DNA of 36,300 nt from an uncultured Pelagibacteraceae bacterium (GTDB lineage Bacteria > Pseudomonadota > Alphaproteobacteria > Pelagibacterales > AG-422-B15), in the NCBI GenBank assembly GCA_902584215.1, contig CACHYW010000010.1, forward strand, positions 1-36,300, given 5' to 3'. The notes below the pieces were generated by a model, which saw only the letters and a list, made by a program, of their open reading frames with translations, did not search any database and was not told where the DNA came from. Shown one piece after another: positions 1-36,300 of this stretch. A program made the translations under genes and the position numbers. Within the stretch, counting starts at the first letter, position 1. Each line of letters opens with the position of its first letter.

Positions 1-1
1 A

Positions 2-82
2 ATAGGGGCAGGTTCAGTAGTTACAAAGAATGTAAATAATTCTACAACTGTATTTGGTAACCCAGCTAGAGAAAAAAAATGA
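2..82 (+). CDS. C-terminal end of a hexapeptide-repeat (left-handed beta-helix) acyltransferase, truncated by window start
   Basis: Frame 2 reads IGAGSVVTKNVNNSTTVFGNPAREKK*, the typical C-terminal block of sugar O/N-acetyltransferases; its stop overlaps the next ATG (ATGA). Confidence 0.7.
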   Translation: MGAGSVVTKNVNNSTTVFGNPAREKK

Positions 83-1083
83 ACGTAGGTATTGTTGGAA
101 TAGGATATTGGGGACCAAATCTTGTTCGTAATCTAAATGAAAATAAAGAATTTAAAATAAAGTACATTTGTGATCTCAGTAGAGCAAAATTGAATAAGAT
201 TAATTTAGCTGATAACGAAGCCATAAAAACAACAAATATTAAAGATTTGTTATTAGACAAAAATTTAGCAGCAGTTTTTATAGCCACTCCAGTGAATACA
301 CATTTCAAATTAGCAAAATTATGTCTGAAGGCAAATAAACATGTTTTTGTTGAAAAGCCACTTTCTGATAGTAAACAAAATTGTACAGCTTTGATTGAAT
401 TAGCTAAAAAAAAATCATTAAGCTTATTTGTGGACCATACTTTTCTTTATACACCTGCAGTTATGAAAATAAAAAAGATTTCTCAGAAAAAAGATTTTGG
501 AAACTTAATTTATTATGATTCTACTAGAATTAATCTTGGATTAATACAGGACGACATAAATGTTTTATGGGATTTAGCTGTACATGATATTTCTATTCTT
601 AATTATCTATGCAATGAGAAACCTGAGAAGGTATCATGTGTTGGACATAAATATATTCCTTCAAAGCCTGAAACTGCCGCCTATTTAACGTTAAAATATA
701 GATCAAATTTTATTGCTCACATAAATGTTAATTGGCTATCTCCAGTTAAAATTAGGAAAACCATATTAGGAGGTTCGAAAAAAATGATTGTATATAACGA
801 TCTAGAACCAAGTGATAAATTAACTATATATAACAAAGGAATAGATGTAATTAAAAAAGAAAAAAGTACTACAAATTTAATTAAATACAAAGTGGGTGAT
901 ACAATTGTACCAAGTCTGAAAATGAAAGAAGCCTTATCTCAAGCAATTTCTGATTTTTATCAAACAATTGTAAATAAGAAGTTTAAAAGTAAATCTAATG
1001 GAACAAAAGGTCTTGAAGTAGTTGAAATATTAGAGGCTGCTACTAAATCAATGAAGCTTGAGGGAAAATCAATTATAATTTAG
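79..1083 (+). CDS. Gfo/Idh/MocA family oxidoreductase (nucleotide-sugar type)
   Basis: N-terminal Rossmann motif GIVGIGYWGPNLVRN, EKPLS motif, 334 aa. Confidence 0.85.
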   Translation: MNVGIVGIGYWGPNLVRNLNENKEFKIKYICDLSRAKLNKINLADNEAIKTTNIKDLLLDKNLAAVFIATPVNTHFKLAKLCLKANKHVFVEKPLSDSKQNCTALIELAKKKSLSLFVDHTFLYTPAVMKIKKISQKKDFGNLIYYDSTRINLGLIQDDINVLWDLAVHDISILNYLCNEKPEKVSCVGHKYIPSKPETAAYLTLKYRSNFIAHINVNWLSPVKIRKTILGGSKKMIVYNDLEPSDKLTIYNKGIDVIKKEKSTTNLIKYKVGDTIVPSLKMKEALSQAISDFYQTIVNKKFKSKSNGTKGLEVVEILEAATKSMKLEGKSIII

Positions 1084-1085
1084 CT

Positions 1086-2180
1086 ATGAAAGTACCTTAC
1101 TTTGATCTTAAAAGACAATACAAATCTATAAAGCCACAACTTGAACGCAGAGTTATTAGAGCTTTAAGGTCAACACAATATAGTTTGGGTGTAGAAGTAG
1201 AATTATTTGAAAATAATTTTTCTTCTTTCTTAAAAGCTAGGTATTGCACAGGAGTAAACACGGGCACAAGTGCTTTACATTTAGCTTTGTTGGCGCTGGG
1301 CATAGGGAAAGGTGATGAAGTAATCACTGTTTCTATGACATTTATCGCAACTGTAATGTCTATTTCGTATACTGGTGCAAAACCTGTTTTTGTTGATATA
1401 GATAAAAATACTCAATTAATTAATTATAAAAATATTATCAAAAAAATTTCATCAAAAACGAAGGCTATAGTGGTTGTGCACTTATACGGTCAATGTGCTG
1501 AAATGAATGAAATCAATAAAATTGCAAGAAAATACAAACTTAGAGTAATCGAAGACAGCTCGCAAGCTCATGGAGCTAAATACTATGACAAATACGCTGG
1601 AACAATGAGTGATGTAGGAACTTTTAGTTTCTATCCTGGTAAAAATTTAGGTGCAATTGGTGAAGGAGGAGCAATAATTACCAATAACAATAAATTAGAT
1701 AAAAAAGTTAAAGAATTACGAAACTGGTCACAGCCTAGACGATATTTTCATAATGATATTTCTTACAATTATAGAATGGACTCAATACAAGCAGCCGCGC
1801 TAAATATTAAATTAAAATTTCTTAAAAAATGGACTTTGAATAGAATAAAGATTGCAAATGAATACCAAAGCAGAATAAAAAATGACAAGTTAGAATTTAC
1901 TTTTTCAATGCCACATAATTTTCACGTTTATCATATATTTAGCATATTTTATAAAAATAGATTGTCTTTACAAAAATACTTAAATAAGAATGAAATAGGT
2001 ACTAACTTTCACTATCCAGTACCCGCTCATTTGCAGAAACCATATATAAACCTTGGTTACAAAAGAGGAGACTTACCTAATACAGAATTAATTTCTAACT
2101 ACCAGATATCAATACCGATATTTCCTGAGATGAAAAATGAAGAAGTAGATTACGTCATTAAAGTAATTAATAGATTTTGA
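1086..2180 (+). CDS. DegT/DnrJ/EryC1/StrS family PLP-dependent sugar aminotransferase
   Basis: TGTSALHLALLALGIGKGDEVI; PLP-lysine block FSFYPGKNLGAIGEGGAI. Confidence 0.9.
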   Translation: MKVPYFDLKRQYKSIKPQLERRVIRALRSTQYSLGVEVELFENNFSSFLKARYCTGVNTGTSALHLALLALGIGKGDEVITVSMTFIATVMSISYTGAKPVFVDIDKNTQLINYKNIIKKISSKTKAIVVVHLYGQCAEMNEINKIARKYKLRVIEDSSQAHGAKYYDKYAGTMSDVGTFSFYPGKNLGAIGEGGAIITNNNKLDKKVKELRNWSQPRRYFHNDISYNYRMDSIQAAALNIKLKFLKKWTLNRIKIANEYQSRIKNDKLEFTFSMPHNFHVYHIFSIFYKNRLSLQKYLNKNEIGTNFHYPVPAHLQKPYINLGYKRGDLPNTELISNYQISIPIFPEMKNEEVDYVIKVINRF

Positions 2181-2181
2181 A

Positions 2182-3246
2182 ATGAGAATATTACATGTTT
2201 CTAATTTTGGAGATAAACACAATGGCAGACTTTATTGGAATCAATGTTTCAAAATTAGCAATGGTTTTGTAAGAAACGGCCATAATGTATATAATTTCAG
2301 TGATCGTGATCGATCAAGATCCTCTATATTTAATAAATTTAAAAATAATGAAACAGTTCAAAAAGAATTGTTGCAAACAATAGAAAACTACAATCCAAGC
2401 CTTATAGTTTTAGGACATGCTGACAGAATAAACATTGAAACATTAAGCAAAATTAAAGAAAAAAAAGATATTAAAATTATTGAATGGAATGTTGATAATT
2501 TTTATTTAGATAATACCTTCAAAAAATTGTCAATCAGATCTGAATACTTGGATGGAATATTTTCAACTACAGCAGATGAACAAATTTCCAAATGTGTTTA
2601 TAGGAATTTTATAAGTTTTTTTCCAAATATTGTAGATTCATCGATCGAAAATATGAAAATCTACGAAAATACTAATCATCCTAAAGATGTTTTTTTTGCA
2701 CTTTCACATGGAGTAGGTACTGGCAAATTAAGAAGGAAAAATAGTATGAATGAAGACAAAGATCCAAGGGTTATATTTATGGATAATCTTAAGTTCAATC
2801 TAAGTGATATTAAATTTAATTTATTTGGGATGAGGGGTGTCCAACCAATCTGGGCAAGTGAGTTCGATAATAACATTAAAGATTGTTACATGGGAATTTG
2901 CCTACAAAGAAAACCAATTCTAAAATATAGTCTCTCAGATCGAATTGCTCAGTATCTTGGTAACGGTCTTATGGTATTTATAGAAAGTGATACGCAATAT
3001 TATGATATTTTGAAAAAAGACGAGGAGGTTGTTTATTTTGATGGGGTAGAGGATTTAGCGAAAAAAATTGATTTTTATAAAAAAAATAAAGATAAAGCTT
3101 TAAATATTGCAGCTAATGGTCACAAAAAAATACACAGTATCTGCAATGAAAAAATCATAACGCAGTATATGCTAGATTGTCTATATGGTAATGATGTTGA
3201 CTCATTGAAAAGCAACTATCAATGGCCTATTAATCTCTATAGGTAA
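2182..3246 (+). CDS. Glycosyltransferase, CgeB/GT1-like
   Basis: MRILHVSNFGDKHNGR N-terminus and DRIAQYLGNGLMVFIE...C-terminal block typical of CgeB-like glycosyltransferases. Confidence 0.65.
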   Translation: MRILHVSNFGDKHNGRLYWNQCFKISNGFVRNGHNVYNFSDRDRSRSSIFNKFKNNETVQKELLQTIENYNPSLIVLGHADRINIETLSKIKEKKDIKIIEWNVDNFYLDNTFKKLSIRSEYLDGIFSTTADEQISKCVYRNFISFFPNIVDSSIENMKIYENTNHPKDVFFALSHGVGTGKLRRKNSMNEDKDPRVIFMDNLKFNLSDIKFNLFGMRGVQPIWASEFDNNIKDCYMGICLQRKPILKYSLSDRIAQYLGNGLMVFIESDTQYYDILKKDEEVVYFDGVEDLAKKIDFYKKNKDKALNIAANGHKKIHSICNEKIITQYMLDCLYGNDVDSLKSNYQWPINLYR

Positions 3247-3271
3247 TTAATTATTATAAAATTATAAAACA

Positions 3272-3296
3272 GAAGGTGACAATCATGTTCACCTTC
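3272..3296 (-). terminator. Putative intrinsic terminator of the 3314-3739 gene
   Basis: GAAGGTGA...TCACCTTC stem; on the minus strand followed by TGTTTTATAATTTT. Confidence 0.6.
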
Positions 3297-3313
3297 CGCT
3301 AATAATTTTATAC

Positions 3314-3739
3314 TTAAGTTTGTTTAGGAACCCAGATGATAGCCAGATACATAAGGGCTAAGTAAATTAAAAATACCATTCCCATTATATCAGGTGTTCC
3401 AGGTACCGTTGTTGTGCCAACGTAATCAATAAATCCATCAGCAACTTCAGAAACTACTGTTCCTTCAGCCTTTAATTCACTCAAGCCAAATGCCGTAATG
3501 ACATAAACAGCAACTCCCTCTGCCCACATTGTCCAGGCACCAAGAACGGTACCTAAGCAAAATATAGTAGACATAATTTTAGCTGCCATAGTAACCGGTT
3601 CACCGCTTACGGGCGCGCGAGTTCCTGAGGCAACTCTAAATCCCAGCCAAATAAATATAGCGCTGGCTACAATGAGCAAAGCACTTCCTATTCTACCAGA
3701 TTGAAATAATTGCCAGATTTGATACTCTTCAGGGGTCAT
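3314..3739 (-). CDS. Integral membrane protein of unknown function (141 aa, about 3-4 predicted TM segments)
   Basis: Complete ORF with SD (AAAGGAG, 8 nt from ATG), downstream hairpin, visibly higher GC than flanking genes; family not recognised. Confidence 0.7.
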   Translation of the reverse strand: MTPEEYQIWQLFQSGRIGSALLIVASAIFIWLGFRVASGTRAPVSGEPVTMAAKIMSTIFCLGTVLGAWTMWAEGVAVYVITAFGLSELKAEGTVVSEVADGFIDYVGTTTVPGTPDIMGMVFLIYLALMYLAIIWVPKQT

Positions 3740-3968
3740 ATTATTTTCTCCTTTTTTTTAAGCAATACTATTGATAAAGGAGGGTATTGATTATTTAATA
3801 ATATTTTAGATAAATATTTAGTGATAGATTTAAATAATTGTGATATTCGTATAATATATATTATGTTAAATAGTAAATATTTATTTACAATAGTTTATGA
3901 ATAATTATTAAATAAATACCTTAAATTAATTTAAAAAATTAGAAAAGTAATATAAATAACTGAAAATT

Positions 3969-5039
3969 ATGAACTATTTAATATTTAGAAATGATGGCAT
4001 TGGTGATTTGATTGTATCATCTGACGGAATAAGAAAAATTAAAGAGTCTGACGATAATGCAAATATCACACTTATTTGCTCTAATAGAAACATAGAATAT
4101 GCAAAAATACTCAAAAATGATGGATACATCGATCAATTATACAATCTAGATAAATATAAAACACATAAGGATAATATTAAGATAATATCAATATTAAGAA
4201 AATTAGAACTAAATCATGTTTTTATATTAAAAACAGATTGGAGAAATTTACTTATTTCGATTTTTTGTAAGCCTATAAATATTCATGCAATCATTCCAAA
4301 TAAGATAAGTAGGCTTACAAACAGAATTATATACAAGTATCCCCTTTTTATCTCCAAGAGATTGCTGAAATCAATAGAAATAATAAATTCAATTGAGATA
4401 AATGCAAATGATAACAGGACTAGAATGGGTAACCATTATAGCAAATTATTTAATAAGGCACTAAATCTTAAAAATGATAAGTTAGAATATCTTAAGCCAA
4501 ATTCAATTCGTAATTTTGAAAATGAAATAAAAAAAATCTTTACATCTCTCAAAATAAATAAAAAAAAAGTTATATTATTTCATTTAGATGAAAAATGGGA
4601 TGGCATCAATTGTACTAAAGATTTTATTGTTGGTCTTATTGAAAAAATGACAAATAAAAAGAAAAAAAGTCCTATTTTAATAGTGACCAATGGCAAATTC
4701 AGTACCTCACTTAATAAAAAGATATGGAACTATTATAAAATTAAAAAATTTAATACACAAAAAAATATTTATATTAGCAAAAAGAATGAGAAAGTTATTT
4801 TTATTAAAAATTTAAATATCTCTGAAATAATTGGTATTGTGTCAAATGTAAATTTAATATTTCACATTCATGGATCCATTACACACATTGCAAGCATATT
4901 AAAGACTCCAATTATCGATATTATAAAAAATAACTCCTATAAATATTTTTATAAATGGAGGCCAAATTTTAGAGAATTTAAGCAAGTCGAGATTAGAAAT
5001 TTCTCAAATCCAAATAAATATATTCAAAAATATCTCTAA
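3969..5039 (+). CDS. Glycosyltransferase family 9 (heptosyltransferase-like)
   Basis: MNYLIFRNDGIGDLIVSSDGIRKIK N-terminus and late HIHGSITHIASILKTPIIDI block typical of GT9. Confidence 0.75.
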   Translation: MNYLIFRNDGIGDLIVSSDGIRKIKESDDNANITLICSNRNIEYAKILKNDGYIDQLYNLDKYKTHKDNIKIISILRKLELNHVFILKTDWRNLLISIFCKPINIHAIIPNKISRLTNRIIYKYPLFISKRLLKSIEIINSIEINANDNRTRMGNHYSKLFNKALNLKNDKLEYLKPNSIRNFENEIKKIFTSLKINKKKVILFHLDEKWDGINCTKDFIVGLIEKMTNKKKKSPILIVTNGKFSTSLNKKIWNYYKIKKFNTQKNIYISKKNEKVIFIKNLNISEIIGIVSNVNLIFHIHGSITHIASILKTPIIDIIKNNSYKYFYKWRPNFREFKQVEIRNFSNPNKYIQKYL

Positions 5040-5040
5040 A

Positions 5041-5421
5041 TTATTTGTGTAATTTTACCTCGACTATACTGGAGCCTGATAAGTGATTAATTTCCTTTTT
5101 GAGCAAAGCCCTTTTATCATTAAATATATAAACCTTTCTTGCTAAATTGATAAAATTCTTATCGAACTTATTAAGTTTTTCGCACTTTCTCTTTTGATTC
5201 TCAATATTCCAAAGTTTCTGGTTTATTAATTTTAAAGATTGGTATTTTTTTTTGATACTTGTATTTGAAAGTTTTTTATCTTTTATAATTTTTCTTAATT
5301 TAGATAACTCATACTTAATTAATTTTAGATCATTTTTATTTTTAATTTTTTTTGTCTTAATCTCTAAAATAGATATTTTATCAAAAAGTTCTCCGACTGA
5401 AACTGGTACGCTTATCAGCAT
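5041..5421 (-). CDS. DUF6165-like protein
   Basis: MLISVPVSVGELFDKISILEIKTKKI N-terminal signature. Confidence 0.65.
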   Translation of the reverse strand: MLISVPVSVGELFDKISILEIKTKKIKNKNDLKLIKYELSKLRKIIKDKKLSNTSIKKKYQSLKLINQKLWNIENQKRKCEKLNKFDKNFINLARKVYIFNDKRALLKKEINHLSGSSIVEVKLHK

Positions 5422-5422
5422 A

Positions 5423-6214
5423 TTATGACACAGACGATGCCTTTACTTTTTTAAATAAGTTAAAAAAATTATTTGAAGTTATTTTCTCTACTTCAGCTTC
5501 ACTTATTTTAAGAATATCAGACATTTGTTTAATTGTATGTATAATGAAATTTGGCATATTTGTCTTTCCACGATTTGGGACAGGAGCTAAAAAAGGAGAA
5601 TCTGTTTCTACTAAAATTTTATTTTTATCTACAATTGAAACTATTTCTCTTAAATTTGAGGAATTTTTGAAGGTAATAATACCACTAAATGAAATATAGA
5701 AATCAATATCGACCATTTCTTTTGCAAATTTTTCTGATCCCGTAAAACAATGTATAACACCTGTAATATCAGAATTTTTTTTGTATGAATAAAGGATTTC
5801 TTTTGTGACTTTTTCTGCGTCTCTGCTATGGACAATAATTGGTAAATTATGTTCGAGTGCATTTTCTATATGCTTTTCAAAAGAGTCTATTTGACTTTTT
5901 CTATTGCTGTGATTGTAATAAAAATCTAGTCCCGTCTCCCCTACTGCTATTGTTTTATTGTTTTCTAAAATTACTCTGTTGATTCTATCAAAAATACCTG
6001 GATCTAAATGCTCAGTTTCATGAGGATGTATTCCTATACTGTTATAAATACGTTTATACTTCCTACTTATATCTAAAATTTCATTGAATTCTGACTCCTT
6101 AGTAGCAATATTTAATAGAAGACTAATATTCTCTGCAAGGCAGTTTTCAATTACCTCATTTACAGGTATATCATACCGGCTAGCTAATAAATGACAATGA
6201 CTATCAATGATCAT
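5423..6214 (-). CDS. tatD: TatD family metal-dependent DNase
   Basis: MIIDSHCHL, GIHPHE, GETGLDFYY, VHSRDA, ETDSPFLAP motifs. Confidence 0.92.
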   Translation of the reverse strand: MIIDSHCHLLASRYDIPVNEVIENCLAENISLLLNIATKESEFNEILDISRKYKRIYNSIGIHPHETEHLDPGIFDRINRVILENNKTIAVGETGLDFYYNHSNRKSQIDSFEKHIENALEHNLPIIVHSRDAEKVTKEILYSYKKNSDITGVIHCFTGSEKFAKEMVDIDFYISFSGIITFKNSSNLREIVSIVDKNKILVETDSPFLAPVPNRGKTNMPNFIIHTIKQMSDILKISEAEVEKITSNNFFNLFKKVKASSVS

Positions 6215-7740
6215 TCTTGAATCCTTGTAAATAAATGATTTACATTCGATATATTATTTCCAACTATATTATGGTTATTGATCGTTTTAAATGAAAATTC
6301 ACATTCATCAATTCCAATTGTTTGAAGTATTTTTATTGACGTTTGAGGAATAATTGGATTAATAAAAAAAGCAATATTTCTAATTTGTTCAGTTGTAACG
6401 GCTAATACGTTTAAAAATTCTTCTTTATCACTTTTTTCTAATTCCCACGGTTTACTATCATTAAAATATTTATTCACTCTTCCAATATGCTCCCATACGA
6501 TTCTGATATATTCATGTATCTTAAACTCATCTATCATATTTGATCCTTTTATTATTACCTCTTCACTTGATTTTTCTAATATTTCTTCATTAGGACCTTT
6601 ACTAGTTTTGCCAGGAATAATTGACTCAAGTTTTCTCTCTATCATTGTAAGTGATCTCTGACATAAATTTCCAAGATCATTTACTAAATCGCTATTAATC
6701 CTATTCACGAGAGCTTTAACTGAAAAATCTCCATCATTGCCAAATGGAACCTCTCTTAACAAGAAGTATCTAAATTGATCAAGACCGTAATTATTAATTA
6801 TTTCTATAGGATCAATGACGTTACCTAGAGATTTAGAAATTTTTTTACCTTCATTTGTCCACCATCCATGTGCAAATATTTTATTTGGCAATTTTAAATC
6901 GGCTGCTAATAAAAAAGCTGGCCAGTATACAGCATGATGTCTCAATATATCTTTGCCCACTATATGAACTACATTGTTCCAGTAGACACTTAGCTCATTT
7001 TCTGAGTCAGTTAGATATTTAACACCATTTGCGTAACAAGTAAGAGCATCAAGCCAAACATACATAATATGATCATTATCTGTTGGAGTTTTAATGCCCC
7101 AGTTAAATGAAGTTCTAGATACCGACAAGTCATTTAAGCCAGACTCAACAAATTTAATAACCTCATTTCTTTTAGATTTTGGACTTATAAAATCAGGGTT
7201 TTTTTTGTATATATCTAATAATTTATCAGACCATTCAGATAATTTAAAAAAATATGACTTTTCCGTTATCCAGTCAACGGGGCCACCTGTAACAGTTTTA
7301 AAGCTCCCATCACTTTGTCTTACTAAATCTTTTTCATTGTAAAAAGTTTCGTCATTAATTGAATACCATCCTGTATATTCACCTAAATATATTTGATTTC
7401 TTTCATGCAGTCTGTTCCATAAAAAAGATGCGCCATCAATATGCCTTTGTTCAGTAGTTCTGATAAAGTCATCATTCGACAAATCTAATGTAGTTGTAAG
7501 ATCTCTAAAAATTTGTGAGTTTTCATCGCACAACTCTAATGGTTCTTTTCCTTTACTTTCAGCAGCTTTCTGTATTTTGAGACCATGCTCATCTGTTCCA
7601 GTTTGAAACCTTACATCATAATCATTAAGACGCATAAATCTTGCAATAAAATCTGTTGCAACTGAAGTATATGCATGGCCTATATGTGGCTTATCATTGA
7701 CATAATATATTGGTGTTGTGATATAATATTTATCAGTCAT
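6211..7740 (-). CDS. metG: Methionyl-tRNA synthetase (short form without C-terminal tRNA-binding domain)
   Basis: YYITTPIYYVNDKPHIGHAYT and KISKSLGN motifs, 509 aa. Confidence 0.95.
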   Translation of the reverse strand: MTDKYYITTPIYYVNDKPHIGHAYTSVATDFIARFMRLNDYDVRFQTGTDEHGLKIQKAAESKGKEPLELCDENSQIFRDLTTTLDLSNDDFIRTTEQRHIDGASFLWNRLHERNQIYLGEYTGWYSINDETFYNEKDLVRQSDGSFKTVTGGPVDWITEKSYFFKLSEWSDKLLDIYKKNPDFISPKSKRNEVIKFVESGLNDLSVSRTSFNWGIKTPTDNDHIMYVWLDALTCYANGVKYLTDSENELSVYWNNVVHIVGKDILRHHAVYWPAFLLAADLKLPNKIFAHGWWTNEGKKISKSLGNVIDPIEIINNYGLDQFRYFLLREVPFGNDGDFSVKALVNRINSDLVNDLGNLCQRSLTMIERKLESIIPGKTSKGPNEEILEKSSEEVIIKGSNMIDEFKIHEYIRIVWEHIGRVNKYFNDSKPWELEKSDKEEFLNVLAVTTEQIRNIAFFINPIIPQTSIKILQTIGIDECEFSFKTINNHNIVGNNISNVNHLFTRIQE

Positions 7741-8683
7741 ATTTTAGTCTATGAAATAATGAAATAAGTATATTTTCAAAGTCAAGATTTAGAGAAATGT
7801 TCTTTTTATTAAAAGAGTCAATCAATGTATATATATTCAATAATTTTATAACTAAATTATTTTCATTGTTATGACAAAGTTTTTTAATCTCATCATTAAT
7901 CATTAATTGTAAATAGTTAAAAAAAACTGGAATTGCTTGCTCTAAGTTTTTAAAGTTATGTAAGTATTCAATATAATGATTTGCAGTATTGGCCTTTATT
8001 TTCTTTTGATTAGTTAATAGTTTTTTAAAATGATCATTAATCTCATAAAAATTATATTCAATAAATTGTTTAGTTAAATATGAAGAACCATTTGTTATTT
8101 GATATAAGTAATTCAAATATTCTTCATTTTCAGAATCTTTATAATAATTTGTAAAATTATCATAGTTTAACTTTCCAAAAAATATTCTATTTGATCTTGA
8201 TACAATTGTTTTTAAACATTTACTCTTATTTTGATTGACTATAATAAAATGATTATTTCTGTTGGGCTCTTCAATTATTTTTAGAACCGAATTAGCAGCA
8301 TCTAAAGAAAGATCATCTATCAAATTTATTATACATACTCTTTTTTGATCATTTTGATCTTTGGTTGAAAAAAAATCATTAACATATTTTACATCTTCTC
8401 TATAAAGAAACTTTTTAAATCTTTGTTTATCTTCTAGAAATACCGGTTCAATTTTTAAAATAAAATTAGAATCTTCATTAATAGTGTTTAATAAGTAATC
8501 TTGAAAGTTGTCACAGTTTTCAATTGATTTCTTTGATATAATTAATGAAGCAAGATTTTTAGCAATAGTTGAAATAATATCAGTATTTTGTCCTGTAAGT
8601 ATTATTGAATTAGGCAATTGAGATTTAAATATTTTATATAAAGCTCTTACTTCACTTGAATACAGATTTCTATTATTTTGCAT
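7733..8683 (-). CDS. holB: DNA polymerase III delta' subunit-like
   Basis: LSLDAANSVLKIIEEP...ILVSRS-like block; position between tmk and metG. Confidence 0.8.
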   Translation of the reverse strand: MQNNRNLYSSEVRALYKIFKSQLPNSIILTGQNTDIISTIAKNLASLIISKKSIENCDNFQDYLLNTINEDSNFILKIEPVFLEDKQRFKKFLYREDVKYVNDFFSTKDQNDQKRVCIINLIDDLSLDAANSVLKIIEEPNRNNHFIIVNQNKSKCLKTIVSRSNRIFFGKLNYDNFTNYYKDSENEEYLNYLYQITNGSSYLTKQFIEYNFYEINDHFKKLLTNQKKIKANTANHYIEYLHNFKNLEQAIPVFFNYLQLMINDEIKKLCHNNENNLVIKLLNIYTLIDSFNKKNISLNLDFENILISLFHRLKYD

Positions 8684-9302
8684 TTATTTTACTTGATATT
8701 TCATTCCAGATAATGTCCTGTACTAAATTAATATCTTGATTTGCATTAATTAATATAAATTTCTTTTTATTTAATCTAGCAATAGCTTTAAATGCTTTAC
8801 GAATTTTATTATGAAAGCCTAAAGACATATTCTCGTAACGTGTTTCAGTATTTGATTTTCTTTTAGACCTTTTTAGGCCAATTATTGGATCTATATCCAA
8901 TATGAAGGTTAAGCCAGGTGTTAAATTATTAGTTATTATTTTATCAAGCTTTTTAATAAGATCTATGTCAACATTTTTACCATACCCTTGATAAACTAAA
9001 GTAGATTCCTTGAATCTATCACATAAAACCCATTTATTTTTTTTTAAGCTTGGAGCTATTACCTTATCAATATGATCTTTACGAGCCGCGTATAAAAGTA
9101 AAGTTTCTACTACTCCACTCCATTTATTCTTTTTGCCTTTAACAAGTAAATTTCTGATTATCTCAGCTTCTATTGTACCACCAGGTTCCCTTGTTGTGAT
9201 TACATCTCCATATTTAGAAAGTCTTTTTGCTAGTAGTTTAATTTGTGTCGACTTACCTGATCCTTCTCCACCCTCAAATGATATAAATCGTGGCTTGATC
9301 AC
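8673..9302 (-). CDS. tmk: Thymidylate kinase
   Basis: FISFEGGEGSGKSTQIKLLAKRL, TREPGGT, DRFKESTLVYQGYG. Confidence 0.95.
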   Translation of the reverse strand: MIKPRFISFEGGEGSGKSTQIKLLAKRLSKYGDVITTREPGGTIEAEIIRNLLVKGKKNKWSGVVETLLLYAARKDHIDKVIAPSLKKNKWVLCDRFKESTLVYQGYGKNVDIDLIKKLDKIITNNLTPGLTFILDIDPIIGLKRSKRKSNTETRYENMSLGFHNKIRKAFKAIARLNKKKFILINANQDINLVQDIIWNEISSKINAK

Positions 9303-9305
9303 AAA

Positions 9306-10442
9306 TTAAATAAATAGATTTACCACTGAGCTGTAAATATAGGAGAAGAATCTTGAAAATATATTGCTTCTATTTACATCGTTTACAGACACTACATCAA
9401 AATATTCAGGATCTTCATTTGGAATATTAACTTTTATTTTTCCGATAATATCACCTGAGGATATTGGAAATTTGATATCTTCAAGTAATTCAATTTCATA
9501 TTGTAATTCTTTCTCTTTTGTTCTTGGAACTGTCAGAACTATATCGTTAACTGCGCCAATCAAAGAGCTGCTTTCATTAGAACCAGGAATATTTATACTT
9601 GCAAATTCTGTAAAATTTTCAAAAAGTCTAATATTCTCGAACTCTCTAAACGACCATGTAATAAGTCTTGATGAGCCTTGAGATCTTTTTTGCGTGCTGC
9701 TAAATCCGTTTGTTACAGATATTACGCGCCTGTTACCATCTATTGCAGATGCTGCAAGTCCATAACCCGAAACAGATAGATGTCCTGTTTTTAATCCATC
9801 AACACCCATATTTTTATACAAAAGAGGATTCCTATTTTTTTGTTTTATATTTGACCACTCAAATTCAGTTTCAGCAAACATATGATAATATTCAGGGTAA
9901 TTATTAATCAAATATTGAGATAAGATTGCAAGATCATAAGCAGTAGAAAAATTATTTTTGTCATGCATACCAGTAGAATTAGTAAACTTTGTATTGGTCA
10001 TCCCAATATCTTTAGCCTTTTCAGTCATCATTTTAGCAAAGGATTCTTCTGTTCCAGCAATATTTTCTGCAACAACTATACATGCATCATTACCAGACTG
10101 AACTATAATACCGCGTAATAGATCTTCTACTCTTATATTTTTGTCCACTTCAACAAACATCGATGATCCCTCTCTTTCTTTCCATGCTTTTTCTGATACT
10201 AAAAAAGTGTCATCAAGTGATAATGTGCCGTTAGATAATTTTTCAAAAACTATTAATGTTGTCATAATTTTTGTCATTGATGCTGGATAGGTTTTTTTGT
10301 CTTTATCTTTTTCAAATAGTACTTTTCCAGTAGTTGCATCAATAACTACTGCGGTTTCAGCATCGGTATCTATGTAAGAAGCAAATGCTAATGCCGAATT
10401 TAGTAAGAAAATTGATAAGACTATTAAAATGAATCTATGCAT
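9306..10442 (-). CDS. D-alanyl-D-alanine carboxypeptidase (PBP5/6 type)
   Basis: SxxK (ASMTKIMT), SxN (QSGNDAC), KTG (DGLKTGH), signal peptide and C-terminal beta domain. Confidence 0.92.
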   Translation of the reverse strand: MHRFILIVLSIFLLNSALAFASYIDTDAETAVVIDATTGKVLFEKDKDKKTYPASMTKIMTTLIVFEKLSNGTLSLDDTFLVSEKAWKEREGSSMFVEVDKNIRVEDLLRGIIVQSGNDACIVVAENIAGTEESFAKMMTEKAKDIGMTNTKFTNSTGMHDKNNFSTAYDLAILSQYLINNYPEYYHMFAETEFEWSNIKQKNRNPLLYKNMGVDGLKTGHLSVSGYGLAASAIDGNRRVISVTNGFSSTQKRSQGSSRLITWSFREFENIRLFENFTEFASINIPGSNESSSLIGAVNDIVLTVPRTKEKELQYEIELLEDIKFPISSGDIIGKIKVNIPNEDPEYFDVVSVNDVNRSNIFSRFFSYIYSSVVNLFI

Positions 10443-10451
10443 AGAATATTA

Positions 10452-11291
10452 TTATATTAAATATATTGATAAATCTTCATATTTTTTAAATGTGTCATCA
10501 TTAAGATCTATCAACAAAGACTCTACATCACTATAGGGTCCAATTAATACCTTGTATTCCGTATTGCCTGACAAGTTTTGGCTTTCAAAAATCCTAACAT
10601 CATAGTTTAATAGATCTGTTTTGATTTTTTGAGCACTTTCTTTAAATGCAAAGCTCGCAATATTAATGAAGATCTTATTATATAATTTTATATCGTTAAT
10701 ATTTGTATTATTAACAGACAATTCATTTATATCTTTTTCAATAATAACAACATTTGACACTGGTGCTTCCACAACTTTTTTTTCTTCATCATAAGTGTAT
10801 GCCTTAGAAAGGACAAAACTTTCATTTGAGTCTATAAGAGATATTTTGACTAAGTCGCCATTCTTATTCATATCTAGTTTTTTAAAAACAGCTTCAGATA
10901 AATTTACAACTTTAATCGAAGAAAATGCTTCTCGATGATTTACTCTTACCAATGCAGATTTGCCATTATTGAGGTTCGTAACTTCAATAATTGATGGCAA
11001 TGGTAATGTTCTGTGTGAACCTGATAATGTATCATTGTGGTAGTATTCACCATTTTTAGTTTTACTACCATTTTTTAAATTTGTTTCCAATTGCGCTAAG
11101 CCAATTTCCTCAAATTTTTTATAATCATAAGGGTAAAACCACTTACCATTAACCTGATACGGCTCTTCAATTAATTTCTCAATTATTTTAATATTATTTT
11201 TATTATTACTGTCTTCAATTACAAGTGGGATAACATTTGCTATGGTGCAATTAGTAAGAATAAAAAAAACAATTAGTAAAAATATTCTCAT
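10452..11291 (-). CDS. rlpA: RlpA-like double-psi beta-barrel plus SPOR-domain protein, with altered active site
   Basis: KNGEYYHNDTLSGSHRTLPLPSIIEVTNLNNGKSALVRVNHREAF; C-terminal SPOR-like repeat region. Confidence 0.8.
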   Translation of the reverse strand: MRIFLLIVFFILTNCTIANVIPLVIEDSNNKNNIKIIEKLIEEPYQVNGKWFYPYDYKKFEEIGLAQLETNLKNGSKTKNGEYYHNDTLSGSHRTLPLPSIIEVTNLNNGKSALVRVNHREAFSSIKVVNLSEAVFKKLDMNKNGDLVKISLIDSNESFVLSKAYTYDEEKKVVEAPVSNVVIIEKDINELSVNNTNINDIKLYNKIFINIASFAFKESAQKIKTDLLNYDVRIFESQNLSGNTEYKVLIGPYSDVESLLIDLNDDTFKKYEDLSIYLI

Positions 11292-12304
11292 TAATAATAT
11301 TCAATCATATCAGACAATATACCAACTGATAATCCAAAGAAGAGAGATCTGTTCCATTTCATAATGACTTTAAAATTTTCGTAAACCAAAAACTTTCGAC
11401 CTTCATCATCCTCTGGATAAACTAAGTATGCTTGAATATCCCTAAGTGGTAACTTTTCCCCGTTCTTTCTCAATATACCTAAAGCAGCCCATTCACTAAG
11501 AGATTTTGATATATTAATTTCTTTAGCAGATCTTGTAATAATGTCATCTGGAATGGATTTTGTGGTCATTACCTCTCTGCCCCACGTTAAATCATCATTC
11601 CAGCCAGATTCACTTAAATAGTTTGACGATGAAGCAAATACATCTGGCAAGGTAGTCCAAATATCTTTTTTGCCATCTTTATCAAAATCTGTCGCGTAAT
11701 TTAAAAAGCTAGATGGCATGAATTGATTTTGCCCCATGGCTCCTGCCCATGAACCCATCATTTCATCGCCAGTTATATGGCCTTGATCAATTATTGCTAA
11801 TGCGTTTATCAGTTCATCTGTAAAAAACTCTCTTCTTCTTAGATCGTGTGATAACGTCGATAAAGAACGTATTACATTAAATGAGCCAGTATACGTTCCA
11901 AAACTTGTTTCTATGCCCCATAAGGCTAATATAAAGCGAGGTTGCACACCATACTCATTGTATATTTTTAACAGTAAATCTTCATGTTCAGTGTGTAACT
12001 TTTTGCCTTTAAGCATTCTACTTTTTGGTGTCGTATTATTTAGATATTCATCTAGTGTAAGTGTAAATTCTGGTTGAGATCTATCGAGTTCTAAAACTCG
12101 TTCATTAATTGCAATATCTCTTAATGATACGTCAACTGTTTCCTGCGATATCCCCTTTTTAGTGGCAATATTTTTAATGTTTTCAAGCCATTCAACAAAG
12201 CTATAATCCTCATCTGCTTGCAAAGAAGACAGATTAATTATAGTAAATATTATTAAAATTGATGATATTTTAAATTTTGAACTCATAGTACCAATTAATA
12301 GCAT
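11291..12304 (-). CDS. mltB: Lytic murein transglycosylase, MltB family (real start probably the internal MSSKFK)
   Basis: ALWGIETSFGTYTGSFNVIRSLSTL and GSWAGAMGQNQFMPSSFLNYA motifs. Confidence 0.88.
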   Translation of the reverse strand: MLLIGTMSSKFKISSILIIFTIINLSSLQADEDYSFVEWLENIKNIATKKGISQETVDVSLRDIAINERVLELDRSQPEFTLTLDEYLNNTTPKSRMLKGKKLHTEHEDLLLKIYNEYGVQPRFILALWGIETSFGTYTGSFNVIRSLSTLSHDLRRREFFTDELINALAIIDQGHITGDEMMGSWAGAMGQNQFMPSSFLNYATDFDKDGKKDIWTTLPDVFASSSNYLSESGWNDDLTWGREVMTTKSIPDDIITRSAKEINISKSLSEWAALGILRKNGEKLPLRDIQAYLVYPEDDEGRKFLVYENFKVIMKWNRSLFFGLSVGILSDMIEYY

Positions 12305-12311
12305 AATTTTT

Positions 12312-13283
12312 ATGAAAGATATAAAATCACTTGTAGATTTAATTGGTAATACGCCAATAGTTCAAGCTAAAAATATAGATGCAGGTAAATGTAATCTCTT
12401 TTTAAAGATGGAAAATATGAATCCTGGCTCATCTATAAAAGACCGCGTTGCGCTCCAAATAATAAAAGATGCTGAAAAGAACGGAGATTTGGTAAAAGGA
12501 TCAACTGTTGTTGAGGCTACAGCTGGAAATACAGGACTTGGATTAGCGCTCATAGCTTTATTAAAAGGCTATAAAGCGAAAGTTATAATATTAGATAAAA
12601 TGAATCAAAATAAGATTTTTCATTTAAAATCGCTTGGCGCTGAAGTAATGCTTGCAAAAAGTGATGTGGGTCCAGATAGTCCTGAACACTATGTAAATAT
12701 GGCTAAAAGAATTGCCGCTGAAACTGACAACTCATTTATGGCCAATCAGTTTACAAACAGATCTAATCCTCTAGCCCATGAATTGACCACTGCACCAGAG
12801 ATATATAACCAAATGGATGGAGATGTAGATGCAATTGTCTGTGGCGTTGGCACTGGCGGGACTATTTCTGGTATTGGTAAATTTTTTGAGAAGAATAACC
12901 CTAAAACTGAAATGGTACTTGCTGATCCTGAGGGCTCAATTGTAAAAGATGCTGTTGAAAAAAAACCTTTAAAAGAAGCTGATTACAAGTGGTTAGTTGA
13001 AGGTATTGGAGAAGATTTTCTTCCAGATACCCTAGATCTAAAATACATAAAAAAAGCCTATTCAGTGAGCAATGAAGAAGCTTTTCAAACAATTCGTACA
13101 CTTGCATTAAAAGAGGGTATATTAGGTGGTTCATCTAGTGGAACTCTCATTTGTGCCGCATTAAAGTATTGTCATGAGCAAAAAGAAAAGAAAAATGTTG
13201 TAACATTTGTTTGTGATAATGGTGAAAAATATTTAAATACGGCGTATAATAGTGAATGGCTAAAAGAAAAAAATCTGATTTAA
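12312..13283 (+). CDS. Cystathionine beta-synthase / cysteine synthase family PLP enzyme
   Basis: IGNTPIV, SSIKDRVA, EATAGNTG, GVGTGGTISG; ADPEGS...VEGIGEDFLPDTLD favours CBS. Confidence 0.85.
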   Translation: MKDIKSLVDLIGNTPIVQAKNIDAGKCNLFLKMENMNPGSSIKDRVALQIIKDAEKNGDLVKGSTVVEATAGNTGLGLALIALLKGYKAKVIILDKMNQNKIFHLKSLGAEVMLAKSDVGPDSPEHYVNMAKRIAAETDNSFMANQFTNRSNPLAHELTTAPEIYNQMDGDVDAIVCGVGTGGTISGIGKFFEKNNPKTEMVLADPEGSIVKDAVEKKPLKEADYKWLVEGIGEDFLPDTLDLKYIKKAYSVSNEEAFQTIRTLALKEGILGGSSSGTLICAALKYCHEQKEKKNVVTFVCDNGEKYLNTAYNSEWLKEKNLI

Positions 13284-14422
13284 GAAAAATCAATCTGTTT
13301 GATACATTGTCTGTGCATGCGGGAATTAAGAGTGATCCGCTTACAGGCGCTGTAATGACTCCTATTTATGCTACATCAACATTTGCACAAGAGACGCCGG
13401 GGAAGGTTAAGGGGTATGAATATTCGAGATCTCAAAATCCAACACGTGAAGTTTTAGAGGCTTCATTAGCTGAGTTAGAAAATGGATATAAAGCTTTTGC
13501 TTTTGCGTCAGGGGTTGCAGCTCAAACAGCTGTTATAGATCTTCTAAAACCCGGGGATCATGTTATTGCATTTGATGATTTATATGGTGGAACATTCCGA
13601 CTATTTAATGAAATTAAAGCTAAATCATCTAATATAGAATTCACTTTTGTTGATCTGAATACTAATTTTAGTAAATACATTAAAAAAAATACAAAGATGA
13701 TTTGGGTAGAAACACCTACAAACCCACTTTTAAAAATTGCTGATCTAAAGCGTATTGCACGCATAGCAAAGAAACATAAGCTAATAACTGTTTGCGATAA
13801 TACTTTCGCAACACCAATCAATCAAAGACCATTAGATTTCGGGATAGATATAGTAAACCATTCGACAACCAAGTACATTAATGGCCACTCTGATATTATT
13901 GGCGGATCGTTAGTAATAGGTAAAAATAAAACATTAGAAAAGAAACTTGCATTGATACAAAACTCTACAGGAGCAGTACCAAGCCCGTTTGATTGTTTTT
14001 TAATTCTAAGAGGGATTAAGACTCTTTCGCTTAGAATAAAAAAACATAATGAAAATGGAATTAAAGTTGCAAGGTTTTTAAAAGGTCATAAAAAACTCTC
14101 TGATGTTACCTACCCCGGCTTAACAAATCATAAGCAAAGCGATATAGCTAAAAAACAAATGAATGGGTTCGGTGGAATGATTACGTTTATTCACAAAGGT
14201 ACAATGTCAGATATCTCAAAGTTCATGAAGAAACTTAAGATATTCACTATTGCAGAAAGCCTTGGCGGAGTTGAGTCACTTATAGAATCTCCTGCGCTAA
14301 TGACACATGCTTATTTAGAAGATAAGTCATACAATCAAGTGCCCAAAAAACTAGTTAGACTTTCTGTTGGAATAGAAGATTCAGAAGATTTAATTAATGA
14401 TCTCATGCAAGCTTTAAAATAA
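13256..14422 (+). CDS. Cystathionine gamma-lyase/synthase family PLP enzyme
   Basis: YEYSRSQNPTREVLE, HSTTKYINGHSDIIGG, SLGGVESLIE...PALMTHA. Confidence 0.9.
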   Translation: MAKRKKSDLRKINLFDTLSVHAGIKSDPLTGAVMTPIYATSTFAQETPGKVKGYEYSRSQNPTREVLEASLAELENGYKAFAFASGVAAQTAVIDLLKPGDHVIAFDDLYGGTFRLFNEIKAKSSNIEFTFVDLNTNFSKYIKKNTKMIWVETPTNPLLKIADLKRIARIAKKHKLITVCDNTFATPINQRPLDFGIDIVNHSTTKYINGHSDIIGGSLVIGKNKTLEKKLALIQNSTGAVPSPFDCFLILRGIKTLSLRIKKHNENGIKVARFLKGHKKLSDVTYPGLTNHKQSDIAKKQMNGFGGMITFIHKGTMSDISKFMKKLKIFTIAESLGGVESLIESPALMTHAYLEDKSYNQVPKKLVRLSVGIEDSEDLINDLMQALK

Positions 14423-15316
14423 TTAAAGTGTGCTTAAAACAGCATTTACAATTGAAGACAGTCGTGAATTTGAAGTATCGGACCTGCTAGTTATTACAAC
14501 AGGAGAAATACCTCCTGTAACAAAGCCGCCTGCTGTACAGTTCATAAAATTGACCATAATCTTTACTAATGAATTGCCTGTTTCGACATTAGGCACAACA
14601 ATTACATTTGCATTACCAGCAACACTATTATTAATTCCTTTAATTTTAGCCGCTTCAGATGATATTGCGTTATCAAATGCAAATGGGCCATGAATGTCTG
14701 TATTTGGATGTTCTATTCTGGCCCATTCAACTAAATCTTTCGCGTCAACAGAGCTTTGCATTTGTGATAAAACTTCTTCAGTGGCAGATAGAATAGCTAT
14801 TTTTGGCGAGAAATTTGGAAGTTTTGAAGCAAATTCAATAACGTTATTAATAATGTGTTTTTTCGTTTCTACATTAGGATTTATATTCAATGCACCATCC
14901 GTGATAATTAAAGGAGCTCTGATATCATCTGGAAAAGTCATAAACCATATATGACTCAGTCGCCTTCCTTTCACTAAGAGTTTATATTCAGATCTAATAT
15001 ACTCTGACATTAAAACATCTGTATGCAAATGACCCTTAACTATTAAATAAGGGTCTTCCATGCGATCGCTTGCTAATGCGCATGCAATTTTTGATGACTC
15101 TTCTTCAGTAGATGAATTAATAATTTCAGGCTGCAAATCCCATTTTAAATCATCCAATAATGCGGCAATAATATCTTTGTTTCCTATTAGGAGTGGTTCT
15201 AAGATTCCCATTTCAAAAGACTCTTTAATTGGTTCAAGCGAGACTTTGTTAATAGGATTAACAATTAATGAGTCTTTTTTTATTCTTTTATCAATAAAAT
15301 CAATGTTTTGTATCAT
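14423..15316 (-). CDS. Phosphate acetyl/butyryltransferase family protein
   Basis: LIITDGALNINPN, GPFAFDNAIS, NVIVVPNVETGNSLVK blocks of the Pta/Ptb family. Confidence 0.85.
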   Translation of the reverse strand: MIQNIDFIDKRIKKDSLIVNPINKVSLEPIKESFEMGILEPLLIGNKDIIAALLDDLKWDLQPEIINSSTEEESSKIACALASDRMEDPYLIVKGHLHTDVLMSEYIRSEYKLLVKGRRLSHIWFMTFPDDIRAPLIITDGALNINPNVETKKHIINNVIEFASKLPNFSPKIAILSATEEVLSQMQSSVDAKDLVEWARIEHPNTDIHGPFAFDNAISSEAAKIKGINNSVAGNANVIVVPNVETGNSLVKIMVNFMNCTAGGFVTGGISPVVITSRSDTSNSRLSSIVNAVLSTL

Positions 15317-15380
15317 TTTTTTAAAGTATATTTTTTAATATTAAACCAATATTTTAAAATAAATGTCTAAAGTACTGATA

Positions 15381-15589
15381 TTATTTCATATTTTTAAAAT
15401 AATTTAATAAATAGGCTCCAATTATTATTATTAATAAGATTGCAGAAAATGAATAAAAAATCATTGATAGATCTTGGAATAATGAAACAAAAAAACTGAC
15501 CATGATATCTAAAATATCAAAGTTAATGCCCAGTATAGCAAATAAAAGAAAGAAACAGTAACTAGGCCACCTATTATCCAGTCTAACAT
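15381..15589 (-). pseudogene. Possible small hydrophobic ORF interrupted by a frameshift
   Basis: Frame 1 MLDWIIGGLVTVSFFYLLYW... stops early; the -1 frame continues LFAILGINFDILDIMVSFFVSLFQDLSMIFYSFSAILLIIIIGAYLLNYFKNMK*. Confidence 0.35.
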
Positions 15590-15630
15590 AGTACTATACT
15601 TAACACATAAAGGCTTATATTTATACATTT

Positions 15631-16836
15631 ATGCAAAAAGACTATGATTTAATCATATATGGCGCAACAGGATTTACTGGTCGTTTGGTGGTAGAGTATT
15701 TGGATAAAAATTATTCTGATATCAATTGGGCAATCGCTGGCAGAAATGAAGAAAAACTAGATAAGATCTCAAGTAATACCGCCTATAAACCTAAATATTT
15801 CATTGCTGATAGTGAAGATATAGCCGGTTTAAATAAAATTGCCGCTCAAACAAATGTCATAGCTTCTTTGGCTGGTCCTTTTAATCGATACAGTGATAAA
15901 TTGGTAGGATGTTGTGTGAAAAATAATACTCATTATGTAGATATTACTGGTGAAAATATATGGGTTAGAGATTTAATAGATAAACATCATGAAGAGGCAG
16001 AAAAAAAAGGAATTAAGATCATTCCTTCATGTGGCTATGATTCAATTCCATCAGATATGGGATGTTTTTATTTACAAAGATCTCTTGGTGAAAACTTATT
16101 GTCTGTTGATGGTTATCATCGTGGAGGCGGTGGTGTAAGCGGTGGAACAATTGAAAGTGCTTTTACAATGAAAAATTATAAAACAAAATACTCAATCGGA
16201 CACCCTTTCCTATTAAATAGCGAAGATTTTATAGAAAAACAAAATAAAGAAGCTAGTAAAGACACATTTAAAATAAAGTACATATACAGCATTAAATCAT
16301 GGTCTGCGCCTTTTGTTATGTCCATTGCTAACACAAGAGTTGTAAGAAGGAGTGTTGAATTACATGAGCTTAATCAGTCAGGTTATGGATCGGACTTTAC
16401 TTATAAAGAGTTTATGAATGTTAAAAAGTATTCTTCTGCCCTAATGGTATCAATTGGATTAGCAATATTAGGATTAATGATTGTAAGTCCAATAAGTTCT
16501 TTGTTTAGAAAATTATTTACAAAGCCAGGTAATGGACCTAATAAAAAAACGCGTGATAACGGATGGTTTGAAAGTATATTTATTGGCAAAAATACTAATA
16601 ATGAATTTTATAAGTTGAGAATTTATGGAGACGGAGACCCAGGCTATAAAACTACAGCTAAATTCATATGTGAGTCTGCATTATGCCTAGTTAAATCTGA
16701 TGGATATTTAGAGAATACAAACAAAGGAGGCGTCTTAACTACTGCAACTGGACTTGGAGACCATCTCATAAAAAGACTTAAAAATGCAGAAATCCTATTT
16801 GAGGGACCAGAAAAGATAGCAAAAACAATTATTTAA
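15631..16836 (+). CDS. Saccharopine dehydrogenase-like NAD(P)-binding protein
   Basis: YDLIIYGATGFTGRLVVEYL, AGRNEEKL, CVKNNTHYVDITGE, PSCGYDSIPSDMG. Confidence 0.88.
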   Translation: MQKDYDLIIYGATGFTGRLVVEYLDKNYSDINWAIAGRNEEKLDKISSNTAYKPKYFIADSEDIAGLNKIAAQTNVIASLAGPFNRYSDKLVGCCVKNNTHYVDITGENIWVRDLIDKHHEEAEKKGIKIIPSCGYDSIPSDMGCFYLQRSLGENLLSVDGYHRGGGGVSGGTIESAFTMKNYKTKYSIGHPFLLNSEDFIEKQNKEASKDTFKIKYIYSIKSWSAPFVMSIANTRVVRRSVELHELNQSGYGSDFTYKEFMNVKKYSSALMVSIGLAILGLMIVSPISSLFRKLFTKPGNGPNKKTRDNGWFESIFIGKNTNNEFYKLRIYGDGDPGYKTTAKFICESALCLVKSDGYLENTNKGGVLTTATGLGDHLIKRLKNAEILFEGPEKIAKTII

Positions 16837-16908
16837 TTTGCAACCCAAAATGGGTGCACAGAATCGTACAAAAATAAAATTATAGTGCATAACAATTAGT
16901 TATATTTT

Positions 16909-17229
16909 ATGATTTTACAGAAAATAAACGCTGGAGTTATTAACAATATGGTTCAAGATGAAACCGGTACCTTTGTTATGAATAAAAATCAACCTTCTCA
17001 TGTAAGCAGTGAAATTGACAGCGACACTGTAAAGAAAGTCAGAGAACTGTCTAAACTAAGAAAAAGCATTGAACTTGATTTAAAAGCAATTGCAACAAAA
17101 ACGAAGATCTCAACAAATCAATTAAAAAATATAGAATCGTTCAAGTTCGATAAATTACCTCCCAACCCAATGAGAACTTCATTTATTGATCAATATTGTT
17201 CAGTAATTGAAAAGGCAAATAAAAATTAA
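16909..17229 (+). CDS. Small RodZ-like helix-turn-helix (HTH_25) domain protein
   Basis: LRKSIELDLKAIATKTKISTNQLKNIESFKFDKLP...RTSFIDQYCSVI resembles the RodZ N-terminal HTH. Confidence 0.55.
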   Translation: MILQKINAGVINNMVQDETGTFVMNKNQPSHVSSEIDSDTVKKVRELSKLRKSIELDLKAIATKTKISTNQLKNIESFKFDKLPPNPMRTSFIDQYCSVIEKANKN

Positions 17230-17235
17230 TTCTAT

Positions 17236-17691
17236 TTACGGATAATTTCTATTCAGAAGCTTATTATATAAATAAGCGAATAAAACCAACATCAAGGCAC
17301 CAACGGCTACTGGAAACAAAACAAAAGATATCCCCTGACCTGTTATAATAACAATAATTGGATTAGCACCTGCTGGTGGATGTATAGTATTCGTAATAAT
17401 CATAATAAAGATTGCTAATCCTACGGCTAATCCCAGTGCTAGAAAATGATCGCCTATTAAATACAAAACGATAACACCTGATAAAGCAGATAATACATGA
17501 CCAAGTAAAATATTAGTTGGTTTTGCTAATCGACTCTCATGCACTGCCATCACTAAAACCATAGAAGCACCGAATGGCGGAATAAGCCAAATTGTACCCT
17601 CAAATGAATTTTCTAAATAAGCTAAAAAACTTATGAAAATTAATGCGCCAAGTGCACTCAATAATGCATTGATTATTTTGTTATTATTCAT
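17236..17691 (-). CDS. HPP family membrane protein
   Basis: WLIPPFGASMVLVMAVHESRLAKPTNILLGH and TIHPPAGANPI. Confidence 0.85.
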   Translation of the reverse strand: MNNNKIINALLSALGALIFISFLAYLENSFEGTIWLIPPFGASMVLVMAVHESRLAKPTNILLGHVLSALSGVIVLYLIGDHFLALGLAVGLAIFIMIITNTIHPPAGANPIIVIITGQGISFVLFPVAVGALMLVLFAYLYNKLLNRNYP

Positions 17692-17693
17692 TA

Positions 17694-18104
17694 ATGATAA
17701 CTATGATGATTAAGCTATACATTACAACATTTATATATTTTATTATTATTGATTTAATTGGTATTAGTTTATTTGTAAGAAAAGTTTATGAAAAAAACTT
17801 ACCAAAAGATGTCAAATTAGATTTCAATTTGCCAGTTGCATTGATTTTTTATTTTATTTTTGTATTTGGTTTAGTTTATTTTGTCATAGCTCCAAATAAA
17901 GATAATGGTGTTTCATCAATTATAATGCCTTCTATTATTTATGGGCTCGTTACTTATGCAACTTACGCACTAACTGTAAAAGCTGTATTTAATACACTCA
18001 ATACACAAATAATTGTGTTTGATATAATATGGGGAATGTTATTGTGTCTATCAATATCAGTACTCACTATTTATACTGTTTCTAAATTTGAGTTTCTGAA
18101 TTAA
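17694..18104 (+). CDS. DUF2177-like membrane protein
   Basis: 136 aa, four TM segments, IYGLVTYATYALTVKAVF. Confidence 0.65.
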   Translation: MITMMIKLYITTFIYFIIIDLIGISLFVRKVYEKNLPKDVKLDFNLPVALIFYFIFVFGLVYFVIAPNKDNGVSSIIMPSIIYGLVTYATYALTVKAVFNTLNTQIIVFDIIWGMLLCLSISVLTIYTVSKFEFLN

Positions 18105-18145
18105 AGATTGTCATATATTTTAATTCTAATAAATTAAAAATTCGT

Positions 18146-18235
18146 GGAGAGGTGGCTGAGTGGTCGAAAGCATCAGTCTTGAAAACTGACGAGGGAGCAA
18201 TTCCTCCGTGGGTTCGAATCCCACCCTCTCCGCCA
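18146..18235 (+). tRNA. tRNA-Ser (anticodon UGA, TGA at 18180-18182), CCA encoded
   Basis: GGAGAGG...CCTCTCC acceptor stem, CTTGAAA anticodon loop, long variable arm, GGTTCGAATCC T-arm, 3' GCCA. Confidence 0.96.
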
Positions 18236-18244
18236 TAAACTTCA

Positions 18245-18261
18245 AATGAATTTGATTCATT
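18245..18261. terminator. Weak AT-rich hairpin between tRNA-Ser and the convergent GMC gene
   Basis: AATGAAT-TTG-ATTCATT perfect 7-bp stem followed by AATAATTATTT. Confidence 0.4.
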
Positions 18262-18270
18262 AATAATTAT

Positions 18271-19941
18271 TTATCGCTGCTCAGTCTGATAATTTGGGCT
18301 CTGCCAAGTTTGCAACTCTATGCGAGTTAGAGGTTTAGACCCTAATATTTCATCACTAATTTTTTCAGCGATCATTATTGTAGGCGCGTTTGTATTGCCA
18401 TTTGGAGCAAAAGGCATAATAGAAGCGTCAACAACTCGTAGACTAGTTATGCCATGTACCTTACCTGAATTATCTACTACTGCATATTTGTCTGTTTTTA
18501 AACCCATTCGAGCAGTGCAAGCTAAATGCCATTGGCTAGTCGTATGCAAATTTAGTTTAGCATCAAGGTCAGCATCTGACTTACAATTATCACCAGGAAA
18601 AATTTCTTCACCCTTTAAATCAGAAAATGATGGTTGATCTAATAATTCACGAACTAAATGAATTCCTTTACGCATTAATTCCCTATCACGTTTATCTTTT
18701 AGATAATTAACTAAGATACGAGGTGGATCAGCAGGGTTATTTGAGCGCAATTCAATCTTGCCGCGACTATGCGTACGCATTAAACCGACGTGCACCTGAA
18801 ACGCATGTTCCTTTAAGGGTTGCCATGAATTATTTTCCATCGCAATTGGTGAAATACATAATTGCAGATCTGGATATTCAACTCCTGGTCCAGACCTAAT
18901 ACATGCAACTGAGTCAAAATGATTAGATGCGCACATACCTTCTTTAGTTAAAAGCCATTGAATGCCAGCACCTATGCTATTTAGTCTTTTTGTCTTTGGC
19001 CACAATGTTACCGGCTTTAAACATTTATATTTTATCATAAAATCAGGATGATCCTGAAGGTTTTGCCCAACGCCAGGCATGTCAGCTATAAGATTAATAC
19101 CCATTGATTTCAGATGATCCTTTGGACCAATTCCTGAAAGCATAAGTATATGCGGAGATCCAACCGCACCGGCACAAAGGATGACTTCTTTATTTGATTT
19201 TACATTAAATATTTTATTTTTATTATCTTTAAAACAAACTCCTGTTGCCTTGTTATTTTCAAGATTTAATTTGCACACAAGTGCTTTTGTAATAATGGTT
19301 AAATTTTCTCGATCACGGACTGGGTCAAGATACCCACGAGTTGTACTCCATCTTTCTCCTTTGAATACAGTCCGGTCAAAAATACCAAAACCTTCCTGAC
19401 AATATCCACTGATGTCATCTGTTTCTTTATATCCCGCTTCTTTTCCTGCTTTAATAAAGGCAATGGAAAGAGGATCTTTGGGTACGCTTCTATATACTCT
19501 TAAAGGTCCAGTATCGCCTCTAAAATCATCCCCACCGCCGCTATAGGACTCCATTTTTTTAAAATAAGGCAAGACATCGGCGTAACCCCATCCGTCACAA
19601 CCCATTTGTCTCCAGCCTTCATAGTCCAATGAGTTTCCCCGAATAAAGACCATGCCATTTATTGATGAAGATCCGCCAAGAGTTTTGCCGCGATCATGTT
19701 GCAGCTGTCTCCCTGCAAGTTCAGGTTCTGGTTCGCCTTTAAATGCCCAATTATGCTTTGTACTTTTAAGGTTTAATAAGACTGCACCGGGCATTTTCAA
19801 CGTTATTGATTTATCTTCCCTGCCGGCCTCAAGAAGAAGAACACGGTTTTTTGGATTTTTTGACAATCTATTTGCTAATACACACCCAGCTGAGCCAGCG
19901 CCAACTATGATATAATCATATTCAGTGTCTATATTTTTCAT
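18271..19941 (-). CDS. GMC family FAD oxidoreductase (choline/alcohol dehydrogenase-like)
   Basis: YDYIIVGAGSAGCVLANRLS, GGSSSINGMVFIRG, GAVGSPHILMLSGIG, NGNTNAPTIMIAEK. Confidence 0.93.
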   Translation of the reverse strand: MKNIDTEYDYIIVGAGSAGCVLANRLSKNPKNRVLLLEAGREDKSITLKMPGAVLLNLKSTKHNWAFKGEPEPELAGRQLQHDRGKTLGGSSSINGMVFIRGNSLDYEGWRQMGCDGWGYADVLPYFKKMESYSGGGDDFRGDTGPLRVYRSVPKDPLSIAFIKAGKEAGYKETDDISGYCQEGFGIFDRTVFKGERWSTTRGYLDPVRDRENLTIITKALVCKLNLENNKATGVCFKDNKNKIFNVKSNKEVILCAGAVGSPHILMLSGIGPKDHLKSMGINLIADMPGVGQNLQDHPDFMIKYKCLKPVTLWPKTKRLNSIGAGIQWLLTKEGMCASNHFDSVACIRSGPGVEYPDLQLCISPIAMENNSWQPLKEHAFQVHVGLMRTHSRGKIELRSNNPADPPRILVNYLKDKRDRELMRKGIHLVRELLDQPSFSDLKGEEIFPGDNCKSDADLDAKLNLHTTSQWHLACTARMGLKTDKYAVVDNSGKVHGITSLRVVDASIMPFAPNGNTNAPTIMIAEKISDEILGSKPLTRIELQTWQSPNYQTEQR

Positions 19942-20021
19942 TGCAAATTGGTTTTTTTAGTGTTCATCAATGCTTTTTAACTAGTGCATAGTAAGCTATT
20001 ATTCAAATAAAAATCTACTAA

Positions 20022-20966
20022 ATGAAGGAAAATAATTTTCTTGCAATAACCTATATCATGCTTGGCATGACAGCATTTGCATTGCAGGATACTGTCATAA
20101 GATTGCTTGCTGTTGATATTTCAATTCTACAGGTAATGTTTGCTCGTAGTGTTGTTGCATTAATTCTCTTAACTCTCTTTTTAAAAATTACTAAAAAAGA
20201 GATTATATTAAAAACTGAATTTCCTAAATTATCAATCTTTAGAACAGTAATGTTTATTTTAGCTTTTGTTTTCTATTATATAGGTCTTCATTATTTAACC
20301 TTTGCTGAGGCTACGGCACTATTTTTTACAGCGCCATTTTTCATTACAATATTTTCAGGAATATTTTTGAAAGAAAAGATAGGATTAATAAGGTGGGCAA
20401 TCATTGTTTATGGTTTTATTGGTGTATTGTTCATTGTCTCACCCGACATCAACTCATTCAATATATACATGATCTACCCTATTCTCTGTGCTGCCGGTTA
20501 TTCTGCAAATATGATAATTATTAAGTACACATCTGAAAAAGATAATGTTTATACTCAAACATTACATGTTTATATCGCTACGATAATTATTTGCCCTATA
20601 ATTACATTTTCAGGAATATTTTTAGACTTTGGTAATTCAAATAGTGAAGTTTTAAATTTTCTTTTTAGAAATTGGTTTTTTAACGATCCAAAGTCCTTAT
20701 TTATGATATTTGTGGTGGGAGTGTCTGTAATATTTGGATTTATTTTTCTCTTTAATGCATATAGACATGGACGGCCATATATTATAGCACCTTTTGAATA
20801 TATATTTTTGATATGGGCTGTTATATTGGGTTGGTTGATATGGAGTGAAACAGTAGACCTTAAAACTTGGACTGGGATTGCAATAATTGTTTCTGCTGGA
20901 ATATTTATTTTATATAGAGAAAAAGTAAAAGATCAAAATATTACTACTGATCAACCAATCAGATAA
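20022..20966 (+). CDS. EamA/DMT family transporter
   Basis: About 10 TM segments, duplicated EamA pattern. Confidence 0.85.
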   Translation: MKENNFLAITYIMLGMTAFALQDTVIRLLAVDISILQVMFARSVVALILLTLFLKITKKEIILKTEFPKLSIFRTVMFILAFVFYYIGLHYLTFAEATALFFTAPFFITIFSGIFLKEKIGLIRWAIIVYGFIGVLFIVSPDINSFNIYMIYPILCAAGYSANMIIIKYTSEKDNVYTQTLHVYIATIIICPIITFSGIFLDFGNSNSEVLNFLFRNWFFNDPKSLFMIFVVGVSVIFGFIFLFNAYRHGRPYIIAPFEYIFLIWAVILGWLIWSETVDLKTWTGIAIIVSAGIFILYREKVKDQNITTDQPIR

Positions 20967-21452
20967 TTAATCTCTAAAATTTACAAATTGTAAGGGCAGC
21001 TCTAGTTTCAATTCATTAATCTTAGACATCACATCTTGTAAATTATCTTTCTTAGCGCCACTAATTCTCAATTCATTACCTTGAATTTTTGCTTGAACCT
21101 TTAATTTTGTATCTTTAATCATTTTTGTAATCTTCTTTCCCATTTCTTGATCAATCCCTTCTAGTAAATCGTACTTCAGTCTGATGGTATTTCCTGAGGC
21201 ATTTTCCGAAGATTTAAATTTAACTGCTTTTGGGTCAATTTTTCTTTTTATTAAGTGCGATGTGAGTATTTCTATTACTTGCTTTGCTTTCATATCATCT
21301 TCTGTTAAAAGAGTTACGGTATTGTCTGAACGCTCTAATTTTGAAATGGATCCTTTAAAATCATATCTTTGAGTTATTTCTTTCATTGCATTAGACACTG
21401 CGTTGTCAATTTCTTGCATTTCTAAGCGACTAACGACATCAAAACTTGGCAT
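20967..21452 (-). CDS. yajQ: YajQ family nucleotide-binding protein
   Basis: MPSFDVVSRLEMQEIDNAVSNAMKEITQRYDFKGS. Confidence 0.95.
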   Translation of the reverse strand: MPSFDVVSRLEMQEIDNAVSNAMKEITQRYDFKGSISKLERSDNTVTLLTEDDMKAKQVIEILTSHLIKRKIDPKAVKFKSSENASGNTIRLKYDLLEGIDQEMGKKITKMIKDTKLKVQAKIQGNELRISGAKKDNLQDVMSKINELKLELPLQFVNFRD

Positions 21453-21454
21453 GA

Positions 21455-22585
21455 TTATATAACCTCATCTTCATAAAACTTTTTTATTTCTTCATCACTG
21501 TAGCCAATTTCTCTCATAATATCATTATTATCTTGACCAATTTCAGGTGCCTTTTTGATTTCTGTTTTATCGTCAGAACTAAATCTAGGTGCAGGTGCTG
21601 GCTGAATTACTCCATCCACATCAATAAAGTTGTTTCTATCAATCATATGAGGATGATCTTTAGCTTCATTTATTGACAATACAGGTGCGTAACATACATC
21701 CGAACCCTCAAACAATTCATTCCATTCACTTATGTTTTTAGTTTTAAATATAGATTCTAATTTTTCTTTTAACTTTGGCCATTCGTTCATGTCCAATTGA
21801 TTGCTAAAATCACTCTGAAGTTCTAATTTTTCAATCAGCAGCTGATAAAACTGAGGTTCAAGTGATCCTAGAGATATAAATTTATGATCTTTTGTTTCAT
21901 ATACTTGATAAAATGGAGCTCCCCCATCAAGTAAATTCATCCCTCTCTTGTTAACATCCCAAAGGCCTGATTGCGATAAGCTGTAAAAAATTGACGTAAG
22001 AGTTGAAACACCATCAATCATAGCCGCATCAACTACCTGCCCTTTACCTGTTTTAGAAGCTGATAATAATGCAGCACAAACTCCAAATGCTAAAAACATA
22101 GTGCCCCCGCCATAATCACCAATAAGATTTAAAGGCACTGTTGGTTTCTCAATAACTCCTATTGAATGTAGTGCACCAGCCAGTGCAATGTAATTAATAT
22201 CATGACCAGCAGCTTTGGATAAAGGACCAGTCTGCCCCCAGCCAGTAATCCTGCCGTATACCAATTTAGGATTTATTTTCATACAGTCGTTAGGTCCTAT
22301 ACTTAGTTTTTCAGTAACGCCTGGCCTAAAACCTTCTATTAATGCATCTGCACTTTTAATAAGACTATTAAATATATCGAGTGATTCTTTATTTTTGAGA
22401 TTCAAACTAAAAGATTTTTTATTTCTTCCTGTAATATCATATTTTGGCTTTGTATGAGGTAATGCTGTTTTTTTTCGGTCAATTCTTATGACCTCAGCGC
22501 CTAGATCTGCAAATAACATTCCACATAATGGACCTGGACCTATTCCAGATAATTCAATTATTCTATATCCACTAAGTACACCCAT
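21455..22585 (-). CDS. CaiB/BaiF family CoA-transferase (alpha-methylacyl-CoA racemase-like)
   Basis: LSGYRIIELSGIGPGPLCGMLFADLGAEVIRID; GRITGWGQTGP; AGHDINYIALAGAL. Confidence 0.9.
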   Translation of the reverse strand: MGVLSGYRIIELSGIGPGPLCGMLFADLGAEVIRIDRKKTALPHTKPKYDITGRNKKSFSLNLKNKESLDIFNSLIKSADALIEGFRPGVTEKLSIGPNDCMKINPKLVYGRITGWGQTGPLSKAAGHDINYIALAGALHSIGVIEKPTVPLNLIGDYGGGTMFLAFGVCAALLSASKTGKGQVVDAAMIDGVSTLTSIFYSLSQSGLWDVNKRGMNLLDGGAPFYQVYETKDHKFISLGSLEPQFYQLLIEKLELQSDFSNQLDMNEWPKLKEKLESIFKTKNISEWNELFEGSDVCYAPVLSINEAKDHPHMIDRNNFIDVDGVIQPAPAPRFSSDDKTEIKKAPEIGQDNNDIMREIGYSDEEIKKFYEDEVI

Positions 22586-22593
22586 ACCATTGA

Positions 22594-24963
22594 TTATAGC
22601 GAGGCCAATTCTTTTGCAAAGCTAAAAGCTTTATATATTCTCTGTTTATCAGAGATTTTACTAAAATTATAAACAAGTGTTTGGTCAGTTCTTAATTTAA
22701 TATCAAATTTATTAAGATTTATAAAATCTATCAATTTGTCGATATTATCAAATTTATTATTTCTAAATTTAATGGTTAGACCTTTCTTCCCAAGATCAAA
22801 TTTTTCTATACTTAATTGTTTACACAAAATTCTTAATCCAGTGATTTTGAATAAGTGATTAACTTCATTAGGCATTAATCCAAATCTTTCTTCCATTTCT
22901 TTCTTAACTTCAGTCAGTTCACTATTAGTATTTAAATATGCTAATTTTCTATAAAAGAATAATCGTGTATTTAAGTTTGGTATGTATTTTTCAGGAATTA
23001 AAACACTTAAACCTAAATTGAGCTGTGGAGACCAGTCATTGTCAATTGAATCGCTATCATTTTTCAGTTCAATTATTTTGTCTTTTAAAAGACGATGATA
23101 TAACTCTAATCCAATTTCTTTTATATGACCTGATTGTGCGTCACCAATTATATTACCAGAACCTCTCATATCAAGATCATGACTTGCTAAATTAAAGCTA
23201 GACCCCCTGCTATTGAATTTTTTTAGTAAAGAAAGTCTTTTAAATGAATTTTCAGTAATGCCGTTAATATCTTTCACGGTATAATAACAGAAAGCCTCAA
23301 TATTTGACCGGCCAATCCTCCCTCTTAATTGATAAAGTTGTGATAATCCAAACTTATCTGCATTATGAATAATCATAGTATTAGTTTTTTGCAAATCTAA
23401 ACCCGACTCAACAATCGTTGTGCATAACAATAATTGAAATTCATTATTGTAAAAATCAATCATGGTATTCTTAAGTTTTTTGGGCGGCATTTGTCCATGA
23501 GCAATCTTATATTTTAACTCAGGCATTGCCTTTTTTAGAAAATCATCAACTTCTTTCAGTTCTTTAATTCGAGGACATACGTAATAAATTTGTCCATTTC
23601 TATTTAGTTCTTTTTGAATGGCATCTTTAAGATCTTGTTCATTAAAATTTATTACTTCTGTCGCTATTGACTGCCTATTTAAAGGTGCAGTAGAGATAAT
23701 GGATAAATCTCTTAATCCCACCAAAGACATTTGAAGAGTTCTTGGAATCGGTGTTGCGGTAAGGGATAATACGTGAATGTCTGACCGCAAATTCTTAATT
23801 TTTTCTTTTTGAGAGACACCAAAATGCTGCTCTTCATCAATAATAAGCATGCCCAAATTTTTAAATTTAATTTTATTACCTAGTAGTGCATGTGTGCCAA
23901 CAACTATATCAAGCTCGCCATTATTTATTTTTTCTAAAGTTGAACTAGTTTCTGAGGCTGAAACTAATCTTGATAACTGACCTATTTTAATTGGAAAATT
24001 TTTAAATCTTTTAATAAAGTTTTCGTAATGTTGCTGACACAGGAGTGTCGTTGGAACAATGATTGCAACTTGAGCACCATTTAGTGCTACATTGAACGCA
24101 CCTCTAAGTGCAACCTCTGTTTTGCCAAAACCCACATCGCCACATATCAATCGGTCCATAGGAGCACCATGACTTAGATCTGCTAAAATATCTGAAGTAG
24201 CATTAACTTGATCTTCTGTATCTTGGAACTCAAATTCATTTATAAAATTTGAATAGTAAGGTTCTTGTATCCTATATTTTTTTCCTTTTTTTAATGATCT
24301 TTTAGCTGCAATGACTATTAATTCCTCAGCTATTTCCTTAATTTTATTTTTTGCACTAGCCTTTCTAAATTGCCAATGTGAATTACCTAACTTATCAACT
24401 TGCACATACTCATTGTTGCCACCGTATTTACTCAATAATTCTATATTTTCGACAGGAACATAAAGTTTATCATCATTAAAATAATTTAACTCAATACAAT
24501 CATGACTATTCCCAAGAACTTCTAATTTCTTTAAACCTCGAAATTTACCAATTCCATGGTTAGCGTGTACTATTAAGTCATTGTCCTCAAAACTACTTAG
24601 GTCTGATAAAAAAGTGTCGGCTTTAATTGATCTCTTTCCTTGATTAAAAGCAAATTCATTAAATGGCCGAATAACTGCTCTGGTAATTTTTTGTATAGTT
24701 TTTTGAGTCTTTAAATCAAATTCTTCAAACTTATCTATGTCGTTTCCAAATAAATTTATTCTTATTGGTTTTGCAAATTCTGATGGAAAGATATCAATAA
24801 CATCTCCTTTAACAGAAAATTCGCCAGGTTCACGTATTGAACTTACTCTGACATATCCATTGGTAGATAAATAATTGAGTGTTAATTCGTAATCGAATTT
24901 ATTATCTAAATTAATATTTAAGTTTGACAGTTTAGATGGTGTAACTAGTGCTTCTGGTGGCAT
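22594..24963 (-). CDS. mfd: Shortened transcription-repair coupling factor (mini-Mfd, 789 aa)
   Basis: HANHGIGKFRGL...LYVPVENIELLSKYG (RID), CGDVGFGKTEVALRGAF, DEEQHFGV, TATPIPRTL, D7 C-terminus; start overlaps the sdhE stop (TAATG). Confidence 0.93.
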   Translation of the reverse strand: MPPEALVTPSKLSNLNINLDNKFDYELTLNYLSTNGYVRVSSIREPGEFSVKGDVIDIFPSEFAKPIRINLFGNDIDKFEEFDLKTQKTIQKITRAVIRPFNEFAFNQGKRSIKADTFLSDLSSFEDNDLIVHANHGIGKFRGLKKLEVLGNSHDCIELNYFNDDKLYVPVENIELLSKYGGNNEYVQVDKLGNSHWQFRKASAKNKIKEIAEELIVIAAKRSLKKGKKYRIQEPYYSNFINEFEFQDTEDQVNATSDILADLSHGAPMDRLICGDVGFGKTEVALRGAFNVALNGAQVAIIVPTTLLCQQHYENFIKRFKNFPIKIGQLSRLVSASETSSTLEKINNGELDIVVGTHALLGNKIKFKNLGMLIIDEEQHFGVSQKEKIKNLRSDIHVLSLTATPIPRTLQMSLVGLRDLSIISTAPLNRQSIATEVINFNEQDLKDAIQKELNRNGQIYYVCPRIKELKEVDDFLKKAMPELKYKIAHGQMPPKKLKNTMIDFYNNEFQLLLCTTIVESGLDLQKTNTMIIHNADKFGLSQLYQLRGRIGRSNIEAFCYYTVKDINGITENSFKRLSLLKKFNSRGSSFNLASHDLDMRGSGNIIGDAQSGHIKEIGLELYHRLLKDKIIELKNDSDSIDNDWSPQLNLGLSVLIPEKYIPNLNTRLFFYRKLAYLNTNSELTEVKKEMEERFGLMPNEVNHLFKITGLRILCKQLSIEKFDLGKKGLTIKFRNNKFDNIDKLIDFINLNKFDIKLRTDQTLVYNFSKISDKQRIYKAFSFAKELASL

Positions 24964-25220
24964 TACAGTAAAGTATAATCCTTAAGAAGAGTGAATACTC
25001 TATTATTTAAAGACTCTGGAATTTCTTTTTTATTTAATGAATATTGATAAATATCGTTATCATCCATTTCAAGTATTGCTTCAAGCATTACAAGCTCATC
25101 TTCATTAAATAAAGATAGGTACTTATGTGCAAATTTTCCCAAAATAAGATCCATTTCCTTGGATCCACGATGAGTGGACTTGTACAATAGTTTTTTTTGA
25201 AATGTTGATAAATCTTCCAT
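24963..25220 (-). CDS. sdhE: SdhE (FAD assembly factor, succinate dehydrogenase)
   Basis: HRGSKEMDLILGKFA (RGxxE motif), 85 aa, directly upstream of mfd. Confidence 0.88.
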   Translation of the reverse strand: MEDLSTFQKKLLYKSTHRGSKEMDLILGKFAHKYLSLFNEDELVMLEAILEMDDNDIYQYSLNKKEIPESLNNRVFTLLKDYTLL

Positions 25221-25250
25221 ATTTTTTAATTTATTTGATACATTAGATAT

Positions 25251-27308
25251 ATGAGGCCTAAAATCTTATACAAGCTTTTTTCAAATATAATATCACTTAA
25301 AGGCATTGGACCAAAAAATGCTAAGGTTATAGAAAGGTTATGTGGCAAATATGTTATAGATCTCTTATTTCATAAGCCATCTACATACATTGATAGAAGA
25401 AACAGTCCAAAAATAGTTGATCTTGAAGAAGGTAAAATCGCAACAATCATAGTTACGATAGATAGTCATTCACCTTCATTCAATAAAAGGATGCCCTATC
25501 GCATTAATTGCACCGACGATACTGGAGCTATTTCAATCGTATATTTTAACTTGCGAGGCCCCTATCTAAAAAAAATATTTCCGGTAGGTAGGCAGAAAGT
25601 AATTAGTGGTAAATTTGAGAAATTTAATGAAAACTTTCAAATAACACATCCCCAACATGTAGTAGACTTAGAAAATTTAGATAGTGTCAAAAAAATTGAG
25701 TGTATTTATCCACTTACTGCTGGATTGACATCAAAAACTATACAAAAATCTATAAATTCGGCATTAATTAATCTTGATCCTCTTCCAGAATGGATACCTG
25801 ACGATAAAATTAAAATAAATAATTGGCCGAATTGGAATGAAGCCATTAAAAAAATACACAACCCTGTTAATACATCAGACTCGGTTAATTCTCTTTTTCT
25901 TGAAAGATTAGTTTTTGATGAGCTATTAGCTCAGCAACTAACGATACGTCTTATAAAAAACAAAATAAGCCATACCCAGGGCATAGCTATAAGAAGAAAT
26001 AATAAATTAATAAAAAAATTGGAAGAAAATCTTGATTTTAGTCTCACTAGCGATCAATTGAAAACTATAGAGGAAATATCAAACGATCAGTCAAAGCCAA
26101 ACAAAATGCTTAGACTGTTACAAGGAGATGTTGGGAGCGGAAAAACAATTGTTGCTTTGTTTGCTATGATGCAATGTTTAGAAAATAACAAAAGATCTAT
26201 ACTCATGGCGCCAACAGAGATACTTGCTGAGCAACATTTCAATACAATAGTAAAGATCGTTAACTCAATGGATCTAACATGTTCATTGATAACCTCGTCA
26301 ACAAAAGATAATCATAATTTTGACGCAGATATTTTGATTGGTACTCATGCTCTATTTCAAGAAAAGGTATCTTTTGTTAATATTGGCTTAGTTGTGATTG
26401 ATGAGCAGCACAAATTTGGTGTTCACCAAAGAATCTTACTTAATGAAAAAGCAGGCAACGAATGTGATGTATTGCTCATGACAGCAACTCCTATTCCAAG
26501 AACGTTAGAGCTTGCTGCTTATGGAGACACTGATATTTCTAAAATTATGGAAAAACCAAAAAATAGGAAAGAAATTAATACTAAGTCAATAAATATAAAT
26601 AAAGTCGAAGATCTAAAGAACAGTCTTAATAAAATAATTAATAAAGGTGAAAAAATCTATTGGGTTTGCCCTTTGGTCGATGAGTCTGAAAAACTTCAAT
26701 TACAATCTGTAAATGAAAGACTAAAAGATCTCAGAAATTATTATAGCGATTATTCAGTCGAAATTGTGCACGGACAAATGCAGCAAGAAGATAAGAATTC
26801 AGTTATGCAAAAATTCAAATCTGGAAAGGTAAATATATTAGTCGCTACTTCAGTAATAGAAGTCGGCATTGACGACCCTGATGCTACTGTAATTATAATT
26901 GAAAATGCAGAAAGATTTGGTCTTTCACAGCTTCATCAATTACGAGGGAGAGTTGGAAGAGGTGAGAAAACCTCAACCTGCATTTTATTGTTTAACGGTC
27001 CTCTTACTGAAAATGCTAAAAGAAGAATAAAAATTATGAAAGAAACGAACGATGGATTCAAAATTGCTGAGGAAGACCTGGATATAAGAGGTGCAGGAGA
27101 AATTCTTGGATCCAAGCAGAGTGGTGTGCCAAATTTTAAACTGTCAAACCTTGATAAACATAAACACCTCTTAGAAGAAGCGAGGGAAACAGCAATCAAG
27201 ACCATTAAGGATGATCCTGAATTAAAAACACCGCTTGGAAAAGCGCAAAGAGTACTGCTGCATTTGTTTAGAAATGATGTCGCAATTGATTATCTTAAAA
27301 CAGGATAA
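25251..27308 (+). CDS. recG: ATP-dependent DNA helicase RecG
   Basis: KGIGPKNAKVIERL, LLQGDVGSGKT, DEQHKFGVHQR, TATPIPRTLELAAYGD, QLRGRVGRG. Confidence 0.95.
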   Translation: MRPKILYKLFSNIISLKGIGPKNAKVIERLCGKYVIDLLFHKPSTYIDRRNSPKIVDLEEGKIATIIVTIDSHSPSFNKRMPYRINCTDDTGAISIVYFNLRGPYLKKIFPVGRQKVISGKFEKFNENFQITHPQHVVDLENLDSVKKIECIYPLTAGLTSKTIQKSINSALINLDPLPEWIPDDKIKINNWPNWNEAIKKIHNPVNTSDSVNSLFLERLVFDELLAQQLTIRLIKNKISHTQGIAIRRNNKLIKKLEENLDFSLTSDQLKTIEEISNDQSKPNKMLRLLQGDVGSGKTIVALFAMMQCLENNKRSILMAPTEILAEQHFNTIVKIVNSMDLTCSLITSSTKDNHNFDADILIGTHALFQEKVSFVNIGLVVIDEQHKFGVHQRILLNEKAGNECDVLLMTATPIPRTLELAAYGDTDISKIMEKPKNRKEINTKSININKVEDLKNSLNKIINKGEKIYWVCPLVDESEKLQLQSVNERLKDLRNYYSDYSVEIVHGQMQQEDKNSVMQKFKSGKVNILVATSVIEVGIDDPDATVIIIENAERFGLSQLHQLRGRVGRGEKTSTCILLFNGPLTENAKRRIKIMKETNDGFKIAEEDLDIRGAGEILGSKQSGVPNFKLSNLDKHKHLLEEARETAIKTIKDDPELKTPLGKAQRVLLHLFRNDVAIDYLKTG

Positions 27309-27977
27309 TTATTTTGTTGGAGGGACAACCATACCTGCAGAAACAACTAATTTTATGGCATCCTCAACAGACATATCAAGTTCTACAGCATCTTCCTTGG
27401 GTATAAAGAGTAAAAAACCTGATGTTGGATTTGGTGTTGTCGGAACGAAAACATTGACCATATCGATCTTTTTACGATCTTTTATTTCACCCTTAGTTTC
27501 ACCAGTCATGAAGCCTATCGCATAGATGTCTTTCCTTGGATACTCGATTAAAACAACTTTTTGATAAGCTGCATCTGCATTAGAAAATGTTTCAGTGATT
27601 TGCTTTATCGCTTTGTAAACATTTCCTGCAAATGGTATTCTGGTAATAAGGTTATCAAAGTAACCAAGTATTGCTTTTCCAAATAAGGTCGAAAAAATCA
27701 GTCCAATTAAAATAAAAGATAAAAAAGCAATAATTAGTTCTAATCCAGGTATTTCGTACCCAATTATTTCTGGAAGTAGCCCATTGGGATTAAATCTTTG
27801 AGGTACTAATCCTGCAATAAATTCAACTATAAATATAGTTATGTATATTGTAGCCCCAATTGGCGCTGAGATTAATAATCCGGTAAAGAAATACCTTTTT
27901 ATAAAATTTACGAAGCTATTTCCTTTTTTCTTATCTAATTCTGACATAAGCTTATTCTTGGAATAATAGAATATCAC
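27309..27977 (-). CDS. DUF502 family membrane protein
   Basis: RYFFTGLLISAPIGATIYIT, RIPFAGNVYKAIKQ, VFVPTTPNPTSGFLLFIPK. Confidence 0.9.
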   Translation of the reverse strand: MIFYYSKNKLMSELDKKKGNSFVNFIKRYFFTGLLISAPIGATIYITIFIVEFIAGLVPQRFNPNGLLPEIIGYEIPGLELIIAFLSFILIGLIFSTLFGKAILGYFDNLITRIPFAGNVYKAIKQITETFSNADAAYQKVVLIEYPRKDIYAIGFMTGETKGEIKDRKKIDMVNVFVPTTPNPTSGFLLFIPKEDAVELDMSVEDAIKLVVSAGMVVPPTK

Positions 27978-28002
27978 AGTTTTTTAATTAGGGTAATTAA
28001 TA

Positions 28003-29505
28003 ATGGCTATATTTGCAGAGTATACGAATTATGACGGCGTTGGATTAAGTGAGTTAATAAAGAAAAAAGAGATTTCTCCTATCGATCCCTTAGACTCAGC
28101 AATTGACCTCATTGAAAGATTAAATCCAAAGCTCAATGCTGTTCACAGGACCATGTATCACTATGCATTTGAATCTATAAATAGGAATAGTAATCTCAAA
28201 GGACAATTTGCAGGTGTTCCAATGCTATTAAAAGATATGGACAGTTCACTTGCTAATTACAACATGATGCAAGGAAGCAAATACCTAAAAAATACCAAAA
28301 TGAACTATGATAATGAATTAACCAGACAGTTTCGAAACTCTGGGGCATTAATATGCGGCAAATCAGCAACGCCGGAATACGGATTAATGATTACGACAGA
28401 ACCGCTTGAATTTGGACCTACAAGAAATCCATGGGATTTAGATATAACTCCAGGAGGATCATCAGGTGGTGCAGCATCAGGTGTGGCAGCTAGACTTGTT
28501 CCATTTGCTCATGCCAGTGATGGCGGTGGATCAATTAGAATCCCAGCCGCATCTTGTGGTTTAATAGGATTAAAACCAAATAGAGCAAGAACTTCTTTTG
28601 GACCTTCACATGGTGATAAGTGGGGAGGCCTAACACACTCAGGCATTGTGTCCAGAAGTGTGCGCGATACAGCATACATGTATGATGAAATATTTAAAAA
28701 TAGCATTGGTGATCCCTACTGCGTTCATTATGAAAAAGGCAGCTTGGTAGAGGCGTTAAATGATAGAAGAAAACTTAAAATTGGCTTTAATTTAAAAAGT
28801 CCTCTTGGAGTAAACCCATCAAATGATGCAATAAAAGCCGTAAAGTTTAATGCAAAACTCTGTGAAGATTTGGGACACAATGTTGAAGAAATGAATTTTA
28901 ATTACGATGGTCTTACAGCTGCGCGCGCATTTACAATTGTAATTACATCTCATGTAAGTCAAATGTTTAATGAATTAAGGGATGTGGTCGGTCGTAAATT
29001 TAAATCATCTGAGATAGAGACAACAACTAGATTGTATAATTATTTAGGCAATACTTTTCGAGCTAGTGACTACACTTGGGCACGGTATACCATGCAATCA
29101 ATTGCACGCTCTGTGATGCAATCAACCGATAAATATGATGTAGTATTAACTCCTATTATTTCAGAATTTCCTCCCAAAATTGGAAAAATAAGACCTGATA
29201 AAAAAGCAGAAATTCGTGCTAAAATCATTATGGATTTAAAGCTGGGATTTATATTCAAAATAAAACCATTACGTGATGCGATTTTAAATAGTTTAGCGCC
29301 AGACAGTCTTTGGTATGCGCCAGATGCGATGTTACAGAATATAACTGGCCAACCTTCTATCTCAATTCCTACTTACTGGTCAGATAATAATATTCCATTA
29401 GGTGTTCAATTTGCATCAAGATATGCTGATGAATATACCCTTATATCATTGGCAGCTCAACTTGAAGAGGCAGCGCCATGGATACAGAGAAAACCAAATC
29501 TATAA
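28003..29505 (+). CDS. Amidase signature family hydrolase
   Basis: LLKDMD lysine, GGSSGGAASGVAARLVPFAHASDGGGSIRIPA. Confidence 0.93.
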   Translation: MAIFAEYTNYDGVGLSELIKKKEISPIDPLDSAIDLIERLNPKLNAVHRTMYHYAFESINRNSNLKGQFAGVPMLLKDMDSSLANYNMMQGSKYLKNTKMNYDNELTRQFRNSGALICGKSATPEYGLMITTEPLEFGPTRNPWDLDITPGGSSGGAASGVAARLVPFAHASDGGGSIRIPAASCGLIGLKPNRARTSFGPSHGDKWGGLTHSGIVSRSVRDTAYMYDEIFKNSIGDPYCVHYEKGSLVEALNDRRKLKIGFNLKSPLGVNPSNDAIKAVKFNAKLCEDLGHNVEEMNFNYDGLTAARAFTIVITSHVSQMFNELRDVVGRKFKSSEIETTTRLYNYLGNTFRASDYTWARYTMQSIARSVMQSTDKYDVVLTPIISEFPPKIGKIRPDKKAEIRAKIIMDLKLGFIFKIKPLRDAILNSLAPDSLWYAPDAMLQNITGQPSISIPTYWSDNNIPLGVQFASRYADEYTLISLAAQLEEAAPWIQRKPNL

Positions 29506-30177
29506 ATTTTTTCTTTTGATCTGATCATTAAAACAAAATGTTAACGAAAAGATGCTAATAACATGTATGCTCGCAATAGCTTTTTGCATCAATACATTTT
29601 GAACTAAAAGCTCTTCACTGAGACGTGGGCTACCAGCATTTAATTGGTAAATCACATATATTGCTGTGGAAATAAGAAAAATAATATTAATTATAGTATA
29701 TTTATTATCAGCATCACTTAAGAAAAAGGCAATAACAAAGAAAGCGGATGCTGGGATAAGCCATCTAAATGCATTAATAGCAAAAAAAGCGTGTGCCTCC
29801 CTATAAAGATCGTGTGGTGTGAGTGCTACACCAGCAAAAAAAACCATTCCTATAAAAAATAATACAGCCGCTATGTATGCACATATATATGATGTTTTAT
29901 TTTCTCTAAACAAAGATGGAATAAAAAAACTTGAGATACCCACTAACAAGAAACAAAAAAGAGCTGTGTTAAAGAAAAAGGAAGAGATATTATTAATATC
30001 TCCCGCAAAAGTAATATAACCACCTAATTCACTTAAAAAATTGTGACTGAATGAGTACCCTACTTGATTTGGATCATGAATATTGCCTCCAGGAAAAAAG
30101 AAAGAAGCAATTATCACGGAGGTGACAAAAAAAATTGATACAAAGCGAATAATGTAAACTGTCCAAAATTTAGTCAT
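29500..30177 (-). CDS. Integral membrane protein, paralogue C of a tandem triplet (DUF998-like, tentative)
   Basis: Shares FFPGGN...NFLSELG...SSFFFNTAL...FIPSLF...GVALTPHDLY with the next two ORFs. Confidence 0.75.
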   Translation of the reverse strand: MTKFWTVYIIRFVSIFFVTSVIIASFFFPGGNIHDPNQVGYSFSHNFLSELGGYITFAGDINNISSFFFNTALFCFLLVGISSFFIPSLFRENKTSYICAYIAAVLFFIGMVFFAGVALTPHDLYREAHAFFAINAFRWLIPASAFFVIAFFLSDADNKYTIINIIFLISTAIYVIYQLNAGSPRLSEELLVQNVLMQKAIASIHVISIFSLTFCFNDQIKRKNL

Positions 30178-30885
30178 TTATTGACCTTCCTTAATGAGTT
30201 TATTGAGTCCAAAAGTGAATATAAATACTGTTACTAGCATTAGACTTATCATGACTTTCTGAAGTACTACATTAAATATTAAAAAATCCATTGTATAGAC
30301 TTGGAGAAAACGTTCTCGATCATTTAATGCGTCTATAGGTTGAAAATCTCCTAGATAGTAGGAATAAATACCTACTGCAATAAACAATAAAATGCCGGTT
30401 GATGCATAAAAATTAGATAGAGGACTGAATATGAACGCAAAAACATAAAATAAGATTGCTAGAGTATAAAGATTAAATGCAGCTGTAGTTGTAAATATGT
30501 GTGCATCAAAATAAATATCACCAGGAGTTAAAGCAACTCCAACAAAAAAAATACATGCAGGAAACATGAACAACGTCCCTAAACAAGCAAAAATAAACGA
30601 GACTTTACTCTCACTAAATAGCTTTGGAATAAATAGAAATGATATACCTTGCAGTAAGGTCATGTACATAGCGGTGTTCCAGAAAAAAGATGAAAAGAAA
30701 TTAAGATCTCCAGACATTGTTTTATGAAAACCAAGTTCACTTAAGAAGTTTTTATGAAGAGAATAGCCAACTTGATTAAGCTCTATATGATTTCCCCCAG
30801 GATAAAAAAATATTGCAATAATAACAGCAAGTACAAAATAAATAGAAGCTATCCGAAGTATATCCACACACCAAAATTTAGTCAT
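30178..30885 (-). CDS. Integral membrane protein, paralogue B of the triplet (start at MTKFW preferred over the 30906 start)
   Basis: FYPGGN...NFLSELG...SSFFWNTAM...FIPKLF...GVALTPGDIYFDAH; ATG overlaps the upstream stop (ATGACTAA). Confidence 0.75.
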   Translation of the reverse strand: MTKFWCVDILRIASIYFVLAVIIAIFFYPGGNHIELNQVGYSLHKNFLSELGFHKTMSGDLNFFSSFFWNTAMYMTLLQGISFLFIPKLFSESKVSFIFACLGTLFMFPACIFFVGVALTPGDIYFDAHIFTTTAAFNLYTLAILFYVFAFIFSPLSNFYASTGILLFIAVGIYSYYLGDFQPIDALNDRERFLQVYTMDFLIFNVVLQKVMISLMLVTVFIFTFGLNKLIKEGQ

Positions 30886-31588
30886 TAATAAGACGTCTAT
30901 ACCCAAATGTGAAAATTAAGATGCTAACCATTGAAATAAGTGTGATAATTTTTTGCCAAACCACAGAAATGATAAAACGATTGTAATCAATAAAATCACC
31001 AACATTTTCTAACTCAAATGGATTAAAATCAGGTGGAGGTTCACTTGTTTCAAAGATTGTGTATAAAGCAACATTTATAAAATAAATAAAAGCAACAATA
31101 GTATATTTATTGCTGATCCTACTAAGCAAAAAAGCAATAGTCATGAATAGAACACCTATTGTTTGTGCATTAAATGCAAGAATAACAAACCAAACATGCT
31201 CTTCGAAGTAAATGTCAGCAGGTGTCAATCCTACCCCAATAAAAGATAGTCCTGCTATAACAAATAATACTGCTGCAATGATTGAGAGAATATAACTTTT
31301 TTTGTTATCCTTAAATAATTTTGGGACAAAAATATGTGTTACTGCACAAAGCCCTAATACCAATAAAGAACTGTTAAATAAAAAGCTTGAAAGATAGTTT
31401 TGTGTCCCATCTTTCGTAAATGTGATTCCCAAGTCACTAAAAAAATTTTCAGAAAATGAGTATAATTCCAGTTGAGGATTAAACAAAGTCCCCCCAGGAA
31501 ACAATGCCATTGCTATCGCATTTGTAATAATAAAATAGATTACCATGAATCTTAGGGCAAAGACTGGAATATAGCCAAAATTTAACAT
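30878..31588 (-). CDS. Integral membrane protein, paralogue A of the triplet
   Basis: LFPGGT...NFFSDLG...SSFLFNSSL...FVPKLF...GVGLTPADIYFEEH. Confidence 0.75.
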   Translation of the reverse strand: MLNFGYIPVFALRFMVIYFIITNAIAMALFPGGTLFNPQLELYSFSENFFSDLGITFTKDGTQNYLSSFLFNSSLLVLGLCAVTHIFVPKLFKDNKKSYILSIIAAVLFVIAGLSFIGVGLTPADIYFEEHVWFVILAFNAQTIGVLFMTIAFLLSRISNKYTIVAFIYFINVALYTIFETSEPPPDFNPFELENVGDFIDYNRFIISVVWQKIITLISMVSILIFTFGYRRLIND

Positions 31589-31594
31589 TGAAAC

Positions 31595-31675
31595 TTAACT
31601 ACTGAAACTTGATATGAAAATAAAGGCCACAAAAGCAGCGACCATTATGTACATTATTTTATTGTCTAGATTCAT
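31595..31675 (-). CDS. Possible 26-aa single-TM microprotein MNLDNKIMYIMVAAFVAFIFISSFSS
   Basis: Short ORF 6 nt upstream of the triplet; the longer 31595-31831 ORF overlaps the opposing DUF962 gene and is unlikely. Confidence 0.3.
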   Translation of the reverse strand: MNLDNKIMYIMVAAFVAFIFISSFSS

Positions 31676-31689
31676 GAACGAAATATAAT
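31662..31689 (+). promoter_or_regulatory. Candidate promoter for the DUF962 gene
   Basis: TTGTCT (31662-31667), 16-nt spacer, TATAAT (31684-31689), ATG at 31699. Confidence 0.5.
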
Positions 31690-31698
31690 GTTTATTAC

Positions 31699-32040
31699 AT
31701 GGAAAATCCAGCCAGATATACAAATTATAAAGATTTTTTTCCCTACTATTTACGTGAGCATAGTAAGAAAAACACGCGCATTCTTCATTATATTGGAACA
31801 GGATTAGCACAAATAATACTTTGGAGTGCAATTATTACCCAAAGTTGGCTGTATATTCCTCTCGCACTAGTGTGCGGGTATACGTTTGCATGGATAGGAC
31901 ATTTCTTTATTGAACATAATAAACCTGCGACATTTAAATATCCATGGTGGTCTCAAATTGGTGACCATCATATGACATGGCTTATGTTAACGGGTAGATT
32001 AAAAAAGAGGCTTAATGAAGCAGGAGTCTCCGGAAGTTAG
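31699..32040 (+). CDS. DUF962 / Mpo1-like membrane protein
   Basis: YLREHSKKNTRILHYIGTGLA...WIGHFFIEHNKPATFKYPWWS. Confidence 0.9.
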   Translation: MENPARYTNYKDFFPYYLREHSKKNTRILHYIGTGLAQIILWSAIITQSWLYIPLALVCGYTFAWIGHFFIEHNKPATFKYPWWSQIGDHHMTWLMLTGRLKKRLNEAGVSGS

Positions 32041-32468
32041 ATACTTATAACCGTCCCTAAAAAGAAAATAAATAAAATTATTTGAGAGAATAGCCACAAG
32101 CTTCCTCTAACTGACGTATTTATTAAATATATATGCCATATAGAATGGATAACTCTTAATAAAAAGTATAGCCATGCACAAATTATTAAAAAAGTGTTCG
32201 ATAGATCAAGAATGATTATAAGACCAACTAAAAAATAAAAAATAATAGTGAATTCAAACAAATTACTAATATTATTTTTTAACAATCTAAGTTTTATTGG
32301 AGCATCCTCATAGGGCTCCCTCGGAATACCACTCTCTTCCCACTCTTTAGATTTCCTTGTTAAATCAACAGAGGCAATGGTATGCAATAAGCCCACCGCA
32401 AATGTTAATACAATTAATCCAAAGGTTGGGAAAAGAATGTTTTCAAACATCACATCATGACAGAGCAA
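32037..32468 (-). CDS. MAPEG family membrane protein (second copy)
   Basis: NNISNLFEFTIIFYFLVGL, RVIHSIWHIYLINTSVRGSLW. Confidence 0.75.
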   Translation of the reverse strand: MLCHDVMFENILFPTFGLIVLTFAVGLLHTIASVDLTRKSKEWEESGIPREPYEDAPIKLRLLKNNISNLFEFTIIFYFLVGLIIILDLSNTFLIICAWLYFLLRVIHSIWHIYLINTSVRGSLWLFSQIILFIFFLGTVISI

Positions 32469-32887
32469 GCTCTATAAGCCATCCAACCAAGAATGATGGT
32501 TGATGGTAGCCAAAATAGAGTCCGCACAGGAATTGCAATTACAGGAATCACTTTATTATAAAAAATGTGCGTAATCGTATGCGCAACTCTTAACCAAAAA
32601 AACCACGTGGCCAACAACACAAAATAGCCATCAACATTACCTGTTACATAGATCATGATGCACACGACATAGAAAAAGATCGGAAATTCAAATAAATTGG
32701 TCAGATTTCTCTGACTGTTTTGAATAGTTTCACCACCATTATCAAATGTGGGAATTTTAAAGTCTTCTTCTTTACTTTTTTTATCGATAATAATGGATTT
32801 AAGCCTCAGAGTAGTCCCAAAGGCAAATACCGCTAAAGAGAGCCATAACATATTGATGACAGGCTCAAAAATTAATTCAGGCGACAT
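32450..32887 (-). CDS. MAPEG family membrane protein (first copy)
   Basis: QRNLTNLFEFPIFFYVVCIMIY, RVAHTITHIFYNKVIPVIAIPVRTLFW. Confidence 0.8.
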   Translation of the reverse strand: MSPELIFEPVINMLWLSLAVFAFGTTLRLKSIIIDKKSKEEDFKIPTFDNGGETIQNSQRNLTNLFEFPIFFYVVCIMIYVTGNVDGYFVLLATWFFWLRVAHTITHIFYNKVIPVIAIPVRTLFWLPSTIILGWMAYRACSVMM

Positions 32888-32972
32888 AACAAACTCCTTG
32901 ATTGAAATAAGAATCCAGTAAATTATATATATATCTATATTTTAAACCATATTTAATGAAAGGAGGTGGTCT

Positions 32973-33071
32973 ATGTCTATCAGTAGTATAGAGGAGCTTT
33001 GCTCGAGTAGTGAGATTCCATGTGATTGTAGATATGGAAACCTCCACTTTTTGAGTGGAGCTCCGTTTTAA
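32973..33071 (+). CDS. sORF MSISSIEELCSSSEIPCDCRYGNLHFLSGAPF
   Basis: ATG 4 nt after a 10-nt perfect SD, ends TAA just before the terminator. Confidence 0.45.
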   Translation: MSISSIEELCSSSEIPCDCRYGNLHFLSGAPF

Positions 33072-33077
33072 CTACAG

Positions 33078-33108
33078 TAAGCCCCCATTAACTTGGGGGC
33101 TTATTTTT
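33078..33108 (+). terminator. Strong Rho-independent terminator
   Basis: TAAGCCCCCA-TTAACT-TGGGGGCTTA followed by TTTTT. Confidence 0.9.
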
Positions 33109-33475
33109 ATATCTTTAGATTAGGTTTAAATTTTCTTGTCTTATTTTTATCATTGATTGCAATGTATGAAAATTCCCCCACTGCTACATCAACTTCTTTT
33201 TGATTCATTTCAGATCTTTTTGCAGTAATTTTAAAAATCATTTTGGATTGCTTAACACCAACTACAGATCCATAAACATTAATAAATTTACCAACGTGCA
33301 TTGGGTTTTTGTATTTAACTTTTGACTCAACAAGTACTGCATTGCCCTTTGATACCAATTGGGTCATGTAAATTCCTGCGTGCGCCATTTGTTTTACTAC
33401 CCAAGCTCCATGTGCTGTGCCATAAGGATTGCTATCTGGTGGTTGGCAAATATTTCTAATAATGAGCTTATCCAT
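33107..33475 (-). CDS. Hotdog-fold thioesterase (PaaI/acyl-CoA thioesterase-like)
   Basis: GTAHGAWVVKQMAHAGIYMTQLVSKGNAVLVESKVKYKNPMHVGKFINVYGSV. Confidence 0.8.
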   Translation of the reverse strand: MDKLIIRNICQPPDSNPYGTAHGAWVVKQMAHAGIYMTQLVSKGNAVLVESKVKYKNPMHVGKFINVYGSVVGVKQSKMIFKITAKRSEMNQKEVDVAVGEFSYIAINDKNKTRKFKPNLKI

Positions 33476-33830
33476 AATTTTTTCTATAATAGTTTATTAA
33501 ATATATCGCTGACAAACAACCAACTATATTTGCAATTCCTTCCATCATCACAAAATCGCGAAAAGGAATAAAAAAATGTATAAACTCAATAAAAACACTT
33601 GTGACCAGAGCCAGGCTAATGCCAAATACAAAATCATTGTTTTTATTGTTAGCCAACTGTGCCAGGGCGCCAAGTATGAAAAATGAGATAAAGTGTATTC
33701 CATAATCACTAATTAAATTTGCCACTTCTCTTACTGTAGAGTCAACGGGCACAGGTCGCACATATGAGTAATAAAGATAAAATAAATAAAAAAAGAAGAT
33801 TAGTCGCAGAGGATTTGCTAAAATGCTCAT
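33468..33830 (-). CDS. VanZ-like membrane protein
   Basis: DYGIHFISFFILGALAQLA...EFIHFFIPFRDFVMMEGIANIVG. Confidence 0.75.
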   Translation of the reverse strand: MSILANPLRLIFFFYLFYLYYSYVRPVPVDSTVREVANLISDYGIHFISFFILGALAQLANNKNNDFVFGISLALVTSVFIEFIHFFIPFRDFVMMEGIANIVGCLSAIYLINYYRKNYG

Positions 33831-33856
33831 GAACGTACTATAAGTTTATATATAAA

Positions 33857-34534
33857 ATGAGCAATATATTAATCATAGGAGCTAATCGAGGTCTGGGACT
33901 TGAGTTTGTAAAGCAATACAACAATACAAACCATAATATCATTGCAACTACTCGAAATAAAGAGAACTCAACAGAGTTGAATGAAGTTAATAATATCGAT
34001 GTCGCTGAACTTGACTTAACTTCTGATGCAAGCGTGAATAATTTTGTAACAAGTATCGGGTCTCAAAAAATTGACATACTCATTCACAACGCAGGAATTT
34101 TTAGTGACGAGCAATTAAAAGAAGATCTTGATATAGATGTCTGGATGAATGAGATGAGAATAAATGCTGTGATACCTATAATTCTTGCACGAAAATTAAA
34201 AAATAACTTAAAAATGGGGTCTGATAAGAAAGTGGTTTTTATATCTAGTCAAATGGGAAGCATTGATGATAATTACTCTGGTAGATTTTATTTTTATCGC
34301 TCATCAAAATCAGCTCTTAATTCTGCGGCAAAAAGTTTATCTATAGATTGGAAAGAAGATGGTATATCTGTCCTAATTTTGCACCCAGGATGGGTAAAAA
34401 CAGATATGGGTGGCACAAGTGCCAAATTAGACATACCAGAGAGCATTACTCAAATGATCAATGTTATAAATGAACTAAATCTCGATAACTCTGGCTCATT
34501 TTTAAATTATGAAGGAAAAAAGCTTGAATGGTAA
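33857..34534 (+). CDS. Short-chain dehydrogenase/reductase (CsgA/C-factor-like)
   Basis: ILIIGANRGLGLEFVKQY, NAGIF, YRSSKSALN, HPGWVKTDMGG. Confidence 0.9.
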   Translation: MSNILIIGANRGLGLEFVKQYNNTNHNIIATTRNKENSTELNEVNNIDVAELDLTSDASVNNFVTSIGSQKIDILIHNAGIFSDEQLKEDLDIDVWMNEMRINAVIPIILARKLKNNLKMGSDKKVVFISSQMGSIDDNYSGRFYFYRSSKSALNSAAKSLSIDWKEDGISVLILHPGWVKTDMGGTSAKLDIPESITQMINVINELNLDNSGSFLNYEGKKLEW

Positions 34535-35154
34535 AAGATCATACACACGATAAACCTGATTTCTATAATGATCTTGATAAGACTTATGAAAATATTTGGG
34601 ATCAACTCATAATTGGTAAATCAAAGTCAAAATCTGAATTACATCAAGGTTATGTTTCAACATTTAATGACTCATTTCCATCGATTAGAACAGTAGTACT
34701 CAGACATGTTGATAAGAAAAATAATACCATAAGTTTTCATACGGATATCCGATCCAGTAAAATTGATGAAATCAAAAAAAATAATGCAGTAACCATGCTG
34801 TTTTACGATCATGGCAAAAAGATACAAATTAAAGTATCGGGAAAAGCTGAAATCAATCATAAAAACGATAAAGCAAAATTAGCCTGGGATAACTCAAGGT
34901 CATTTAGTAAAAAATGTTATGTTGTTGAAAAGGCACCTGGAACCCCCTCAGATGAACCAACTTCAGGGTACCTGCCAGAGCATGAAAACGAACTGCCGGA
35001 CGATGATCTTTTACAAAACGGTTACAACAACTTTACTTTAGTGGAAATTCAAATTCACTCGATTGAGTGGCTTTATTTGCATCGTCAAGGTCATCGCCGA
35101 GCATTGTTTACATCCACAAATGGCAGTTTAAACAAGGAATGGCTAACGCCATAA
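34528..35154 (+). CDS. Pyridoxamine 5'-phosphate oxidase-like FMN-binding protein
   Basis: SIRTVVLRHVDKKNNTISFHTDIRSSKIDEIKKN...WLYLHRQGHRRALF. Confidence 0.8.
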   Translation: MVKDHTHDKPDFYNDLDKTYENIWDQLIIGKSKSKSELHQGYVSTFNDSFPSIRTVVLRHVDKKNNTISFHTDIRSSKIDEIKKNNAVTMLFYDHGKKIQIKVSGKAEINHKNDKAKLAWDNSRSFSKKCYVVEKAPGTPSDEPTSGYLPEHENELPDDDLLQNGYNNFTLVEIQIHSIEWLYLHRQGHRRALFTSTNGSLNKEWLTP

Positions 35155-35190
35155 TAGTGTCTAAATAAAGCAAGAAAAGGTTAAATAGTT

Positions 35191-36027
35191 TTGAAATATT
35201 TGTCAGAAAATAGATATAAAGGAGAGATAAAAGGTTTGGTATTAGACTGGAGTGGAACTACTGCTGACGCATACGTGATTGCTCCAACTATAGTGTTTGT
35301 TGAGGTTTTTAAGAAACAAAAGGTTGTAATCTCCATGGAAGAGGCAAGAGAACCCATGGGTTTACGAAAAGATTTACATATAAAAGCACTCACAGAGAAC
35401 GCTGAAATAAGAAAGCGCTGGAACATAGTACATGGTAAAGACCCACAAATGTCTGATGTTGAAAATATGTACGCAGATTTTGTTCCACTGCAGCTTAAAT
35501 GCTTAAAACAATACTCAAAATTATTACCCGGAACAGCAGAAGTAATTAAACGGGTTCAAAATAGCGGTATAAAAGTTGGTTGCACAACTGGTTTTGTGCG
35601 GTCAATGGTTAATATTTTAGAGGAAGAATCAGCAAAACAGGGATATGTCCCTGATGCGTCAGTTGCAGGTGATGATGTTAAAAATGGCGTTCGGCCCCTT
35701 CCCCACATGTTATATAAAAATTTAGATATAATGAATATAGAATCCATTCAATCAGTTATAAAAGTTGATGATACTGTTTCAGGAATTGGAGAAGCAATTA
35801 ATGCTGGTTGTTGGGGTGTTGGTGTAACGCGATATTCGAATTATATGAATATAAATTCCTTAGAAGAAGCTGATGAACTGAGTAAAGAAGAAATTGATAT
35901 GAAACAAGGATATGCAAAAGATCTGCTTTATAAAGCAGGTGCGCATTACGTAATAGAAACTATTGCAGATATCGAGGCCGTTATTTATGATATTAACAAA
36001 AGGCTTTCACGTGGTGAAGGGCCTTAA
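35191..36027 (+). CDS. phnX: Phosphonoacetaldehyde hydrolase (phosphonatase), TTG start as annotated
   Basis: LVLDWSGTTADAY nucleophile motif; EPMGLRKDLHIKAL carries the Schiff-base Lys. Confidence 0.92.
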   Translation: MKYLSENRYKGEIKGLVLDWSGTTADAYVIAPTIVFVEVFKKQKVVISMEEAREPMGLRKDLHIKALTENAEIRKRWNIVHGKDPQMSDVENMYADFVPLQLKCLKQYSKLLPGTAEVIKRVQNSGIKVGCTTGFVRSMVNILEEESAKQGYVPDASVAGDDVKNGVRPLPHMLYKNLDIMNIESIQSVIKVDDTVSGIGEAINAGCWGVGVTRYSNYMNINSLEEADELSKEEIDMKQGYAKDLLYKAGAHYVIETIADIEAVIYDINKRLSRGEGP

Positions 36028-36287
36028 AAGTTGATTACAAATTTTTCTTGTTCCTCTGTTTCAATTGTACCTGGCCGGCAATTCCTTACATGATTTATGC
36101 ATTGGTTTGAATCTAGTCCTAGTGCCTTTAAAATAAGTGAAGCAAACATTCCAGATCTACCTAATCCAGCATAACAATGCAGGTAAACATTTTTATTGAG
36201 TTCTAACTGAGTAACACAATCTCTGATAATTTGACTATATTCATTTTTTTTAATCTGAGCTGGAATACCATAGTTTTTTATGGGCAT
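36024..36287 (-). CDS. Dual-specificity/tyrosine phosphatase-like protein, 5' end probably beyond the window
   Basis: HCYAGLGRSG (HCX5R) motif. Confidence 0.8.
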   Translation of the reverse strand: MPIKNYGIPAQIKKNEYSQIIRDCVTQLELNKNVYLHCYAGLGRSGMFASLILKALGLDSNQCINHVRNCRPGTIETEEQEKFVINF

Positions 36288-36300
36288 GCTGTAGGCCCTA

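What the first reader, a model, noticed from the sequence alone, without database searches (positions are those of the whole stretch)
22594..24963. Mini-Mfd: D2-like module fused directly to the RNAP-interaction domain
The ORF is 789 aa, against 1148 aa for E. coli Mfd. By eye it starts just before the block aligning to E. coli Mfd D2 (YVRVSSIREPGEFSVKGDVIDIFPSEFAKPIRINLFGNDID vs YRHVDQVMEHGEYATRGALLDLFPMGSELPYRLDFFDDEID). After about 30 more residues it jumps (around aa 105-118, about 24609-24648) into the RID (LIVHANHGIGKFRGL). D1a, D1b and D3 appear to be missing, while D2, RID, motor D5/D6 and D7 are kept. From memory, E. coli R165, R181 and F185 contact UvrA; the aligned residues here read K, R and F, so UvrA docking may survive. 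The ATG overlaps the sdhE stop (TAATG) in the conserved sdhE-mfd order, so the N-terminus is not simply a missed upstream exon or frameshift. This could be a natural minimal transcription-coupled repair factor with altered autoinhibition.
Basis: partly seen in the sequence, partly recalled or inferred. Interest (0 to 1): 0.72.

Follow-up and report, generated by a model that had tools for sequence, protein, structure and literature searches.

The report
Naturally shortened SAR11 Mfd protein
One family of SAR11-type ocean bacteria makes a one-third shorter version of Mfd, the protein that pushes stalled RNA polymerase off damaged DNA and calls in repair; it keeps the parts for gripping polymerase, moving on DNA and docking repair proteins but has cleanly lost two other domains, which makes it a natural test of what those domains do.

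Summary
ORF 22594-24963(-) encodes a 789-aa Mfd. E. coli Mfd residues 1 to about 130 and 222-460 (D1a, D1b, D3) are absent; D2 joins directly to the RID/motor/D7 part between aa 108 and 109. It is not an artefact. Forms of 787-804 aa with the same join recur in 38 genomes of four genera of one Pelagibacterales (SAR11) family, form one clade and evolve under strong purifying selection. No D1b/D3 piece exists elsewhere in these genomes. The sister family has no Mfd at all. Among other Alphaproteobacteria Mfd is mostly 1,100-1,250 aa, and no other D2-RID fusion was seen. uvrA, uvrB and uvrC are present in the family. The D2 model matches D2 of the solved UvrA/TRCF complex; UvrA-contact residues read K, R, F/Y. 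The D7 residues that lock D2 are fixed in 22 full-length sequences but vary here. Most likely it is a working transcription-repair coupling factor with the UvrA-docking domain on a short tether and a weaker lock. Function was not tested.

The parts
22594..24963 (-). mini-mfd, 789 aa
   Evidence: (TIGR00580 917.5 bits, cut-off 800)
24652..24921 (-). D2, UvrB/UvrA-interaction domain (aa 15-104)
   Evidence: Pfam PF17757 E 9.9e-21; D2 fold matches 4dfc (core UvrA/TRCF complex), rmsd 1.2
24592..24657 (-). join and linker D2-RID (aa 103-124); fusion point between aa 108 and 109 (24639/24640)
   Evidence: same place in all minis; low confidence in both models but unusually conserved
24424..24591 (-). 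RNAP-interaction domain RID/D4 (aa 125-180)
   Evidence: Pfam PF02559 E 1.7e-19
23305..24204 (-). SF2 translocase D5/D6 (aa 254-553), motor motifs intact
22735..23013 (-). D7 / TRCF domain (aa 651-743) with the drifting E1045/D1048/R1049-equivalent cluster (aa 689, 692, 693)
24963..25220 (-). sdhE (85 aa), stop overlaps the mfd start
   Evidence: Pfam PF03937
25251..27308 (+). recG, divergent neighbour
   Evidence: neighbourhood kept in f1, recG-sdhE kept without mfd in f2
21455..22585 (-). CoA-transferase family III gene, downstream of mfd, conserved neighbour in f1

Best explanation
This is the Mfd (transcription-repair coupling factor) of one family of the order Pelagibacterales, shortened once in their common ancestor by loss of D1a and of the D1b-D3 stretch. 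SHOWN: architecture, single origin, purifying selection, conserved gene order, presence of uvrA/B/C, and a D2 fold like that bound to UvrA in PDB 4dfc. INFERRED: the RID grips the RNAP beta subunit and the SF2 motor pushes stalled RNAP off the lesion as in E. coli. D2, on a short tether to the RID instead of inside a rigid D1-D3 clamp, then recruits UvrA. Because the clamp is gone and the D7 surface that masks D2 is no longer fixed, the protein is probably less autoinhibited than E. coli Mfd.
For: Equivalog hit TIGR00580 at 917.5 bits over its cut-off of 800. Motor motifs nearly invariant in 26 mini sequences. D2 UvrA-contact positions: K/R/(F or Y) in all 26; R and K interchange at the same surface of UvrB in these genomes. 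D2 dN/dS 0 to 0.105, whole-gene dN/dS 0.014-0.070. D2 model matches 4dfc_A (rmsd 1.2, TMt 0.85) and UvrB 3fpn_B (TMt 0.88). All minis form one clade, 100/100 support. UvrA, UvrB and UvrC found. The pre-RID linker is more conserved in minis than in full-length proteins: 13 of 702 windows reach its excess. Literature: in E. coli the D2 surface is needed for TCR while D7 and its lock are not (PMC3025350); D3 is called non-conserved, lineage-specific and of unknown function (PMC7864632).
Against: No biochemistry, and no open-access paper on this protein. Whole-chain model confidence is moderate (mean pLDDT 71, pTM 0.51), so domain packing, including D2 on D7, is not established. R165 became K in all minis, and D183, invariant in 22 full-length sequences and E. 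coli, is N or S in most. Several D6 residues invariant in the full-length set are changed. The window's own genome (74% complete) shows no uvrA, no full uvrB and a uvrC with in-frame stops.
Confidence: 0.7

Rival explanations
1. It works mainly as a remover of stalled RNA polymerase (roadblock clearance, conflict resolution). D2 is kept for folding or regulation and UvrA recruitment has been lost or weakened.
For: RID, motor and D7 are complete; R165K and D183N changes in D2; a reduced alphaproteobacterium outside this order has a 701-aa Mfd-like ORF with RID-motor-D7 and no D2 at all, so Mfd can persist without the UvrA dock.
Against: D2 is the one N-terminal domain kept; it is under purifying selection, and R181/F185 positions stay R and F/Y while the D7 lock residues drift. 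UvrABC is present in the family.
Confidence: 0.2
2. It is a decaying remnant on the way to the loss already seen in the sister family.
For: The sister family has no mfd next to sdhE; one family member has a frameshifted copy (G027).
Against: dN/dS 0.014-0.070 over the gene and open frames (788-804 aa; one cut at a contig end, one 891 aa fused to sdhE) in the other genomes with a hit, across four genera with 61-99% identity to the window protein.
Confidence: 0.05
3. Assembly or amplification artefact (chimera or deletion in single-cell genomes).
For: Many of the genomes are single-cell amplified, where chimeras occur.
Against: The same join is found in 38 genomes of four genera, in metagenome bins too; no D1b-D3 sequence is present anywhere in eleven genomes, while the control genome scores 357 bits.
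Confidence: 0.01

Closest known systems
E. coli Mfd / TRCF (1148 aa; PDB 2eyq, 6x26)
   Same: D2, RID, D5/D6 motor and D7 in the same order; the mini protein is 45-52% identical to the best-matching full-length alphaproteobacterial Mfds over about aa 105-788
   Different: No D1a, D1b or D3; D2 joined directly to the RID; D7 lock cluster not invariant
Thermus thermophilus Mfd (978-981 aa; PDB 6m6a, 13jq)
   Same: Naturally shorter N-terminal part: the match to it begins near residue 304-307 against 461 in E. coli
   Different: By its length it should keep a UvrB-homology module and lack D3 (my inference, not tested); the mini form has lost D1a and D1b as well
Laboratory E. coli Mfd delta-BHM (PMC3025350)
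   Same: Lacks D1a and D1b; derepressed ATPase and translocase as predicted here
   Different: Delta-BHM also lacks D2 and does not support strand-specific repair; the natural mini form keeps D2 and lacks D3 too
701-aa Mfd-like ORF of genome G265 (L192)
   Same: N-terminally shortened Mfd in a reduced alphaproteobacterial genome
   Different: No D2; separate branch of the tree

Membership tests
Mfd / TRCF (TIGR00580) | Equivalog profile over its curated cut-off | tested here: met
   917.5 bits against 800
Mfd / TRCF (TIGR00580) | RNAP-interaction domain followed by RecG-like SF2 motor | tested here: met
   PF02559 125-180, PF00270, PF00271; motor motifs conserved
Mfd / TRCF (TIGR00580) | C-terminal TRCF domain (D7) | tested here: met
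   PF03461 651-743, 90.7 bits, cut-off 25
Mfd / TRCF (TIGR00580) | UvrA-docking D2 with R165/R181/F185 surface | tested here: met
   PF17757 74.1 bits, cut-off 22.9; K/R/F(Y), i.e. with a conservative R-to-K change; fold
Mfd / TRCF (TIGR00580) | Complete UvrB homology module D1a-D2-D1b | tested here: not met
   D1a and D1b absent; so it is a variant, not a canonical member
Mfd / TRCF (TIGR00580) | D3 | tested here: not met
   Absent; D3 is described as lineage-specific (PMC7864632)
Mfd / TRCF (TIGR00580) | Displaces stalled RNAP and speeds template-strand repair | not testable with these tools
   Needs biochemistry or genetics
RecG | RecG equivalog profiles over cut-off | tested here: not met
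   378.6 bits against 718 at best; the true recG is the neighbour at 25251-27308

The most novel reading that the evidence does not exclude
A whole family of SAR11-type bacteria runs transcription-coupled repair with a constitutively open Mfd: no N-terminal clamp, D2 on a conserved tether always available to UvrA, and, in two genera, a D7 lock that has been mutated away. This would show that D1, D3 and the D2:D7 switch are dispensable for transcription-coupled repair in nature.
Probability: 0.35. Interest if true: 0.68.

Novelty: new variant of a known kind. Interest (0 to 1): 0.5.

Why it matters
Mfd is studied as a large autoinhibited machine in which a D1-D3 clamp must swing out of the way before the motor can load and D2 can meet UvrA. 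A natural, conserved Mfd that has only D2 from that module makes the roles of D1, D3 and the D2:D7 lock directly testable, and offers a smaller protein for structural work. It also shows a step between full Mfd and complete loss within SAR11-type bacteria, where the sister family has discarded the gene but kept UvrABC.

Tried and rejected
Split gene (D1/D3 encoded elsewhere): no match of a D1b-D3 profile at E<=10 in eleven family genomes, positive control fine. Missed upstream frame: sdhE ends on the mfd start codon, and the gene order recG-sdhE-mfd is conserved. Horizontal gain of a separate short family: minis form one clade among alphaproteobacterial Mfds, though the place of that clade is unsure because of long branches and composition. 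Remnant of mfd beside sdhE in the sister family: none. Wider occurrence of the fusion: none in 385 class or 399 phylum genomes; the phylum sample shown was mostly Alphaproteobacteria, so other phyla remain essentially unchecked. Papers: nothing on a SAR11 Mfd.

Full report
OBSERVATION. The ORF at 22594-24963(-) is open for 789 aa and starts on an ATG that shares a base with the stop of sdhE. Pfam gives UvrB_inter (15-104), CarD_TRCF_RID (125-180), DEAD, Helicase_C and TRCF (651-743). NCBIfam gives TIGR00580 mfd at 917.5 bits, over the 800-bit cut-off. Against E. coli Mfd the match falls into two blocks, 30-108 to 143-221 and 109-751 to 461-1107. So 222-460 is missing, and the protein begins at the D1a/D2 border (alignment).

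NOT AN ARTEFACT. The window lies in a 1.1-Mb, 74% complete genome. Its junction peptide is 100% identical to one from an uncultured Pelagibacteraceae single cell, and its relatives are single-cell genomes plus metagenome bins of Pelagibacterales. I take the family to be GTDB's AG-422-B15, from one record title; this was not confirmed. In a scan of 247 genomes of the order, 38 have the protein, all in one family (f1) and four genera, at 61-99% identity. Nearly all frames are 788-804 aa; the exceptions are one cut by a contig end, one fused to sdhE and one frameshifted. Of 149 genomes at least 90% complete, the 10 with a match are all in f1. Two f1 genomes without a match are listed, which leaves 137 outside the family, all without Mfd (my count). 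The D2-to-RID join lies at the same place in every mini sequence. A D1b-D3 profile finds nothing in eleven f1 genomes, and 357 bits in a control.

SURROUNDINGS. recG, sdhE, mini-mfd, a CoA-transferase gene and a DUF520 gene keep their order in the f1 genomes examined. In the six sister-family (f2) genomes examined, recG and sdhE are still adjacent but the gene after sdhE is different and no mfd remnant is detectable. uvrA is full length in most f1 genomes and in f2. uvrB and uvrC are over the cut-off in the more complete f1 and f2 genomes tested.

DISTRIBUTION. Of 289 class genomes, 257 have Mfd; those listed are mostly 1,100-1,280 aa and align only from about aa 100-115 on, the fusion point. 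A profile of the D2-RID join matches end to end only in the window's genome (371 bits); every other listed class or phylum hit covers only the RID half, at 122 bits or less. Lower-scoring reduced alphaproteobacteria have other shortenings: 1011-1027 aa forms that keep D2 but have a shorter D1b-D3 stretch, and one 701-aa form without D2. On the tree all minis form one clade with 100/100 support, so the shortening most simply happened once; the position of the clade is not secure.

SELECTION AND RESIDUES. dN/dS is 0.014-0.070 for the gene and 0 to 0.105 for D2. Motor motifs are conserved. At the E. coli UvrA-contact positions R165, R181 and F185 the minis read K (26/26), R (26/26) and F (24) or Y (2); full-length alphaproteobacteria read R, R, F. 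UvrB of the same family has R or K at this surface. At the D7 positions E1045, D1048 and R1049, which hold D2 in E. coli, 22 of 22 full-length sequences are E, D, R; the minis read EER, DER, EDR, EDT, EVT or DNQ. The numbers are small and D7 invariants in general also change (2-5 of 12 in most clades), so this is suggestive, not proof. The stretch before the RID is more conserved in minis (0.69) than in full-length proteins (0.48); 13 of 702 windows show as large an excess.

STRUCTURE. The full-length model has mean pLDDT 71 and pTM 0.51, with D2 at 76-88 and the join (103-122) below 50. Foldseek returns E. coli and mycobacterial Mfd first. A model of aa 1-200 gives D2 near 75-90 and matches Mfd N-terminal structures, the core UvrA/TRCF complex 4dfc (rmsd 1.2) and the UvrA-UvrB interaction domains 3fpn. 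Relative domain placement is not resolved.

MECHANISM. In E. coli, deleting D1a-D2-D1b derepresses ATPase and translocase and abolishes strand-biased repair. Mutating the D2 surface abolishes the bias too, while deleting D7 or its lock does not (PMC3025350). The D1-D3 unit must move away during loading before D2 is exposed, on a 25-residue linker (PMC7864632). The mini protein keeps what is needed for RNAP displacement and UvrA recruitment and lacks the body of the clamp. The simplest reading is a working, less restrained TRCF. The main rival is an RNAP remover no longer coupled to UvrA.

NOVELTY. It is a member of the Mfd family by profile, motor, RID, D2 and D7, but fails the test of a complete UvrB homology module, so it is a new variant. 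I found no paper describing it in the library available, which excludes most subscription journals.

Noticed in passing
L104/L078/L028 (genome G026, SAG AG-426-I21): sdhE and mini-mfd read as one 891-aa open frame, through what looks like one extra A in the A-run at their overlap; real fusion or sequencing error unknown.
   Followed up: partly
L031/L079/L117 (genome G027, SAG AG-404-N21): mini-mfd is frameshifted, in two overlapping frames.
   Followed up: no
G000:C33:228-1971: uvrC of the window's own genome has in-frame stops and continues in a second frame, suggesting a frameshift or contig error.
   Followed up: no
L192 (genome G265): A 701-aa Mfd-like ORF lacking the whole UvrB homology module and D3, with no upstream remnant, in a 1.0-Mb genome that keeps uvrA; relatives G619 and G542 have frames of 1092 and 1106 aa and G160 shows no Mfd.
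   Followed up: partly
L207-L210 (genomes G619, G265, G542, G160): UvrA of this family (807-862 aa frames) skips about model positions 288-399 of TIGR00630.
   Followed up: no
L193, L197, L194 (genomes G088, G315, G338): Mfds of 1011-1027 aa that keep D2 but have a shorter D1b-D3 stretch.
   Followed up: partly
sister family f2, e.g. L072-L077: Complete genomes keep recG-sdhE and uvrABC but have no mfd at all.
   Followed up: yes
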